From: Methylocella sp. | Lineage (GTDB): Bacteria > Pseudomonadota > Alphaproteobacteria > Rhizobiales > Beijerinckiaceae | NCBI GenBank assembly: GCA_037200525.1 | Contig: JBBCGG010000001.1 | Location: forward strand, 3,018,501 to 3,082,500 | Reading direction: 5' to 3' | Length of the DNA: 64,000 nucleotides | Shown: positions 1 through 64,000 of the stretch, in pieces | Layout: each line of letters opens with the position of its first letter | Position numbering within the stretch: the first letter of the stretch is position 1 | The notes under the pieces: generated by a model | Told to the model about the DNA's origin: nothing | Database searches by the model: none | Seen by the model: the letters and a program-made list of their open reading frames with translations, nothing else | Made by a program: the position numbers and the translations under genes

Positions 1-307
1 GCTGCCTCTCTCTCCAGAAATTGCATGCAATATAGCAATTAATAGAAACGTATTGATTTTTCAGAGCAATTGTCGTTGACAAGATTGATGCCTATCGGTT
101 AGTGTAGTAATACTATATCTTTGCTATTATAATATTGGCATTTTAGCCATAATACGGTATTATCGAACTAAGTCGGACCGTCTGACTGCTGGCATTCCGA
201 TTGCAAATCGGCACGGATGGCGCCGGACTTGGTACTCAAAGTGTTATTACCAATAATATAGTTTGGCGGCGCCTGGACAGTGTTACTGCAACACGGATTG
301 ATTTAAA
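1..307. other. AT-rich leader ahead of the polysaccharide cluster
   Basis: No convincing ORF is seen. The stretch is much richer in A+T than the genes that follow, as is common upstream of surface-polysaccharide loci. It contains one sigma-70-like promoter candidate (listed separately). No Shine-Dalgarno sequence stands out just before the ATG at 308. Any gene further upstream lies outside the window. Confidence 0.6.
76..105 (+). promoter_or_regulatory. Candidate sigma-70-type promoter
   Basis: A perfect TTGACA hexamer at 76-81 is followed, after 18 bp, by TAGTGT at 100-105. It faces the epimerase gene starting at 308, which would give a leader of roughly 200 nt. It is the best promoter match in the leader, but the -10 hexamer is weak and no transcript data exist. 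Confidence 0.35.
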
Positions 308-1267
308 ATGCGCAAGCGAATTCTGATTACTGGCGGAAATGGATATGTCGGTCGTGAGTTAACCCGGCTACTCTACGATCGACATGAGGTCGCCGTCGTT
401 GACTGTCTGCGCCAGGGTCGAATTCGGTTTGGCGAAGAGGAAACGCGGAAGTTCCGGCTCGAGCGGATCGACATCACCAACGGCCATGAGGTCACGAAAT
501 TCGTCGCGGACTTTGCGCCGGACGTAATTGTTCACCTTGCGGCGATCCATTTCATTCCAGAATGCGAGCAAGATCCGTCCGCCGCGGTCGAAACGAATGT
601 GGTGGGAACGCTGAATATGGCGCTGGCGTGCCCGCCGGCCGCCCGCTTCATATTGGCTAGCAGCGGCGCCGTTTACGAGCCGGATACGGAGCTGCATCGC
701 GAATCAACCACGAAACTTGCGCCCACCGACGTCTATGGCTCGAGCAAGCTGTTTGCCGAGCACTATGTCCGCTACTTTGCAAAGCAACGCAACGTCTCGG
801 CTGTGATCGTCAGATTGTTCAACGTTATTGGGCCGGGGGAAACCAACCCGCATGTGATGCCAGAGATTATTGCGCAGCTAAAGGCCGGGCGAAATAAGAT
901 TCACCTCGGCAATCTATGGCCAAAACGCGACTACATTCACGTGCTAGACGCTGCCGGAGGCTTTGGGACCGTTGCCGAGAGCGATCTGGCAAGCCCAGGC
1001 AAAGCCTTAACCGTCAACCTCGGCACCTCAAAGCAATATTCGGTCGAGGAACTGCTGACCAAGCTGAAAGGCATCGCCGGCATCGAGTTCTCTATCGAAA
1101 GCGACGCTGCGCGCGTGCGCGTGGGCGATCGGCCCTTCCTTGGCGCCGATATTAGCGAAATTCATCGTTTGTTTGGATGGGAGCCCAAGCGCTCGATTGA
1201 TGATGCGCTTCGCGATCTTTGGCGAGAGCCCGATCTCGCCGCCGAACTGACGGACAAATACCGATGA
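308..1267 (+). CDS. NAD-dependent epimerase/dehydratase (UDP-sugar 4-epimerase-like)
   Basis: This 319-residue protein belongs to the extended SDR family of nucleotide-sugar epimerases and dehydratases. The NAD-binding Rossmann motif GGNGYVG lies at residues 9-15. The catalytic YxxxK is Y143-K147 (YGSSK), with the partner serines in LASSGAVY just before it. Length fits a GalE/RmlB-type enzyme, and the likely role is to make an activated sugar for the downstream glycosyltransferases. It opens a co-directional cluster; its TGA overlaps the ATG of the next gene (ATGA), indicating translational coupling. The exact substrate (UDP-Glc, UDP-GlcNAc or another sugar) cannot be read from sequence alone. 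Confidence 0.88.
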   Translation: MRKRILITGGNGYVGRELTRLLYDRHEVAVVDCLRQGRIRFGEEETRKFRLERIDITNGHEVTKFVADFAPDVIVHLAAIHFIPECEQDPSAAVETNVVGTLNMALACPPAARFILASSGAVYEPDTELHRESTTKLAPTDVYGSSKLFAEHYVRYFAKQRNVSAVIVRLFNVIGPGETNPHVMPEIIAQLKAGRNKIHLGNLWPKRDYIHVLDAAGGFGTVAESDLASPGKALTVNLGTSKQYSVEELLTKLKGIAGIEFSIESDAARVRVGDRPFLGADISEIHRLFGWEPKRSIDDALRDLWREPDLAAELTDKYR

Positions 1268-2475
1268 TCAAGGTCCTTTGCGCAATCGTGATATCGCCGC
1301 ACATGTCGGTCAGCGGAGCCGCGCGCGCCGCCGAGTTACTCAGCTCCGCTGTTGCGCTCCACTGCGACGTCACCATCGCAAGCATGTTGAATAGGGGGCC
1401 CGGCGTGGGAGCGGCGCCGGAAGCGAGCGCATGCAAGCGGATCGCAACGCGCAGCTGGCTCCCGTGGCCCTTATCGTGGTCCAAGCTGTCGAATCGCTAC
1501 AAGACGCTGTTTTATCGGTCGGACCTCCCGGAGATTGTTCGAAGGGGCGGGTTCGACATCGTTCACTTGCACAATCCCATGCCAGGACTGGAGATGGCCC
1601 GCGTCGCGCGCGCATGCCGCACCGCCGGAATTCCGTATGTTGTCTCGACCCACGGCTTCAATGAAATCGCCAATGGCGCCAAAATCAATCGCTTTGGCCC
1701 CCTCCGTCGGCTGATTTGGAGCCAGCTTGCCGTGCGGCCCGTTCAGCAAGTCGTTCAGCGCGCAGCCGGCATATTCGCCCTCTCTCCTGCCGACTTCGAG
1801 ATCGTTCGCCGCATGGGTTTCAAGGGGCCCAATCTAACGGTCGTGAGCAATGGGGTGACGCCGTCCGCGTCCGCAGAGGCCGATGAAGATCGCGCAATCA
1901 TAAGCCGTTTGGGAATCCCAGCGCGGCAAGATGGCGAGATCACATGTCTTTTCCTCGCCAATCATTCGCCCAACAAGGGGTTGCCCGTTCTGCTCGATGC
2001 GTTCGCCTCTTTGCAGCAGCCCTACCTGCTGATCGTTGGGGGCGAAAAGCGCCCCCAGATCCCCTATGAACGCTATGTCCGGTCATGCAGGCCAGGCCAA
2101 CGCATTGTCTTGACCGGCCTGCTGACCGATGGTGAAGTCGCAGCGCTATTCAGGCGCTCAGACTTGTTCGTATTTCCGACGCTTGCCGACACATTTCCTC
2201 TGGTCGTTCTCGAAGCCATGGCCAACGGCCTGCCGGTGGTCGCCTCCGACGTAGGCGGGATCCCTTATCAACTGACGGAGGAGTGCGGCATGGTCATCCC
2301 GCCGGGAGACCCTCGGCAATTAGCTGCCGCCGTCGAGAGTCTGTCGGGCCAAGCTGAGAGCCTCCGCGCCATGGGTCAAAGCGCGCGAGCGCGCGCCGCG
2401 ACGGAATTCACGTGGGCGCATGCGGCCAAACAAGCCGTAGCCGGATATAAGGCGATATTGCAGGGCAACTCATAG
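1264..2475 (+). CDS. Glycosyltransferase family 4 (GT-B fold)
   Basis: This 403-residue GT4-type retaining glycosyltransferase probably adds a sugar to a lipid-linked repeat unit at the cytoplasmic membrane face. The N-terminal half has an SVSG-type acceptor region. The C-terminal nucleotide-sugar domain carries VSNGV and the family's E-x7-E element in the segment DTFPLVVLEAMANGLPVVAS. I start it at the ATG at 1264, which overlaps the previous stop by 4 bp, rather than at an in-frame codon 45 bp upstream inside the epimerase gene. Sugar and acceptor specificity are unknown. Confidence 0.88.
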   Translation: MIKVLCAIVISPHMSVSGAARAAELLSSAVALHCDVTIASMLNRGPGVGAAPEASACKRIATRSWLPWPLSWSKLSNRYKTLFYRSDLPEIVRRGGFDIVHLHNPMPGLEMARVARACRTAGIPYVVSTHGFNEIANGAKINRFGPLRRLIWSQLAVRPVQQVVQRAAGIFALSPADFEIVRRMGFKGPNLTVVSNGVTPSASAEADEDRAIISRLGIPARQDGEITCLFLANHSPNKGLPVLLDAFASLQQPYLLIVGGEKRPQIPYERYVRSCRPGQRIVLTGLLTDGEVAALFRRSDLFVFPTLADTFPLVVLEAMANGLPVVASDVGGIPYQLTEECGMVIPPGDPRQLAAAVESLSGQAESLRAMGQSARARAATEFTWAHAAKQAVAGYKAILQGNS

Positions 2476-2592
2476 GTCCTTCGGACATGCATATGAGAGA
2501 TATTTATTTGAACGCTCAAGCAGGACTGCCGTTTGCGGCCGAACGGGATCGAGGCGCCATGATTGAGCATTCATCGACTTTCGGTTTCTTCA

Positions 2593-3837
2593 ATGTCACG
2601 TAAGTCCGAGCATTTCCGTCGAGCGTCCTGGACTTTGGTCGACCAAGCCGTCGTCAGCCTGGGCAATTTTTTGGTGAACATCCTTATCGCCCGGCAACTG
2701 CCGCCGGGCGAGTACGGCGCCTTCGCTCTGCTGATGGGCGGATTATTCACGCTCCAGATTGTCAACTCCTCGCTCATATTCTACCCCATGTCGGTCCGCA
2801 TGGCGGTTTCTAATGGCGATGACGAAAAGGCGTTGCTGGGTGCCTCAACGCGAATTTTCTTTCTGTTTTTGATCCCCTTATGCGTTCTGCTGACGGCATC
2901 GCTGTTTGCGTTCCATCTCGGCGCCATCGCGCCTTCCGTTGTCGCCTATCTAATCCTGTGGCAATTGAAGGAGGGAACGCGACGGGCTCTGCTTGCGCGC
3001 TTCCGCATCAAGGAGGCGATTGTCGGCGATGCGGTGAGCTACCTAGGGCAATCAGCGGTCATTTTCGGTTTTGTCCTCGCTGGCTCGCTCAACCTGCAAA
3101 ATGCGTTCTGGGGAATGGCGGCGATGTCTGGATTGGCGGTTCTGATTCAGGCGCGCCAACTTCGGGTGTCATTGTCGGCCCCCAGTCAAGTGCGCCTCGT
3201 CTTGACGGACTTTTGGTCGATAGGCGGCTGGGCGCTGGCGAACAATCTGATCTCCTATTGGCGGTTCTACATATTTTTCGGGATGCTTGGAGTGGGTTGG
3301 GGCGCAGCGGCCGCCGCTTCGTTTCAAGCCCTCCTCAATGTGTTGAATTTGGCAAACCCCGTGATCCAGGGCCTCGGCAACATCATTCCGCAAACGGCCG
3401 CGCGTGCGCGGGCGGACGGAGACGGAACGGAATGGTCCACCGCGCGGACCTACATGCTGTTGGGCGTCCCACCCATCTTTTTATATTATGCCGTGGCGTT
3501 TATTGCGTCGGAATTTCTCTTGCGAGTCTTTTATGGGGCGGCGTCGCCTTACGTCGAGCTATCGCTAGCCCTTCGCATCCTCGCTGTAGCATTTGTTGCG
3601 AACTATGGCGTCGAAATGATTTGCTCCTTTCTCCATGGCATCGATGCTCCTCGTCTTGCCCTCGCCATCAACATTATTGGCTTGGGCGTCGCATTGGTTG
3701 CGGCGTTCCCGCTCACCAGTATGTTCGGACTGGCGGGCGCCTGCGTCGCATTGGTCGTGGCGAACGTGGCGCGGCTCGCCGCGTCGCTCTATATCGTCGC
3801 GCGAGCGACAGGCAATGAACCTCTCCGTCAATCTTAG
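2593..3837 (+). CDS. Polysaccharide flippase (Wzx/MATE-like membrane protein)
   Basis: This is a strongly hydrophobic protein of about 414 residues with some 12 predicted membrane helices and a typical opening: a short basic N-terminus, then a first helix rich in V, L and N. It matches the oligosaccharide flippase superfamily that moves lipid-linked repeat units across the inner membrane. The ATG at 2593 is taken as the start because it gives the usual short N-terminus; a TTG at 2563 would add 10 residues, and neither has a clear ribosome-binding site. It sits between two glycosyltransferase genes, which supports a role in capsule, EPS or O-antigen export. Confidence 0.82.
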   Translation: MSRKSEHFRRASWTLVDQAVVSLGNFLVNILIARQLPPGEYGAFALLMGGLFTLQIVNSSLIFYPMSVRMAVSNGDDEKALLGASTRIFFLFLIPLCVLLTASLFAFHLGAIAPSVVAYLILWQLKEGTRRALLARFRIKEAIVGDAVSYLGQSAVIFGFVLAGSLNLQNAFWGMAAMSGLAVLIQARQLRVSLSAPSQVRLVLTDFWSIGGWALANNLISYWRFYIFFGMLGVGWGAAAAASFQALLNVLNLANPVIQGLGNIIPQTAARARADGDGTEWSTARTYMLLGVPPIFLYYAVAFIASEFLLRVFYGAASPYVELSLALRILAVAFVANYGVEMICSFLHGIDAPRLALAINIIGLGVALVAAFPLTSMFGLAGACVALVVANVARLAASLYIVARATGNEPLRQS

Positions 3838-3866
3838 AAGGGCCCAATCTGTTGCTGCAGCCATCA

Positions 3867-5054
3867 ATGCCGAAGGGGTCTCTCGACATCCGCCACCTCG
3901 TCATTGACCCAGGCGATATGCCGCTCCGGGCGAACGGACTGGCGATCGTGGCGCAACGGATCGCCGCCGAACAGAAGCGCGCAGGCTCTAAAGTGGGTCT
4001 CTTTTATCTTTTGAAGAGTTCGCTCGAGGAACCGCAGGATATCGCCGACGCGCCGACGCGTCTCACCCCTATGACCGGCGTCAAAATGGGAGGCCGTTTC
4101 ATTCGGCTGGACAAGCATGTCATCGACGCCCTGACGGCGGACGCGACAGACGGCACGATATTCCATATTCACCACGGGCGCGATCCGCTTCTTCTATCCA
4201 TCGCGAGCGCGTTCCGTCGGCGCGGCATTCCCTATGCAATGACGATTCATGGTCGCTACTCGCATATCTTCGACCAGGAGAACAGGGTCGTCAAACCACT
4301 CCCGGCGATCTACCTTCGACTCTTTGAGCGCTGGGTGCTCGAATCCGCGCACTTCGTGCAGGCGGTTACGCCGGCGGAGCGTGAGATCATACGTCGCGTC
4401 GCTCCGCGCACTTCGTGCGAGTTGATTTTCAACGCCGCTTATTCGAGCAGCATCGACGGGGTTCCCGAGCCGCCGACGCGCATGTCTCCGTCCCCTCGCT
4501 TTCCCTTGTTCGGCTTTTGTGGCCGCTACGCCATCGAACATAAGGGACTGGACCTTCTCCTCAAAGGCTTTGCGGAATACCGGCGCGCCGGGGGGAAAGG
4601 CGCGTTGGAGTTAGTCGGTCCGGGTCCCGCGCGAGAACAACTTGAAGCCTTGGCAAAGTCGCTTTCCATTGACGAATATTGCCGGATAGGTGGCCCGCTA
4701 TTTGGCGAGGAGAAGAAGAAAGTCTTACGGACGTGGGATTTCTTCGTTTTGCCATCCCGGTTCGACGTGTTTCCAACCGCTGGACTCGAAGCCGCGATCC
4801 TCGGATTGCCGCTTATCGCGTCCAAGCCGACGGGGTTTGCGGAACATATCGTCGAACCTCCTAGCGGACTTCTCATTGAGAAACTCTCGCCGGAGGCGGT
4901 AGCGAAGGCGCTCCTTCTTGCCGAGCGCGTCAAGAAAGACGAGTGGCCGGCGATGTCGCGGGCCGCTTTCAACATGGCTGTGTCGATCGGCGACTGGACG
5001 TTGATCGCGCGCCGCCTGGTCGAGCTCTATGGCCGCCCGAAATCCCTGCGCTAA
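3867..5054 (+). CDS. Glycosyltransferase family 4
   Basis: A second GT4-type glycosyltransferase of about 395 residues. The C-terminal domain shows the GT-B donor site: GFCGRYAIEHKGLDLLLKGF, then FVLPSRFDVFPTAGLEAAILG containing the E-x7-E-like segment. The ATG at 3867 is preferred; a TTG at 3852 is in frame 5 codons upstream. It begins about 30 bp after the flippase gene, so the two are probably co-transcribed. It is likely to transfer a different sugar from the enzyme at 1264-2475, but specificity is not visible. Confidence 0.85.
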   Translation: MPKGSLDIRHLVIDPGDMPLRANGLAIVAQRIAAEQKRAGSKVGLFYLLKSSLEEPQDIADAPTRLTPMTGVKMGGRFIRLDKHVIDALTADATDGTIFHIHHGRDPLLLSIASAFRRRGIPYAMTIHGRYSHIFDQENRVVKPLPAIYLRLFERWVLESAHFVQAVTPAEREIIRRVAPRTSCELIFNAAYSSSIDGVPEPPTRMSPSPRFPLFGFCGRYAIEHKGLDLLLKGFAEYRRAGGKGALELVGPGPAREQLEALAKSLSIDEYCRIGGPLFGEEKKKVLRTWDFFVLPSRFDVFPTAGLEAAILGLPLIASKPTGFAEHIVEPPSGLLIEKLSPEAVAKALLLAERVKKDEWPAMSRAAFNMAVSIGDWTLIARRLVELYGRPKSLR

Positions 5055-5083
5055 CGCTTCCGCCTTGCGTCGGAGAAAAAGCC

Positions 5084-6814
5084 ATGCCTGTCAAAAAAGG
5101 TGAGTTTCGATCCGCGGACGAACGATCTGACCGAGCGGTCTTCTGGATCGCGGCGGCCATGGGCTCACTCGTGTCTTTGGCGATCACCGGCTTTGTATTT
5201 GGAACCAACAACAACCTGTTCCATTTCCCAATCGTCGCTGAACTGTATAACGAACCGCAGTTCGCAAATGATCAATTCATGCAATCCCTGCGGCATTACG
5301 ATTCGGTCATTTGGGCGATGCTGCGCGGATCTGCGAGTTACTTAAGCGTCTACTGGGCTTTTTTGCTGCTTTTCGCGCTCAGCCGATTTTTGTCCTTTGT
5401 AGGTTTTCTCGCATGCGCCCGACTGCTCCATGTTGAGACACGACGTGAGCAGCTGTTCTTCGCCCTTCTCGTGAGCACGACCTATTTGATGAGAGGGCCG
5501 TCCTTCGCCGGAGAAGGTGGTCTTTTCATCAACTATTTCAATCAATCCGAAATTGCCAATGGCCTTTTTCTTCTGGCTCTCTATTTGGCGCTGCGGCATC
5601 GGATCGCCCTGGCGATAGCTATGGTAGGCGCAATATTTTCGGTCAACGCGTTCTTCGGCGTTTGGACAATCGTCGTCCTCGGCGTAGTGTTTCTCATTCA
5701 GATTTTGCGTCGCGAGCTGACTTGGCGCAACCTCCTGCTTCGAGGTTTGGTAGGCATCGGCTTCGCTGGCTTGCTCGCCGCGCCGGTCATCGCCTCGATC
5801 CTGTCCAATCCGGATTTTGGAAAACCGACATCATTTGACTATGTGTCGTTCCTAACCGAATACTTTCCGTATCACTTCTTGTTCGGTTCGATCAGTCTCA
5901 GCCAAAAGGTTGGCGTTGCCTTTGTCGTCGCCATCGGCGCCGGCGCTTTCATGCACCTTGGCAGCGCCGGTCGCATCTGGCTGTATGCGCTTCTGGCCGT
6001 TTGCGGTATATATGTTGCGGGAATCCTCCTGCCCTTCGCAACCCATTCGCAGACATTCCTCAATCTCCATCTGCTCCGCAGCAGCACGCTTGTCCATTTG
6101 CTTGCGACTCTCGCGGTCTGCGCCTTGGCAACCTCGTGGTGGTTCGGCGAAGACCGGGTCAAAGCGACCGTCATTGCGCCAATCCTCGTCGTGGCGCTGA
6201 CTGTCCCAACGGATGGCGCCCTTCGCTTTCCGATCATTTTGGCTCTTGGCCTGTGCCTGCTCGGAACGGCCCTTGCGCCACGCATCGGCGCTCTGTTTCC
6301 ACGCATATCAGGCATTCCGGGGATGGGACGGGGCAGACTGCAGATCGCGATGGCGGCGTGGCTTTTATGTATCATCTCTGTCCTGGCGCTGACGAACCAT
6401 CATAAGAACCAGAACGACCAGGCGTGGATCGACGAATGGTGGACAATTGGCGCCTGGGCTCGCAAAAGTACGCCGGTAACCGCCGTCTTTGAGACGCCCG
6501 TCGTCTCCTTCAATCAGAAGAAAGGGCTCAGCGAAGGCGAGGCCGAGGGGGTTGACGATACTATCTTCGAGTATGCCTCGCATCGGCTTGTTTGGGTCGA
6601 TTTCAAGAGGGGCGCGGCGGTGATGTGGTCGCCGTCTTATTACAGCGTTTGGCATCACCGCGTGAGCGAAGCGAGCTCCAAGATCTCCCTTGAGGAAAAG
6701 CTCGATTACGCCCGAAAAAACAACATTGACTATGTGATCGAACTTTGTGACCGCGCCCACCGTGAGAATGCGCTGTTCGCAACCAAGAGAATTTGTCTTT
6801 ACGCCGCTTCCTAG
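5084..6814 (+). CDS. Large multi-pass membrane protein of the polysaccharide cluster
   Basis: A 576-residue protein with about ten hydrophobic segments in the first 450 residues and a soluble C-terminal tail. The layout resembles membrane-embedded glycan polymerases or GT-C-type proteins, but I do not recognise the family and see no diagnostic motif. The ATG at 5084 is chosen because a purine-rich GGAGAAA precedes it and the downstream protein starts with a short charged N-terminus. The frame is open 141 bp further upstream, inside the previous gene. It lies 29 bp after the GT4 gene in the same direction. A role in repeat-unit polymerisation or modification is inferred from context only. Confidence 0.7.
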   Translation: MPVKKGEFRSADERSDRAVFWIAAAMGSLVSLAITGFVFGTNNNLFHFPIVAELYNEPQFANDQFMQSLRHYDSVIWAMLRGSASYLSVYWAFLLLFALSRFLSFVGFLACARLLHVETRREQLFFALLVSTTYLMRGPSFAGEGGLFINYFNQSEIANGLFLLALYLALRHRIALAIAMVGAIFSVNAFFGVWTIVVLGVVFLIQILRRELTWRNLLLRGLVGIGFAGLLAAPVIASILSNPDFGKPTSFDYVSFLTEYFPYHFLFGSISLSQKVGVAFVVAIGAGAFMHLGSAGRIWLYALLAVCGIYVAGILLPFATHSQTFLNLHLLRSSTLVHLLATLAVCALATSWWFGEDRVKATVIAPILVVALTVPTDGALRFPIILALGLCLLGTALAPRIGALFPRISGIPGMGRGRLQIAMAAWLLCIISVLALTNHHKNQNDQAWIDEWWTIGAWARKSTPVTAVFETPVVSFNQKKGLSEGEAEGVDDTIFEYASHRLVWVDFKRGAAVMWSPSYYSVWHHRVSEASSKISLEEKLDYARKNNIDYVIELCDRAHRENALFATKRICLYAAS

Positions 6815-7024
6815 ACCGGCGCCCTTTCCGCATGGGGTGATCGCGCCAAGCGGCGATTGGACGAGAGCCGAATGGGTGACGAAGGCCTTGCCGAGGGAGC
6901 TTGCCCGCTGTTGCGCCTGCTTCGTGCGAAAGTCGGGCAACGAAGCATTACTCGGCGATAGAAATATAAAGCAAATTGATTTAAGATAGTCTGCCTAAAT
7001 GAACATCAATCCGGAAAATGAGAA

Positions 7025-8191
7025 GTGCAGAGTATGGGGAGAGACCAGAGAAAACGAATAACGGACTTTGTTATTACCATAGTTTCAATGGCGCTGGTAT
7101 CGTTGCATTTTTCCATTGGGCTTGTTGGTCTTTTGTGGCCAATCCGAAGAATGAACAGATCCACGTTTACGATGCTCGGTCCTGTATTATTACTTATTTC
7201 GATCAAAATTTTATTAATGTTGGTTTTTCCCTTAGGGCAATACGCTAAATATGAGTTCAGCCTTAGCTCTATGTTGCGAGAGATTCTGACATTAATAATG
7301 TTCTACGCGTGGTTCATGGTTGGATATAAGATATATAATTATAGGTTCTTTACCTCCTTGGGGAAAGCCGCGCTAACAGCCGCTCTCATATTTGTCCCAT
7401 TAGTCCAGATATTCGCGGTCGGCCTTCCAATCATGCACAATATCTCTGCCGACCAAGCAGTTTTTTTCTTTATTATTTTTATTGTGTTTTTTGACAAGAG
7501 ATACAATTACTATTTTGTATTATTTGCGCTAGCCATTCTCCTGCTTACATCAACACATCTTGTGAGCTCGTATACGACTATATCCTGTTTATCCCTTACA
7601 TTGATATTCTGCGTACGGTCTACGGCGCTATCCCGCGTTATTGTGCCATGGCGGATTACAGTTATTGTTGCTATCGTATGTTTGGCGCTCACATCGCTAT
7701 TTGCCAGCTATGTTAATCTGAAAGACTCCCGCGTAAGCGAGGGGAATAATGGGCAGGCAAGAGAAACTCTCGCGCAGCATGCCTTTTCCGTGTTTATGGA
7801 CTTCCCCCTCATTGGAACGCCTCTGGGGAGAGGAATCGTGCCGCTCGAAGCTGTTGAAGAGTTAGGATGGGAACAGTATCTCGATCCTGAAATTGCCAAG
7901 GACATGGCCGCCGCGGGGGAGGAGAGCTCCGCGTCGCTTGGCTATGACGTTTATTCGCTCTCGTTCCACAACGGATTTCTTTATCTGTTAACTCGCTTTG
8001 GCGTCTTGTCCTTGTTTCTCATTTATTTTCTTGTTCGTTATGTGCCGCGCAAAGGGCCGTTGCCGATAGTTATCTTTACGGTGGTCGTCCTGCTTTCCAT
8101 TTCAGCCAACGTCGTCATAGAAAGCCTGCGCTCCGGGCCGGGAGTGGCTCTCGTGTTGGGGGCATTGTTTAGTTTCGGGGAGCTGTCATCC
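7025..8191 (+). pseudogene. O-antigen polymerase/ligase-like gene, 3' end cut off by IS3
   Basis: The reading frame encodes about 389 native residues with roughly ten membrane segments and a long loop after residue 230, the pattern of Wzy/WaaL-type O-antigen polymerases and ligases. It starts at a GTG at 7025 or an ATG at 7034. The final residues (WPAPMG) are encoded by the IS3 terminal repeat beginning at 8192, so the native C-terminus is missing. It is much richer in A+T than its neighbours, a usual trait of wzy genes. Because the IS copy lacks matching target duplications, the rest of the gene was probably deleted rather than just displaced. Residual function is possible, since most of the membrane core remains. 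Confidence 0.7.
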
Positions 8192-8225
8192 TGGCCTGCC
8201 CCCATGGGGTGATCCAGTTTGAATG

Positions 8226-9092
8226 TTAGTGCATTGTCGGCCCTGGCGCTATTGCTGGCGTGGCGGGCGAAGCTGGTCCGGATTGCGAAGCCGGCCATTG
8301 CAGGGTCTTCGGGGCTGGCGGCTTGTAGCCCAGCGATGAGTGCGGGCGCACGGTGTTGTAGTGGCGTCGCCATCGCTCAATGACGACCTTCGCCTCCTTG
8401 AGAGTGTAGAAGATTTCACCATTCAAAAGCTCGTCGCGCAGCTTCGAGTTGAAGCTCTCGCAATAGCCGTTCTCCCAGGGACTGCCCGGCATGATGTAGG
8501 CGGTCTTCGCGCCGACGGCGGCAATCCAGTCACGCAACGCCTTGGCGATGAACTCCGGGCCGTTGTCGGAACGAATGTGGATCGGAACCCCTCGCAAGAT
8601 GAAGAGGTCCGAGAGAACGTCGATGACGTCCGCTGCCTTCAGCTGCCGGTTAATCCTGATCGCGATGCATTCGCGGGTAAATTCGTCGATGATATTCAGC
8701 ATGCGATATTTCCTGCCATCATGAGTGCGGTCCTCGACGAAGTCATAGGACCAGACGTGGTTGGGGCATTGCGGGCGCAGCCGGACGCACGAGCCGTCAT
8801 TGAGCCAGAGACGCCCGCGCTTGGGTTGTCTGGCCGGAACTTTCAGCCCCTCGCGTCGCCAGATCCGCTCGACCCGTTTGACGTTGACCTTCCAGCCTCG
8901 CTCCCACAACATCGCCGTGATGCGGCGGTAGCCATAGCGGCCGTACTGGATGGCGAGCGCCGTGATGTCGGCGATCAATGCCGCTTCGTCATCGGGCTTG
9001 GTCGGAACCTTGCGCTGCGTGGAGCGATGCTGACCGAGAACCCGGCAAGCGAACCGCTCGGAAACGCCATGTTCGGCGATCACATGCTCCAC
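8226..9092 (-). CDS. IS3 family transposase OrfB (DDE integrase)
   Basis: This 288-residue catalytic subunit has an rve integrase core. The DDE residues are visible in WSYDFVED, IRSDNGPEF and GYCESFNSKLRDE. The N-terminus has the HTH_21 region (YGYRRITAMLWERGW). It is probably translated mainly as an OrfAB fusion by frameshifting from the upstream orfA. No internal stop is present, so the element looks transposition-competent. Confidence 0.9.
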   Translation of the reverse strand: MEHVIAEHGVSERFACRVLGQHRSTQRKVPTKPDDEAALIADITALAIQYGRYGYRRITAMLWERGWKVNVKRVERIWRREGLKVPARQPKRGRLWLNDGSCVRLRPQCPNHVWSYDFVEDRTHDGRKYRMLNIIDEFTRECIAIRINRQLKAADVIDVLSDLFILRGVPIHIRSDNGPEFIAKALRDWIAAVGAKTAYIMPGSPWENGYCESFNSKLRDELLNGEIFYTLKEAKVVIERWRRHYNTVRPHSSLGYKPPAPKTLQWPASQSGPASPATPAIAPGPTMH

Positions 9093-9115
9093 GCAGGCGC
9101 GACGACGCGCGGAGC

Positions 9116-9433
9116 TCAGAAGTTTCCCGAGGCAGCCTCTTTCAGGATCAGCTTCTCAAGCGTCAAATCGGACACCGCTCGACGGAGCCGCGTATTCTCC
9201 GCCTCCAGCTCCTTCAGCCGCTTCACCTGATCGCCCTTCAGGCCGCCGTATTCCGACCGCCATCGATAGTATGTAACTTCCGTCACCCCTATCGAGCGGA
9301 TCGCCTCCGCGACCGGTCGCCCTTGCGCGCTAAGCACTTCGACTTGCCGTAGCTTCGCGACGATCTCTTCCGCCTTCTGTCTTTTCCTCGGCATTGCGCA
9401 GTCCTCCATCAGGCTCATAAGCCCATACTTCAC
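9116..9433 (-). CDS. IS3 family transposase OrfA
   Basis: This 105-residue protein carries the HTH_Tnp_1 helix-turn-helix (IRSIGVTEVTYYRWRSEYGG) and a C-terminal leucine-zipper-like heptad stretch (LKELEAENTRLRRAVSDL). In this family OrfA binds the IS ends and is fused to OrfB by -1 programmed frameshifting to make the active transposase. The stop lies just upstream of the OrfB reading frame, as expected for IS407-group elements. Confidence 0.9.
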   Translation of the reverse strand: MKYGLMSLMEDCAMPRKRQKAEEIVAKLRQVEVLSAQGRPVAEAIRSIGVTEVTYYRWRSEYGGLKGDQVKRLKELEAENTRLRRAVSDLTLEKLILKEAASGNF

Positions 9434-9504
9434 GGAGGATCACTTTTCAGGGGGCAGACCATTTTTCTTCAAGGCCTAACGATCGAGTCCCGGTAGTGCG
9501 AACT

Positions 9505-9538
9505 GCCCCCGCCGCAGTCGAGCGAAGCGAGCGGGGGC
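9505..9538. terminator. GC-rich hairpin downstream of IS3 copy A
   Basis: GCCCCCGC at 9505-9512 pairs perfectly with GCGGGGGC at 9531-9538 across an 18-nt loop that can itself pair in part. There is no uridine tract on either side. It could be a weak terminator or a short repeat; nothing else is evident between the IS end at 9461 and the ATG at 9757. Confidence 0.35.
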
Positions 9539-9756
9539 TCCTTCCATAAACGGATGCGGATCACTCAGGCATGTCTTCGGGAATCGCAGTTCATCAAACG
9601 ACATTCTTTCACTTCGATCGTAACGAATTTCCTAGTAGCGGAAATCACGGTGAAACGAGACCACTCTATGTTGTCTTCGTCGAAGAGAGGACGGTTCTTT
9701 CCGAACCGATCTGCGACATCGGCCGAACAACCCGATTCCAAAAAATAGGAAATGAA

Positions 9757-10860
9757 ATGAATCCGAAAATTCCGCTTTTGGCCGCGGCTCTGTCCGCCGC
9801 CGCATTGCTGTCCGGCGCTGCGCACGCACAGTCAACGACGCCCCTCTTGTACCAAAAGACGAACCTTGTCTCGGACACCAAGGGCGGCGGCATCACCATC
9901 GACCCTATCCTGGTAGACCCCTGGGGCATGGCCTTCCAGCCGGACGGCGCGTTCTGGATCAACGATAGCGGTTCTGGCGTCGCCACCCTTTATGACGGCA
10001 ATGGGACCAAGGTGCAAAAAACCTTCACCATCCCCAATCCCATCACCCCCAGCGCGAAGTCGCAACCTTCTGGCTTGCTCTGGAATCCGACCCCCGACTT
10101 CCTGGTCCCCGGCACGCAGCTGACCTCGCTCTTCATGTTCGCGACCCGGCAGGGCTCCATCGCGGCCTGGGCTCCGAATCTGCCGGTCAATCCAACCGTC
10201 GCCGTCACCGCCGTCGACAACTCGAAGACGGGCGCCGTTTACACCGCTCTGGCCCTCGGCGAGACTACAGACGGCGCGTTCATTTACGCCGCCAACGTCC
10301 ATACCGCCCATATCGATGTCTTCGACGCCACATTTAAGCCGGCGAATGACAAGCTGACGGGCACGTTTTCCGATCCGCAGATCCCCGCTGGCTTCACGCC
10401 CTTCGGCATCCACACGATCGAGGGCAATATCATTGTGACCTATGCCAAGCAGAACGCCACGAAAACCTTCGTCACCCCAGCAGCGGGCGCTGGTTTCGTC
10501 GATATTTTCGACACCAACGGCAATCTCTTGCAGCGCCTCGGCGCTGGCGGCGTCCTCAACGCCCCCTGGGGCGCTGTGCTTGCCCCGGTTGGTTTCGGCG
10601 GCGCCAGCGGCGATATCATCGTTGGCAACTTCGGCGACGGCCATATCAACGCTTTTGATGGAAAAGGCGGCATTCAACCTCTGCTCAACCAAAGCGGCCA
10701 GCCGATCGGCGCTCCCGGCCTGTGGGAACTGAGGTTCGGCGGCGGCTCTATATCTGATCCGCGCGCGCTGTTCATCACCACGGGAGTTGACGCCGGCACG
10801 CACGGCCAGTTCAGCACGCTTACCCCGGCCACCGCGACGCCAGTTGCAGCGGCGAATTGA
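9757..10860 (+). CDS. Secreted TIGR03118 family protein
   Basis: This 367-residue protein has a clear Sec signal peptide (MNPKIPLLAAALSAAALLSG, cleavage after AHA). It matches the conserved TIGR03118 family, whose blade-like repeats suggest a beta-propeller. Diagnostic segments include DPWGMAFQPDGAFWINDSGSG, FIYAANVHTAHIDVFDATF, GFVDIFDTNGNLLQRL and IIVGNFGDGHINAFDGKGG. The start at 9757 is set by AGGA six bases upstream and by the signal peptide; the frame is open upstream but is not signal-like. Biochemical function of the family is unknown. It is isolated between IS elements and followed by hairpins, so it is likely a single-gene transcript. Confidence 0.88.
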   Translation: MNPKIPLLAAALSAAALLSGAAHAQSTTPLLYQKTNLVSDTKGGGITIDPILVDPWGMAFQPDGAFWINDSGSGVATLYDGNGTKVQKTFTIPNPITPSAKSQPSGLLWNPTPDFLVPGTQLTSLFMFATRQGSIAAWAPNLPVNPTVAVTAVDNSKTGAVYTALALGETTDGAFIYAANVHTAHIDVFDATFKPANDKLTGTFSDPQIPAGFTPFGIHTIEGNIIVTYAKQNATKTFVTPAAGAGFVDIFDTNGNLLQRLGAGGVLNAPWGAVLAPVGFGGASGDIIVGNFGDGHINAFDGKGGIQPLLNQSGQPIGAPGLWELRFGGGSISDPRALFITTGVDAGTHGQFSTLTPATATPVAAAN

Positions 10861-10869
10861 TCGACAAAG

Positions 10870-10891
10870 GGCCGGAGTAAAGCCTCCGGCC
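10870..10891 (+). terminator. Hairpin just after the TIGR03118 gene
   Basis: GGCCGGAG (10870-10877) and CTCCGGCC (10884-10891) form a perfect 8-bp stem with a 6-nt loop, starting 9 bp after the stop codon. No long T-run follows, so it may act as an imperfect intrinsic terminator or as an RNA-stabilising hairpin. Confidence 0.6.
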
Positions 10892-10905
10892 ATCACTTGA
10901 CGGAT

Positions 10906-10941
10906 GCAGGCCGCCAGGGCTCGCGAGGTCTGGCGGCCTGC
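10906..10941. repeat. 12-bp perfect inverted repeat
   Basis: GCAGGCCGCCAG at 10906-10917 is matched by its exact reverse complement at 10930-10941, with a 12-nt loop that contains TCGCGA. Coming 15 bp after another hairpin, it may be the second half of a tandem terminator or a REP-like palindrome. No T-run is seen. Confidence 0.55.
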
Positions 10942-11303
10942 CCATCACGTCTCCTCTTCGAACGACCGGTCCGTCAAGGTTTCCCTGCCTTCGAGCACCA
11001 AAGAGTTGCTTGCCGGCTATTTCGAATCTTGATGTCGATGCAGGCATCATCGATCATTTCCCGCCGGAATCTTTCTCCAAAAAGTGAAGCGCGGCTTCGA
11101 TCAGAGAGCGTACAGCCTCGGCCTTGTAGGTTTCGGATTAGGCTGGGTGGTAATCCAATCGTCGATAGAATTCAAAGTATCGACAGCAATGCGGAGTGTT
11201 TTGGTTTCAGGACGCACGCGTCCCGTCGGCCGACCTCTTTTGTTTTTTGCGAGAGAAAGCTGTCTTTTTTCCACTATCTTATACTCTTCGCTCGATCGCT
11301 TTA
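10942..11303. other. Non-coding stretch before IS5 copy 1
   Basis: About 360 bp with no frame that looks like a gene; the open frames here have low-complexity, non-conserved translations. It ends at the TA target duplication of IS5 copy 1 (11302-11303). Confidence 0.5.
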
Positions 11304-12141
11304 GGGCCCAGACCCATAAAATGGTTGGCGTGACAGGCGGATTGTGATTCACAGCTTCCGAAAGGAAGCGACTATGAATCGGGATCAATTCTGGCTGACG
11401 GACGCGCAGTTCGCGAAGATCGCGCCGCATCTTCCCACGGACACGCGCGGCAAGGCGGGCGTCGATGATCGCCGGGTGGTCAGCGGGATCATTCATGTGC
11501 TGAAATCTGGCGGACGCTGGATTGACGCGCCGCTGGAGTACGGGCCAAAGAAGACTCTCTACAATCGCTACGTTCGCTGGGCTGCTAAGGGCGTTTGGAT
11601 CGATCTGTTCCACGCGCTTGCGCAAGCAGGCGGGCCGCCGGCGCAGGTCCTCATCGACTCCTCGGCGGTCAAGGCGCATCGCTCGGCCAGTGGCGGCAAA
11701 GGGGGGAGAAGAATCAGGCCATCGGCCGTTCGCGCGGCGGGCGCACAACCAAAATCCACGCATTGACCGATGCGGACTGCCGCCCGCTGTCTTTCATGCT
11801 CACCGGCGGCCAAATCGCCGATTGCTCGGCGGGCGCGGAGCTTATCGCGCGACTTCCTCCTTGCGAAATCCTCCATGGCGACAAGGGCTACGACGCAAAT
11901 GCGATCCGTCGGCAGGTCGAGGAGCGCGGAGCTATGCCGAATATCCCGCCCAAGGCCAATCGCAGGTGGAAGAACTGCTTCTCGCCCTTCCTCTATCGAA
12001 ACCGCAACGCCATCGAACGCATGTTCTGCCGCCTGAAAGACTTCAGGCGCGTGGCTACGCGCTACGACCGAAACGCATTAAACTTCCTCGCCACAGTCTG
12101 CATCGCCGCTACCGTTTGCTACTGGTTGTGAGTCTGGACCC
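11304..12141 (+). mobile_element. IS5 family element (IS427-like group), copy 1 (838 bp)
   Basis: The terminal inverted repeats begin GGGCCCAGACCCA on the left and, read inward from the right, GGGTCCAGACTCA. The element is flanked by TA on both sides (target TTAA), the duplication expected for this group. It carries one transposase gene requiring a -1 frameshift. Three other 838-bp copies are present at 16641, 28822 and 43919. Confidence 0.92.
11374..12131 (+). CDS. IS5 family transposase, two frames joined by -1 frameshift
   Basis: The first frame (11374-11766) gives the N-terminal DUF4096-type domain: DQFWLTDAQFAKIAPHLP, then DRRVVSGIIHVLKSGGRW. At the run of six G at 11701-11706, a -1 slip joins the second frame, which continues EKNQAIGRSRGGRTTKIHALTD and ends at 12131. 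The DDE_Tnp_1 core is in the second frame, including HGDKGYDANAIRR and RNRNAIERMFCRLKDFRRVATRYD. The ATG at 11374 follows GGAAG with 5-nt spacing. This arrangement is usual for IS5 relatives, so the gene is probably active. Confidence 0.88.
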
Positions 12142-12179
12142 TAAACTGCGGGGCGAGTCAACAAGCCAGAGGGTGCGCC

Positions 12180-12374
12180 ATGCAAGGCCTGGAGACCAAC
12201 GTGCGTAAAATCATCGCGCGCCTGGAAAAGGAAGGTTGGATGAATATTGGGGTCGCCGGCCACTATCGATTCGTTAACCGGGATTTCCCAGGAGTGATGA
12301 TCGTTGTTCCCCGTAGGAAAGAACTTACAATCGGCGCCGCGCAATCCATTGCCGAAGCGGCGGAGTGGATTTAG
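12180..12374 (+). CDS. hicA: HicA-family toxin (type II toxin-antitoxin mRNA interferase)
   Basis: A 64-residue protein whose segment from KIIARLEKEGWMN through FPGVMIVVPRRKELTIGAAQSI follows the double-stranded-RNA-binding-like HicA fold. HicA toxins degrade mRNA and use a histidine in a GSHxxF-like motif; here the segment reads GHYRF, so the histidine is present but the spacing to the glycine is one residue shorter. The start could be the ATG at 12180 or a GTG seven codons later. IS5 copy 1 ends only 38 bp upstream, so the original promoter is probably displaced. The partner hicB follows 9 bp downstream and is broken. Confidence 0.75.
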   Translation: MQGLETNVRKIIARLEKEGWMNIGVAGHYRFVNRDFPGVMIVVPRRKELTIGAAQSIAEAAEWI

Positions 12375-12383
12375 GAGACTTCC

Positions 12384-12784
12384 ATGGCTCATTATGTTGG
12401 GATTCTGGACGGAAGCGACGACAATTGGGGTGTCCGCATCCCAGACGTCCCCGGCTGCGTCGGCGCCGGCAACACCCCCGACGAAGCCATCGCCAGCGTC
12501 ACTGGCGCGCTGCGCGATGTCATGGCGCATAAAGCCAACGGATCGGTTCGAGATCCCGACCGCAAGGGGCGTTGGCAAGGTCCTTACATCAATCAGGCTC
12601 TCGCCGGGCGAAATGCCCGTTCTAATTCCACTGCTTCTCGAGAATGGACGCCTCGTGAAGGTCAACCTGATGATCGACGCGGGTTTTGCTTGAGACGATC
12701 GACCGGGAAGCGGCCAGGCGAAAGCCGAGCCGATCCAAATTTATGGCCAGCGCCGCGCGCGATAAGATCGAGGCGCAACGGTGA
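12384..12784 (+). pseudogene. hicB: HicB-family antitoxin, two frameshifts
   Basis: The first ~50 residues (MAHYVGILDGSDDNWGVRIP and then DVPGCVGAGNTPDEAIASV) are a typical HicB N-terminal domain. The conserved body then continues in a different frame as PVLIPLLLENGRLVKVNLMI and DAGF. The tail (LLETIDREAARRK, ending ASAARDKIEAQR at 12784) is in the third frame. At least two indels, near 12540 and 12690, therefore disrupt the C-terminal ribbon-helix-helix region that binds DNA and the operator. A truncated N-terminal domain might still bind HicA. Confidence 0.78.
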
Positions 12785-13083
12785 TCCGCTGAAATAACGG
12801 TGCATCATGCAGACAGAATGGGCTAAGCGCCGGCACACGGTCCGAAAGTTGGGACGCTCCCACACCGAAGGGGCCGCGCGCGATAAGATCGCGCACAGCG
12901 GTAGGCCGCCAATAGGACATTTCCCTATAAGAAACAGGACATTAATCGGCTGGCTTGGAGCCTTAACGATCCGCCGCATTTGCCTGTGTGAACTTACGCA
13001 TTGTTGGACCGTTGCCGATAGCATATTTGTTAGGCTGTTTCGGAGATCTTCGCGAGCTCCGGTGCGTGGTCTAGGAGTCCTAG
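12785..13083. other. Non-coding stretch with a small covarying hairpin motif
   Basis: No convincing gene. A perfect 7-bp hairpin (GCGCGAT-AAG-ATCGCGC, 12878-12894) followed by ACAGCGGT recurs at 15911 with a compensatory change in the stem. The same GATAAGATCG core also occurs in the hicB tail at 12761. Confidence 0.4.
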
Positions 13084-13305
13084 ATGGAAGACATGTTCAC
13101 GGTCTGGATGAAGTTTTCAGCATCGATGATTCGAGGTTTTGCTCAGATGGGCTCCTTCGGACAGAATAAGGCCGAGCTACCGAAGCGAGCCAACTCTGTT
13201 TCTGAGGCGTTGCATCAGGACTGGGTAAAAGTCGGCTCGGATCTTAGCTCGGCTGAGCGGCGATACAGGCGCAGCCTGGACGAAAAGATCAAACGTGCCG
13301 GATGA
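13084..13305 (+). CDS. Small unknown protein coupled to the DUF2335 gene
   Basis: A 73-residue protein that is basic near its C-terminus (RRYRRSLDEKIKRAG). I do not recognise the family. It is kept because its TGA overlaps the ATG of the following gene by 4 bp (ATGA), the signature of a translationally coupled pair. No strong Shine-Dalgarno sequence precedes the ATG. Confidence 0.5.
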   Translation: MEDMFTVWMKFSASMIRGFAQMGSFGQNKAELPKRANSVSEALHQDWVKVGSDLSSAERRYRRSLDEKIKRAG

Positions 13306-13670
13306 CCTCGGCCCCGGTAGAACGAGATAGGCCAATCCAAACGGAAATTATGGGTTGGTCTGGACCGCTCCCGCCGCCAGGGTCGCTCCGAGAATTCGAG
13401 ATGATCGTGCCCGGTTCGGCAGCGCGGATCGTGCGTCAATTTGAGGATGAGGCAGCTCACCGCCGCGCGCTCGAAAAAACCGAACTCCGGTTTCGAATTT
13501 GGGAGGCCCACATCGGCCAATGCCTTGCTGGCATCTTTGCTGTTGGAGCCTTTGGCGTGACAATTTATGCGCTGCATATAGGTCAGCCCACCGTTGCCGG
13601 AATATTCGGAACGACGACCATTGTCAGCGGCATCGCTGCGTTTCTGAATCGCGCCAAGCGTTCAGAATAG
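13302..13670 (+). CDS. DUF2335-type small membrane protein
   Basis: This 122-residue protein has a pattern I recognise as DUF2335: a proline-rich GPLPPPGSLREFE, then a VPGSAARIVRQFEDEAAHRRALE helix, then two C-terminal hydrophobic segments (CLAGIFAVGAFGVTIYALHI and TVAGIFGTTTIVSGIAAFL). Proteins of this type are common in phage-derived or accessory regions of proteobacteria; function is unknown. It is coupled to the preceding small gene and followed by an intrinsic terminator at 13753. Confidence 0.75.
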   Translation: MTSAPVERDRPIQTEIMGWSGPLPPPGSLREFEMIVPGSAARIVRQFEDEAAHRRALEKTELRFRIWEAHIGQCLAGIFAVGAFGVTIYALHIGQPTVAGIFGTTTIVSGIAAFLNRAKRSE

Positions 13671-13752
13671 ACACGCTGGTCTGCCGCTGTCGGGAACCAA
13701 GCACCGCGCTTTACGTTAGCAAGGCACTTCCTATCCTATCTAAATAAACTCG

Positions 13753-13775
13753 GCCCGGCTTCGCGCCGGGCTTTT
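13753..13775 (+). terminator. Intrinsic terminator after the DUF2335 gene
   Basis: GCCCGGC (13753-13759) pairs with GCCGGGC (13765-13771), followed by TTTT. Near-identical terminators occur at 13954 and 14420, each linked to a different small gene. Confidence 0.85.
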
Positions 13776-13836
13776 CCATGACCACCACTAACTGTTATAT
13801 CGCGTTGCTATCACAATTTTCGTTCCAGGAGATTTT

Positions 13837-14013
13837 ATGATCAAATTAGCAGCGTTGGTAGTTTTGTCAGTCGGCGTCGCTTTACTGGAAGCAATGCGAA
13901 AGACAATACTTTTAAAAGCGGCATGTAAGACCTTCGCGTCACTTACGCCTGAGAGCCCGGCCCAGCGCCGGGCTTTTTCATGCAACCGTAACTGTGGCGA
14001 AACACTTTTGTAA
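13837..14013 (+). CDS. Very small protein with N-terminal hydrophobic helix
   Basis: A 58-residue ORF with AGGAG 5 nt upstream of the ATG and a hydrophobic start (MIKLAALVVLSVGVALLEAM). It looks like a small membrane or secreted peptide; the family is not recognised. Oddly, its last 20 codons run through the terminator hairpin at 13954-13978, so the natural product may be shorter or the reading frame extended by chance. The good ribosome-binding site is the main support. Confidence 0.4.
   Translation: MIKLAALVVLSVGVALLEAMRKTILLKAACKTFASLTPESPAQRRAFSCNRNCGETLL
13954..13978 (+). terminator. Intrinsic terminator
   Basis: AGCCCGGC (13954-13961) pairs with GCCGGGCT (13967-13974), followed by a T-run at 13974-13978. 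Stem and loop are almost the same as in the terminators at 13753 and 14420. Confidence 0.85.
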
Positions 14014-14086
14014 TCTAGTCGCGACTAACTCCTTGGCCGGGAGCTAAGCAATTTCGATTGGCTCTGGAGTTCTAAGAAAGTCGATC

Positions 14087-14395
14087 ATGGCCCGTAAGCC
14101 AACCTCCACGCAGGCGGCTGCCGCCAGCCAACCCGTTGTAGAAATTATTCCCAGTGTTGCTCAAGGTATTTCGGCGGTCGCGAGCGCAAGCGCTCCGTTC
14201 TTATATTTTGAACGAGCTCCGTTCCTTGGACACATGGATGGGGTCGTGAAAGTCGCACTTGAGGTGAGTCGCCATGTTGCGGTCTCGCCTGCCGGGAACG
14301 AAGTCTTGATGGATCGGGTGATTGTCGCTCATCTCATTGGCAGTATGGAAGCCATGAAATCGCTTCGGTCCGCGCTCGATAAAATTATCCCTTGA
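14087..14395 (+). CDS. Unknown 102-residue protein
   Basis: Starts at ATG 14087 and ends 24 bp before an intrinsic terminator, which supports a real gene. The N-terminus is basic and A/T/S-rich, and the body (YFERAPFLGHMDGVVKVALE through LIGSMEAMKSLRSALDKII) has a beta-then-helix look. It faintly recalls small DUF3467-like proteins, but I cannot name it. It belongs to a run of small genes trapped between IS5 copy 1 and IS3 copy B. Confidence 0.6.
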   Translation: MARKPTSTQAAAASQPVVEIIPSVAQGISAVASASAPFLYFERAPFLGHMDGVVKVALEVSRHVAVSPAGNEVLMDRVIVAHLIGSMEAMKSLRSALDKIIP

Positions 14396-14419
14396 CGCCT
14401 TCGAAACCCGGACGGCTCG

Positions 14420-14443
14420 GCCCGGCCCAGCGCCGGGCTTTTT
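14420..14443 (+). terminator. Intrinsic terminator
   Basis: GCCCGGC (14420-14426) pairs with GCCGGGC (14432-14438) and is followed by TTTTT. It is the third member of the near-identical set and lies just downstream of the 102-residue gene. Confidence 0.88.
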
Positions 14444-14515
14444 CTTTTATGTTGCGGCATCGCAACGGCTGACGGTATTCGTGGCCTGCCCCCATGGGGT
14501 GATCCAGTTTGAATG

Positions 14516-15382
14516 TTAGTGCATTGTCGGCCCTGGCGCTATTGCTGGCGTGGCGGGCGAAGCTGGTCCGGATTGCGAAGCCGGCCATTGCAGGGTCTCC
14601 GGGGCTGGCGGCTTGTAGCCCAGCGATGAGTGCGGGCGCACGGTGTTGTAGTGGCGTCGCCATCGCTCAATGACGACCTTCGCCTCCTTGAGAGTGTAGA
14701 AGATTTCACCATTCAAAAGCTCGTCGCGCAGCTTCGAGTTGAAGCTCTCGCAATAGCCGTTCTCCCAGGGACTGCCCGGCATGATGTAGGCGGTCTTCGC
14801 GCCGACGGCGGCAATCCAGTCACGCAACGCCTTGGCGATGAACTCCGGGCCGTTGTCGGAACGAATGTGGATCGGAACCCCTCGCAAGATGAAGAGGTCC
14901 GAGAGAACGTCGATGACGTCCGCTGCCTTCAGCTTCCGGTTAATCCTGATCGCGATGCATTCGCGGGTAAATTCGTCGATGATATTCAGCATGCGATATT
15001 TCCTGCCATCATGAGTGCGGTCCTCGACGAAGTCATAGGACCAGACGTGGTTGGGGCATTGCGGGCGCAGCCGGACGCACGAGCCGTCATTGAGCCAGAG
15101 ACGCCCGCGCTTGGGTTGTCTGGCCGGAACTTTCAGCCCCTCGCGTCGCCAGATCCGCTCGACCCGTTTGACGTTGACCTTCCAGCCTCGCTCCCACAAC
15201 ATCGCCGTGATGCGGCGGTAGCCATAGCGGCCGTACTGGATGGCGAGCGCCGTGATGTCGGCGATCAATGCCGCTTCGTCATCGGGCTTGGTCGGAACCT
15301 TGCGCTGCGTGGAGCGATGCTGACCGAGAACCCGGCAAGCGAACCGCTCGGAAACGCCATGTTCGGCGATCACATGCTCCAC
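14516..15382 (-). CDS. IS3 family transposase OrfB (DDE integrase)
   Basis: A 288-residue catalytic subunit, intact, with the same DDE residues as copy A. It differs at two residues that I can see (K for Q in INRKLKAAD, and E for K in PAPETLQW). The reading frame is uninterrupted, so with intact ends and a fresh target duplication this copy is a good candidate for an active element. Confidence 0.9.
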   Translation of the reverse strand: MEHVIAEHGVSERFACRVLGQHRSTQRKVPTKPDDEAALIADITALAIQYGRYGYRRITAMLWERGWKVNVKRVERIWRREGLKVPARQPKRGRLWLNDGSCVRLRPQCPNHVWSYDFVEDRTHDGRKYRMLNIIDEFTRECIAIRINRKLKAADVIDVLSDLFILRGVPIHIRSDNGPEFIAKALRDWIAAVGAKTAYIMPGSPWENGYCESFNSKLRDELLNGEIFYTLKEAKVVIERWRRHYNTVRPHSSLGYKPPAPETLQWPASQSGPASPATPAIAPGPTMH

Positions 15383-15405
15383 GCAGGCGCGACGACGCGC
15401 GGAGC

Positions 15406-15723
15406 TCAGAAGTTTCCCGAGGCAGCCTCTTTCAGGATCAGCTTCTCAAGCGTCAAATCGGACACCGCTCGACGGAGCCGCGTATTCTCCGCCTCCAGCT
15501 CCTTCAGCCGCTTCACCTGATCGCCCTTCAGGCCGCCGTATTCCGACCGCCATCGATAGTATGTAACTTCCGTCACCCCTATCGAGCGGATCGCCTCCGC
15601 GACCGGTCGCCCTTGCGCGCTAAGCACTTCGACTTGCCGTAGCTTCGCGACGATCTCTTCCGCCTTGTGTCTTTTCCTCGGCATTGCGCAGTCCTCCATC
15701 AGGCTCATAAGCCCATACTTCAC
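15406..15723 (-). CDS. IS3 family transposase OrfA
   Basis: A 105-residue protein identical to the copy A OrfA except for one residue near the N-terminus (RKRHKAEE versus RKRQKAEE). It carries the same helix-turn-helix and leucine-rich coiled coil. It is expressed together with OrfB through frameshifting. Confidence 0.9.
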   Translation of the reverse strand: MKYGLMSLMEDCAMPRKRHKAEEIVAKLRQVEVLSAQGRPVAEAIRSIGVTEVTYYRWRSEYGGLKGDQVKRLKELEAENTRLRRAVSDLTLEKLILKEAASGNF

Positions 15724-15751
15724 GGAGGATCACTTTTCAGGGGGCAGACCA

Positions 15752-16029
15752 TTCGTCACTGCGAGCACTGTTTGGAATTGCGTAGGGGGACCGGGAAGAG
15801 GATCGTTTCCTGGGGGTGGCTTCGTGGTTGGGAAGCTGCCGTGTCGGTAGAAGCTGCCCCTTACTTTGTCGGAACATTTTGGCAGTGCCACTTAAGCTTG
15901 CCGCCGCGGCGCCCGATAAGATCGGGCACAGCGGTGAGTCGGTATTTCGTAGGGCGGTCAAGCTGGGAATAGAATAGCTGCCGCATGAGCGAACGCGGAT
16001 AGCGCCGCAAAAAATGCGGCAAATCCATT
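15752..16029. other. Non-coding stretch after IS3 copy B
   Basis: No gene is supported. It holds the second copy of the covarying hairpin (GCCCGAT-AAG-ATCGGGC, 15911-15927, followed by ACAGCGGT). Confidence 0.45.
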
Positions 16030-16245
16030 TCATTTGGATTGTTTTTTGATTGTCTTAACGACGTCGTATAGATGCCCCCAGCGATCTTTCTCGTCGATTA
16101 GGCCACCGACGAAACTTCCCGGTCCGGGGGTCTCGGTAGGTACCGGCACCCAAACAACGGTTGAGCCTACCCAGAACACGGCCGCGACTACAGCAGAAAG
16201 CGCCGATAGGGGCTCAATGTACCAGGACCTTTGCATCTGATGCAT
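16030..16245 (-). CDS. Small single-pass membrane protein
   Basis: This 71-residue protein has one strong hydrophobic helix (ALSAVVAAVFWVGSTVVWVP) followed by a short hydrophilic tail ending in KTIKKQSK. AGAGG lies 8 nt upstream of the ATG. The family is not recognised. It is separated by about 30 bp from the fragment at 16274, which lies upstream on the same strand. Confidence 0.5.
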   Translation of the reverse strand: MHQMQRSWYIEPLSALSAVVAAVFWVGSTVVWVPVPTETPGPGSFVGGLIDEKDRWGHLYDVVKTIKKQSK

Positions 16246-16273
16246 GATGCTAACCTCTGTCCAGAGAACACTC

Positions 16274-16640
16274 TCAATCTGGTCCCCATAAGAACTCTGG
16301 ATCGTTCTCTACTAAAAATCCGGGATGGGTAACATCCTTGAACAGATTTATTTCTACTTCCGAGTCGCCGAGATATATGCTGAAAGCATAAAATTGCTCT
16401 CGATTGTCGGGCCCCATTACGACTATTCTGGCATGCGAATGGCCCGTCTTCAGGAGATAATCCTTCGTATTTCCCCAGTAAAAATGATCCCTAGTGCCGG
16501 CCGATTTATAATATGCTACGATTGGAAACACCAGTACCTTACCTTTTGTGACATCATTTACAAACCCGAGATCAATTCTATTCTTGCCAAGCCAAGTCGC
16601 ATAGTCGACTAAAACGCGGATCTTTTCTGCGTTTGCACTA
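16274..16640 (-). pseudogene. 3' fragment of an unknown gene cut by IS5 copy 2
   Basis: Beyond the IS5 end the minus strand keeps an open frame of about 120 codons (SANAEKIRVLVDYATWL, later HFYWGNTKDYLLKTGHSHAR, ending EFLWGPD). It has no start codon of its own and lacks the codon bias of its neighbours, so it looks like the 3' portion of an interrupted gene. On the far side of the IS the same frame stays open for 17 codons (from 17530 down to 17480) before a TGA, so the true 5' part has been lost or mutated. The family is unknown. Confidence 0.5.
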
Positions 16641-17478
16641 GGGTCCAGACTCACAACCAGTAGCTGACGGTAGCGGCGATGCAGACTGTCGCGAGGAAGT
16701 TTATGGCGTTTCGGTCGTAGCGGGTAGCCACGCGCCTGAAGTCTTTCAGGCGGCAGAACATGCGTTCGATGGCGTTGCGGTTTCGATAGAGGAAGGGCGA
16801 GAAGCAGTTCTTCCACCTGCGATTGGCCTTGGGCGGGATATTCGGCATAGCTCCGCGCTCCTCGACCTGCCGACGGATCGCATTTGCGTCGTAGCCCTTG
16901 TCGCCATGGAGGATTTCGCAAGGAGGAAGTCGCGCGATAAGCTCCGCGCCCGCCGAGCAATCGGCGATTTGGCCGCCGGTGAGCATGAAAGACAGCGGGC
17001 GGCAGTCCGCATCGGTCAATGCGTGGATTTTGGTTGTGCGCCCGCCGCGCGAACGGCCGATGGCCTGATTCTTCTCCCCCCTTTGCCGCCACTGGCCGAG
17101 CAATGCGCCTTGACCGCCGAGGAGTCGATGAGGACCTGCGCCGGCGGCCCGCCTGCTTGCGCAAGCGCGTGGAACAGATCGATCCAAACGCCCTTAGCAG
17201 CCCAGCGAACGTAGCGATTGTAGAGAGTCTTCTTTGGCCCGTACTCCAGCGGCGCGTCAATCCAGCGTCCGCCAGATTTCAGCACATGAATGATCCCGCT
17301 GACCACCCGGCGATCATCGACGCGCGCCTTGCCGCGCGTGTCCGTGGGAAGATGCGGCGCGATCTTCGCGAACTGCGCGTCCGTCAGCCAGAATTGATCC
17401 CGATTCATAGTCGCTTCCTTTCGGAAGCTGTGAATCACAATCCGCCTGTCACGCCAACCATTTTATGGGTCTGGGCCC
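16641..17478 (-). mobile_element. IS5 family element (IS427-like group), copy 2 (838 bp)
   Basis: Same terminal repeats and length as copy 1 but inverted. It is flanked by TA on both sides (16639-16640 and 17479-17480; target CTAA). Confidence 0.92.
16651..17408 (-). CDS. IS5 family transposase, -1 frameshift
   Basis: Same two-frame organisation as in copy 1, with the slippery run of six G intact. Amino-acid variants relative to the other copies include KARV, VVSG, HCSA and VSYWL. No stop or indel disrupts either frame, so the element should be able to make a full transposase. Confidence 0.88.
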
Positions 17479-17601
17479 TAAGCTTGCTCTCGTTTGTACT
17501 TCTGAACCGTGCCCCTTCCTGGGTTGCATCTCATCAGATCGAATGTCGGCTCCCGGCGCGAAGCGGCTATTCCTCCGCGCGCGCTAAGCTTCGCCTATGG
17601 A

Positions 17602-18945
17602 TCATGAACAATCATTCGGCGCGCCGGCGCTTGTCGCCTCCGCTCCATTCGGCACATTGTCGGCGCCAGGCGTGTCGCCTTCTTCGGTGTTGGGATGCCT
17701 GGCGCCGTCCGCCGCTGTGCCGGTGGCGTCGCTGCCTAGCGCCGCCATGTTGAGCGGCCGATAGACCTCGTCGTCGCCTTCGACGGGCGGTAGGTTTTCG
17801 CTGGCGCGCACTTCGTTCGGCGACAGGAAAGCCGTCAGCATACCGACGCGCGCGGAATTTTAGCGGGTCGTGATATCGGCCCGCAGCAACACCGTCTCGT
17901 CCATGTCGATCTCGAGGCCTTCGTCCGAGAGGCCGAAGACCTGATCAAACTTTTGCTCCCAGCGATGCAGATCAGGCATGACAGTATTGTTGACGTAGTC
18001 CTGATCCATTTGGACGATGTTGACGCCGCGCAGCTGGTCCGTCCCGAGCTTATGTGGCGGGATGCGATAAAAGCGGGCGATGTCCTGCACCTGGTAGGCG
18101 CGCTGCGCCATGAACTCCATGTCGACCGAAGTGAGCTGCAACTGGTTTGCCTTGATGCCTTGTTCGAGCGCCGGCACGCCGCCGACGTTTTGAAAGCCCG
18201 CGTAGGCGTCGCGGAACTGCTGGTTGAGACGCGTCCCGGCGTCCTCGGACAGTTTATGCGGAGCTTCGAGCACCATGCTGGGCCGGGCGCCATTGGCCAT
18301 TTGTCGCGCCGTCTGTTGTTCGAGGCCCTTGGCGACGCCGATGGAATCGCGCGCGATGCCGATCGTCGAAAGCGCCATGAGCGCGTTCAAGCTCAGGCCG
18401 CGCAGATGAAAGATATCCTCCGAGGCGATCGAGGACGGAAACTCGCGCAGCATGGCGATCTGCCAGAGCCCGAGCCGATTGACGTTGTAAAAAATCTGGC
18501 GGTCGAAGCCCTCAAGGACGAGAACGGCGTCCGGATTGATCGGAATGAGCTCAGAGACGACGCCGCGCGCATCGCGCTTGATGGCCGCATGAGCATTACC
18601 GCGCAGAAGATAGGCGGCGTTCATTTGCTCCCTGAATTCGAACCAAGTCCGAACCCGATTCGGTCGGCGAAAAACTTTGCATAGCGGATGCGTCGTATTT
18701 TGCACCCGTGAGCCATCCGGCCGACGCCTGAACAGGCGCGGCGTGCAGCGGGCGGTATCTTGCGAACGGATGGTGACGCAAGCGTAGACGGTCGACACCG
18801 CCATCGCCGCGCCCTGGCTGATGTTCAGCCCCGTCGTCGAGGGCGTCGAGCCCAGCGTCGGCAGATATCCCATCGCCGGGAGCGCGGCGCCAACGCCTTT
18901 CTCTTTTGGCGCGAAGGCCTGGCGGAGGCGGGAGACGAGGCTCAT
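17602..18945 (-). pseudogene. HK97-family phage portal protein with an in-frame stop
   Basis: The 5' part (MSLVSRLRQAFAPKEKGVGA onward) has the portal domain: AVSTVYACVTIRSQDTA, LLRGNAHAAIKRD, IFHLRGLSLNALMALSTIGI, VPALEQGIKANQLQLTSVDM and YRIPPHKLGTDQLRGVNI. It would form the dodecameric ring through which DNA enters a phage or GTA capsid. After ADITTR a TAA (17862-17860) stops translation, yet the same frame continues with the conserved tail (FLSPNEVRASENLPPVEGDD). The family normally has a tyrosine-like residue here, so a single TAC-to-TAA change is the simplest explanation. Start: ATG at 18945. Confidence 0.85.
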
Positions 18946-19177
18946 GGGTGAAAGAAATTCTCTTTTATGGAGACGTCGGCGCGCTTTACGAGCGACGCAA
19001 GATTCAAGAGTGGATCTGACCATTTGTAACCACCTCGACTCGAGTTGGTTGGCAGCCTTCGCCGGCGTCAAGAGGTTGGGCGCCCCCTATGTCCATGACA
19101 CTCGTAACTGAGTTGCCACAGTTTTGTATTGAGACGACCTTAGATTGTAGGATCAGAGTTCGACAGCACCGCCACTA

Positions 19178-20121
19178 TTGATTTCAGGGCTCGACCCAGA
19201 AGCCAAATCCGTACTCGAAATGTTGGCGGCCGCTCCGCCGGCGCCGCCGCCCGCGAACGCGCATGAAATTGTGATGGCGTGGCGCGGCCGCGTCGATTCG
19301 TTTGCAGGCCTTCAAGGCCTGGGGCCCGACCTAGCCGATGTCTCCGATGTCCACTTCGACCACGCAGGTCATTTGCTGAGGCTGAGAATCTATCGCGGCC
19401 AACAGTGGGGCGCCTTCCCGTTCTCCTTTACCTACATGGGGGCGGCTTTGTCAGCGGTTCGATCGAGTTCTACGACACGCCTCTCCGCAAACTCGCCAAA
19501 GAGACAGGATGGGCGATCGCGTCGGTGGATTATAGGCTGGCGCCCGAGCACCCCTTCCCGGCGGGCTTAGATGACTGCTATGCCGCACTCTCTTACATCG
19601 TCGCCGAGCAGGCTTCCCTCAATCTGGACGCCTCGCGGATAGTTGTGGCCGGCGACAGCGCCGGCGGCTTGCTCTCGGTCGCAACGGCGCTGATGGCTCG
19701 TGATCAAGGCAAACCAGCTCTCGCAGGTGTGATCTGCCTCTATCCGAACACCGATTTGCGCGACGATAGCGGCTACCCATCGAAAGCCGAACATGATGGA
19801 AAAGTCTTCAGCCTTCATGAGTATGCCCAGTTAATGGGTCTCTATCTTCCCGGTGTCGATCGCCGGCAACCTTACGTTTCCCCTGTACTGGCGGAGGATC
19901 TTACCGGGCTCCCGCCTAGCCTAATCATTACCTGCGGGTGCGATCCGCTGCGCGATGAAGGCGAAGCGCTTGGCAAGCGCCTGCGCGCGTCAGGCATCGC
20001 GACCGAGACGGTGCGTCTTGAAGGAATGCTGCACGGCTTGCTGTCAATGCTGCCTCTGATGCCGGTTGCCGGCGAGAGATTGCTTCGTCTGATTAACTCG
20101 TTTCTCCAAAAACTGCCTTAA
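19178..20121 (+). pseudogene. Alpha/beta hydrolase (HSL-type esterase) with a frameshift
   Basis: The N-terminal part (GLDPEAKSVLEMLAAAPP) is in one frame and the catalytic part in another, joined near 19400-19430. The second frame shows the oxyanion motif YLHGGGFVSG, the nucleophile elbow GDSAGG, ICLYPNTDLRDD, the late Asp in CGCDPLRDEG and the His in LEGMLHG. It is a member of the hormone-sensitive-lipase-like esterases (about 310 residues). If the frameshift is real the gene is dead, because the catalytic frame has no good start before the HGGG motif. The upstream start is a TTG at 19178. Confidence 0.78.
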
Positions 20122-20124
20122 CGT

Positions 20125-20515
20125 CAGATCACCAACAGATTGTGGCCGTCCTCATAGACCGAACGGCCGCCGAGGGGCTCGGGGTTGTGACTCATCAGCG
20201 CGACGGCGTTGATGAGCGCCACCAACGGGTCGATTATCCTTGGGCTCGACTTTCGCGTTTCCGACGCACCAAGCCATCATCGCTGATCCGCAATGGACGA
20301 CAAGGTTGCCGTCGGCGAGTTTGACTTACGTCATCTTGATCGTGCCGGTCAGCTTGTAGCCCTGCGACACGCCGACGATGCGATCGTCGGCGGAAATGTC
20401 GCGCAGCGCCATGGCCTAGACAATCTCCGCGACGGCCGTAAGGGTCGAGCCCGACAGAGGCCAGAATTCCGGCTAGGTCGATCTCCGCCGCAATGTCGGC
20501 CACAAAGCCTTGTTA
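20125..20515 (-). repeat. Degenerate duplicate of the terminase 3' end
   Basis: This stretch reads as a diverged copy of 22265-22700. The start (TGGCCGTCCTCATAGACCGA) and long blocks around ILASVGLDPYG and the DDRIVGVSQGYKL region match, but several indels destroy the frame. It abuts the 3' end of the cytochrome b561 gene. The b561/peroxidase operon therefore lies between two copies of the same terminase tail. Confidence 0.72.
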
Positions 20516-21067
20516 CTCGGCCGCGATCTCGTTATGCGGAGGCACAGGCGCCATAGTCTCGAATACGCCATCTCGTCGGACGAGCGCATGGAACAGCGCC
20601 GCCGCGAGATGCAACAAGACTACCGCGAAGAACAGGAAAGCCAGATAGAAATGTGCGTCCCAGAGCACACTATGCAGATGGTCGCTCTGCGGCAGTATCG
20701 CCGGAAGATATACGCCCCCGAACACCACCACCGGATAGGCGGCAGCCGACAGCATCGCCCAGCCGATCAGCGGCATGGCAATCATCAGCGCATATAGCAC
20801 ATAGTGCGACAGATGCGCGGCGAGCCGCATCGGCTCAGGCAAGTCGGCCGGTAGCGTTGGGGCGCCGTAGCGCAGGCGCACCGCCAGCCGGATGAGCGCC
20901 AGCACCAGGATGGCGATGCCGAGAGATTTGTGGATGGATATAAGCGGCAGATATTTCGGCATCACCGTTGAGACCATGCCGACGCCGATGAAGAGCATCG
21001 CCAGGACACAGACGGCCATTAACCAGTGCAGCAGGCGCTGAAGCGGAGTGAAGCGCTCTCGGATCAT
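20513..21067 (-). CDS. Cytochrome b561-type membrane protein
   Basis: This 184-residue four-helix membrane protein belongs to the prokaryotic cytochrome b561 family. Likely haem-ligand histidines are in QRLLHWLMAVC, SIHKSLGIAIL, HLSHYVLYALM and LHSVLWDAHFYLAFLF. It would pass electrons from ubiquinol to a periplasmic partner. Its ATG overlaps the stop of the upstream peroxidase gene by 4 bp (21064-21067), so the two are translationally coupled. The C-terminus reaches the edge of the degenerate terminase repeat, so its last residues may be slightly altered. Confidence 0.87.
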   Translation of the reverse strand: MIRERFTPLQRLLHWLMAVCVLAMLFIGVGMVSTVMPKYLPLISIHKSLGIAILVLALIRLAVRLRYGAPTLPADLPEPMRLAAHLSHYVLYALMIAMPLIGWAMLSAAAYPVVVFGGVYLPAILPQSDHLHSVLWDAHFYLAFLFFAVVLLHLAAALFHALVRRDGVFETMAPVPPHNEIAAE

Positions 21068-22122
21068 GGTTTGGTACCCGTTGCGGTTCGTGGATAGTCC
21101 TTGGCCTCCGCAGTGCGAAGGTCATAGGACACCCTGTAGGCGGACGACCGCGCGGCCGGAAACGGGTCATTTGAGGTGGTGATGCCGGACGGCAGCACGA
21201 TCGGGTCGAAGTTGATGTCGCGGCACGGCCCGTCCGGCTCGGCCTGAACCTGCTGCACGATCAGCGTGCCCACGGTGACGGTGCGGCGGTCCTTCGGCCA
21301 CGCCTTGCTCGGGTCGTCCGTCGGATCGCCTGGATTAGCCACTGTGACCACCATGTTCCAGCGCAACGGCCCGCTACGCACTCGCTCGGCGATCTCTTGC
21401 TCCAGATAGTCGGGGCCGCGCTTCGCAAGATCCTCGGCCGAGATCGGGACGGGTTGCGCAGTCGGCACGAGCGACCACCGCACGCTGTGCTCGGCGCCGG
21501 AATCGTCGACGAAGATGAAGGCGTCGAGACTGTTGAAAGGTTCCTCTGCGTAGCTGCCGGTCCAGGGAGCGCTCTTAGCCCACGCGCCGAAAGCTTCGAT
21601 TTCTGGATGCGCGCCAGCAAATGTCTTCATCGCGTTCGGGTCTTTGCTCGCGGAGGCGAGCAGCAGCTCGTAAAACGCTTGCGGCGTCGCTACCGGAAAG
21701 AAAGGGGGGTCGATCATGGCGGCGCGCCATTCCTGCCCATCCGGCGTAGAGATCCGCAGCCCCATCCCCCGCACCCTGACCGTGGCGTCCGGTGCGTTCG
21801 GATCGGCGGTGCCGAGATTGAAGCGCCCGAGAGCTGGATACTGCCCGCGGGTGAATACCGCGGCCCGCGAGAGCGCCGAGCCAGCGCCGTTCGCTTCGAA
21901 CACGCCAGTGAAGCAGACGCCCTTGGCGTGGTTCCGGCGATGGCCGAGCGGCGCCCCCGTGGGGGGAGTCAACGCCAGTATGATCTTGTCCGGAGTCAGG
22001 CGCTGCGGTGAGAACCATCCCGCCGTGTAAGCGAAGGTGGCCGCGGCGAAAACAACGATGACGGCGATCAGCACCATCGATCCAAACACCGAGCGCGCGG
22101 GCGACGGAAGCGGCTGCGGCAT
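21064..22122 (-). CDS. Catalase-related peroxidase, membrane-anchored
   Basis: This 352-residue protein has an N-terminal membrane anchor (VFGSMVLIAVIVVFAAATFA) and a catalase-like core. The segment NHAKGVCFTGVFEANG carries the distal histidine expected of catalase-related (SrpA-like) peroxidases, and DATVRVRGMGLRI fits the same fold. It is shorter than monofunctional catalases and probably a peroxidase in the periplasm. Pairing with cytochrome b561 suggests quinol-driven reduction of peroxide or organic hydroperoxide, which is an inference from the operon. It is intact, with a 4-bp overlap to the next gene. Confidence 0.85.
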   Translation of the reverse strand: MPQPLPSPARSVFGSMVLIAVIVVFAAATFAYTAGWFSPQRLTPDKIILALTPPTGAPLGHRRNHAKGVCFTGVFEANGAGSALSRAAVFTRGQYPALGRFNLGTADPNAPDATVRVRGMGLRISTPDGQEWRAAMIDPPFFPVATPQAFYELLLASASKDPNAMKTFAGAHPEIEAFGAWAKSAPWTGSYAEEPFNSLDAFIFVDDSGAEHSVRWSLVPTAQPVPISAEDLAKRGPDYLEQEIAERVRSGPLRWNMVVTVANPGDPTDDPSKAWPKDRRTVTVGTLIVQQVQAEPDGPCRDINFDPIVLPSGITTSNDPFPAARSSAYRVSYDLRTAEAKDYPRTATGTKP

Positions 22123-22274
22123 TCAAACCTCGCTGTCACGACGGAAAGGCCATCGAGCGACCTTCCAATGTCTACAAGTCTTACGCATTCTGCGGCAGAT
22201 CCATTTATCTATCAAGAGCTCCGCTACATCTTACTGCGTGTACACAGATCTTTGCAATAGCGACGCCCCAACCG

Positions 22275-23466
22275 TTAAACCGCCAATAGACTATGGCCGT
22301 CCTCATAGACCGAACGGCCTCCGACCGGCTCCGGGTTTTGGCTCATCAGCGCGACGGCGTTGAAGAGGGCCATCAACGGGTCGATCTTGGCTGAGCCGGA
22401 GGCCTGCTTGGTCACGACGATCGAGTTGCCCTTGGGCTCTACTTTCGCGTTGCCGACGCACCATGCCATCATCGCCGATCCGCAATGGACAAGGTTGCCG
22501 TCGGCCAATTTGACTTCCGTCATCTTGATCGTGCCGGTCAGCTTGTAGCCCTGCGACACGCCGACGATGCGATCGTCGCCGGAAATGTCGCGCAGCGCCA
22601 TGGCCTCGACGATCTCTGCGACGCCGTATGGGTCGAGCCCGATGGAGGCCAGAATTCCGGCCAGGTCGATCTCCGCCGCAATGTCGGCCACGGCCTCGAA
22701 GGCGATCGACATGCGGTCGACGATGGTGAGATCGCCATGCTCGGCGAAATCGCGCAGTTTCGAGGCCTCGTTTTTGCGCCGCTCGAGCACCGAGACATGC
22801 GCAAAGGCGTGGCCCCATGACAGCCATTTGCGCATGATCTTCGATCAGCCGATCGAGCGTGACCCACCCGTTAAGATTGGGCGTGACCATCCACCAATTG
22901 GCGGAATCGTTCCACGCGACGTCCTCAGGAAACTCGTAAAGAATGGGTAGCATGGCGCCGCCGATGAGGCCATCGCGGATGGCGCGGGCCTTGGCGAGCT
23001 CTGTCTTGAAGACGCCCGCCGGCGGCCGCTCGGACTGCGTCGTGATGAAAAACAGAAACCCTTCCGGCTGAGAGATGAGGCCGCCGCGGAGTTGCCCGAT
23101 GACGCGGTCGGCGTTGGGGTTGTTGGAGACGACATGCAATTCGTCGACGAGAATGCCGGACGGCTTCACGCCGGTGAGAATGTCGGTCGAAAACGACTTG
23201 ATCTGAAGGGTCGCGCTGTTGCGCTGATGCGTGATCTTTTTGAGATGCGGTTGAACATGCAACAGGCTGCGCAGAGACTTGTCGGTCGCGATCATGCCCT
23301 CGACCTGGCGGAAGGCGAGCTCGGCGATCTGCTGGGTTGGGGCGACGAGGAGGAACTCGGCGTAGGGCCTCTCGTTGATCAGCAGCGCCGCGCCTTGCTG
23401 CGCGAATAGTTTTCTACGCCGCGCATCGCCCCGCCGGGCAGCGCTCCACGACGCGACGTCTGTCAA
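22275..23466 (-). pseudogene. Phage terminase large subunit, frameshifted and 5' truncated
   Basis: The upstream frame (to about 22830) has FLLVAPTQQIAELAFRQVEG, then SGILVDELHVVSNNPNADRV (Walker B region) and FLFFITTQSERPPAGVFKTE, typical of HK97/GTA-type terminase ATPases. The nuclease part resumes in a different frame as MRKWLSWGHAFAHVSVLERR and continues through LDPYGVAEIVEAMALRDI to the 3' end. The Walker A region is not recognisable, so the 5' end is missing. Together with the portal remnant at 17602 it was part of one head module on the minus strand. Confidence 0.8.
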
Positions 23467-23513
23467 CTCAACGCACCGTTATCGCCGCCGATATTTCCTT
23501 TGGGGAGACAGGA

Positions 23514-23885
23514 ATGCCAGACGAGTTTCAAAAGCTCGCGTCAACGCAAAAACGACTGAAACAGCGCTCGGCGACGCGGAGACGCGCGAAGGAGCGGATC
23601 AAGGCGCAGCAATCGACGATCAGCGCTCTGGAGCAACAATTGCGGCAGACCTTCAGCCGGGAGCACGTCGATATTTTGTGTGAGACCATCACGCGAAAGA
23701 ACGTCAGAATTCTGGAGCTTGAGACAGCGTTGCAACGGATCAGACGCATTGCAGGTATTTCCGCAAATATAATGCTCAGTCCAAAGCGCATCGGAACTTG
23801 GAACGCTCAAGAAATATCCAAGCAATTCCATCGCATCATCGACCGAAGCGTAATCGCCATTAAGACCGTAAGCCAGGCGGCCTAG
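23514..23885 (+). CDS. Unknown coiled-coil protein
   Basis: A 123-residue basic protein with a long predicted coiled coil over residues 5-80 (LKQRSATRRRAKERIKAQQ through ELETALQRIRRIAG). GGGGAGA precedes the ATG by about 9 nt. No family is recognised. It starts just upstream of the terminase remnant and points away from it, so it may be a phage-related accessory gene; the overlapping minus-strand frames are less plausible. Confidence 0.5.
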   Translation: MPDEFQKLASTQKRLKQRSATRRRAKERIKAQQSTISALEQQLRQTFSREHVDILCETITRKNVRILELETALQRIRRIAGISANIMLSPKRIGTWNAQEISKQFHRIIDRSVIAIKTVSQAA

Positions 23886-24306
23886 GCCAATGGAGCGCTG
23901 TCGCCCCGACAGTCGAAATCCATGGATTGCCGCCGTTACTTTCACCGTCCATCTTGTGAACATCGCCGCAATGCTCGCGCTCGAGGAAGGCCTTGGCCTG
24001 AACCATGAGTGAAACTGACGATGGCTTCGTCCATGAAGGCCATCTGCCAACCGCCAAACAAGCGGCGCAAATTCTTTGCATTTCGCCACGGATCTAGCAG
24101 GAGCATGTAAAGGATGGCGCGTTGCCGCGCTCAAAGAACCGACTGAGCGCATTCGTGAAGTTCGCTCCAATGAGGAAGGCCCCATTCAATCAGCAATACG
24201 CGGCGATTATTTTCCTCTTAGCGCTTTTGCTCGCGCGGCGGGTCTGAGGCAGTCAGAATGCCTTTTGAAGAAAGATGATGTCGATCTCATCAGCGGCCGG
24301 ATTAGG
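23886..24306. other. Stretch without a recognisable gene
   Basis: Short open frames exist on both strands (for example a 73-codon minus-strand frame ending at 23860) but none has a ribosome-binding site together with a recognisable protein. It is probably eroded sequence between the phage remnant and the hydrolase pseudogene. Confidence 0.4.
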
Positions 24307-25146
24307 ACGATTCGTTCGTGGAGTTTATGGAGATCATTGGCCACCTGAGCGATCCCACGCGCTTCGGCGGCCGTGCGGAAGATGCGTTCCATGTCATCGT
24401 GCCGTCTCTCCCAGGGTTTGCGTTCTCGGAGAAGCCTGTGGAACCCGTACGGGACGTAAATCGCATCGCTAGGGCGTGGGCAACATTGATGCAGCGGCTC
24501 GGATACGACCAATGGGTCGCCCAGGGTGGAGACTGAGGATCCGGTGTAACGCACGCGCTCGGGCATCTGCGACCGCCTGGTTGATTGCCGCTCACGTGAA
24601 TTGGCCCTTCGTGTTCCCAGCGAAGCTCCCCGAAAACCCGACCGCTTCCGAAAAGCGTGCGATCGACCGGGCCACCTGGTTCGCCAGTGACCAGAACGGC
24701 TACTTCAAGGAGCATGCGACTCGCCCCCAGACGATCGGCTACCCGCTTGCAGATTCGGCGTGTGGCCAGGCGCTTTGGATCTACGAGAAATTTCAGGCAT
24801 GGACCGATAATTCCGGCAATCCGGAGGATGCGCTGTCGTTCGACGCGATGCTCGATGACATCAGTCTTTACTGATTGACGAATACTGCCGCTTCGTCGGC
24901 CCGGATATACCGGGAGAACACGCGACGCGGCTTGCAAATCTCTCAGCCGGGCGCATCGATTTGCCGATGGCCGCTTCCATTTTTCCTCGCGAAATCTTCC
25001 GTCCGCCCCGCGAGTGGGCCCAGGCTCTTTGGCCGAACCTGTTCTATTGGAACGAGCTCGACAAAGGGGGGCATTTTGCGGCCTTCGAACAACCACAACT
25101 GTTTGCCGAAGAGATGCGCCGGGCGTTCAAGTCGCAGCGAGGGTGA
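24307..25146 (+). pseudogene. Epoxide hydrolase-type alpha/beta hydrolase, decayed
   Basis: Successive pieces in different frames rebuild the family: DSFVEFMEIIGHL and FHVIVPSLPGFAFSEKP, then a break at the nucleophile region after DQWVAQGGD, then HVNWPFVFPAKLPENP and ATRPQTIGYPLADS, and finally IFPREIFRPPREWAQALWPN with the catalytic-His segment DKGGHFAAFEQPQLF. The N-terminal EHN domain and the start are missing (a TAG precedes the first piece). At least two frameshifts are present. It would once have encoded a protein of about 380 residues related to microsomal epoxide hydrolases. Confidence 0.78.
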
Positions 25147-25172
25147 TCGCCCGCCCGATATTGACCTTATGA

Positions 25173-26129
25173 TTACTTCCGCCGCTGCGCCGGCGGTTTC
25201 CAGCCCATAACGGCTTCCGCGCTCCACGACGCGTCGGTCAGCTCCGCGATCAAGAAGTCGGCCAAGACGGAGACCTTTGCGGGACGCGCGCGAGCAGTCG
25301 GCGTAACGAAGTACAATCCGCCTTCCGGCAGGCGCCAATCGGTCAGAATCGGCTCCAGTTGGTTCTCTGGAAAATATTGTGTCGCGATAAACTCCGGGAG
25401 TTCGGCAATCGCGAGCCCCTCGAGCAACGTCGGTAACAACGCCTCGACGCTCGTGCCCCTTAGCGGCCCTGTTGGAGCAATAGGGCACTCCTCCCCTGTC
25501 GCCCGATGAGTGAACCGCCAGAGTTCGCGCTTCGCTCTGTTCGCGTAAGTTAGACACTGATGAGCGCCCAGGTCGTGTGGGTGCTGCGGACGACCGTACC
25601 GAGCAATATACGTTGGCGAGGCGACGACAAACCGGCGCACGGGCGCAATGAGTCGTGCGACGAGGGAGGAGTCTTCCATCACGGCAATGCGCAGCGCCGC
25701 ATCGAAACCACCGCCGATGAGGTCTGCCTGCGCATCCGTGAGATGAAGATCGACTGCGATGTCAGGATACCGACGGATAAACTCGGGCAGCGCAGGCGCG
25801 ACCCAGCGGGCGCCAAAGGACATCGGGACCGCGAGCTTCACGAGGCCCCGTGGGCGACTGGAGGTTTCGCGTGCGAAATCCTCGGCCTCTTCCGCTTCTG
25901 CGTAGATCTTAGAGGCTCGCTCCGCCAGCATTTGGCCATAGTCTGTCAGTGCGAGACGCCGGGACGTTCTATTGAACAGACGTCCCCCCAGTCGCTCCTC
26001 AAGACGCGTAACAGCCCGTGAGACGGTGGCCACCGATACACCCATCGTCCGGGCCGCCCCAGCAAAAGATCGCTCCTCTGCCACCTTGGCGAACATCGCC
26101 AGCCCCTCGAAGTCAGGCAACTTTGCCAT
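25173..26129 (-). CDS. LysR-family transcriptional regulator
   Basis: A 318-residue regulator with the N-terminal winged HTH (GAARTMGVSVATVSRAVTRLEERLGGRLFNRTSRR at residues about 25-58, quoted here only to mark its limits by the first GAARTM and last RTSRR) and a C-terminal substrate-binding domain. It is divergent from the NTF2-like gene at 26228, and its 3' end abuts the hydrolase remnant. LysR proteins typically control a divergent neighbour, so the NTF2-like gene is the likely target; the inducer is unknown. The frame is intact and of normal length. Confidence 0.88.
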   Translation of the reverse strand: MAKLPDFEGLAMFAKVAEERSFAGAARTMGVSVATVSRAVTRLEERLGGRLFNRTSRRLALTDYGQMLAERASKIYAEAEEAEDFARETSSRPRGLVKLAVPMSFGARWVAPALPEFIRRYPDIAVDLHLTDAQADLIGGGFDAALRIAVMEDSSLVARLIAPVRRFVVASPTYIARYGRPQHPHDLGAHQCLTYANRAKRELWRFTHRATGEECPIAPTGPLRGTSVEALLPTLLEGLAIAELPEFIATQYFPENQLEPILTDWRLPEGGLYFVTPTARARPAKVSVLADFLIAELTDASWSAEAVMGWKPPAQRRK

Positions 26130-26227
26130 CTACATTCCTGCAACGATAGCTTTCACCCATTTCTATTTCGAAAATCGGTCCTCCGCCACAAATTAATGTG
26201 GACCGCAAGGAACCACGGAGACGCGCT

Positions 26228-26593
26228 ATGTCGGACAGAATTCATGAACTACTCAACCGCAACCTTCAGGAGGTTTTTGGTGAAGGCGACCCTGCCCGCC
26301 GCCGCGCCGCAATCGAGGACCTCTACACCAGCGACTGCGTTCTTTATGTGCCTCCCGGCGTCTTCGTCGGGCACGACGCGCTGGACAAGTTCGCGGGAGA
26401 CCTCCGTGCGACTCACCCCCACTTCGCGTATACCCCGCACGGTGAGCCGCAAGCGTTGCATAACGCCGGCCGCTTGGCGTGGGGGTCCGGTTCGCGCGGC
26501 GAAAAGCCGGACTATACGGGCGTGGACGTGATCATCGCTCGCGACGGCAAGATCGCGGCGCTCTATGTATTTCTCGACTCAATCCTCCAATAG
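26228..26593 (+). CDS. NTF2-like/SnoaL-type protein
   Basis: This 121-residue protein has the alpha+beta cone fold pattern of the SnoaL/NTF2-like superfamily: a helical N-terminus, LYTSDCVLYVPPGVFVGHDA in the middle, and a strand-rich C-terminus ending IIARDGKIAALYVFLDSIL. Members bind small molecules or act as isomerases and hydrolases. The ATG at 26228 follows GGAG with 7-nt spacing. It is transcribed divergently from the LysR gene, with a ~100-bp shared promoter region. Confidence 0.8.
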   Translation: MSDRIHELLNRNLQEVFGEGDPARRRAAIEDLYTSDCVLYVPPGVFVGHDALDKFAGDLRATHPHFAYTPHGEPQALHNAGRLAWGSGSRGEKPDYTGVDVIIARDGKIAALYVFLDSILQ

Positions 26594-27550
26594 CATTGGG
26601 CGCTCTCGCTGGTCCCTATCACGAAGGACCGCGAGCGCTTTTTTTCCAGCGTTGTCGCTAATGGCACTTCCGGTCGGTCCCGTGGGACCATCGACCGATC
26701 TGCCGTCGCTCGCTATGGCGAGACCAAGGAGATTAGAGGGGTGAAGGACCTCAATGACATTCTCGTTTTTGCTGCCGTCGTGAAGCACAGAGGATTTTCC
26801 GCCGCCGCCAAGTCACTAAAGCTTCCCAAATCGAGCGTCAGTAGACGGGTTGCCCGCCTTGAATCGCGCCTTGGCGTCCGGCTGCTGGAGCGGTCAACAC
26901 GCAAGCTTCGACCCACCGACGCTGGGGAGGCGTTTTATACACAATGCAGCGCAATACTTGCAGACTTGGATGACGCTGAACGGGATCTCGCACGGCTGCG
27001 TGCGGAGCCCATGGGAAATGTTAGGGTGAGCTGTCCAATCGGAATCGCTCAGAACTTTCTCTCGCAGCTCATTCCCGCTTTCATGGCGAAATACCCGTTG
27101 GTGCGGCTGGAGGTAATAGCCACCAACCGCCGCATTGATCTGATCGAGGACAGGATCGACGTTGCAATCCGCGCGCGCCTGCAGCTAGACGACGAAACGC
27201 TCATGATGCGGCGCCTTGGCCTGAGCCGATGGATCTTTGTGGCGAGTCCCGACTTCGTCCGGCAGCGGGCGGTCCCAGTGGACCCCGCAGAAATGAACGA
27301 TTTCCAATATCTGAGTGCCCAAGAGGAGGCGTCGCAGCGCTGGACCCTTCTGGGTCCGAATGGAGTCCGAAAGACGATCAGTTTTGATCCAATCTTATGT
27401 AGCAGCGATTTCAACACTCTGATTGCTGCCGCATCTGCTGGACGAGGTATCGCGTTCTTGCCGAAAGAAATAGTCAAGCATGCCATCGAAAAAGGTCGTC
27501 TTCTCCATATATTTCCGGATTGGAGTTCTGAAGAAGTTACGACCTATCTA

Positions 27551-28383
27551 GGCTCAGGACTCATTGATTGAGATAGAAGAGGACGGCGGCTGCGATGCAG
27601 ATGGCGGAGAAGAAGGTGTGGGCGCATCGATCATAGCGGGTTGCGATGCGCCGCCAGTCCTTGAGCTTGGCGAACATGTTCTCGATTTTGTGACGCTGGC
27701 GGTAGAGCGTCTTGTCATAGGCAATGGGAAGCTTGCGGCTTCTGGTTGGCGGGATGCAGGGCTCGACGCCCCTGGCCTTCAGCGCGGCGCGGAACCAGTT
27801 GCTGTCGTAGCCCCTGTCGGCGATCAACATTGAAGCGGGCGGTAAAGCCTTGAGCATCAGCCGCGCGCCCTTGTGGTCGCTCATCTGGCCCTCCGAGAGC
27901 AACATGACGAGGGGCTTGCCGGCGCCGTCGCAAACGACGTGGAGCTTCGAGTTCAGTCCGCCTTTCGTGCGCCCGATACGGCGGGGAAGAGCCCCTTTTT
28001 GAGCAGGCTCGCCGCTGTGCGATGCGCCTTCAGATGCGTGGCGTCGATCATGATGCGCTCGGGCTTTGGACCTTCGCCAGCGAGCGCGGCGAATATGCGG
28101 TCGAAGACGCCGAGCCGGCTCCAGCGGATGAAGCGATTGTAAAGCGTCTTGTGCGGCCCGTAATCCTTGGGCGCATCTTTCCATTGCAGGCCGTTGCGGA
28201 TCACATAGACGATTCCGCTGACCACCCGACGGTCGTCAACCCGCGGAACGCCATGCGACAGAGGAAAATGCGGCGCAAGCCGCGCCATCTGCCGCTCGCC
28301 CAACAAAAACAAATCACTCATCCCAGCCTCCCCATGCGGAGACCAGGAATCACATCTCAGGCAAATTTAATAGGTCCTGAGCC
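27551..28383 (-). mobile_element. IS5 family element, distinct type (833 bp)
   Basis: The ends are inverted repeats starting GGCTCAGGAC on both sides. It is flanked by TA (27549-27550 and 28384-28385; target CTAG). The sequence differs from the four 838-bp elements, so it is a second IS5-family type in the window. Confidence 0.92.
27561..28321 (-). CDS. IS5 family transposase, two frames joined by frameshift
   Basis: The first frame (from 28321) has DRRVVSGIVYVIRNGLQWKD and PHKTLYNRFIRWSRLGVF. It is joined to the second frame at an A5G4 run near 28000, continuing with GRTKGGLNSKLHVVCDGAGK, ADRGYDSNWFR and the C-terminal RHKIENMFAKLKDWRRIATR. DDE_Tnp_1-type catalytic residues are present. The arrangement mirrors the 838-bp elements. 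Both frames are clean. Confidence 0.87.
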
Positions 28384-28493
28384 TAGTGTTCATGACGCGC
28401 CGCGGGCTCAACCCAGCTGTCCGCGCCTTCATCGATTTCCTGGCAGAAAACTACGGACAACAGGTCTGCCTGAGCGGGAACGCGGCCGCGTGA

Positions 28494-28821
28494 AGGTGGA
28501 GCGCTAGACCGACCGGTGCCCCACCAGGCAATTGTTCCTCTTGGGGAACGCACTGTTGTCCAAATGATGCGTAGTGAAAATCTTGCCGCGAGCCTAACCT
28601 ATGCAGGCATACTTCTTCGTCTGTAGGAATATGTCATGTGTAATTCTTCTCATTCGGCGGTAATCTCCTGAAAACGACGAGTAATGACCGAAGCGTGGAG
28701 TGGCACGCTGAAGATTTCGTGTTTCGAATCCCCGCATGCGGGCGCGAACTGTTCCTGAGCAGGGCTCCTTCAAATGGCGACCTGCGAGTGACTCGTGGCT
28801 GAGGGAATAGAAACTCTCCTA
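28494..28821. other. Stretch without a recognisable gene
   Basis: About 330 bp between the split lysR and IS5 copy 3. No frame looks like a gene, and no repeat or terminator stands out. Confidence 0.45.
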
Positions 28822-29659
28822 GGGCCCAGACCCATAAAATGGTTGGCGTGACAGGCGGATTGTGATTCACAGCTTCCGAAAGGAAGCGACTATGAATCGG
28901 GATCAATTCTGGCTGACGGACGCGCAGTTCGCGAAGATCGCGCCGCATCTTCCCACGGACACGCGCGGCAAGGCGCGCGTCGATGATCGCCGGGTGATCA
29001 GCGGGATCATTCATGTGCTGAAATCTGGCGGACGCTGGATTGACGCGCCGCTGGAGTACGGGCCAAAGAAGACTCTCTACAATCGCTACGTTCGCTGGGC
29101 TGCTAAGGGCGTTTGGATCGATCTGTTCCACGCGCTTGCGCAAGCAGGCGGGCCGCCGGCGCGGGTCCTCATCGACTCCTCGGCGGTCAAGGCGCATTGC
29201 TCGGCCAGTGGCGGCAAAGGGGGGAGAAGAATCAGGCCATCGGCCGTTCGCGCGGCGGGCGCACAACCAAAATCCACGCATTGACCGATGCGGACTGCCG
29301 CCCGCTGTCTTTCATGCTCACCGGCGGCCAAATCGCCGATTGCTCGGCGGGCGCGGAGCTTATCGCGCGACTTCCTCCTTGCGAAATCCTCCATGGCGAC
29401 AAGGGCTACGACGCAAATGCGATCCGTCGGCAGGTCGAGGAGCGCGGAGCTATGCCGAATATCCCGCCCAAGGCCAATCGCAGGTGGAAGAACTGCTTCT
29501 CGCCCTTCCTCTATCGAAACCGCAACGCCATCGAACGCATGTTCTGCCGCCTGAAAGACTTCAGGCGCGTGGCTACCCGCTACGACCGAAACGCCATAAA
29601 CTTCCTCGCGACAGTCTGCATCGCCGCTACCGTTTGCTACTGGTTGTGAGTCTGGACCC
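28822..29659 (+). mobile_element. IS5 family element (IS427-like group), copy 3 (838 bp)
   Basis: Same ends and length as copy 1 and in the same orientation. Flanked by TA (28820-28821 and 29660-29661; target CTAA). Confidence 0.92.
28892..29649 (+). CDS. IS5 family transposase, -1 frameshift
   Basis: Same organisation as in copy 1. Distinguishing residues are KARV, VISG, PPARV, HCSA and VCYWL. Both frames are open and the G6 slippery run is present. Confidence 0.88.
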
Positions 29660-29661
29660 TA

Positions 29662-30034
29662 AAGCGCAGTCTTCACGAAGTCTTCGGCGAACGAGTTGCA
29701 GTGAGGAGACGCGCGGCGATCGCACAGCTTTGGGCTGAAGATTGTGTCCTCTTAATCCTAGGGGCCGGACAAGCGGGCGCGACGAGCTGGACTCCCGCGA
29801 AGAGCCCATCAGGGTGTTGATGTGGCTCTCGTGCGGAACGGCCATATTTCGCTGATGTTCACATTTTTGGATCGGGTACCAACGAAACTGTAGCTCATCA
29901 CACCGAAGGGAGCGGTTTCGATCTAAGTACAAGTAGTGCGTCAAAGAGAAGGCTGCGGTCTGTAGCTACGACGCAGTAGCGTTAGTGCTGCGTCATTTGT
30001 GAGGTCGGCCTCAAACACAAGAAAGAGGACAAAT
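29662..30034. other. Stretch without a recognisable gene, upstream of wrbA
   Basis: No convincing ORF. It should contain the wrbA promoter, but I could not identify clear -35/-10 boxes. AAAGAGGA at 30022-30029 is the wrbA ribosome-binding site. Confidence 0.45.
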
Positions 30035-30634
30035 ATGGCCAAAATTTTGGTTCTTTATTATTCGGCGTATGGGCATATTGAAGCGATGGCGAATGCTGTG
30101 GCGGAAGGGGCTCGCGAAGGCGGTGCGCACGTCGATATTAAGCGAGTTGCGGAACTCGTCCCCGAGGAAATCGCCCGCAAGTCCTACTATAAACTTGACC
30201 AGCCGGCACCGATTGCGACTATTGAAGAACTTGGAAATTACGATGCAATCATCATCGGCGCTGGCACGAGATTCGGACGACTGGCTTCGCAGATGGCAAA
30301 CTTCTTGGATCAGGCAGGGGGCCTTTGGCTGCGCGGCGCACTGAACGGCAAGGTGGGAGGCGCCTTCACTTCAACCGCGACGCAGCACGGCGGCCAGGAA
30401 ATGACTCTGTTCTCCATCATCGCCAATCTCCTGCACTTCGGAATGGTCATTGTTGGACTCGACTATGGATACGGCGGCCAGATGACCCTGGATGAAATAA
30501 CTGGTGGATCTCCTTACGGAGCGACGACCATCGCCGGCGGCGACGGATCGCGCCAGCCAAGCGAAAACGAGCTTCAAGGGGCACGATACCAGGGACGTAA
30601 GATTGCCGAGGCGACCATCAAGCTTTGGGGTTGA
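30035..30634 (+). CDS. wrbA: NAD(P)H:quinone oxidoreductase type IV, WrbA
   Basis: A 199-residue flavodoxin-like protein. The FMN phosphate loop is [12 protein letters not shown] at residues 7-18. Other family segments are [31 protein letters not shown] and [20 protein letters not shown]. WrbA is a cytoplasmic tetramer that reduces quinones by two electrons and limits oxidative stress. Length is normal for the family. The start is fixed by AGAGGA 5 nt upstream of the ATG; in-frame codons further upstream lie in non-conserved sequence. Confidence 0.95.
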
Positions 30635-30895
30635 GATCCACGTCCGTCTGGCTGGGCAAACGCTTGGTGAGTTTGTCCGCTCGCTGCGTCCCGCGGCCTT
30701 TTTGCCGGTGAAACGACGCAGCCGGGAAAAAACGGGTTAGTCGGCGGAAGGCTAGAACCGACGGCCAACCGTATTGCAGCGTATCTTGCAAAAGCAGCGA
30801 TCGCCGACCTGTAGACCGAGAGGGTAGCCGGGCGCTGGAAGGAAGACGGCAACTGGGGAACGTGTACTCTTGGCGACGTCCTTGCTGCCGCCGAG

Positions 30896-31093
30896 ATGAC
30901 GAAGCTGAATTTCAGCGCTGCGCTTTACGCTCCTCTTCGGCTCAACGTGTACGAAAATGCTCGAGGCGGAACGACCTTTGAGTACGATAAGCCCTCAACG
31001 CAGTTTGGGCAGTTCCACAATGCCGAAATCGACGAGGTCGCCCAGACCCTCGATGACCACATGCTACGTCTGATCAAGAAGGTGAGCGCTTAA
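30896..31093 (+). pseudogene. DUF302-domain remnant
   Basis: The 65-codon frame (LNFSAALYAPLRLNVYENAR, then TTFEYDKPSTQFGQF and a VAQTLDDHMLRLIKKV helix) matches the C-terminal half of DUF302 proteins. The frame upstream (LGDVLAAAEMTKL) also looks related, but the first half of the domain is not intact and no ribosome-binding site precedes the ATG. It is probably an N-terminally eroded gene; a short expressed protein cannot be excluded. Confidence 0.6.
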
Positions 31094-31376
31094 GGCGCTT
31101 GCCCACGCCGGAGGAGTGCGGAACCACATCGGTTTGCCCAAACTGACCCATCGGGTGTTCCTATTCCCTTCGATGCTAAAAAGCGCAGGTTCGCGTTCGC
31201 TGCGCACCCCCGCCGGGAGGACCATCTCTTCGGCTATCCGTGATGTCCGCAGCTACGCCAACACGCCAAATTACGCGGAGACGAAATCATGCGGAGGACC
31301 CGCCGAGCGACCTGACCTCGGAGGCCAGACCCCAGCTCACCGTCGGCCGCCTGGGATTTCCAAGGAATATAGAGAC

Positions 31377-32132
31377 ATGAACGACGACGGCCGGCCGGGA
31401 GGCATCCTCGTCGTCGATGACGATGCAGCCATGCGAAGCATGGTCATCAATTTCCTCGAAGAAAATAACTTGCGCACCATTTCAGCCTCAGGACAGCAAG
31501 ATATGGCTCGTCACTTTGCGAGAGACAAACCCCGTTTGGTTATTCTTGATCTGCAACTTGGCCGAGAGGACGGGCTCGAGTTATTGCGAGATATCCGGTC
31601 GCGCTCCGGCGTCCCAGTCATCATTGTCACTGGCCATCGGCGCGAAGAGACCGACCGGGTGGTTGGCTTGGAACTTGGCGCCGATGATTACGTCACCAAA
31701 CCTTTCAGTCTCCGAGAGCTGCTGGCGCGCATTCGGGCAGTGTTGCGGCGACGGAAAACCGAGCGCGTCGCGCCTCCGCAAGGGCCGGAGCTCGGCGTTT
31801 ACACATTTGGTGGGTGGCAGTTCGATCGGCGCTTTGCCCGCCTGACCGACTCCAGTGAAATTGCGGTTACGCTGACGAAGAGCGAGCGCGCCCTCCTCAT
31901 TGCGTTCCTCGAAGCGCCGCAGCGCACACTCTCTCGCGAGTACCTTATTCAGGCGACTCGCCGGCATGAGGACATCTCTGATCGAAGCATTGATGTGCAG
32001 ATCCTGCGGCTGCGGCGGAAGTTGGAGGCCGACCCTAGCGCCCCGCGGATCATTCAGACACATCACGGATTCGGCTATGTGTTTGCTCTGGAGGTCAAGC
32101 GGGTTGACCGGGCGGACGGGATCGGGCTTTGA
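31377..32132 (+). CDS. OmpR/PhoB-type response regulator
   Basis: This 251-residue protein has an N-terminal receiver domain (VVDDDAA acidic pocket at residues 12-18, phospho-acceptor D58 in LVILDLQLG, T85 and K108 in YVTKPF). It is followed by a winged-helix DNA-binding domain ending in RIIQTHHGFGYVFALEV. The ATG at 31377 is chosen because the receiver domain begins ten residues later; the open frame upstream codes nothing conserved. No sensor kinase is adjacent, so it is an orphan in this window. Its 3' neighbour is the truncated OLD-type ATPase on the opposite strand. Confidence 0.9.
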   Translation: MNDDGRPGGILVVDDDAAMRSMVINFLEENNLRTISASGQQDMARHFARDKPRLVILDLQLGREDGLELLRDIRSRSGVPVIIVTGHRREETDRVVGLELGADDYVTKPFSLRELLARIRAVLRRRKTERVAPPQGPELGVYTFGGWQFDRRFARLTDSSEIAVTLTKSERALLIAFLEAPQRTLSREYLIQATRRHEDISDRSIDVQILRLRRKLEADPSAPRIIQTHHGFGYVFALEVKRVDRADGIGL

Positions 32133-32192
32133 CACCGCCCAAAAAACTCAGTCCAAACAGTTCATGTGGGATTTGTATTTGAGGACCCGCAG

Positions 32193-32473
32193 TCAGGATG
32201 CAATGCGCCGGCTGTTCAATTTTCGGCGCGATCGCGCGGCACATTCGGGCACCTCCAGGTTCTCAACCGGGAGATACTTGCCTTGATAGAAATCATGCTC
32301 ATCAACGGGCGGCCGTCGGTTGAGCGGGTGGGGGCCGAGGACCAGGTCGATTGCCTCGAACACTGACGATTTTCCGGTGTTGCTATCTCCAATCAGCACC
32401 GCATGATCGGGTAGCACCAGCTTAGCGAACGGATGCCTCGAAAATTCTCAATCACTACGGAAAATATCTTCAC
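32193..32473 (-). pseudogene. OLD-family ATPase/nuclease, N-terminal fragment with frameshift
   Basis: The start (GTG at 32473) encodes VKIFSVVIENFRGIRSL, the usual first strand-helix of AAA ATPases of the OLD group. After a frameshift near 32433 the frame continues as LPDHAVLIGDSNTGKSSVFE (Walker A) and LNRRPPVDEHDFYQGKYLP. About 450 further residues (Q-loop, Walker B and TOPRIM nuclease) are missing. The GTG overlaps the stop of the upstream HTH gene, so the two formed a coupled pair. OLD ATPases act in phage defence or DNA repair. Confidence 0.75.
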
Positions 32474-32868
32474 GGCAATCCCCGTGGGGCCGACGCACGG
32501 ATATCGTCTATCGCGGTCAAGAGGTCAACAAGCAGCTGGCGCAGTTCGGAAAAGCCCGCCGCCGTTCGAAGCTCTCCCCGGTCAGCGAGGTCGAGAACAC
32601 CTCCAAGCACAACGTCGGAATATCGGAGCAGATAAATCAGGTTTTCGCCGCTCGGACCATTTTTCGCGTCGAACCAATTGCGGACGGCGCGCTCATTCGC
32701 TCGCGTGAGCCTCGCCACCGTTTTTATTGCGGACGTGCCCCCGCCAAATTCCTCCCTTAGAGCCGAGGCGATTATCTCAGCGAATGGGGGGCGACCAGCC
32801 TCTGCTGAGGCCGGAAAAGATCTTCCAGATTTTGACTGAACTTTTCGGTCGTTCTTGGTGAAGGACAT
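32470..32868 (-). CDS. Putative HTH DNA-binding protein divergent from the recombinase
   Basis: This 132-residue protein has a central region TSAIKTVARLTRANERAVRNWF that reads as a helix-turn-helix, followed by a leucine-rich helical tail (LRQLLVDLLTAIDDIRASAP). The 73-bp gap to the recombinase start at 32942 would be a shared, divergent promoter, so this may be the regulator of the recombinase operon. Its stop overlaps the GTG of the OLD-like gene. The family has no name that I recognise. Confidence 0.68.
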   Translation of the reverse strand: MSFTKNDRKVQSKSGRSFPASAEAGRPPFAEIIASALREEFGGGTSAIKTVARLTRANERAVRNWFDAKNGPSGENLIYLLRYSDVVLGGVLDLADRGELRTAAGFSELRQLLVDLLTAIDDIRASAPRGLP

Positions 32869-32941
32869 TCCTGTTCACTCCCCGTAGCCTCGTCGAGCGA
32901 CGAAATCGTTCTCCAGGGGTCCGCTCGAGTAATCGTGATAT

Positions 32942-34513
32942 GTGATGATGAGTTCGGTAGCTCCGAGAAACGACGACTATCCCCACCGTAGAGTTCGGGC
33001 TGCGCAATACGTGCGTATGTCGACCGATCATCAAAAATACTCGACAGAAAACCAGGCCGATATTATTGCGCAGTATGCTGATCGTCGTGGTTTCGAGATC
33101 GTCAGGACTTATCAGGATTCGGGCAAAAGCGGTCTGCGTCTGGATGGCAGACAAGCGCTCCAACGCTTGATTGCAGACGTTCGCAGCGGGTGTGCGGAAT
33201 TTGCCGCCATCCTTGTATATGACGTCAGCCGCTGGGGTCGGTTTCAGGACGCTGATGAAAGCGCCTATTACGAGTTTATTTGTCGTGAGGCAGGCATTGC
33301 AGTTCGATATTGCGCTGAGCAATTCGAGAATGATGGAAGCCTGAGCGCCACTATCATCAAAAGTATGAAGCGAGCCATGGCGGGGGAGTATAGCCGCGAG
33401 CTGTCCGCTAAAGTGTTCACAGGCCAGTGTCGCCTTATCCGCATGGGTTTTCGCCAAGGTGGCCCGGCTGGCTTCGGCCTGCGACGCCAATTGCTTGATG
33501 AGCATCGGACACCGAAAGTCCTGTTGGGTCGGGGAGAGTATAAAAGTTTGCAAACAGATCGCGTCGTCCTAACTCCGGGGCCGCCTGACGAGGTCGAGGT
33601 GGTTCGCCGCCTCTATCGAATGTTCGTCGTGCAGCGGCGCACTGAGAGCGAGATCGCCGCCATCTTAAACGCCGAGAAAGTTCCAGGCGATCTTTATCGG
33701 CCTTGGACGCGCGGAGCAGTCCATCAAATTTTGACTAATGAGAAGTATGTCGGCAATAACGTTTACAATCGCGTTTCTTTCAAGCTCAAAGCAAAACGCG
33801 TTGCGAACCCTCCAGGTATGTGGGTGCGCAGCAACGGAGCCTTCGAACCGATCGTGGAGGCCGACTTCTTCGAAGCCGCGCAAAGGATCGTCCAAGATCG
33901 AAGCCGACGGTTCAGCGACCAGGACCTGCTCGATCGTCTTTCGACGCTGCTTGCCACAAAAGGATGGCTCTCGGGGCTTGTAATCGACGAAGCCGAGGAC
34001 ATGCCGTCCAGTTCCACCTTCCGTCATCGGTTCGGAAGCTTGGTCCGCGCCTATCAGCTCGTTGGCTATTCGCCGTCTCGTGATTACCGTTACATCGAAA
34101 CCAACCGAACGTTGCGGGCACTCCACCCGGACGTCGTCGCGCAAGTTGTCGTCGATATTGAAAGCGCAGGAGGCACGGTGCGCCGCAACCCTCTGAATGA
34201 TCTCCTCACGATCAATGATGAGTTCAGGGCTTCGGTAGTCATTGTGCGCTGCCAAATGACAACAGCGGGCGGCCTGCGATGGAAGGTTCGACTGGATAGC
34301 GGCCTCAGGCCCGACATCACAATCGCGGTCCGCATGAAACCGGATAACGCGGGAGTTTACGACTATTACCTGCTACCGTGGCTAGACGTCGGATCAGTCT
34401 CGAATCTACGCCTCGCGCCAGAAAACGGCATTCTTCTTGACGCCTACAGATTCGACACCCTCGACGCTTTCTTTGACCTTGGGCGTCGAACGCCATTGCG
34501 AGCCGCCCTATGA
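32942..34513 (+). CDS. Large serine recombinase
   Basis: This 523-residue protein has an N-terminal resolvase domain with the catalytic serine S27 in YVRMSTDHQ and conserved arginines in the region of SRWGRFQDADE. A Recombinase domain follows (EVVRRLYRMFVVQRRTESEI through TNEKYVGNNVYN). Large serine recombinases integrate and excise DNA between short att sites. The C-terminal part (from about residue 350) has no obvious zinc ribbon and looks specific to this subfamily. The start may be GTG 32942 or ATG 32945/32948. Its TGA overlaps the ATG of the following ParB-like gene by 4 bp, so the three-gene unit is translationally linked. Confidence 0.9.
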   Translation: MMMSSVAPRNDDYPHRRVRAAQYVRMSTDHQKYSTENQADIIAQYADRRGFEIVRTYQDSGKSGLRLDGRQALQRLIADVRSGCAEFAAILVYDVSRWGRFQDADESAYYEFICREAGIAVRYCAEQFENDGSLSATIIKSMKRAMAGEYSRELSAKVFTGQCRLIRMGFRQGGPAGFGLRRQLLDEHRTPKVLLGRGEYKSLQTDRVVLTPGPPDEVEVVRRLYRMFVVQRRTESEIAAILNAEKVPGDLYRPWTRGAVHQILTNEKYVGNNVYNRVSFKLKAKRVANPPGMWVRSNGAFEPIVEADFFEAAQRIVQDRSRRFSDQDLLDRLSTLLATKGWLSGLVIDEAEDMPSSSTFRHRFGSLVRAYQLVGYSPSRDYRYIETNRTLRALHPDVVAQVVVDIESAGGTVRRNPLNDLLTINDEFRASVVIVRCQMTTAGGLRWKVRLDSGLRPDITIAVRMKPDNAGVYDYYLLPWLDVGSVSNLRLAPENGILLDAYRFDTLDAFFDLGRRTPLRAAL

Positions 34514-35391
34514 CCGAAGGTCACGAAATCCGCATGGTGCCGATCGACGCCATTAAGGTGCTGAACCCTCGTGTTCGCAATAAGCGAATCTTTCAGGAGC
34601 TGATCGACAGCATCGCCCACTTGGGTTTGAAAAAGCCGATCACAGTAAGTCAACGTCCTGGCAATGCACGATATGATTTGGTTTGTGGCCAAGGGCGGCT
34701 CGAAGCCTTCATGGCCTTGGGGCAGCTAGAAATCCCGGCGATAGTGCTCGACGCAACTGAAGAAGATTGCTTCGTGATGAGCTTGGTCGAGAACCTTGCC
34801 CGCCGGCACCACACCTCGATCGAGCTAGTGCGCGCAATCGGCGCTCTGAGGGAGAGGGGATATTCACATTCGGAAATTGCCATCAAATTGGATTTCAGTG
34901 CCGAATATGTCAACTCCATTTGTTACCTGCTCCAACATGGCGAGGAGAAGCTCATCAATGCCGTCGATCGCGGCGTTATACCGCACTCAATTGCCGTAGA
35001 GATCGCTCGCGCCAAAGAAGGTGATGTTCAGCGAGCACTAGCGCAGGCTTATGAGGAGAAGGCCATCCCGGGCAACCAAGTGCTGGCGATCCGGAAAATC
35101 ATCGAGCAGCGAAACACCAGTGGCAAGGCGGTACGTCTGCGGAATCGGCGGGAACGCCGCACCTTAAAGCGAGTAACCTCCGAAAACCTTATACGTGCTT
35201 ATCAGAAGGAAACCGAAAGGCAGAGGCTTCTCGTCAAACGGGCGACGCTTGCTCGCAGTCGACTGCTATTTGTGTCGAATGCGCTGAAACGCCTTCTTAC
35301 CGATGATCATTTTTTGACGCTTCTGCGCGCCGAAGGCCTACACTCTCTACCGAGCGCGTTAGCCGAGCGCATCGAAACCGGGAGGCCATAA
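34510..35391 (+). CDS. ParB/Spo0J-like protein
   Basis: A 293-residue protein with a ParB N-terminal CTP-binding domain: MVPIDAIKVLNPRVRNKR, LGLKKPITVSQRPG, GQGRLEAFMALG (the GERRxRA-like box, with QG in place of ER) and VENLARR. A KorB/ParB-type helix-turn-helix follows (YSHSEIAIKLDFSAEYVNSI). The C-terminus is basic and helical. No ParA is nearby, which argues against a normal partition system. It overlaps the recombinase gene by 4 bp and is followed after 3 bp by a second ParB-like gene, so its role is probably tied to recombination or target recognition. Confidence 0.86.
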   Translation: MTEGHEIRMVPIDAIKVLNPRVRNKRIFQELIDSIAHLGLKKPITVSQRPGNARYDLVCGQGRLEAFMALGQLEIPAIVLDATEEDCFVMSLVENLARRHHTSIELVRAIGALRERGYSHSEIAIKLDFSAEYVNSICYLLQHGEEKLINAVDRGVIPHSIAVEIARAKEGDVQRALAQAYEEKAIPGNQVLAIRKIIEQRNTSGKAVRLRNRRERRTLKRVTSENLIRAYQKETERQRLLVKRATLARSRLLFVSNALKRLLTDDHFLTLLRAEGLHSLPSALAERIETGRP

Positions 35392-35394
35392 GCG

Positions 35395-36345
35395 ATGCCG
35401 GGAAGGGTAAAAATCGCGTTTGAACGTGCAGTGCTTATGGTAGCATTGAGCGAAATCTTCCCGTCGAAGCTACTAGCGCCAGCTCTCAAAGAAACCGCTA
35501 AGTATAAGCGCATTGTCGCGTCGGTGGCTCAGTTAGGTTTGATCGAACCGCTTTCAGTTGCTCGTCAGAAGGATGGTTCACATCTCCTTCTCGACGGGCA
35601 TGTCAGATTCGATGCGCTACAGCAGCAGGGAGCCCTCCACGCTAGCTGCATCGTCGCCAACGATGACGAGGCGTTCACTTATAACAAGCGCATCAATCGT
35701 CTGGCTCCAATCCAAGAGCACCATATGATAGTTCGAGCTCTTGAGCGGGGTGTTCCCGAAGAGAAGCTCGCTCGAGCGCTCGATGTAGACGTGAAGGTAA
35801 TCCGGCAGCGACGGCACATGCTCACCGGCATTAGCGGTGAGGTCGAAGAGTTGCTGAAGGATAAGCCGGTCGGTCACCGCTCTTTCCAGGTCCTTCGGAA
35901 GATGAAGCCGATTCGGCAGCTCGAGGTGGCCGAGCTGATGACGTCCGCAAATAACTTCAGTTCCAGCTATACTAAAGCCTTATTGGCCACGACCAAGCCA
36001 GCAGATCTCCATAAGCCGGACGAACTCACAAGAGCTACCGGTCTTTCCACTGAACAGATGATGCGTCTCGAGCGAGAGATGTCCTCGATAAGCGAAGATT
36101 ATAAAGAATTGGAGGTATCCTATGGCGACGACATGTTAGTTCTAGTTGTTGCCGCCGGCTTTTTGGAGCGGTTGCTTTCCAAGCCCGCCATCGAACGCTT
36201 CCTGGCTAACCGCCACCCCGAATTTCTGGAAAACTTCCGATCTATCGTTCTGACCGCTTCGCTTGACCAAGCTCCTCCTCCTGCCGCATTGAAAGCCCGG
36301 TCCAAATGCTTTGTGGGCGGGAGCAAGGGCGTACCAGCGAAGTGA
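35395..36345 (+). CDS. Plasmid partition RepB C-terminal-domain protein
   Basis: A 316-residue protein with a diverged ParB N-terminal domain (LSEIFPSKLLAPALKET, LGLIEPLSVARQ, LDGHVRFDALQQQG, where the usual arginine-rich box is reduced). It is followed by a helical domain (EEKLARALDVDVKVIRQRRH) and the RepB C-terminal-like region (HRSFQVLRKMKPIRQLEVAE onward). Loss of canonical CTP-binding residues suggests that it is a partner of the upstream ParB-like protein rather than an independent clamp. Start: ATG at 35395, 3 bp after the previous stop. Confidence 0.85.
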   Translation: MPGRVKIAFERAVLMVALSEIFPSKLLAPALKETAKYKRIVASVAQLGLIEPLSVARQKDGSHLLLDGHVRFDALQQQGALHASCIVANDDEAFTYNKRINRLAPIQEHHMIVRALERGVPEEKLARALDVDVKVIRQRRHMLTGISGEVEELLKDKPVGHRSFQVLRKMKPIRQLEVAELMTSANNFSSSYTKALLATTKPADLHKPDELTRATGLSTEQMMRLEREMSSISEDYKELEVSYGDDMLVLVVAAGFLERLLSKPAIERFLANRHPEFLENFRSIVLTASLDQAPPPAALKARSKCFVGGSKGVPAK

Positions 36346-36579
36346 TAGACCTTCGATTTCGTGATGACCTACATCACTGTCGCGTCCCGGCATTGACCTT
36401 CGGGCGCCATGTCGGTCGAAAACTTATCCGGAGCCGAGCCCGAGGACATATGGCAATCGCTGCCATCGCCTGATGGTTGGGCAGCGTTTGTGGGCTCAGT
36501 TCGGGGGTTTCAGTGCGCTTGCGCGCTGTCCTATCTATACCGGCTCAAAAACCAAAGATGGCGGCCTTCGTTTTTAAAC

Positions 36580-36719
36580 GTAAGCGCCAAGCTGGACCCA
36601 TATGGCGGAGCGTCTGACGAGCAGGTATTTATGCGGGAGCTGCAATAAAGTAAGCGCCAAGCTGGACCCATATGGCGGAGCGTCTGACGAGCAGGTATTT
36701 ATGCGGGAGCTGCAATAAA
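36580..36719 (+). repeat. Perfect 70-bp tandem duplication of the IS66 left end
   Basis: 36580-36649 and 36650-36719 are identical, each beginning GTAAGCGCCAAGCTGGACCC and ending CTGCAATAAA. The outer copy carries the 8-bp target duplication, so the outer end was used in the last transposition. The inner copy is a second complete left terminus 70 bp inside. Confidence 0.95.
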
Positions 36720-36736
36720 TGCTGGTTTGAACTTCT

Positions 36737-37126
36737 ATGTCTGCGCATAGGTCTAGGGATAGAAGCTTCCATATGATCGAGGTGCTTCCTGATCGTCTTG
36801 AGGGAGCACCGTCGCAGCTGCGGCGGCGATGGTCGGACGAGATCAAAGAACAGGCCGTAGCTGCATCTCTGGTGCCTGGAGCGAATGTCTCGGCGATCGC
36901 CCGAGGCATCGGCATCAGTCCCGCGCAGCTTTTTGATTGGCGGCGCATGGCCTTACGTAAGGGATCGGCCAGCCTGCCAGCGCCACCGGCGGATGCATCT
37001 CTTGAAGTCACGCAGCCCACGCCTTGCGTTATCGAAATTGTTGTCGGCGGCGTTGTCATCCGCGCGGATGCGACGGCCGACGAAACACATTTGCGGCGCG
37101 TGATCCGCGCGGTTCGTTCGGCATGA
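36737..37126 (+). CDS. tnpA: IS66 family TnpA
   Basis: A 129-residue protein with the HTH_Tnp_1-like region RRRWSDEIKEQAVAASLVPG through GIGISPAQLFDWRRMALRKG. It is an accessory protein of IS66 elements, needed for efficient transposition. Its stop overlaps the tnpB start (ATGA at 37123). Confidence 0.85.
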   Translation: MSAHRSRDRSFHMIEVLPDRLEGAPSQLRRRWSDEIKEQAVAASLVPGANVSAIARGIGISPAQLFDWRRMALRKGSASLPAPPADASLEVTQPTPCVIEIVVGGVVIRADATADETHLRRVIRAVRSA

Positions 37127-37467
37127 TCCCATCGGGCGTCAAAGTGTTTCTGGCAAGTCACCCGATCGATTTTCGCAAGGGCGTAGACGGTTTGCTGTCC
37201 CTGGTCCGTGACAGCGGCAGCGATCCATTCGATGGCGCGCTTTACGTCTTCCGTGCAAAAAGGGCCGACAGAATCAAAATTGTATTTTGGGATGGATCCG
37301 GCGTTTGTCTTTATGCGAAACGTCTTGAGAAAGCGCAGTTTTGCTGGCCGAAGATCGGGCATAGCCGGATTCAACTCAACCAGGCTCAGTTAATGGCGCT
37401 GGTCGATGGGATGGACTGGAAACGCGTTCACGCGGTGGCAGTGAAACGGCCGGAGTTTGCTGGATAA
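37123..37467 (+). CDS. tnpB: IS66 family TnpB
   Basis: A 114-residue IS66 Orf2-like protein (PF05717 type): FLASHPIDFRKGVDGLLSLV, DPFDGALYVFRAKRADRIKI, WDGSGVCLYAKRLEKAQFCW. The ATG at 37123 overlaps the tnpA stop. It has no relation to the RNA-guided TnpB nucleases of IS200/IS605. Confidence 0.92.
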   Translation: MIPSGVKVFLASHPIDFRKGVDGLLSLVRDSGSDPFDGALYVFRAKRADRIKIVFWDGSGVCLYAKRLEKAQFCWPKIGHSRIQLNQAQLMALVDGMDWKRVHAVAVKRPEFAG

Positions 37468-37532
37468 AACGCCTGCGACAGAGTGAATCGGGCGTTTCAA
37501 TAGGGCGGCAATCGCGGGCAAAATGTGCTCTT

Positions 37533-39134
37533 ATGAGCCCCATGGTAGTGCCTGGCTCCAAGCTCCCCGACGACGTTGATGCGCTCAAGGCCATGGTGTT
37601 GGCCATGACTGAAAAAGCGGCTCGCGCGGAAGCTCTTGAAGCCGAAGTTGCCGATCTCAAAGCCTTGAATGCGAGCGCCGACGAACGCATCGCGCGACTG
37701 ACCTCCATCCTCAAGGCATTGGAACGGGCAAGGTTCGGGCGCCGCTCCGAGAAGCTTGGCTCGAAAGCTCTTGATGACGAACAGAGTGCCTTCGTCTTCG
37801 ACGAGATTGAAACGGGGATCGGAGCCATCCAGGCCGAACTCGACAAGCGGCCCAGTCCCGATAAGGCCAAACGAGCCGCACGTCCCCGCAAAGGTTTTGC
37901 CGCCCATCTCGAGCGGCTCGAAATCGTCATCGAACCGGACACTCTTCCCGAGAATGAAGGCAAACAGAAGATCCTGATCGGCGAAGATGTCTCCGAGCGG
38001 CTCGATGTCACGCCGGCCAAGTTCCGCGTCATCGTCACGCGCCGGCCTAAATACGCATTCAAGAATGAGGATGGTGTCATCCAGGCTCCAGCGCCGGCCC
38101 ATATCATCGAGGGCGGCGTTCCGACGGAAGCTCTCCTGGCGCTTATTGCCGTTTCCAAATATGCCGATGGCCTGCCGCTTTACCGGCAAGAGGCCATCTA
38201 CACGCGCGACAAGGTGGAACTCAATCGCGCCCTGATGGCCCAATGGATGGGCCGGCTCGGGTTTGAACTTGAGATCCTCTCTGAACACGTCCTCACCCGG
38301 ATCAAACAGGCGGAAAGAATCTTCGCCGACGAAACGACCTTGCCGACCTTGGCGCCCGGTTCCGGCAGCACAAAGACAGCCTATCTCTGGGCCTATGCGA
38401 GAGACGATCGCCCCTTTGGCGGCAGCGGCCCGCCGATGGTTGCCTATCGCTTCGAAGATAGCCGGTCTGGCGATTGTGTCGCCCGTCATCTCGGTGGTTA
38501 TAGGGGCATTCTGCAGGTCGACGGATATACGGCCTACAATCGCCTCGCGAGGCCAGACCGCGGCAATGACGCCGTCACGCTCGCGGGATGTTGGAGCCAT
38601 GTCCGGAGACGATTTTACGAACTGCACGTCAATGGCAGCTCCGAGCTTGCCACGGCTACGATTGAACGCATGACCCATCTATGGGAGGTCGAGGAAAACG
38701 TCCGGGGCAAAGAGCCAGAAGTGCGCGCTGCGGCCCGGCAAGAAACTGCGGTGGCGATCGTCGCTGATCTGTTCAGGCTTTGGCAAGATGCGCTCCCACG
38801 TATCTCCGGCAAGTCTAAGCTCGCCGAGGCGATACGTTACGCCATCTCACGCCGGGCGACGCTCGAACGCTTCCTGAATGATGGCCGCATCGAGATCGAC
38901 TCCAACATCGTAGAGCGTGCAATCCGGCCGCAAACAATCACACGAAAAAACTCACTCTTCGCCGGCAGCGATGGTGGAGGCCGTACTTGGGCATCCATAG
39001 CCACATTGCTGCAAACTGCAAAAATGAACGACATCGATCCTCAGGCCTGGCTCACCCAGACACTCGAGCGCGTCGCAAACGGCTGGCCCAATGCCGAAAT
39101 CGATGCCCTCATGCCCTGGAAATACGCCGCCTGA
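37533..39134 (+). CDS. tnpC: IS66 family transposase TnpC
   Basis: A 533-residue DDE transposase. An N-terminal coiled coil (residues about 15-60) precedes a zinc-finger-like and IS66 core. Catalytic residues are seen in RIFADETTLPTL, ILQVDGYTAYNRL and in the late segment IEIDSNIVERAIRPQ. The frame is intact, so IS66 here may be active. It begins 65 bp after tnpB. Confidence 0.93.
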   Translation: MSPMVVPGSKLPDDVDALKAMVLAMTEKAARAEALEAEVADLKALNASADERIARLTSILKALERARFGRRSEKLGSKALDDEQSAFVFDEIETGIGAIQAELDKRPSPDKAKRAARPRKGFAAHLERLEIVIEPDTLPENEGKQKILIGEDVSERLDVTPAKFRVIVTRRPKYAFKNEDGVIQAPAPAHIIEGGVPTEALLALIAVSKYADGLPLYRQEAIYTRDKVELNRALMAQWMGRLGFELEILSEHVLTRIKQAERIFADETTLPTLAPGSGSTKTAYLWAYARDDRPFGGSGPPMVAYRFEDSRSGDCVARHLGGYRGILQVDGYTAYNRLARPDRGNDAVTLAGCWSHVRRRFYELHVNGSSELATATIERMTHLWEVEENVRGKEPEVRAAARQETAVAIVADLFRLWQDALPRISGKSKLAEAIRYAISRRATLERFLNDGRIEIDSNIVERAIRPQTITRKNSLFAGSDGGGRTWASIATLLQTAKMNDIDPQAWLTQTLERVANGWPNAEIDALMPWKYAA

Positions 39135-39290
39135 ACGGCCTCGGCTAAGCGCTTACTTTTAAACGGCGTCCTGATCAACACAAATGCGGCCTTTTCGCTC
39201 TCGAACTCGTCCGCAGGCGATTTACGCGTGCCGCTCGCGCCGCCCAAATTTCAGACCGTACAGGAGCGACGCCATAAGGCAGTCTCGTGA

Positions 39291-39488
39291 GCTCATCTAG
39301 CTGCATACGGACATCGCAGTGCCCTATCTTGAATGCCAAAGCCGTGTCTCATCTATGAAAGCTTGGACGGCCCGACGTTCGGGATGAGATCTGCACTCCA
39401 AGATTCACCACGCAGCATAGCTAATGCAGCTTCAACCAGACAATTTTTTTCGGTGGCGAGATGGTGGCGACATGGACTGAAAATACGA
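39291..39488. other. Stretch without a recognisable gene
   Basis: Between the end of the IS66-interrupted ORF and the hairpin at 39489, no gene is supported. It includes an A/T-rich tract with a run of seven T near 39445. Confidence 0.4.
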
Positions 39489-39510
39489 AAGCCGCCCCTA
39501 AGGGCGGCTT
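39489..39510 (-). terminator. Terminator downstream of the tRNA-fMet fragment
   Basis: AAGCCGCCC (39489-39497) and GGGCGGCTT (39502-39510) form a perfect 9-bp stem with a 4-nt loop. On the minus strand it lies 33 bp beyond the tRNA 3' end and is followed by a short T-rich stretch, so it is probably the original terminator of that tRNA gene. Confidence 0.7.
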
Positions 39511-39542
39511 CATAAAAGAGCTGCGTATTCATATAGTTAATT

Positions 39543-39588
39543 TGGTTGCGGGGACAGGATTTGAACCTGTGACCTTCAGGTTATGAGC
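39543..39588 (-). other. 3' half of tRNA-fMet(CAT), probable attachment-site scar
   Basis: The minus strand reads GCTCATAACCTGAAGGTCAC, then AGGTTCAAATCCTGTCCCCG and CAACCA. This is the anticodon loop through CCA of an initiator-type tRNA-Met. The sequence upstream of the anticodon loop does not form the 5' anticodon stem, D arm or acceptor strand, so it is a 46-nt fragment and not a working tRNA. Integrases often leave such copies at island ends. Confidence 0.78.
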
Positions 39589-39929
39589 GTGACAGGCCAG
39601 CGGGCTACCCAGATACAAGAACCCGAGAAAGCGGCGGCGCGCAGATCGTCCATTGCGCAACAGCAATTCGAGCGAAGTTTCCTTACTGTCGACCAATCAA
39701 ATAATTCGAAGCGGAAAAAATTTTTGGCCGGAGCTGCGTGCCCGGAGGACATGCGGCTGACTTCGATTTTACCCACCGCGTAGCTTTATAGATTCGGCTA
39801 GCGAATCTTCATTGGGGCCCGCTGCGTCCAATTCCGCCTTCGTGGTCACCAGGTGGTCACCAACGCGAGAGCTGATCCTGGCGTCAAACGGCGAAGATGT
39901 GAATTACGCTGAGATATCAACGAGAGAAT

Positions 39930-39974
39930 TGGTCGGAGTGGCGGGATTCGAACCCACGACCCCTAGTCCCCCAG
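39930..39974 (-). other. 3' half of tRNA-Pro(GGG), probable attachment-site scar
   Basis: The minus strand reads CTGGGGGACTAGGGGTCGTG, then GGTTCGAATCCCGCCACTCC and GACCA, matching the anticodon loop to CCA of a proline tRNA. The 5' half is absent: the bases before the loop cannot pair with ACTAG. It is a second truncated tRNA within 400 bp of the fMet fragment. Confidence 0.72.
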
Positions 39975-40340
39975 GCCGGATAGCTGATTCCTAAAACGCC
40001 AAACCAATCAAATAGATACTCCCTCTCAATTTAATTCCGTGGGATTTTTCGTGGGACATTTTGCTTCGGGGCTGCATCGGGATTACGCTTGTGGATGACC
40101 AGCGCGGTGGTCACCTGCTCATTCAGACCAGCATCACGAAAGCGCCATCACTACGCGCTGATTTTGGGAGAAGAGCGCGGATTTCCCGACGGGGACCGAG
40201 AAGTTATATCGTCGCGTTCGGGCACCCTTCTGATCCGGCTGCGGCGCTCCCCACTTTGCCGAAGGAGCGCCCCTGTTCCATGAGGCACCCCCTGAGGGAC
40301 CCGGCGCTTCGCCGACCCCATCCCTGTAGCGTCGCATCAG
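39975..40340. other. Stretch without a recognisable gene
   Basis: No supported ORF. On the minus strand a short frame (KCPTKNPTELN, stop at about 40030) leads toward the tRNA-Pro scar and could be the last codons of a lost integrase gene, but it is too short to claim. Confidence 0.35.
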
Positions 40341-40775
40341 TTACCAGTGGAAAGCCACTCCCTCACCCATGCTGCAATCAAACTCCGCCTCATGGAAGAC
40401 CGCATAGGTAACCGGGTTTAGGAAGCGCGTTTTCGCATCAACTTTCCCCGCTCGGTCGACTTTGAAGGAAAGAAACTCGTCCACCGGCGTGTTGTCGCTT
40501 CTCACAGTGAAATGCGTCGTCGCGAACGCTATGCCTTGATCGCCTTCCATGTAGCCTTCGAAGTGCAGACTCCCACGAACAAGGGGGCCTGGTTTTTCCG
40601 TGCTGTGGACGAGACATTTCGAAAGATCGAGCGTCATGCGGATGTCCTTGCCATCCAGCACCGCCTTTTCCAGTTCCGCATAATTCTGCGCGTCGGTCGC
40701 AGCTGCGTCGCGGATAACGCCGAAGCTAGCCAGCCCAGCCAGAAGGACCCCGAAGGAAAAAACACGTGACCGCAT
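40341..40775 (-). CDS. virK: VirK family protein
   Basis: This 144-residue exported protein has a signal peptide (MRSRVFSFGVLLAGLASFGV, cleavage near AAAT) and the VirK domain (PF06903): YAELEKAVLDGKDIRMTLDL, then a conserved Cys in LSKCLVH, FRTHFTVRSD-like ATTHFTVRSDNTPVDEFLSF and the C-terminal YAVFHEAEFDCSMGEGVAFH. VirK was named from the Agrobacterium vir regulon, but its function is unknown. It stands alone, near tRNA scars. Confidence 0.9.
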   Translation of the reverse strand: MRSRVFSFGVLLAGLASFGVIRDAAATDAQNYAELEKAVLDGKDIRMTLDLSKCLVHSTEKPGPLVRGSLHFEGYMEGDQGIAFATTHFTVRSDNTPVDEFLSFKVDRAGKVDAKTRFLNPVTYAVFHEAEFDCSMGEGVAFHW

Positions 40776-41006
40776 ATATTATTACCTCGTTGATTTTATA
40801 GCCGACGCGGACCCCAGAGCGACGTCGCCGGCTCAGATGCGACCACGTCGCCGCCGCTTTGCCGCATTAGAGGCAAACAACTGTCCACGCTTGCACGAAG
40901 CGCGCTGGCGGCTCGCTTTCCACAGACTTGGGGTCACGGCTGAAATTAATCACGGCCGCGCGAAGCAGCCTCTAGTCCGCCACGGCCAAACGCCCTGTTC
41001 CGCAGC

Positions 41007-41637
41007 TCATTGATTGACCCGCCGCGACACATATTTGCTGACATAAAAGGCTGCGCCAAGGGTCAAAACCCCAAGGCCCGCTAGGAGAACGGGCTCGGTA
41101 AGGCCTAGGATTTTGCTTTGCAGCGTGGCGGTCCCCAAAACCCCACCGACTATGAACGCGGAGTTCAATATGTTCACCCCGCCGAAAACTCTTGCTCGCC
41201 GCTCTGCAGCGACGTCCACCTGAATTGCGGTAAACAGCGGCACGACGTACAAGCCTCCGGCGCACGACAGGCCAACAAAATCGACAACGATGCGGACGCC
41301 GATTGGCCGAGCTGAAAAACGCTCCGATACCGACTTCCGCGCTGGCTGTGGGGAGGCTCCAGGTCGACAGACCGAGATCGATCAGAAACGCCGCCATACC
41401 GACGGCGGCGAGCGGAACCGGGCGTAGCAAAATACGCCCCTTGGCGCTCAAGGCCGCCGCGATCGAGCCGATCCCGATGCCTAGCGCGAAAAGCGCGGTG
41501 ATGGCGGTCTCGACGCCAATTCCGCCGCCGGTCTTGTTGCGAATGACGACCGGCGTGAGTGAAACCGCCACCGCGCCGACCGTCCAGAACCAGGAGACTG
41601 CGAGGCTCCGGCTCCACAGTTGGCGGCCGCGGCGGTC
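41007..41637 (-). pseudogene. MFS transporter (LplT-like), truncated and frameshifted
   Basis: The minus strand encodes DRRGRQLWSRSLAVSWFWTV onward, with several membrane helices (FALGIGIGSIAAALSAKGRI). After a frameshift near 41285 it continues as LYVVPLFTAIQVDVAAERRA and ends ...AAFYVSKYVSRRVNQ. This is the second half of an MFS lysophospholipid-transporter-like protein. The 5' half has been removed by the IS21 element that begins at about 41638. Confidence 0.78.
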
Positions 41638-41755
41638 TGTTGATTTCCACTGAGAACTGACCCAGGCAGCGCGGGTTTTTCCGCCGAGAACTGACCCATG
41701 TTCGAACCTTACCCCTTTGGCGTGGCCGGGGGGGGGGGGCGATGGAGTGATCGAC

Positions 41756-43340
41756 ATGGAGTTATTGAGCGTCATCCGGCGCTGGCATTATCGGGATCAT
41801 TTTTCGATCCGAGAGATATCGCGGCGCACAGGTCTGTCGCGGAACACGGTGCGCAAGTACCTGCGCTCTGACAGCATCGAGCCCAAGTTTAATCTTCCTG
41901 AGCGGCCGAGCGGGCTGGACCCCTACGCCGACAAGCTGTCGCATATGCTGCGACAGGAGGCAGGGAAGTCGCGCAAGCAGAAGCGCACGATCAAGCAGTT
42001 GCACGCCGATCTGGCGGCGCTGGGCTACGACGGATCCTACAATCGCGTGGCGGCTTTCGCGCGGGATTGGAAGGACGCCCGACAGCGAGAGCAAAAGACC
42101 ACGGGCCGCGGCGTCTTCGTGCCCCTTGCGTTCATGGCCGGTGAGGCGTTCCAGTTCGATTGGTCAGAGGACTGGGCGGTCATCGCGGGCGAGCGGACCA
42201 AGCTCCAGGTCGCTCACTTCAAGCTCAGCTATAGCCGCGCTTTCTTTCTCCGCGCCTATCCGCAACAGACCCATGAGATCCTGTTCGACGCGCATAATCA
42301 CGCCTTCCGCGTCCTGGGCGGCGTGCCGCGGCGCGGCATCTACGACAATATGCGAACCGCCGTCGATAAGATCGGACGCGGCAAGGAGCGCAAGGTCAAC
42401 GCCCGCTTCTTAGCCATGGTCAGTCACTTCCTGTTCGAGGCCGGGTTCTGCAATCCGGCGTCCGGGTGGGAGAAAGGCGGAGCCCGCCAAGGGTCCGGCA
42501 TGCGAAGCATGTTGGATGGCGGGCGGAGGTCAAATCGAAAAGGACGTCCAGGACGCCCGCCATCGGCTTTGGCAACCGACGCCCAGCTTTCCCTCCCTGG
42601 CGGCGCTGAACAATTGGCTGGAGACGCGCTGCCGGGAACTGTGGGCGCAAACGGCGCACAACTCGCAGGCGGGCTCGGTAGCCGACGCCTGGGCCGAAGA
42701 GACGCGGCATCTGATGCAGCTTCCGAGGCCGTTTGACGGTTTCGTCGAATACGCCAAGCGCGTCTCGCCGACGTGCCTGGTCCATCTCGACCGCAATCGC
42801 TACAGCGTGCCGGCGTCCTTCGCCAATCGCCCGGTCAGCGTGCGGGTCTATCCCGAGCGTATCGTCGTCGCTGCCGAAGGGCAGATCGTCTGCGAGCACG
42901 CCCGCGTCTTCGCCCGCTCCCACGAACGCAAGACCACGGCGACCGTTTTCGATTGGCGGCATTATCTCGCGGTCATACAGCGCAAGCCCGGAGCCTTGCG
43001 TAACGGCGCGCCCTTCGCCGAACTGCCGCCTGCCTTCCGGGCTTTGCAACAGCGCCTGCTCAAGACGCCGGGCGGCGACCGCGAGATGGTCGAGATTCTA
43101 GCCTTGGTTCTCCAGCACGACGAGCAAGCCGTGCTCACGGCTGTCGAACTGGCGCTGGAGGCTGGCGCGCCGACCAAGACACATATTCTGAACCTGCTCC
43201 ACAGGCTGGTCGACGGAAAGCCCATGGACACGCCTCCAATAAAGGCTCCGCAGGCTTTGACCTTGACCACCGAGCCGCAAGCCAACGTCGAGCGCTACGA
43301 CGCTCTGCGCAAGACCCGGGAGGCGCGTCATGCGTCATAA
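41756..43340 (+). pseudogene. istA: IstA transposase disrupted by a 52-bp palindromic insertion
   Basis: The first frame begins MELLSVIRRWHYRDHFSIRE, with the IS21 HTH and the DDE core (FQFDWSEDWAVI, RRGIYDNMRTAVDK), up to NPASGWEKG. A palindromic 52-bp insert follows. The reading then continues in another frame as QIEKDVQDARHRLWQPTPSF and runs to the C-terminal Mu-type domain (HLDRNRYSVPASFANRPVSV) and stop at 43340. Removing the insert restores one frame of about 510 residues. 52 is not divisible by three, so the insert causes the frameshift. Confidence 0.85.
42479..42530. repeat. 52-bp palindromic (REP-like) insert in istA
   Basis: The insert contains GCCCGCCA at 42482-42489 and TGGCGGGC at 42517-42524 as outer stem, and an inner GCATGC-GAA-GCATG hairpin. 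It breaks the conserved istA context between EKG and QIEK. Short GGCGGAG repeats occur at both edges. Confidence 0.75.
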
Positions 43341-43404
43341 TCCCGCCGCCGGCGCCGTCGTCATCATGCTGCGGGCTCTCAAGATGCACGGCATGGCTTA
43401 TTAG
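43330..43404 (+). pseudogene. istB: IstB, 5' remnant
   Basis: ATG 43330 overlaps the end of istA, and the first 23 codons (MRHNPAAGAVVIMLRALKMH and GMA) match IstB proteins. The next codons are unrelated and reach TAG at 43402-43404. The AAA ATPase helper domain is therefore completely lost. Confidence 0.82.
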
Positions 43405-43918
43405 GGCATTCGGTTGATTTCCTTTATTTACCTTTACTCTTTGGAAAATGGCTGGGGGCGCTTTTCAGCGAATGTTATAATCTTGGAAGGCCAATATATG
43501 AACGCGAATACTACAATTCTTATCTTAAGATGCTTTATAGTTTCACATTTTTTATGCTAATGCCTTATTATAATTGGTTTATTTGGCAAACGGCCGTATC
43601 GAGCCTCGAAAATCCGTTTGTCTAATTTGCTCAAATTATCATGGCCTCAAAGGATGCCATTTATCGGCTGCGCATACAGACTGGACTCACATTAATAGAG
43701 AAGACTCACATTCCAGACGATAGGATCTATTGGCTTCGGTTTTCGGGCAATGGGTTAGAGATCGCTTAGAGTATGGGCGATCGAAGAAGCCAACGAATAT
43801 GCGCAGCACCTCGGTCTCCAATATTCGGCGCACCCTTTGCATGGATTCTCAATCGTTGGCCCTTGCCGTCGTAAAGACGACGGAGGCGCTTAGTTACGAG
43901 GCCCATTGAGGTGGCCTA
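43405..43918. other. AT-rich island between IS21 and IS5 copy 4
   Basis: Base composition is strikingly AT-rich over 43405-43640 compared with everything around it, so this is probably foreign DNA. No large gene is present. Two tiny ORFs can be seen: 20 codons from ATG 43499, with GGAAGG 7 nt upstream, and the 42-codon ORF listed separately. Confidence 0.5.
43641..43769 (+). CDS. Possible 42-residue protein
   Basis: An ATG-initiated ORF (MASKDAIYRLRIQTGLTLIE, ending SGNGLEIA). It has no clear ribosome-binding site and no recognised family. It is listed because it is the only sizeable frame in an AT-rich pocket where stops should be frequent; it could equally be chance. Confidence 0.2.
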   Translation: MASKDAIYRLRIQTGLTLIEKTHIPDDRIYWLRFSGNGLEIA

Positions 43919-44756
43919 GGGTCCAGACTCACAACCAGTAGCTGACGGTAGCGGCGATGCAGACTGTGGCGAGGAAGTTTAATGCGTTTCGGTCGTAGCG
44001 GGTAGCCACGCGCCTGAAGTCTTTCAGGCGGCAGAACATGCGTTCGATGGCGTTGCGGTTTCGATAGAGGAAGGGCGAGAAGCAGTTCTTCCACCTGCGA
44101 TTGGCCTTGGGCGGGATATTCGGCATAGCTCCGCGCTCCTCGACCTGCCGACGGATCGCATTTGCGTCGTAGCCCTTGTCGCCATGGAGGATTTCGCAAG
44201 GAGGAAGTCGCGCGATAAGCTCCGCGCCCGCCGAGCAATCGGCGATTTGGCCGCCGGTGAGCATGAAAGACAGCGGGCGGCAGTCCGCATCGGTCAATGC
44301 GTGGATTTTGGTTGTGCGCCCGCCGCGCGAACGGCCGATGGCCTGATTCTTCTCCCCCCTTTGCCGCCACTGGCCGAGCGATGCGCCTTGACCGCCGAGG
44401 AGTCGATGAGGACCTGCGCCGGCGGCCCGCCTGCTTGCGCAAGCGCGTGGAACAGATCGATCCAAACGCCCTTAGCAGCCCAGCGAACGTAGCGATTGTA
44501 GAGAGTCTTCTTTGGCCCGTACTCCAGCGGCGCGTCAATCCAGCGTCCGCCAGATTTCAGCACATGAATGATCCCGCTGATCACCCGGCGATCATCGACG
44601 CCCGCCTTGCCGCGCGTGTCCGTGGGAAGATGCGGCGCGATCTTCGCGAACTGCGCGTCCGTCAGCCAGAATTGATCCCGATTCATAGTCGCTTCCTTTC
44701 GGAAGCTGTGAATCACAATCCGCCTGTCACGCCAACCATTTTATGGGTCTGGGCCC
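43919..44756 (-). mobile_element. IS5 family element (IS427-like group), copy 4 (838 bp)
   Basis: Same ends and length as the other three, in the same orientation as copy 2. Flanked by TA (43917-43918 and 44757-44758; target CTAG). Confidence 0.92.
43929..44686 (-). CDS. IS5 family transposase, -1 frameshift
   Basis: Same two-frame organisation, with both frames open. Distinguishing residues are KAGV, VISG, HRSA and VSYWL. That combination is found in no other copy in the window. Confidence 0.88.
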
Positions 44757-44854
44757 TAGGAAAGCTTACTGAGTGAGTAACTTGGGCATAGGATAGGACT
44801 ATTGCGCTCCCGTTCTTCTGCGTTTACACTTTTTCTTTTAAAGGAAGTCTCGTC

Positions 44855-45283
44855 ATGCACAGGGTCAAGCTGCTTCGACTTGCCTTTAGCCTCGCCTTTG
44901 TAATCGCCGACTTCAACCCGGTTCTTGCGTTTCCCATTGCACCACAAATCCTCGGAACGGACGCTGTCAGATCCACCCCCGATATTGATCTTGTGCGGTC
45001 CGGTGGGCGGGGCGGAAGGGGCGGTGGGCATCGTGGGTTTGCCGGGCATCATGGAATAGGTGTCAGTCGGGGTGGATATGGTTATCATCGGGGCATGGGC
45101 GCAGCCCATCGCGGATACGGAGGCCGCGGCGCAGCGGTGAGTCGTCATCGAGTTGGAGGCCGCTATTACGGTGGCGTCTGGTATGGGACAGGCCGGCGCT
45201 TTTGGCGTGGCCGATGGTGGCCCTACGGCGTCGGTTCCTGTTGGCGCGCAAGCCCCATAGGATACGTTTGGATTTGTGGTTAA
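44855..45283 (+). CDS. Secreted glycine-rich protein
   Basis: This 142-residue protein has a signal peptide (MHRVKLLRLAFSLAFVIADF, cleavage after VLA) and a G/R/H/Y-rich body (GGRGGRGGGHRGFAGHHG). It ends in an aromatic tail with two cysteines (WWPYGVGSCW…WICG). AAGGAAG precedes the ATG by 7 nt. Such proteins are common in the envelope of alphaproteobacteria; function is unknown. It is followed by the SulP gene after 49 bp. Confidence 0.72.
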   Translation: MHRVKLLRLAFSLAFVIADFNPVLAFPIAPQILGTDAVRSTPDIDLVRSGGRGGRGGGHRGFAGHHGIGVSRGGYGYHRGMGAAHRGYGGRGAAVSRHRVGGRYYGGVWYGTGRRFWRGRWWPYGVGSCWRASPIGYVWICG

Positions 45284-45332
45284 GGCAACGCCCGCTTGCC
45301 TAAGCAACTAAGTCCGCGCCGGAGCTGATGCA

Positions 45333-47009
45333 ATGTTTGCGCGGTATGGGATCTTGACGAGTCTTAAGGGCTACAGGCCCCAGTGGTTTGGCCCAGACGC
45401 GACGGCGGGCCTCGCCGTTGCAGCGGTAGCCGTGCCAAGTGCGATCGCCTATCCAGCGATCGCCGGTTTACCGCCCGAGGTGGGCATTTATTCAAGCATT
45501 CTCCCGCTTGTCGGTTACGCTTTGCTGGGCCCGTCACGTCAACTGATTGTTGGTCCTGACGCGCCGACAATGACCGTCCTGGCCGCCGCACTCGCAAACA
45601 CCTCTATGAATCTGCCGACTGACCGCGTCGCCGCGGCTTCGGCGCTCGCGCTGGCGGTCGGCATCTTCTGTATGGTCGCGAGTAGGCTTCATCTCGGTGT
45701 GGTCAGCGTCTTTTTGTCGAAACCAATCCTTATCGGCTTCATCAGCGGCGTTTCAATTTCGATCCTTGTGGGTCAGATCGGACGATTGACTGGCTTGCGG
45801 ATCGAATCCGACGGGCTTTTTCCGCCATTTCTTGAGCTCTTCCAAAAAGCAGGATCGATCCACTGGCTTTCCGCAGTGATCGGGTTTGTGATGTTCGTCG
45901 TTCTGCAGCTCATGACATTTTGGCGCTCACCGGTGCCGGGACCAATAGTCGTTGTTGTGATTGCAGCGGCGGCTTCTGCGATCTTCGACTTTGAGAAGAT
46001 GGGCGTGGCGGTGGTGGGTAATCTGCCCCGATCGCTGCCTACGTTTTCCATTCCTGACGTGATGAATTTGCCCTTGAAAAGCCTTTTGACCGATGCCGCG
46101 GCGATATGGCTGGTGAGCTTCGGCTCAGGCATCGTCACGGCGCGCAGTTTCGGCGCACGCGGCAAGTTCGCGGTGGACGCCGATGCGGAGCTCGTCGGCT
46201 TTGGAGCCGCCAATATTGCATCAGGGCTATTTGGCGGGTTTCCAGTGACCGTTTCGGATTCGCGCACCGCCATTAACATGACCGTTGGTGGCAAGACACA
46301 AATGTCGAGCATCGTTGCGGCCCTCACTCTCGCGGCGGGACTCCTCTATTTGAACGATGCTCTCCGGGTTTTGCCAGTTCCTGCGCTCGGGGCGATTCTT
46401 GTTGCCGCCGCAATCAGCCTGATTGACCTGGCGAGCCTCCGCGAGATCTGGCGAGTCAGCCGGATAGAGTTTGTCTTTGCGCTCATTGGCATGTCGGGTC
46501 CGATTAGTCTCGGCGTCCTGAAAGGCGTCGTAATTGCTGTAGCGGCGACCCTCTTGTACACGCTGCTGAAGGAAATGCGGCCCCGCGACGCGATGCTTGG
46601 CGTCATCCCCGGCCAACATGGCTTCTACAAAATGCACAGGTCGAAGGCAGCGCGACCGATCCCGGGGCTGGCGATTTGTTTGATCGAGGGCAGTCTTCTC
46701 TTCTTCAACGTTGACTATGTGAAGTCGCGCTTCATGGCTATCGCGAACGGCTTGTCCGATACGCATTGGTTCGTGCTCGACGCCAGCGCCATCGTCCAAG
46801 TAGATTCGACGGCAGCGGCAATGCTCGACGAGGTGCGCAGCATGTTTGCCGAGCGTGGGATCGCATTCGGGATAGCCGAGTTGCACAGCGAACCCCTGGA
46901 TCTTCTGAAGCGGGCCGGCCTCCTGGAGAGGATCGGAAAGCCAATGATCTTCGAAGATCTCGAAGAGGCATCCACTCTATTTACAAAACATCTCTTGGGG
47001 AGCCCGTGA
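45333..47009 (+). CDS. SulP family anion transporter with STAS domain
   Basis: A 558-residue membrane transporter. The SulP core has TAGLAVAAVAVPSAIAYPAI (helix 1 signature) and then GPDAPTMTVLAAALANTSMN. Ten or more further helices precede a C-terminal STAS domain (residues about 440-550) with FVLDASAIVQVDSTAAAMLD. SulP proteins carry sulfate, bicarbonate or other anions, often with H+ or Na+. GGAG lies 9 nt upstream of the ATG. The length is normal and no defect is visible. Substrate cannot be assigned; no carbonic anhydrase is adjacent. Confidence 0.92.
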   Translation: MFARYGILTSLKGYRPQWFGPDATAGLAVAAVAVPSAIAYPAIAGLPPEVGIYSSILPLVGYALLGPSRQLIVGPDAPTMTVLAAALANTSMNLPTDRVAAASALALAVGIFCMVASRLHLGVVSVFLSKPILIGFISGVSISILVGQIGRLTGLRIESDGLFPPFLELFQKAGSIHWLSAVIGFVMFVVLQLMTFWRSPVPGPIVVVVIAAAASAIFDFEKMGVAVVGNLPRSLPTFSIPDVMNLPLKSLLTDAAAIWLVSFGSGIVTARSFGARGKFAVDADAELVGFGAANIASGLFGGFPVTVSDSRTAINMTVGGKTQMSSIVAALTLAAGLLYLNDALRVLPVPALGAILVAAAISLIDLASLREIWRVSRIEFVFALIGMSGPISLGVLKGVVIAVAATLLYTLLKEMRPRDAMLGVIPGQHGFYKMHRSKAARPIPGLAICLIEGSLLFFNVDYVKSRFMAIANGLSDTHWFVLDASAIVQVDSTAAAMLDEVRSMFAERGIAFGIAELHSEPLDLLKRAGLLERIGKPMIFEDLEEASTLFTKHLLGSP

Positions 47010-47200
47010 GACATCAAGCGCGAATTGCCGCTCTTATACGAGCCGGCGGCAAGTGACGTAAAGCCGATCGATCGCTTTCGGCCAAGACCGCCTCTACGCC
47101 GAGATTTTCCTAATGTCCGCCGGCGGCCGTAATGCAGACCAACTTTGATCGATCGTACGCGTAATGGGGCGGCGGTCAGAGCCACTGGGAATCCGTGACT

Positions 47201-47589
47201 ATGCAAAATAAACTCTTCGCCGGCTCCGTGATCACGGATGCCGCTCTCGGCGAACGTCAGATCCGCGTTGTCGCCAACAGCGGCAAAAGCGACCGCGTCA
47301 AGGACGTCCTCGTCGCCAAGGGTTGCAGGCTCGACAATTACCTTTCAAATAACATCGTCCTGGCCGATCATAATCTGTAGTGCCCGGTCGGCAATTTCGC
47401 GCCCGAGATCAAGGACGATCGCGTCGAAGGCGTCATCACCTTTGCGCCGCCTGGCGCCTCCGCCAAGCTGACGAATTCATCCGGCTTACCGTCACGCCGC
47501 ATCTCTCGAACGCCACGACGGACACCGCCGTCATCTTCCCAGCTGGGGTATTTGCCCGCTTCGACACGCTCGAAGCGCTGGTCGGCTAG
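47201..47589 (+). pseudogene. HK97-type prohead protease remnant
   Basis: The first piece (MQNKLFAGSVITDAALGERQ to NYLSNNIVLADHNL) has the order of HK97-family prohead proteases, including the His in LADHN. It ends at a TAG (47378-47380), but the same frame continues with the conserved CPVGNFAPEIKDDRVEGVIT. Then the frame is lost around 47460 and the sequence ends as an unrelated-looking LTVTPHLSNATTDTAVIFPA. One stop, one frameshift and an internal deletion are implied. ATG 47201 or GTG 47195 would be the start. Confidence 0.68.
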
Positions 47590-47614
47590 AGCATTCTTCC
47601 GTGCAAAAAGAAAA

Positions 47615-47635
47615 AGGCGGGACTGATTCCCGCCT
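47615..47635 (-). terminator. Terminator of the small secreted-protein gene
   Basis: AGGCGGGA (47615-47622) pairs with TCCCGCCT (47628-47635). The A-rich stretch to its left is a U-tract when transcribed on the minus strand, which suits the gene at 47668-47883. Confidence 0.8.
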
Positions 47636-47667
47636 CTTAAACCGTTGACTCGCAGTTTGTTGCGATA

Positions 47668-47883
47668 TCAATAGACCTCGAACGGCCCGCGCGCCGGGGG
47701 CAGCTGCTCAACAGCGCCATGCGATCCATTCTGGGTCTCGGCTCCAACCGAGCGGCCTGTCGTAATGCCGGTTTCCTGGGCAGACCGCTGATCATAGAAA
47801 TGCGAGCTCATCTGCTTTGCTTCTGCAAAACCCGTGGAACTTGCAACGATCGCGGCGACGGCTAACAACCTGAAGATGTTCAT
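47668..47883 (-). CDS. Small secreted protein
   Basis: This 71-residue protein has a clean signal peptide (MNIFRLLAVAAIVASSTGFA, cleavage after AEA) and a short hydrophilic mature part (QMSSHFYDQRSAQETG…). AGGA lies 10 nt upstream of the ATG, and an intrinsic terminator lies 33 bp downstream. Family not recognised. It is inserted among phage head-gene fragments on the opposite strand. Confidence 0.62.
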   Translation of the reverse strand: MNIFRLLAVAAIVASSTGFAEAKQMSSHFYDQRSAQETGITTGRSVGAETQNGSHGAVEQLPPARGPFEVY

Positions 47884-48075
47884 AATTTTAATTCCTAAAA
47901 TCGCGGCCGGCTGTAGTCATCGCTACAGCGGCCGGTCGGCTAATAAACGCTCCCACCAAGGCTCAGTACCGGATGCTGAGAAAGAGTTAGGCGCTTCGCC
48001 GTTGAATTAATCAGCAATCGCCCAGATAGCAAGCACGCATCGGTGCGGCGCTGAGCCGCAGCAAGGACAAAACAA

Positions 48076-48298
48076 ATGAAGCTTGTCGAATTTACCCGCG
48101 ACGTACTTCCGATCCGCATCGGGCGAGACGCGCATCCTGCCGGATGACGTCGCGGTCCGCCTCGAGGCATCCGGCGACATCGCCGCCAATTTGCAGGACT
48201 GGCCAAAAAAGCCATTTCCCGCGCAAGCAGTTCTTCCGGTCGCAGCGTCGTCGCCGGCGCCGAGGCACGGCCGCCGTCAAACCTATCTCACCAAATAG
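48076..48298 (+). pseudogene. Small phage/GTA-type protein with a frameshift
   Basis: MKLVEFTRDVLP from ATG 48076 is followed, one frame over, by SGETRILPDDVAVRLEASGD and LQDWPKKPFPA. Joined together they read like a small head-module protein found between capsid and connector genes of GTA-like clusters. The single frameshift lies near 48110-48125. It is followed 11 bp downstream by the spike-base-like gene. Confidence 0.55.
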
Positions 48299-48309
48299 CA
48301 AGGATCGAC

Positions 48310-48582
48310 ATGACCGATCTGTTTCAGGGCATGGGCCCGGACCTGGTGAGCCCGCCGACGAATCTGGCCATCATCACGCCGAACGACACAACCGATCTGC
48401 CTTTCGTGACCAAGGCGATTTATTTCGGAAAAGCCGGCAACATCACCATCACCGCGATGGACCAGGCGGGAAGCCCTGGAGTCACCCTCTCCAATGTCCC
48501 GGTCGGAACCGTGCTGAGCATCCGGGCGCAGCGCGTTTGGGCCACTGGAACCACGGCCTCGGGCCTTGTGGCGCTGTACTGA
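48310..48582 (+). CDS. GTA/phage spike base-like protein (RCAP_Rcc01079-type)
   Basis: A 90-residue protein: MTDLFQGMGPDLVSPPTNLA, DTTDLPFVTKAIYFGKAGNI, VPVGTVLSIRAQRVWATGTT and ASGLVALY. This order of features fits the small spike-base protein family described from the Rhodobacter gene transfer agent. It overlaps the next gene (TGATG at 48580-48584). It is the only head- or tail-module gene in this window that appears intact. Confidence 0.68.
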   Translation: MTDLFQGMGPDLVSPPTNLAIITPNDTTDLPFVTKAIYFGKAGNITITAMDQAGSPGVTLSNVPVGTVLSIRAQRVWATGTTASGLVALY

Positions 48583-49096
48583 TGGCCTCGTCCCCGACGA
48601 TCCTATCGAGGGTGCTGATCCCCGCCGTTCCCGCCTTTCAGGGCGGTGCGCCGCTCGACCTGATTTCCCTCGCCGACATCAAGCTGGAGCTCAAAATCGC
48701 CTCGGGCGCTGATGACGTTTGGCTCAAAGACGTCATCACGCGGCAGTCGCGCGCCGTCGCCAAGTTTTGCAACCGCGTTTTCCAGGTGCAAACCTATCAG
48801 GATCAATTTTGGGCGCGGCGCGAGGCGCATCCCTGGCAGATCCATGGCGGCTTCCTGCCGCTGCAGCTGGCGCATTGGCCGATTGTCGCGCAGATTTCGC
48901 CAGCGGGATCGCGCCGCCGCGCGCGCCTTTTCTGTGGGCGGCTGTCGGCGGCGCGCTTGTGGCCAGCATCTATTATGTCCGCATCACCTATGTGACTGCG
49001 GAAGGCGAGACGGCGCCATCGCTGGAGACGCGGCTCGTGGTCGGCGCCGGCAATCTGCTGCAGGTCGCCGCAGCCGCCGATGGCTTTGTTGATTGA
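48582..49096 (+). pseudogene. Phage gp6-like head-tail connector, frameshifted
   Basis: The N-terminal part (LISLADIKLELKIASGADDV, WLKDVITRQSRAVAKFCNRV) is the helical head-tail connector domain of HK97 gp6-type proteins. After LQLAHWPIVAQ the frame shifts near 48900, and the rest continues as VASIYYVRITYVTAEGETAP and GAGNLLQVAAAADGFVD, ending at 49096. One indel inactivates it. The 5' end overlaps the spike-base gene. Confidence 0.68.
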
Positions 49097-49259
49097 GGCG
49101 CGTATCAAGATGCTAATCGAAAGTTACGAAAAGCGGATTGCGGGGTACGAGAAACGCGGTGCAATTCTGCAAGAGGAAATCGACGATCTCGAAGCGAAGG
49201 TCGACGTGCTGACAAAACAACTCCACGATGCACGCGAGCAGCGCGGGTTGGAAATGTGA
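49080..49259 (+). CDS. Small coiled-coil protein (59 residues)
   Basis: ATG 49080 overlaps the end of the connector frame. The product (MALLIEARIKMLIESYEKRI, then LQEEIDDLEAKVDVLTKQLH) is an almost continuous coiled coil with clear heptads. It may be a phage accessory or scaffold-like protein; no family is recognised. The regular heptad pattern makes a chance ORF unlikely. Confidence 0.5.
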   Translation: MALLIEARIKMLIESYEKRIAGYEKRGAILQEEIDDLEAKVDVLTKQLHDAREQRGLEM

Positions 49260-49281
49260 GAGGCTGATACAATCTGGCCGA

Positions 49282-49416
49282 TCAGGGCTCGTTGTTCGCT
49301 GTGTAATTGGCGGCTTCAATGACCGCAGCCTCCGCGCTCGTGGTCTTCGTGCGCGAGTCTCCCAAGCCGTCTGACTGAGTGTTTGCCGGCTGACCGGTTG
49401 GGGCTTGTTTGGTCAT
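49282..49416 (-). CDS. Possible 44-residue hydrophilic protein
   Basis: A short ORF (MTKQAPTGQPANTQSDGLGD, ending IEAANYTANNEP), polar and probably disordered. There is a purine-rich stretch before the ATG but no ideal Shine-Dalgarno sequence. Small proteins of this style occur in Hyphomicrobiales; I cannot assign it. Confidence 0.3.
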   Translation of the reverse strand: MTKQAPTGQPANTQSDGLGDSRTKTTSAEAAVIEAANYTANNEP

Positions 49417-49728
49417 GGTCGCTTTTTTTTCGCCGCCGGATTCACGCGAACATGGACGTTCGAAGCATAATCCTGCCTCTGTCCGACCCGCCAATCCGCG
49501 ACATCATCGTCATCGAAATCCATCCATCATGATTTCGCGAACGTACCGCGACCCTAATTCAGTTGCAAAGTCACGACTGTGGCCATCGATATGGCAGGAG
49601 GGGAGGCGGCCGGCCAACCGCGTGTCACAGATTGCGGACGTAACAACTTTGCTTCGCGCTGACATTATGCCGACACAGGGAGCCGCCACGGTAATGTACT
49701 TTTATAATAACCAGAGCGACAGGACCTC
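49417..49728. other. Stretch without a recognisable gene
   Basis: About 310 bp ahead of the GT1 gene. No supported ORF and no strong terminator. It probably holds the GT1 promoter. Confidence 0.4.
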
Positions 49729-51062
49729 ATGAAAGTTCTCATTGCCTCGACGCCTGCCATAGGACATCTCAATCCGCTGCTTGCGATTGGACGCGTCTTG
49801 ATCGGCGAAGGCCACGAGGTCGTTGGCTTGTCTGGAAGCGCCTTACGGGACCGCATTGAAGGCATCGGCGCAGCATTTCACCCCCTTCGGGCGGGGCCGA
49901 CCTCGATCTCCGCGACGTCCCCGCAGTGGTTCCGGAATTGAAAAACATACCTCCGGGCCCGGAATGGGTGCGCGTCGCGTTGGAGCGCCTGTTCATCGAT
50001 CCCGTACCCGCTCAGATGGAAGGCCTCGAGCAAGTTTTGCGGGATTTCGCAGCCGACCTCATCATCGGCGATGATATGTTTTTCGGCGTCCTCCCGATGC
50101 TGTTCAGACCGCGATCGAAACGTCCCCCGATTGTTATTTGCGGCACATCATTTTTGCATTTGCGCCGTGATGACGGCGCGCCGAATTTTGCTGGCTTTCC
50201 ACCCGCAACCAATCAGGCGCAGCTCGGCGAGTATGCCGCCATCTCCCGAGAGCACGACAGAGTCGTAAGTCAGCCTTTGGCCCGTCGCCTCAATGGACTC
50301 TTGAAGAAAATGGGCGTTGGGCCGTTGTCTACGGATTTTCTCGACGCCATCATAGAATTTCCGGACGCTTATCTAGAATTGACAGTTCCAAGCTTTGAAT
50401 TTCCGCGCCGGCACTTGCCGACCTCGGTGCATTTCGTGGGGGCTCTTCCGATCGTCCCCGGCCAAGCCCCGATTCCATCCTGGGCGAATGAATTGAACGG
50501 CTCCCGCAGGGTTGTTCTCGTCACTCAGGGAACGGTGGCGAATTTTGGTTTTGGCCAATTGGTGGCGCCGACGCTTGCGGCGCTCGCCAATGAGCCTGAC
50601 GTGCTCGTGATCGTAACCACGGGCGGAAGGCCGATCGAGGCCATACCAGATCCGATCCCGAACAACGCACGCCTCGCCAGCTATTTGCCGTTCGAGTGGA
50701 TGCTGCCTAGAGTGGATGCTTTTGTCACGAACGGTGGTTATGGCAGCGTTAATCAGGCTCTAAGCTTTGGAATTCCTATCGTCGGCGCTGGGCTGACCGA
50801 AGACAAAGCGGACGTGAACGCCCGCATTGCCTGGTCCGGAGTCGGCGTTAACCTTGGGACGAACGAGCCGACGTCGCAGGCATTGCGGGAGGCCGTCCGA
50901 ACCGTGCTTGACGATCCCGGCTATCGTTCGAGGGCGTCGGCAATGGCTAAGGAATTGGGCAGCATCGATACGCGATTCGAAATCCTCCGGATCCTCACGG
51001 AGGTCTCGCATCGTCCAGATGATCAGAACGCCGCGCCTCACCTTCGTCTGCAGGCCGAATGA
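49729..51062 (+). pseudogene. GT1/MGT-type glycosyltransferase with a single frameshift
   Basis: The first frame (MKVLIASTPAIGHLNPLLAI to FHPLRAG) is the N-terminal GT-B domain of a UDP-glycosyltransferase-like enzyme. Loss of one G in the G-rich run near 49893-49898 moves the rest into another frame: LKNIPPGPEWVRVALERLFI and on to the donor site (LPFEWMLPRVDAFVTNGGYG, GIPIVGAGLTEDKADVNARI). Repairing that base gives one protein of about 443 residues. It could be a sequencing error or a real mutation. Such enzymes glycosylate small lipophilic acceptors. Confidence 0.82.
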
Positions 51063-51107
51063 CTCGTTCTCTGCGCGGTCGCAGGACGACTTAGGCTTGC
51101 TGCGGGT

Positions 51108-51235
51108 ACCCGACATGTATGCCGTTCGATCATTTATAAGGCCAATTATCTTCAAATGGCCGATCTGCTGAGCTTCCTCATGAAGGATTGTTGCAACGGA
51201 TCTCCGGAGATTTGTGCCCTCTCGCCGATTTGGTC
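51108..51235 (+). pseudogene. ArsR-type regulator, C-terminal remnant
   Basis: In one frame the sequence reads RSIIYKANYLQMADLLSFLM then KDCCNGSPEIC, which matches the C-terminal end of ArsR-family repressors that finish in a Cys-Cys motif after an FLxxxCC helix. The winged HTH is missing, and downstream codons are out of frame. Its position just upstream of an AqpS-like MIP gene suggests a former arsenic-resistance operon. Confidence 0.55.
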
Positions 51236-51337
51236 AACGGTGCAGCGTGTTGCGCATCGTTATCTGACAACAAAGCTGGGGCGCTGAGGTGATCAAGGCC
51301 GAGCCCAGCCTGGAGCCGCCGCTTACCTCATTCGACC

Positions 51338-51770
51338 TTGTGCGGCTGGCCAGCCGAGGCGCTAGGCGCCGGCCTCTCGCTCGTCATTATAATTGGCCCA
51401 GGCATAATGGGCGGGCGGCTTGCGGGCGGTAATACGGCTGTCGCGCTGCTCGGCAACACACTTGCGACTGGCGCCGGGCTAACCGTGCTCATAATCATCT
51501 TCGAGCCGCTTTCGGGCGCACACTTCAATCCGTCCGTGACATTGGTTTTTTGTTCCAACATGCGTTAACTGCGCGGACGGCGGCAGCTTACATTGTTGTT
51601 CAGCTTGTGGGGGCCGCGCTTGGGGTCTGGTTGGCTCATTCGATGTTCGGAGAGCCTGTTCTTCAGGTCTCCGTCAAACTGCGGGAAGGCCCAGGCCAAG
51701 CCCTCTCCGAGGCAGTCGCCACCTTTGGTCTAATCGCCGCGATTCTGGGATCATTGCGCTTTCGGCCTGA
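51338..51770 (+). pseudogene. MIP/aquaglyceroporin (AqpS-like), frameshifted and truncated
   Basis: Frame 1 has AEALGAGLSLVIIIGPGIMG, then ALLGNTLATGAGLTVLIIIF and the first pore motif SGAHFNPSVTL (NPS in place of NPA). Frame 2 continues as HALTARTAAAYIVVQLVGAA, LAHSMFGEP and LSEAVATFGLIAAILGSLRF. The frame changes near 51555. The second pore half (second NPA/NPV) is missing where the sequence meets the Crp gene. It is related to bacterial MIP channels often found in ars operons. Confidence 0.72.
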
Positions 51771-51788
51771 TGTGACGCCTATAGGGCA

Positions 51789-52484
51789 TCAGGCGCCGGG
51801 CGCTTCTGCAATCTCGCTCAGTGTTCCAAGACGGCAGACCAACTTTTTGCCGGCGCGGCGGATCGCGCCCCGCTCCTCAAGGGCGCTGAACGCGAGATTG
51901 ACCTTTGGACGGCTGGCGCCAATCAATCCCGCGATCTCGGACTGGGAAATACCGAGCGTGATCTCTGTCTCGGTGCGTATCAACGACCCCGAGGAATCTA
52001 CCAACCGCAGCAAAAAGCGCGCCAGTCGCGCCTCGACGCGTTGCAATGCCATCGCCTCCAATTGCTCACTTGTGTCGCGTAGACGGCCGCAGAGGAAGTT
52101 AATCACGCCCATCGCCATCGCGGGACGACTGATTAACAAGCGCTTCACATCTGCACGCGCGAGCGCGAGGACCTCGGTGGCGCGCAGCGCAATAACATCG
52201 GCGCTACGGCGACGACCGTCGAGGACGCCTATTTCGCCGACTGTGTCGCCTGGACCCGCGACCCGGAAGGCCAACTCGCGCCCGTCAGCAAAGCAGACAG
52301 AAATGCGCAGCTGACCCGCGATAACCAGCAGCACTTCTTCGGCTGGATCAGCGCGTTGAAATACGACTCGCCCGATTTCGAAGCGCCGCCGACGCAACAG
52401 AGGCGCTAGCGCCGCGCTGTCGATTGCATCGAGCGGACCAAAAAGTGGAAAAATCGACGCGATAGCGGAAGGATCTGGAGCCAT
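51789..52484 (-). CDS. Crp/Fnr-family transcriptional regulator
   Basis: A 231-residue regulator with an N-terminal cyclic-nucleotide-binding-type beta barrel (VVFQRADPAEEVLLVIAGQL, GDTVGEIGVLDGRRRSADVI) and a C-terminal HTH_Crp (LGISQSEIAGLIGASRPKVN). The ATG at 52484 is preferred over an upstream in-frame codon because the cNMP domain begins right after it. It has no FNR-type N-terminal cysteine cluster. A CHASE2 adenylate cyclase lies 1.2 kb away, so cAMP is a reasonable ligand guess. Confidence 0.88.
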   Translation of the reverse strand: MAPDPSAIASIFPLFGPLDAIDSAALAPLLRRRRFEIGRVVFQRADPAEEVLLVIAGQLRISVCFADGRELAFRVAGPGDTVGEIGVLDGRRRSADVIALRATEVLALARADVKRLLISRPAMAMGVINFLCGRLRDTSEQLEAMALQRVEARLARFLLRLVDSSGSLIRTETEITLGISQSEIAGLIGASRPKVNLAFSALEERGAIRRAGKKLVCRLGTLSEIAEAPGA

Positions 52485-52651
52485 GATGGCTCTCTGATAC
52501 CAGAGTAGCCGGCATTCCACACCCTCTCGCCGCAAAAGGAAGTTTGTGAATGATGCGGCATCGGCGACATCGTCTATTGCTATCACGGTGATGTGGTGAC
52601 GGTTGATCACGTTCAGAATCAATGCCGCCGCAATTCACCAGCTTCGCGCTG

Positions 52652-52680
52652 AAAAAAAGCCTCGCTCCGAGAGCGAGGCT
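52652..52680 (-). terminator. Terminator of the secreted protein gene
   Basis: AGCCTCGCT (52658-52666) pairs with AGCGAGGCT (52672-52680), with a 5-nt loop. Seven A at 52652-52658 become a U-tract on the minus strand. It lies 37 bp after the stop of the gene at 52718-53314. Confidence 0.88.
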
Positions 52681-52717
52681 GATTGGCGATCATGCGGTGG
52701 GACGCCGCGACATCAGT

Positions 52718-53314
52718 TTAGGGTTGGAAAGTGGAGAGCGGCCCAGCTGTGTCAGGAAATGTCGCTGTGTTCAGGACCTGGATGCCAGCGTTATGTGAGC
52801 CGTTGAACGGGGTCTCGGTATTCGCGCATCCTGCTTTCGACGCGTCCGCTGGCGCATTGAACCATATTCCAAGATGATATATTTGAATGCCACCAATTGT
52901 CACGCTTGCAGTTGCATCCGGAAATTTTCCCGCGGGGAATTTGGGCGCAGGCGCAACGCCCGGCGAAATTATGAAGGTCTCTTTCTGGAACCGGCCAACA
53001 TAAGTATTCACGGCGTTGCCGTTTACGTCAGACTCGATGTCGCCTAAATACCAGGACTCTCCAAACGGTGCGTTTGGAACCTGAATGTTGAACACGTCGA
53101 AATCGGTATTGGCGGGCAGGCCAGACGCGACAATCTCCAGCTCTTCCTTTGTGCCTACACTATGAACGATGACGGTAGCCTGAGCTTTTGGCAAACACTT
53201 TGCCGCTCCTGCCGAAACGGTCATTGGAAACTCGATCGACTGCGCCGGCCCTGCATATGCTTGAATCGGCAGTAGCACGGCAAGCGTCGCTCCAAATAGA
53301 ATGGATGATTTCAT
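52718..53314 (-). CDS. Secreted protein of unknown function
   Basis: A 198-residue protein with a Sec signal peptide (MKSSILFGATLAVLLPIQAY, cleavage after AYA) and a mature part that looks all-beta (ATVIVHSVGTKEELEIVASG, FDVFNIQVPNAPFGESWYLG, SVTIGGIQIYHLGIWF). Two cysteines may form a disulfide (AAKCLP and AGCANTE). GGGGAAG precedes the ATG at 53314, and a clear terminator follows. The family name is not known to me; similar proteins seem to exist in related bacteria. Confidence 0.75.
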   Translation of the reverse strand: MKSSILFGATLAVLLPIQAYAGPAQSIEFPMTVSAGAAKCLPKAQATVIVHSVGTKEELEIVASGLPANTDFDVFNIQVPNAPFGESWYLGDIESDVNGNAVNTYVGRFQKETFIISPGVAPAPKFPAGKFPDATASVTIGGIQIYHLGIWFNAPADASKAGCANTETPFNGSHNAGIQVLNTATFPDTAGPLSTFQP

Positions 53315-53692
53315 TTCAGCTTCCCCTTTGTTATAAGCGTCGACTGTTAAGTGCCGACGCCCAGACAATCCGCTGTTTTGCTGTCCTTCGCTGTTCCCTA
53401 GGGAACAGAATGGAGAAAATTCGTCATCGGCCAAGAAGCTTCACAACGCTCGGACGACATCGTAAAATCAATGAACCGAGGTCGGGCGAAGGTCGGCTTT
53501 GGCTCTGACTCACATCGTCCCGATCGGCGAGCCAATTTGGCCATCTGCGGGCTTGAACGGAAACCGGGAATATCCCCAAACGGTGCGGCTGATAGCGGTT
53601 GCGGGAAACGGCTACGGGCCAACGGCGATTAAGAAGGTTTCACGGCCCTGGAATTTCCGATCGCGTTGGCGAGACGGTGCTATTGAGCAGAT
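53315..53692. other. Intergenic region between divergent secreted protein and cyclase genes
   Basis: No supported gene in about 380 bp. It should contain the two divergent promoters; no strong consensus was found. Confidence 0.45.
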
Positions 53693-55624
53693 ATGAAACG
53701 CAAGCCCTTTGCATCCGCCGCTCTGGCTGTGGGCATCTTATCGCTTTTCGCTTTTGGTGCGCTTTGGCGCATCGACGCCGGAGGCGTCCGGAGCTTCTTG
53801 CGCGAAAGCGCTCTCGACCTGCAATTGCCTTATTCGCGCGAGGACGCTTCTCCGCCGATTGTGGTAGTCGACATCGATAGCGAGACCCTGCATCGGTACG
53901 GTCCGTGGCCTTGGAGCCGCGTGCTGCTGGCGCGCATTATCGCGGCGCTCGCCGAGGAGAAGCCGAATGTCGTTGGCCTCGATATTTTGCTGGAGGGCAA
54001 AGACAGGCTTTCTCCTGCATCCGTCGCTCGTATGCTTGCGGCCGAAACCGGGCGCGTCGATCTCGCGACGATCGCTCGTCAATTGACGGACGGCGACGCG
54101 GAACTCGGCCGCGCGCTTGGTCGTACTCAGGGCGTGCTTGGCGCCGTGTTGGCGCAGCAGGCGGCGGCATACCAGGCGCCGGCTCCAATTCTCGTGCGCG
54201 GTGCGCCACAGCTGCCAGACATTTGGGGCGCGGAAGCAACGATTGGGCCGACGGCCGGCCTTGCGGAAGTCGCTGCAGGCATTGGCCTTATCGTCTTCGA
54301 AAACGATGCGGACGGCGTGGCGCGTCGCACGCCGTTGCTGGCGCTTGCTGGAGGCGCCTTGATCGCGGGCTTCGCCGTCGAAACGGTGCGCGTTTCGCGG
54401 GAGGCCTCAGCGCTGATCATTGAGGACGCTCCGGCGCACCTTCGGATAGGCGATCGCATTGCGCCATTGGGGCCAGACGCGACTCTTCGGTTCCGCGCCT
54501 CGCCGCCCGATGTATGGGAACGGCGCACTATTTCAGCCGCGCACGTTCTTGACAGGCATTTTGACGCAACCATGATCAAGAACAGTATTGTTCTTATCGG
54601 CAGCAGCGCCCCCGAAGCTGGTATCTTTCGTCGCACCGCGAAGGCTGAAGCGGCTCCTACCGTCCAAATCGAGGCGGATGCGATTGCGACCCTGATGTCG
54701 GATGAAATTCCGACGCGACCTTATATTCTCGCAGAGATTGAAGTTGTCGGCGCGATATTGCTTGGCCTGCTGTCTGTCGGCGCAGGATCTCGGTTGAGGC
54801 CGGTCCGCGGTTTCTTTGTCGTTGGCGGTCTCCTCGCTGCTTGGATTGTTGTAGCCGCTCTGACGCTGCGCTGGCGCAATCTACTGCTGGATCCGGCTGG
54901 ACCACCGGCGCTGGCTGCGCTAATATTCATCCTGTCCGCGCTGACCTCCGCCGTCGAAATAGACCGCCGCGAGCGACGATTGCGCGACCGCTTCGAACAG
55001 CATCTCGCGCCCGCCGTAGTGGCGCGCATTCTTTCGAATCCTCGCGCGGTGCGTCTTGAAGGCGAGACGCGTGAGGTCACGGCGATGTTTACCGACATTG
55101 AGGGCTCCACTGCTATGACTGAGCGCGCTCAGCCGCGCGATCTCATCGCCCTCCTTGACGCTTATTTTCAGATGCTCGTCGACGTCATCGTTGATCACGG
55201 CGGCATGGTCGACAAGATCGTCGGCGATGCAATTCACGCGCTGTTCAACGCACCCCTCGATCTGCCCGACCATCCACAGCGGGCAGTTGAATGCGCTCTC
55301 GCGCTGAGCGAAGCCTGCGCGGCGTTTCGTGAACGCCCGTTGGCGCGAGCGCTTGGCCTCGGCCAAACGCGCATCGGCGTCGAAACCGGCCTGGCAATTG
55401 TGGGCGACGTGGGGGGAAAGCGCAAACTAGATTATACGGCGCATGGAACGGCGATCAACACTGCGGCCCGCCTCGAAGCGGCTAATAAGGAGCTGGGGAC
55501 GACCATCTGCATAGGCCCCGTTGCAGCCGCGCGGCTCGCCCCGGGAACCGTGCGGTCGGTGGGCAAGCTGATGGTCAGGGGCCGCAGCGAGACGCTCGAG
55601 GTCTTCGAACCCATTCGTCAGTAG
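53693..55624 (+). CDS. CHASE2-domain adenylate/guanylate cyclase
   Basis: This 643-residue membrane protein has one N-terminal helix, then a periplasmic CHASE2 sensor (residues about 30-330; PIVVVDIDSETLHRYGPWPW, NVVGLDILLE, NSIVLIGSSAPEAGI). Two or three membrane helices (about 345-420) and a class III cyclase domain (about 460-640) follow. Metal-binding Asp residues are in MFTDIEGSTAM and DKIVGDAIHALFN, and the catalytic Asn-Arg pair is in GTAINTAARLEAANKE. It makes cAMP (less likely cGMP) in response to an extracytoplasmic signal. Its 3' end overlaps the convergent FecR-domain gene by 7 bp. Confidence 0.93.
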   Translation: MKRKPFASAALAVGILSLFAFGALWRIDAGGVRSFLRESALDLQLPYSREDASPPIVVVDIDSETLHRYGPWPWSRVLLARIIAALAEEKPNVVGLDILLEGKDRLSPASVARMLAAETGRVDLATIARQLTDGDAELGRALGRTQGVLGAVLAQQAAAYQAPAPILVRGAPQLPDIWGAEATIGPTAGLAEVAAGIGLIVFENDADGVARRTPLLALAGGALIAGFAVETVRVSREASALIIEDAPAHLRIGDRIAPLGPDATLRFRASPPDVWERRTISAAHVLDRHFDATMIKNSIVLIGSSAPEAGIFRRTAKAEAAPTVQIEADAIATLMSDEIPTRPYILAEIEVVGAILLGLLSVGAGSRLRPVRGFFVVGGLLAAWIVVAALTLRWRNLLLDPAGPPALAALIFILSALTSAVEIDRRERRLRDRFEQHLAPAVVARILSNPRAVRLEGETREVTAMFTDIEGSTAMTERAQPRDLIALLDAYFQMLVDVIVDHGGMVDKIVGDAIHALFNAPLDLPDHPQRAVECALALSEACAAFRERPLARALGLGQTRIGVETGLAIVGDVGGKRKLDYTAHGTAINTAARLEAANKELGTTICIGPVAAARLAPGTVRSVGKLMVRGRSETLEVFEPIRQ

Positions 55625-56247
55625 GCGCTTCGCAGAGCGTCGACCGCGCGTTGGGACGCCCAAAGCCGTGGCGCTGTGGGTTTGTCGCCGGGCTGTCGGA
55701 CGTCCGATCCCTCGCCCGCGGTGAGCCGCACCGTTGCGCCGCCCGCAGTGAAATCCACAACACCGCGCTCGACGAAAACGCCGAAGACCCCGTTGCTAGG
55801 TCCGGCGAAGAAGCGCGTCCCGCGCAATGCAATCACGCCGAATGGCGAATGAACACGCAGGTTCATGGGGGGCGATCTTTCGTCCCGGTCGATCACCAAT
55901 GGCCCGGAATCAAATCTAAGTTCGCCGCCAGTTTCCGCAAGAAACTTGTCTACGCGAAGACGCACGCTCGCGCCCAGATGTACGCGGGTCGCCGAGCCAA
56001 GCAGCATGATGAGGCGCGCCGTATCGCTAGTGCTGATGAGATCGCCGACGAAAATATCGGCTCCCGTAACGAGCGAGCGCCTTACGCCAAGCGCCTCGGC
56101 GTTCGCATCGCCGATGGAACTTTCTACAGAACCAACAGCGTCAGCCGCGAAAGCAGTCGATCCGACGGCAACGGCGCAAGCAAGACTCCCCATAAGGGTG
56201 CGGCGATCGGTTAGCAATAATGCTGGATGTTGCAGCGATAGGTCCAT
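55618..56247 (-). CDS. FecR-domain protein, probably exported
   Basis: This 209-residue protein has a likely Tat/Sec-type N-terminus (TDRRTLMGSLACAVAVGSTA) and a FecR domain (GADIFVGDLISTSDTARLIM, SATRVHLGASVRLRVDKFLA, VHSPFGVIALRGTRFFAGPS). FecR-domain proteins next to CHASE2 cyclases recur in alphaproteobacteria and may form a ligand or sensor partner in the periplasm. The start at 56247 gives the export signal; the frame is open further upstream. It converges on and overlaps the cyclase gene. Confidence 0.87.
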   Translation of the reverse strand: MDLSLQHPALLLTDRRTLMGSLACAVAVGSTAFAADAVGSVESSIGDANAEALGVRRSLVTGADIFVGDLISTSDTARLIMLLGSATRVHLGASVRLRVDKFLAETGGELRFDSGPLVIDRDERSPPMNLRVHSPFGVIALRGTRFFAGPSNGVFGVFVERGVVDFTAGGATVRLTAGEGSDVRQPGDKPTAPRLWASQRAVDALRSAY

Positions 56248-56931
56248 AGGGAACACTTCCACCAAATTTTGGCCGGGGTTACCGCACGTCCGCACACAAG
56301 AAATATCGGTGCGCCGAGAATGCATCGACCCCGGCAGACTCGCCCAGAGAAGCAATTTTGACTCAGATCAAGCGGGGATTTCCATCTCGGCTTCTGGCCG
56401 GTTTGTAACTCCATAGAAAAATCATCTAGCGCCTTCAAGGGCCAAAGCTAGTCGGATGGAACTACAACTTGATGACCGTCCGGTGCGAAACGGTTACATT
56501 TGCAATTGTGATGAATATAGCCTGTCCGACTATTTGATGGCTCTGGCGACGGCGCTCGATATCCGGGCCAAGAACCTCGGCGGACTGATGCTCGGCCGAT
56601 CATTTCATTTTTCTGGTCCTGCTGGTGGATCGACCTGCGGGGCAGCGAAACCGAGAGCGGCCGGCCCGATATGCGTTTGCTGCCGGATTTCTCACCGCGG
56701 CTTTCGAGCGATATCTGCTGAAAGCGAGGCCTTTTCTCTTTGCCTGCCGCAATGTGCAAGAGGCCATTCCTGTTTCGAATGATGAGAGTTTAGAACTCGT
56801 CAATCTCTCTCGACCACTGTGGATGTCACGCTGGTGAAGCTCGGACCGCTAGCGGCCCCCGGTATGAAGGCGCGGAACAGATCCAAGCCCCCGGCTGGAG
56901 GTGAAACAGCGCCGTTCGTTCACGCCCAACG
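56248..56931. other. Stretch without a recognisable gene
   Basis: About 680 bp. Overlapping frames around 56456-56837 give hydrophobic or arginine-rich translations (for example RYAFAAGFLTAAFERYLLKA) but none resembles a known protein or has a good ribosome-binding site. Possibly a remnant of a membrane-protein gene. Confidence 0.35.
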
Positions 56932-58545
56932 TCATGCCTTGTACATCTTGCGGTAGTCGAGATGGGTGTGGAACCAGTACTCGTAGCCCTTCACGTTTTT
57001 CTGCATCGCGACGTCCAAGAAGAGCCGCGCGAGCGGGATGCGCGGTAGGTCCCCCATGACGATGTCATTCATCTTTACCAGATCGGCATCGTATTTAGCC
57101 GCATCGCCCTCGAATCGCGCCGCGTCGATCAAGGCGTCAAGCGCCGGATTGATGTAGTTAGCGGTGTCGAACACCGAATTGTTTTTGCCGTCGAAGTTCC
57201 AGAAAAAGAAGTATTCTGGTGTCACCAGCCAGCCATAAAATTCGGTGATCGCCATCGGCATAGTCTTGGAGGCCATCTGCGCGAACCAATTGGCGCCCGG
57301 CACCTTCTCTATTGTGACCTCAACGTCGATCTTGGCGAGAGATTCCTGCATCAGCAGCGCGATCGGTTCGCGCGTTGTCGCCTGACTGAGATCGTAGGAG
57401 ATTGTGGTCTTGAAACCGTTCGGGTACCCGGCCTCGGTCAGGAGTTGCTTCGCCTTCGCAAGGTCGGTGGTGTAGTGCGATTGGACCGGCCATGCAGGCG
57501 GATAAGGTTTGTCCGCCGCGTCGCCGAACATCGGCACGCAGCGATTGTAGAGCGCGGCGTCGATGATCGACTGATAAGGCGTCGCCCAGGCAATCGCCTG
57601 CCGCACCTTAGGATTGTCAAAGGGCTTCATCTGCGTGTTCATGTCGATGAAGAGAAGGTCATTCTGCACCGGAGTGCCAATCACGTTCAGGGCGCCCGCC
57701 TTGGCGAGTTCGGCATAATCCTTTGGCGGCAGGCCGACTGAGATATCTACATCGCCTTTCTCCAGCAGCGCGCGGCGGGTGCCCGGGGAGGGAATCTGCC
57801 GATATATCACCCGTGCGAGCTGCGGCTTTGGCCCGGAAACCCAATTATCAAAGCGGGTGAACACGATCTCGGTGCCCGGTTTCCAGCTCGCCACCTTGAA
57901 CGCGCCGCCGCCGGCGTCATTGTGCTGCACCCAATCCAGCGCCCATGGGTCGGACGCCGTCGCGTGCGCCTTGGCGAGCTTGGAATTGATGATGATCGGG
58001 ATTGGCACAACCAGGTCCGGCATGGTGAGCTTGTTCGGTTGGTCGAAAGTGATCTTGAACGTGGACTCATCGACCACTGAGAACTGATCGGTCTTGGTCA
58101 TTGAACCCGGCGCCGTCTGCACGGTCGCGAAGCCGCCAACCGAAACGGCGCGGTCGAATGACCACTTTACGTCGTCGGCGGTCACCTTGGCGCCATCGTG
58201 GAAGGTGGCGTCGCGCCGCAGATGGAATACGATGGTCTGGCCGCCGTCGGCGATGTCCCAGCTCTCGGCCAGTTCTGGCTTCATCACCGACACGTCGTAG
58301 CCAGTGGCTCCATTCTCCATCGTCTTGACGCCATGAGTCACCAAGCGGTCATAGACGTTCCAGGCGACCAATCGAGTGTAGTCGTTGGCGGTCGGCCCGT
58401 GAGTGTCGAGCGAGTTCGGCCCCTGCTCGCCGACAACGACGAGCACGTCGTTTGGCGTCGCGGCATGGCTGAGGCCGGGCAGGGACAGCGCGAGCGGAGT
58501 AAGTATCGTGCCGCTCAAAAGAGAACGGCGGCTGATCAGCGTCAT
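56932..58545 (-). CDS. Peptide-type ABC transporter substrate-binding protein
   Basis: A 537-residue SBP_bac_5 protein. It has a twin-arginine-like or Sec signal (MTLISRRSLLSGTILTPLAL; RR at 6-7, cleavage near SHA) and the family's conserved PELAESWDIADGGQTIVFHL, FHDGAKVTADDVKWSFDRA and ARFEGDAAKYDADLVKMND segments. It would capture peptides, opines or similar ligands in the periplasm. It is the last gene of an operon transcribed leftward from dppB, and it is intact although the transporter core is broken. Confidence 0.9.
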   Translation of the reverse strand: MTLISRRSLLSGTILTPLALSLPGLSHAATPNDVLVVVGEQGPNSLDTHGPTANDYTRLVAWNVYDRLVTHGVKTMENGATGYDVSVMKPELAESWDIADGGQTIVFHLRRDATFHDGAKVTADDVKWSFDRAVSVGGFATVQTAPGSMTKTDQFSVVDESTFKITFDQPNKLTMPDLVVPIPIIINSKLAKAHATASDPWALDWVQHNDAGGGAFKVASWKPGTEIVFTRFDNWVSGPKPQLARVIYRQIPSPGTRRALLEKGDVDISVGLPPKDYAELAKAGALNVIGTPVQNDLLFIDMNTQMKPFDNPKVRQAIAWATPYQSIIDAALYNRCVPMFGDAADKPYPPAWPVQSHYTTDLAKAKQLLTEAGYPNGFKTTISYDLSQATTREPIALLMQESLAKIDVEVTIEKVPGANWFAQMASKTMPMAITEFYGWLVTPEYFFFWNFDGKNNSVFDTANYINPALDALIDAARFEGDAAKYDADLVKMNDIVMGDLPRIPLARLFLDVAMQKNVKGYEYWFHTHLDYRKMYKA

Positions 58546-58575
58546 GATTTGTCTCCGGACGTGAAAGGAATGCGG

Positions 58576-60039
58576 TCAGTGGGCGGCGGCGCCGGGCAGC
58601 GGGGGCCACCGATCGCGCCATGGCCGCGCCGCCTCAAAGGCGGCGCAGGCTTGCAACACTCCTTGATCATCCAGATGGCGGCCGACGATCTGCAGCCCAA
58701 CCGGCAGTCCATCCGCGGTGAACCCCGCGGGCACGGAGGCGGCGGGCTGGCCGGTCATGTTGATCGGAAAGGTAAAGCAAAGCCACTGAGTGTTGCCGAC
58801 CATGCGCCCATCGATGATCTCCGGCCCCTGCATATGCACCGGGAACGGCGGCGCCGCGAGAGTTGGGGTCAGCAGCAGGTCATAGCGCTGCATGAAGCGC
58901 CACATGCGGTTGCATAGCGCCTTGCGGGCGGTGATCGCGTCGGTGAACTCCTCTGCGGTCCAATTCCGATCGAGAAATGCGACGAGGTGCGGCGACATCT
59001 CATGCCGATGCGGCGCCGCCATCGCCCGCAGGCCGCGCAGATCAGTCTCGAGCGCGACCAAGCTCCAAAATGTCTCATACGGATCAGTCCAGCCTGGGTC
59101 GGCCTGCTCGACATCGCAGCCAAGCTCAGTCTCGAAGACCCGCACCGCCTCACCCACCACGCGGCGCACCTCAGGATCCACCGCGGCGTATCCCCAGTCC
59201 GCACTGTAGGCGACGCGCTTCCCCTTGAAATCCCCGGCGCGCGCGGCGTCCAGCCAGCTGAAATCGGCCGTCGGCAGCGAATGGCGGTCGCGTGGGTCGG
59301 GGCCGGCGATCACGTCGAGCATCAGCGCGGAATCGGCCACCGTCCGGCTCATCGGGCCTATATGCTCGAGGCCCTCCCAGCTTGATACGCCGGGATAGCG
59401 TTCGTCCCGGCAGCCCGGATACAAAGGCACTCGGCCCATCGACGCCTTCACTCCCACCAGCCCGCAATGCGCGGCCGGGATGCGCACCGAGCCGCCGCCG
59501 TCGCTGCCGATGGCGAAGGGCGTCACTCCGGCGGCGACCGAGGCGCCGGATCCGGCGCTGCTGCCGCCCGGAGTGAGAGCGAGATTCCAGGGATTGCGCG
59601 TGGTCGGGGCGATGGGGCTGTGGCCGACGCCGCTATAGCCGAACTCCGGCACATTGGTCTTGCCGACAATCACCGCCCCGGCCGCCTTCAGCCGTTCGAC
59701 CACGATGTCGTCCTCATCGGGCGTGAAGTTGCGGTAGAGCGGCGAGCCCATGGCGGTCCGAAGATCCTTGGTCGCAACCAGGTCCTTAATCCCGACCGGC
59801 ACGCCGGCCAATGGACCTACCTCCTCGCCGGCCATGATCTTCGCCTCGATCGTCCGCGCCGTCGCGCGCGCAAGATCCGGGGCCGGCGTGCAGAAGGCGT
59901 GCAGATGCGGTTCCGTCGCCTCCATGCGAGCAAGCGCCGCCTCGGTTACCTCCACGGCGGACAGCTCGCGCGTTCGAATGCGCCGAGCCAGGGTGACGGC
60001 GTCGAGTTGGCAGATCTCGGCGGCGACGTTGGATTTCAT
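58576..60039 (-). CDS. Amidase signature family enzyme
   Basis: A 487-residue amidase with the Ser-cisSer-Lys triad: K85 in GVPVGIKDLV, S160 in TPGGSSAGSG and S184 in IGSDGGGSVRIPA. Family members hydrolyse C-N bonds of amides (aryl-acylamidase, GatA-like and others). There is no gatB or gatC, so it is not the tRNA amidotransferase. It lies between the ABC ATPase genes and the binding protein, and so probably acts on the imported compound. The frame is complete; ATG at 60039. Confidence 0.92.
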   Translation of the reverse strand: MKSNVAAEICQLDAVTLARRIRTRELSAVEVTEAALARMEATEPHLHAFCTPAPDLARATARTIEAKIMAGEEVGPLAGVPVGIKDLVATKDLRTAMGSPLYRNFTPDEDDIVVERLKAAGAVIVGKTNVPEFGYSGVGHSPIAPTTRNPWNLALTPGGSSAGSGASVAAGVTPFAIGSDGGGSVRIPAAHCGLVGVKASMGRVPLYPGCRDERYPGVSSWEGLEHIGPMSRTVADSALMLDVIAGPDPRDRHSLPTADFSWLDAARAGDFKGKRVAYSADWGYAAVDPEVRRVVGEAVRVFETELGCDVEQADPGWTDPYETFWSLVALETDLRGLRAMAAPHRHEMSPHLVAFLDRNWTAEEFTDAITARKALCNRMWRFMQRYDLLLTPTLAAPPFPVHMQGPEIIDGRMVGNTQWLCFTFPINMTGQPAASVPAGFTADGLPVGLQIVGRHLDDQGVLQACAAFEAARPWRDRWPPLPGAAAH

Positions 60040-60052
60040 ATGGCGGCTCCTT

Positions 60053-60808
60053 CTAATGGGCTGGTCGCGCCGCTGGCGCGGAGCCGGCGGCGACAAAGGC
60101 GGTCTCTTCTGCAAAGTGGCAGGCGACGAGGTGGTCGGGCGTGGTCGGGAGCAGCAACGGCATCCGCTCGGCGCACACCGCCTCCTGGCGCGGGCAGCGT
60201 CCCTCGAAGCGGCAGACATGCGGGGACGGGTCGATCGGGCTGCGCGCCGATCCGTCGGGCCGCAAGGGCCACTCTCCCCGCCGGGCAGGGTCGGGTATCG
60301 AGGCAAGCAGCGACCTCGTGTAGGGGTGGCGGGGATCGCGGAACAGCTCGGCCGCTGGCGCCTGCTCGACGATCCGACCGAGGTACATTACAGCGATGCG
60401 GCTGCAGAGCAGGCTGACCACGTTCAGGTCGTGCGAGACGAACAGGTAGCTCATGCCGAGCCGCGTCCGCAGGTCGGCGACGGCGTCAAACACTGTCAGC
60501 GCGGGGTTGAGGCTCTCGGTGGGGTCCTGGAACACGCTCTGGATGCGGGCGCGGGCCGGGCTGCGCACGAAACGGTCGAGAGGGATCGGCGCGATGTCCC
60601 GACCATCGAACACAATCGCTCCCTCGCTCGGTTCGATCAGTCGCGCCAGCAGGCGGACCAGGGTCGACTTGCCGCAGCCCGACTCGCCGACCAGACCGAG
60701 GCTCTCGCCACGCCCGATCTTCAGATCTACGCCGTCTACAGCGTGCAACAGCCCATGGCGGGTAGGGTAGCGTTTAGCCAAGCCAATCGTCTCCAGCAGA
60801 GCGCTCAA
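60053..60808 (-). pseudogene. OppF/DppF-type ABC ATPase with in-frame deletion of the catalytic core
   Basis: A 251-codon frame starting at a TTG (60808) that overlaps the dppD stop. Walker A (GESGCGKST) and the Q-loop ([13 protein letters not shown]) are present. Then TVFDAVAD joins directly to [20 protein letters not shown]. About 75-80 residues that should include the LSGGQ signature and Walker B are missing, without loss of frame. The H-loop and the oligopeptide C-terminal domain (RCPRQEAVCAERMP) remain. The protein cannot hydrolyse ATP. Confidence 0.82.
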
Positions 60809-61847
60809 AGCGGGTTCCAGCAGCGCACGAGATGGCCGTCTTCCACCATCTGCGACGGCAGCGGCGCGGCGCCGCAACGCGCATCGAAGCGGTCGCAGCG
60901 GTGCAGGAAGCGACACGGAGGCAACGCCTGCCGCAAATCGGGCAGATTTCCGGCACGGAGGCGAGATCCTCGATTCGCATGCCGACGGCGGGAGTCGCGC
61001 CCATCAGCCGCGCAGTGTACGGGTGAGCGGCGCGGCGCAACAACCGCTCGGCGGGCGCCGCCTCCACCAAGTGTCCGGCGTGCATCACCACGATGCGGTC
61101 GCAGTACTCTCCGGCCAGCGCCAAATTGTGAGTAATCAATAGCACAGAGGCTCCGAGCGCCCTCACTTGGTCGCGGATCAGATCCATAACCGCGGCCTGG
61201 GTAGTGACGTCGAGCCCGGTTGGCTCGTCTGCGATTAGCAGGGAGGGCGAGCAGGCCAGCGCCATCGCGATCATTACCCGCTGGCAAAGGCCGCCGGACA
61301 GCTCGAACGGATACGCATAGAAGCGGCGCTCCGGGTCCGGGATACGCACCCGCCGCAGAGCCTCGACTGCTGCGGCCTGCGCCGCCCGCCGACTGACGTT
61401 ACCGTGCCTCAGAAGTACGTCCTCCACCTGACGGCCGATGCGCCTGATCGGATTCAGCGCCGTCCGCGGGCTCTGAAAGACCATCGAAATCTCCCGGCCC
61501 AACATGCTCGAGAGTCGAGCCGGCGTCTTCCGCAGCATGTCGCGGCCGGAGAACTCGATCCGGCCAGAACGAACGAGGCCCGCCGCATCGGTGAGCCCCA
61601 TAATGGCGTAGGCCAGCACAGACTTGCCTGACCCGCTTTCGCCGACCATGCCGACAATTTCGCCGCGGGAGATGTCAAGCGAGACGGAGTCGAGAGCATG
61701 GACGGCGCCCTCGCGGATGCGAAAATCGAGGGTGAAGTCCTCGATCCGCAGCAATGGCCGCGCACCCTCCTTCGTCAGCTGCTCCGCAGCCTCGGATCGG
61801 AGCGGATTGGCGCGGGCGGCTATATGCGTCGCGGTGGGCGCGTTCAT
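60805..61847 (-). pseudogene. OppD/DppD-type ABC ATPase, frameshift near the 3' end
   Basis: ATG 61847 overlaps the dppC stop. Walker A (GESGSGKS), signature (LSGGLCQRV), Walker B (LLIADEP) and the H-loop (ITHNLAL) are all present. After DLASVP the conserved tail with its cysteines (NLPDLRQALPPCRFLHRCDR, ending CWNPL at 60805) is one frame away, so a base is missing near 60955. The ATPase core is unaffected, but the C-terminal oligopeptide domain is scrambled. Confidence 0.8.
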
Positions 61848-62690
61848 GTGCGCTTCCGTGGATCGAAGAGATCGCGCAATCCATCGCCGAGCAGGTTGAA
61901 ACAGAACACCGTCAGCACCAGCGCGGCGCCCGGAAACATAAAGGTCCACCACTCGCCGGAGATGATGTAGCTTGCCCCTTCAGATACCATGATCCCCCAT
62001 TCCGGCGTCGGCGGACGTACGCCGAGGCCGATGAACGACAGGCCGGCGGCGTTGAGGATCGCCCAGCCCATATTGAGCGAGGCCTGCACCATCATCGTCG
62101 GCAGGATGTTGCGCATGATATGGCCAGACAGGATTCACCGCACCATTGCCGCCCATCCGAGCGGTCTCGCATAGGCGAGATCACGCCGCACGTTGACCTC
62201 GGCGCGCGCGAACCGGCCGTAGAAAGGCAAGTTGATTATTGCGGTTGCAATGATGATGTTCAGCACGCTGTTGCCGAGCGCGGCGACGATCCCCATCGCC
62301 AATACGAAAAGCGGGAACGCCATGATTGTGTCCATCAGCCGCCCGAATAGGGCATCGACCCAGCCACCGGCGTAGCCCGCCACCGCGCCGAGCGACGCGC
62401 CGATGGCAAACGATATGGCGACAGCCGACACCGCCATGCCAAGGTCGATCCGCGACGCGACGACCACGCGGCTTAGGATATCTCGGCCGAGCGCATCCGT
62501 GCCGAACAAATGCGCCAATGATGGCGGCTGCAGTCGCGCTGCAGCGTCCGTTAACAGCGGATTATAGGGCGCCAGCACTGGCCCTAGCGCGGCGCAGATC
62601 AGCAGCAGACAAAAAAGGCCGCACGCCACGAGCGTCAGCCGGTTGTTTGCGAGCGTGTAGCGGCTCGCGCGCAGCAGGGCGATTGTAGCG
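61844..62690 (-). pseudogene. OppC/DppC-type permease with an in-frame stop
   Basis: The frame covers RASRYTLANNRLTLVACGLF, LFGTDALGRDILSRVVVASR, then the permease EAA region (AEVNVRRDLAYARPLGWAAM). A TGA (62137-62135) interrupts it, and the same frame resumes with ILSGHIMRNILPTMMVQASL through GLSFIGLGVRPPTPEWGIMV to 61844. Family members usually have Arg here, so CGA to TGA fits. The N-terminal start is lost at the junction with dppB near 62690. Confidence 0.8.
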
Positions 62691-62991
62691 AGGCAGGCAA
62701 GCGCTGAAGCAAGTCGGTCAGAACTGGCTGCCCCGTAGTGAGCGACTGGCCAAGATCCCCATGCGCCAGGTCCTGCACATAGGCCAGGAATTGCACCGGA
62801 AGGCTGCGGTCCAAACCGAGATGCGCCCGCACCTGCGCGACAGAGTCCGCGTTGGCCGCAGGCCCGGCGAACAGCACCGCCGGATCGCCAGGCAGCGCAT
62901 GGGAAATGAGAAACGTGATGACGATGACGCCTGCCGAGCTCGGCCCCGCGCTCAGCAGGCGCCTGAATGCAACGCGCAACGGTTGAAGCAA
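62690..62991 (-). pseudogene. OppB/DppB-type permease, 5' third only
   Basis: About 101 codons from a TTG at 62991: a first helix (SAGVIVITFLISHALPGDPA), then the periplasmic loop (VRAHLGLDRSLPVQFLAYVQ, DLAHGDLGQSLTTGQPVLTD). After LLQRLPAS the sequence runs straight into the dppC coding region in another frame. Roughly 200 codons, including the whole EAA-loop permease core, are deleted. Confidence 0.8.
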
Positions 62992-63489
62992 TTCGTATCT
63001 CCGGCGACCCGTCGCGGCGTTGCCGTGCCTTCAGTAGTCTGAATATGCACGGCGCATGCCACGACGCAGTCCGCGCCAGTCCACGTGGAGAGTTGCTCAT
63101 CGCAATGATCGGCCGCGCCCCGCCCGACCCAGATGCCGTGCTGCACGGAGCCGGGCGCAGCGCTAAGTGAAGGTCATGAATGCTGGATTGTGGTTGATCA
63201 CATCACCGCATTGTGACCGGAACGAAGAGCGCCGGTTGCCGGAGTTCTCCGTCGACAACTTAAGTCTCGGCAACGAATCTACCGATAAGGTGTCGATTTA
63301 GCGCCAATGCTGGCGCCGCGCAGGAGGCGGCTGACACACTGCAGATCCTGACAGCCCATAAATGGAGCCAGTCTGATCAAACGGTATACAATGCGCTTAC
63401 GTCGCGCGCTTCGTTATCCCGCGGAGTGCCAAATCGCATCGGTATCGCATGCGGCTATTCCAGCAATCACGCCGCCGCGATCAAGATGG
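62992..63489. other. Stretch without an intact gene
   Basis: No intact gene. On the plus strand a frame around 63345-63500 reads LQILTAHKWSQSDQTVYNAL and RIGIACGYSSNHAAAIKMV. It hints at a decayed helix-turn-helix protein, but it has no start and is soon lost. Confidence 0.35.
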
Positions 63490-63848
63490 TCAATTTTCAG
63501 GGCCGCGGGCGCGAAAGTGGCATTGCGAGTGCGACAATCCAGTTTCGACGATGCATTTGACATCGGTGCGGACTTTCTCAGCCCATTTCTTCTTGGCACT
63601 GTATGCAAAAGCGCAGCTTTCGCGACCACTATTCGGTTCGCCGATAAAGATGCGGGAAACTTCTTCCGCGACAGGAAAAGTCTCGGCGTCCACCTTGCTA
63701 TCGCCGCCGCCTTCGGGTCCGTCGCCGGCTGCAGGTTCGGAGAAATCGCGAGTTTGCAGAGCTTGCGGACGAAGAGTTCGAAGTCGTATGTTTGGTTGCG
63801 GCTGGTTATTGTCTCAAAGTGATGGTCAAGCGTCGATGCATCAAGCAC
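63490..63848 (-). pseudogene. Nuclease-like (predicted defence-type) gene, N-terminal remnant
   Basis: LDHHFETITSRNQTYDFELF, VRKLCKLAISPNLQPATDP and, one frame over, GGGDSKVDAETFPVAEEVSR, IFIGEPNSGRESCAFAYSAK and KKWAEKVRTDVKCIVETG join into one conserved-looking domain. From memory it resembles the Mrr/restriction-endonuclease-like N-terminus (GGGDSKVD with PD-(D/E)xK-type residues) of large accessory NTPases. A one-base shift near 63700 and 3' truncation make it non-functional. Confidence 0.5.
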
Positions 63849-63884
63849 GTATGATACATGACCGGCCGATGCAGCCTCTTTGAT

Positions 63885-63924
63885 ATTTCGGGCGCTTTGG
63901 GCTTTGTTCCAAAGCGCCCGAAAT
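63885..63924. repeat. Perfect 16-bp inverted repeat
   Basis: ATTTCGGGCGCTTTGG (63885-63900) and its exact reverse complement (63909-63924) flank an 8-nt loop. Outside it CCTCTTT (63875-63881) can pair with AAAGAGG further right, extending the structure. No T-run follows, so it is either a strong transcription barrier or a cruciform or mobile-element end. Confidence 0.85.
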
Positions 63925-64000
63925 GGTTAAAAGAGGAGCCTAAGCGCAACGAGCGCATGTAACGGAACACAAAGTCCCACGGGCGTTTTTGGTTCGGACG

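Follow-up and report, generated by a model that had tools for sequence, protein, structure and literature searches.

A serine recombinase coupled to two ParB-like proteins forms a widespread mobile unit, a probable integration module, followed in many copies by a structured RNA

Short att cores are usual among large serine integrases, and the SCC cassettes of the recombinases CcrA, CcrB and CcrC are islands at a fixed site. ParB proteins are segregation clamps, and the IS110 bridge-RNA and TnpB/IscB omega-RNA elements have a structured RNA at the element end. We know of no ParB pair or RNA in SCC/Ccr systems. Here we describe a real, fixed, widespread and mobile trio that is probably an integration module. 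It consists of a serine recombinase (REC) and, after it, two ParB-like proteins (B1 and B2); as a new finding, many copies have a structured RNA located after B2. The unit is undescribed in the papers found by full-text literature search, the coverage of which leaves out most subscription journals and bioRxiv preprints. In a study of Paracoccus prophages, 11 of 15 serine recombinases fall in one cluster without an identified integration site (PMC6536676), and some of these may belong to the REC family. A family that links two ParB-like proteins to a site-specific recombinase would extend the work of ParB clamps beyond segregation and would supply serine integrases with a new accessory module.

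The module was studied in a 64,000-nucleotide stretch of Methylocella sp. DNA, referred to throughout as the window (Table 1). An initial annotation had proposed that the recombinase gene is coupled to a ParB-like gene through an ATGA overlap, with the next gene 3 bp further on. Our coordinates agree: the end of REC shares 4 nt (ATGA) with the start of B1, B2 starts three bases past the B1 stop and all three reading frames are open. The coupling recurs in relatives, the 4-nt REC/B1 overlap being present in 43 of 80 loci measured. On the single 5.24-Mb contig that contains the window, a search with REC returned, besides REC itself, two weak matches only (E about 3e-5).

Table 1. Features of the module in the window (window positions) and tRNA genes at block edges in two related loci (locus positions).
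Feature	Position	Strand	Basis
REC, serine recombinase (Resolvase and Recombinase domains, own C-terminal part)	32942-34513	+	Pfam, invariant active-site residues
B1, ParB-like, RepB C-terminal domain, GQGR nucleotide box	34510-35391	+	Pfam, Spo0J match, box II counts
B2, diverged ParB-like, RepB domain, DGHxR and NKRxxRLAxIQEH motifs	35395-36345	+	Pfam, conservation
HTH protein, divergent, probable module repressor	32470-32868	-	Homologue before REC in most loci
OLD/AAA-type ATPase gene remnant, overlaps HTH stop	32193-32473	-	Stop and frame change, cut short
Region holding terminal RNA in most relatives, RNA-free here	36346-36573	.	R1 model search
tRNA-Met	L027 44-120; L029 35-111		ARAGORN

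REC carries the Resolvase (PF00239, 3e-22) and Recombinase (PF07508, 3e-20) domains, and among 48 aligned RECs the catalytic serine S27 is invariant, as are R25, D94, R97 and R100. With the large serine recombinases (SPbeta SprA/YokA, TP901-1, TnpX) it shares the catalytic domain, over profile positions 19-150 at most, and the Recombinase domain, aligned to solved structures over 217-323. Beyond about position 323 no solved chain was matched at E <= 0.01, and no zinc-ribbon Pfam match appeared up to E=1. REC differs from these recombinases in having a fixed ParB-like partner pair; as a further point of comparison with them, the edges of the module in Agrobacterium share a 26-bp similar stretch. 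Compared with the SCC recombinases, the best NCBIfam match of REC was CcrB, over the catalytic part only and at 51 bits against an equivalog cut-off of 900, so REC falls below Ccr membership.

A fixed trio, as the initial annotation had claimed, was borne out among the best 80 loci kept from a scan for REC relatives. B1 follows REC in all 80 (five of these partial) and B2 is present in 76, the four loci without B2 lying at contig ends with B1 partial. Homologues thus occur together rather than mostly apart, the exceptions being B1 and B2 fragments on Sinorhizobium meliloti pSymA. In the one such record examined (strain M162) the fragments are scattered beside RelBE-type genes with no annotated recombinase; they constitute a clear co-occurrence exception and look like a decayed module. 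Across plasmids, REC matched 217 records, 60 of them at a single site that spans 80% or more of REC, and B2 matched 95 records at 1e-20. Sinorhizobium accounted for 46 of these 95 B2 records versus five REC records, and strains K101, C101 and M103 carry both genes. Among 50,697 phage records, a single full-length REC was found, on a short uncultured contig that also has B2. Members of the family were seen in Alpha-, Beta- and Gammaproteobacteria, and a few more in genome assemblies from other phyla. In the window's own family, REC was present in 16 of 149 genomes at 1e-60, its own genome counted, whereas none of the five listed genomes of its genus has it; the 15 loci of this family that were fully read contained B1 in 15, B2 in 14, the HTH gene in 14 and the terminal RNA in 6. 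A 13.5-kb record labelled as a Lactiplantibacillus plantarum plasmid (NZ_CP110863.1) holds a proteobacterial-type REC and B2 and is perhaps a mislabelled or contaminating contig.

B1 matches ParB_N (PF02195, 4e-11) and RepB (PF07506, 1.6e-28) as well as Spo0J (1vz0, 7e-17) and Noc proteins, and B2 matches RepB (PF07506, 3e-46) with a sub-threshold ParB_N match. B1 keeps the three boxes of ParB/Spo0J/Noc partition proteins (NPRxR, GQGR and ENxARR), with box II reading GQGR in 68 of 75 loci and GEGR in 7. The claim that B2 had lost its arginine-rich CTP box was half right: B2 is without the ENxxR box, but it retains the box-II arginine (DGHxR) in 75/75 loci, and the histidine of that motif in 72/75. 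In Bacillus subtilis ParB, the corresponding glutamate-to-glutamine change hinders CTP hydrolysis. By analogy, the GQGR box suggests slow nucleotide turnover in B1, which would therefore be a clamp that stays put.

These family ties raise the alternative that B1 and B2 serve the island as a partition or stability system, with REC just the integrase and co-location reflecting maintenance instead of a joint reaction. We regard this as unlikely: the Spo0J and Noc matches, the RepB domains of both proteins and the toxin-antitoxin-type genes that adjoin some units would suit such a system, whereas the compact unit is without a ParA gene, B1 has its 4-nt overlap with REC in those 43 of 80 loci, and the compact Agrobacterium block holds nothing else. 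That block has no ParA gene and no adjacent repA or repC; a ParA gene about 8 kb from the module on a Roseomonas plasmid is presumably the plasmid's own. Against the RepB equivalog (TIGR03454), B1 scored 41.5 bits with a cut-off of 201.5, and B2 was unlisted. The pair shares the ParB_N and RepB domains with partition proteins, B1 also boxes I-III. It departs from them in that the two copies have diverged and are coupled to a recombinase gene, with no ParA in the unit, GQGR in most B1 proteins and DGHxR in B2.

Comparison of copies shows that the trio moves. The match between the Agrobacterium plasmids pAt C58 and pAt1D1460 is confined to 3904 bp, 96.9% identical, between different neighbours, and this block comprises HTH-REC-B1-B2 plus 39 and 56 bp outside. 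On an Agrobacterium larrymoorei plasmid, the left-side DNA matches and ends one base short of the C58 block, and on two further Agrobacterium plasmids the left match extends 22-24 bp, into the shared edge. Both edges of the block hold a tRNA T-arm-like stretch (CCTTGA..GGA.T.GAACC). Away from the module in A. larrymoorei, an AbiEi-AbiEii block (L086 11724-14477, L110 6001-8757) ends where the C58 module starts, as if block and module used the same site.

In Sphingobium, plasmids pSF1 (occupied) and pSPHCH01 (empty) flank an insert of about 5.6 kb with DNA that is 99.3% identical on its left side and 78.4% on its right, and the edges of the insert carry an approximately 76-bp repeat (81% identical). 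Other Sphingobium plasmids resemble the right flank of pSF1 more closely (97-98%) and the edge repeat is partly plasmid backbone, so the data are also compatible with homologous exchange at the edge. In the Rhodobacterales loci L027 and L029, the shared block starts on its left side within a tRNA-Met (CAT) gene, and L034 and L036 have the 3' part of the same tRNA-Met sequence at the edge; ARAGORN found a whole tRNA in two of eight such loci and none in the other six. In L027 and related loci, prophage genes may also belong to the element. In a Ruegeria group, L178 and L171 have a common left edge and both end on the right at the RNA, with surroundings that differ, and the right flank is still island DNA. 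Three groups (Agrobacterium, Rhodobacterales and a Ruegeria group) have left ends that are tRNA-Met or resemble a tRNA T-arm, and by eye no tRNA-like left end was visible in Sphingobium or in the pairs L007/L008, L016/L017 and L074/L075. Pseudomonas and Roseomonas plasmids offered no clear empty site among the matches listed. Comparing occupied with empty sites, as the initial annotation had advised, yielded junctions in other species and none for the window copy at 32.2 or 36.4 kb, and a repeat search of 24.0-32.5 against 36.3-40 kb of the window gave a 15-bp match only (E 0.09). No circular form was observed. These results support a fixed, coupled trio that behaves as a recombination unit: where copies were compared, it moves in one piece and its ends are sharp.

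Two candidate end markers were rejected. The T-arm motif had a match with one mismatch in 1 of 24 RNA-less and 4 of 51 RNA-bearing loci, and is so infrequent that it is not general as a right end. Flanking direct repeats, scanned in 73 loci, exceeded the best control (33.7 bits) in six: those at L049 (37 bp), L021 (52 bp) and L056 (98 bp) are possibly genuine, those at L062 and L043 look like duplicated genes, and the match at L013 is a scanned interval overlapping itself. Separately, a search with the Ruegeria left flank returned short repeats (leftC) of the module left edge, dispersed across many genomes of the genus (L041 9138-9319). One left-edge repeat, which holds a T-arm-like GAACCAGTCTC motif, is also found at the border of a different unit, one that has a transposase-like gene.

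The islands around the module are rich in genes matching defence models, and the trio could itself be an anti-phage defence system. PADLOC was convincing for no member, with B1 matching a methyltransferase model weakly (0.0068). In a neighbour scan covering 112 of 141 adjacent genes and 91 distal controls, 162 families were matched in the adjacent genes versus 150 in the controls. With distal controls about equally rich, the many defence matches among neighbours are island background; a defence role of the trio was dropped, and we hold it to be extremely improbable.

After B2, a G+C-rich conserved block begins 3-76 nt past the stop codon in 51 of 75 loci. This terminal RNA, roughly 190-220 nt long, closes the module in some two thirds of the related loci; it is missing in 24, the window included, and is therefore not needed by all copies. 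A consensus fold of 38 RNA loci has 35 pairs, 18 of which are changed on both sides. Pairing cells reach 97.1% against 89.1% expected from shuffles, double-change cells number 114 against 36.1 expected (0/500 shuffles), and slid versions of the fold give at most 13 double-change cells; this covariation supports the predicted pairing. Rfam 15 at gathering score had nothing at the RNA in five RNA-bearing loci (seven loci scanned), and weak Rfam matches checked in two RNA-bearing loci included none that was credible. A covariance model, R1, found 54 copies in 89 sources; 38 of the 51 RNA loci went into its construction and are matched for that reason. At one locus (L083) the RNA was recognized by R1 and not by the motif scan, and this locus was counted as RNA-bearing in the tree only. 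The RNA is thus strongly covarying, without an Rfam match in the copies scanned and tied to the edge of a mobile module, and it raises the question of whether a serine recombinase uses RNA.

Alternatively, the RNA could be a host or cargo gene that is a preferred neighbour or target of the element rather than part of it. A class-wide sample bears on this reading: the RNA occurred in only 14 of 385 genomes, in 17 copies, and 15 of the 17 adjoin B2, a distribution that argues against an independent gene, whereas the other two are orphans, one each in genomes G240 and G351, which have no B2 match at 1e-10. L041 likewise contains a second, orphan copy (18376-18509) after a PIN-domain gene, and L173, from the same genus, has the RNA with no trio found nearby, but the L173 orphan still has a B2 stop and the B2-RNA spacer ahead of it. 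We therefore hold a neighbouring gene to be very unlikely and treat the RNA as part of the element.

A further inverted repeat follows the RNA and ends 159-269 nt past the RNA start. Stems of at least 7 bp were found in 44 of 51 loci versus 122 of 220 control windows, and stems of at least 9 bp in 35 of 51 versus 13 of 220. Among 24 locus pairs, six lose similarity within 3 bp of the 3' end of the last hairpin (L007/L008, L034/L036, L034/L043, L027/L034, L063/L064 and L178/L171), not all of them independent because L034 is in three. Eight lose similarity earlier, at 111-142 nt, where hairpins vary; six are still similar past the hairpin, three are uninformative, and one has no RNA and loses similarity at B2. 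At least three T residues follow 7 of 44 hairpins, a scarcity of T runs by which most last hairpins are not standard terminators. Like the IS110 bridge-RNA and TnpB/IscB omega-RNA elements, the module has a structured RNA at its end; unlike them, it has a serine recombinase and no DEDD or RuvC nuclease, and 24 of 75 copies are missing the RNA. By eye, the betaproteobacterial loci L067 and L082 share another type of conserved non-coding sequence behind B2, which perhaps represents a second class of RNA.

We consider it likely that a family of integrative elements has the trio as its integration module and that the window holds an eroded copy, and we infer the following roles for REC, B1, B2 and the RNA. 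The elements would be islands, some prophage-linked and some plasmid-borne. REC would cut and join DNA at the edge sites, beside which B1 and B2 would bind as an obligate ParB-type pair, as family knowledge suggests. The initial annotation had suggested that a ParB clamp pair could load the integrase or select its target. In our reading the pair may load REC or lock it in the synapse, and may set direction in place of a zinc-ribbon domain, to which REC had no match. The HTH protein would repress the operon. The RNA, with its last hairpin at the right edge, may act either as a regulatory element of the 3' end or as the scaffold of the recombination complex. A stronger version, which we judge decidedly unlikely, is an RNA-assisted recombinase in which REC, B1 and B2 bind the RNA and are helped by it to recognize the element end or target. 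If so, a ParB-type clamp pair and an RNA would replace the missing att-reading domain, and RNA-less copies such as that in the window would be immobile or reliant on the RNA of another copy.

Upstream of REC, a homologue of the HTH gene lies on the opposite strand in 64 of 80 loci; the protein had no Pfam match above cut-off and is the probable repressor of the module. The HTH gene had been described as coupled to an OLD-type ATPase gene, and the first half of that description stands: the HTH gene is real, but the ATPase gene is broken by a stop and a frame change. Its start, VKIFSVVIENFRGIRSL, runs into a stop after 26 codons, and the Walker A motif GDSNTGKS lies in a different frame, where the open stretch from a GTG spans 74 residues. 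The window accordingly has no intact HTH-OLD operon. No ORF similar to the remnant was found at E <= 0.01 in the 80 loci, and the OLD label itself comes from the initial annotation and not from a family search.

On a tree of 74 RECs, the presence of the RNA requires 7 changes versus 19.9 when labels are shuffled. The window REC falls inside a 15-row clade (99/98) in which 13 members are RNA-bearing, the window being one of the two without. R1 had no match in the window, and none in its own genome among the first 150 of 4918 candidates scored. With no RNA, a broken OLD gene and, from about 36.7 kb, genes that we take to be IS66-like, the copy in the window looks old and eroded, and it is probably decaying. 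To the right of the module and left of the IS66-like genes, a 70-bp repeat is present in two tandem copies (36580-36719); to the left of the module, at 27561-29738, are two IS-like transposase gene sets that by eye are apparently frame-split. Exact T-arm consensus motifs occur in the window at 39557 and 39944 (-), both outside any tRNA called by ARAGORN, and are possible tRNA-like attachment remnants of the island.
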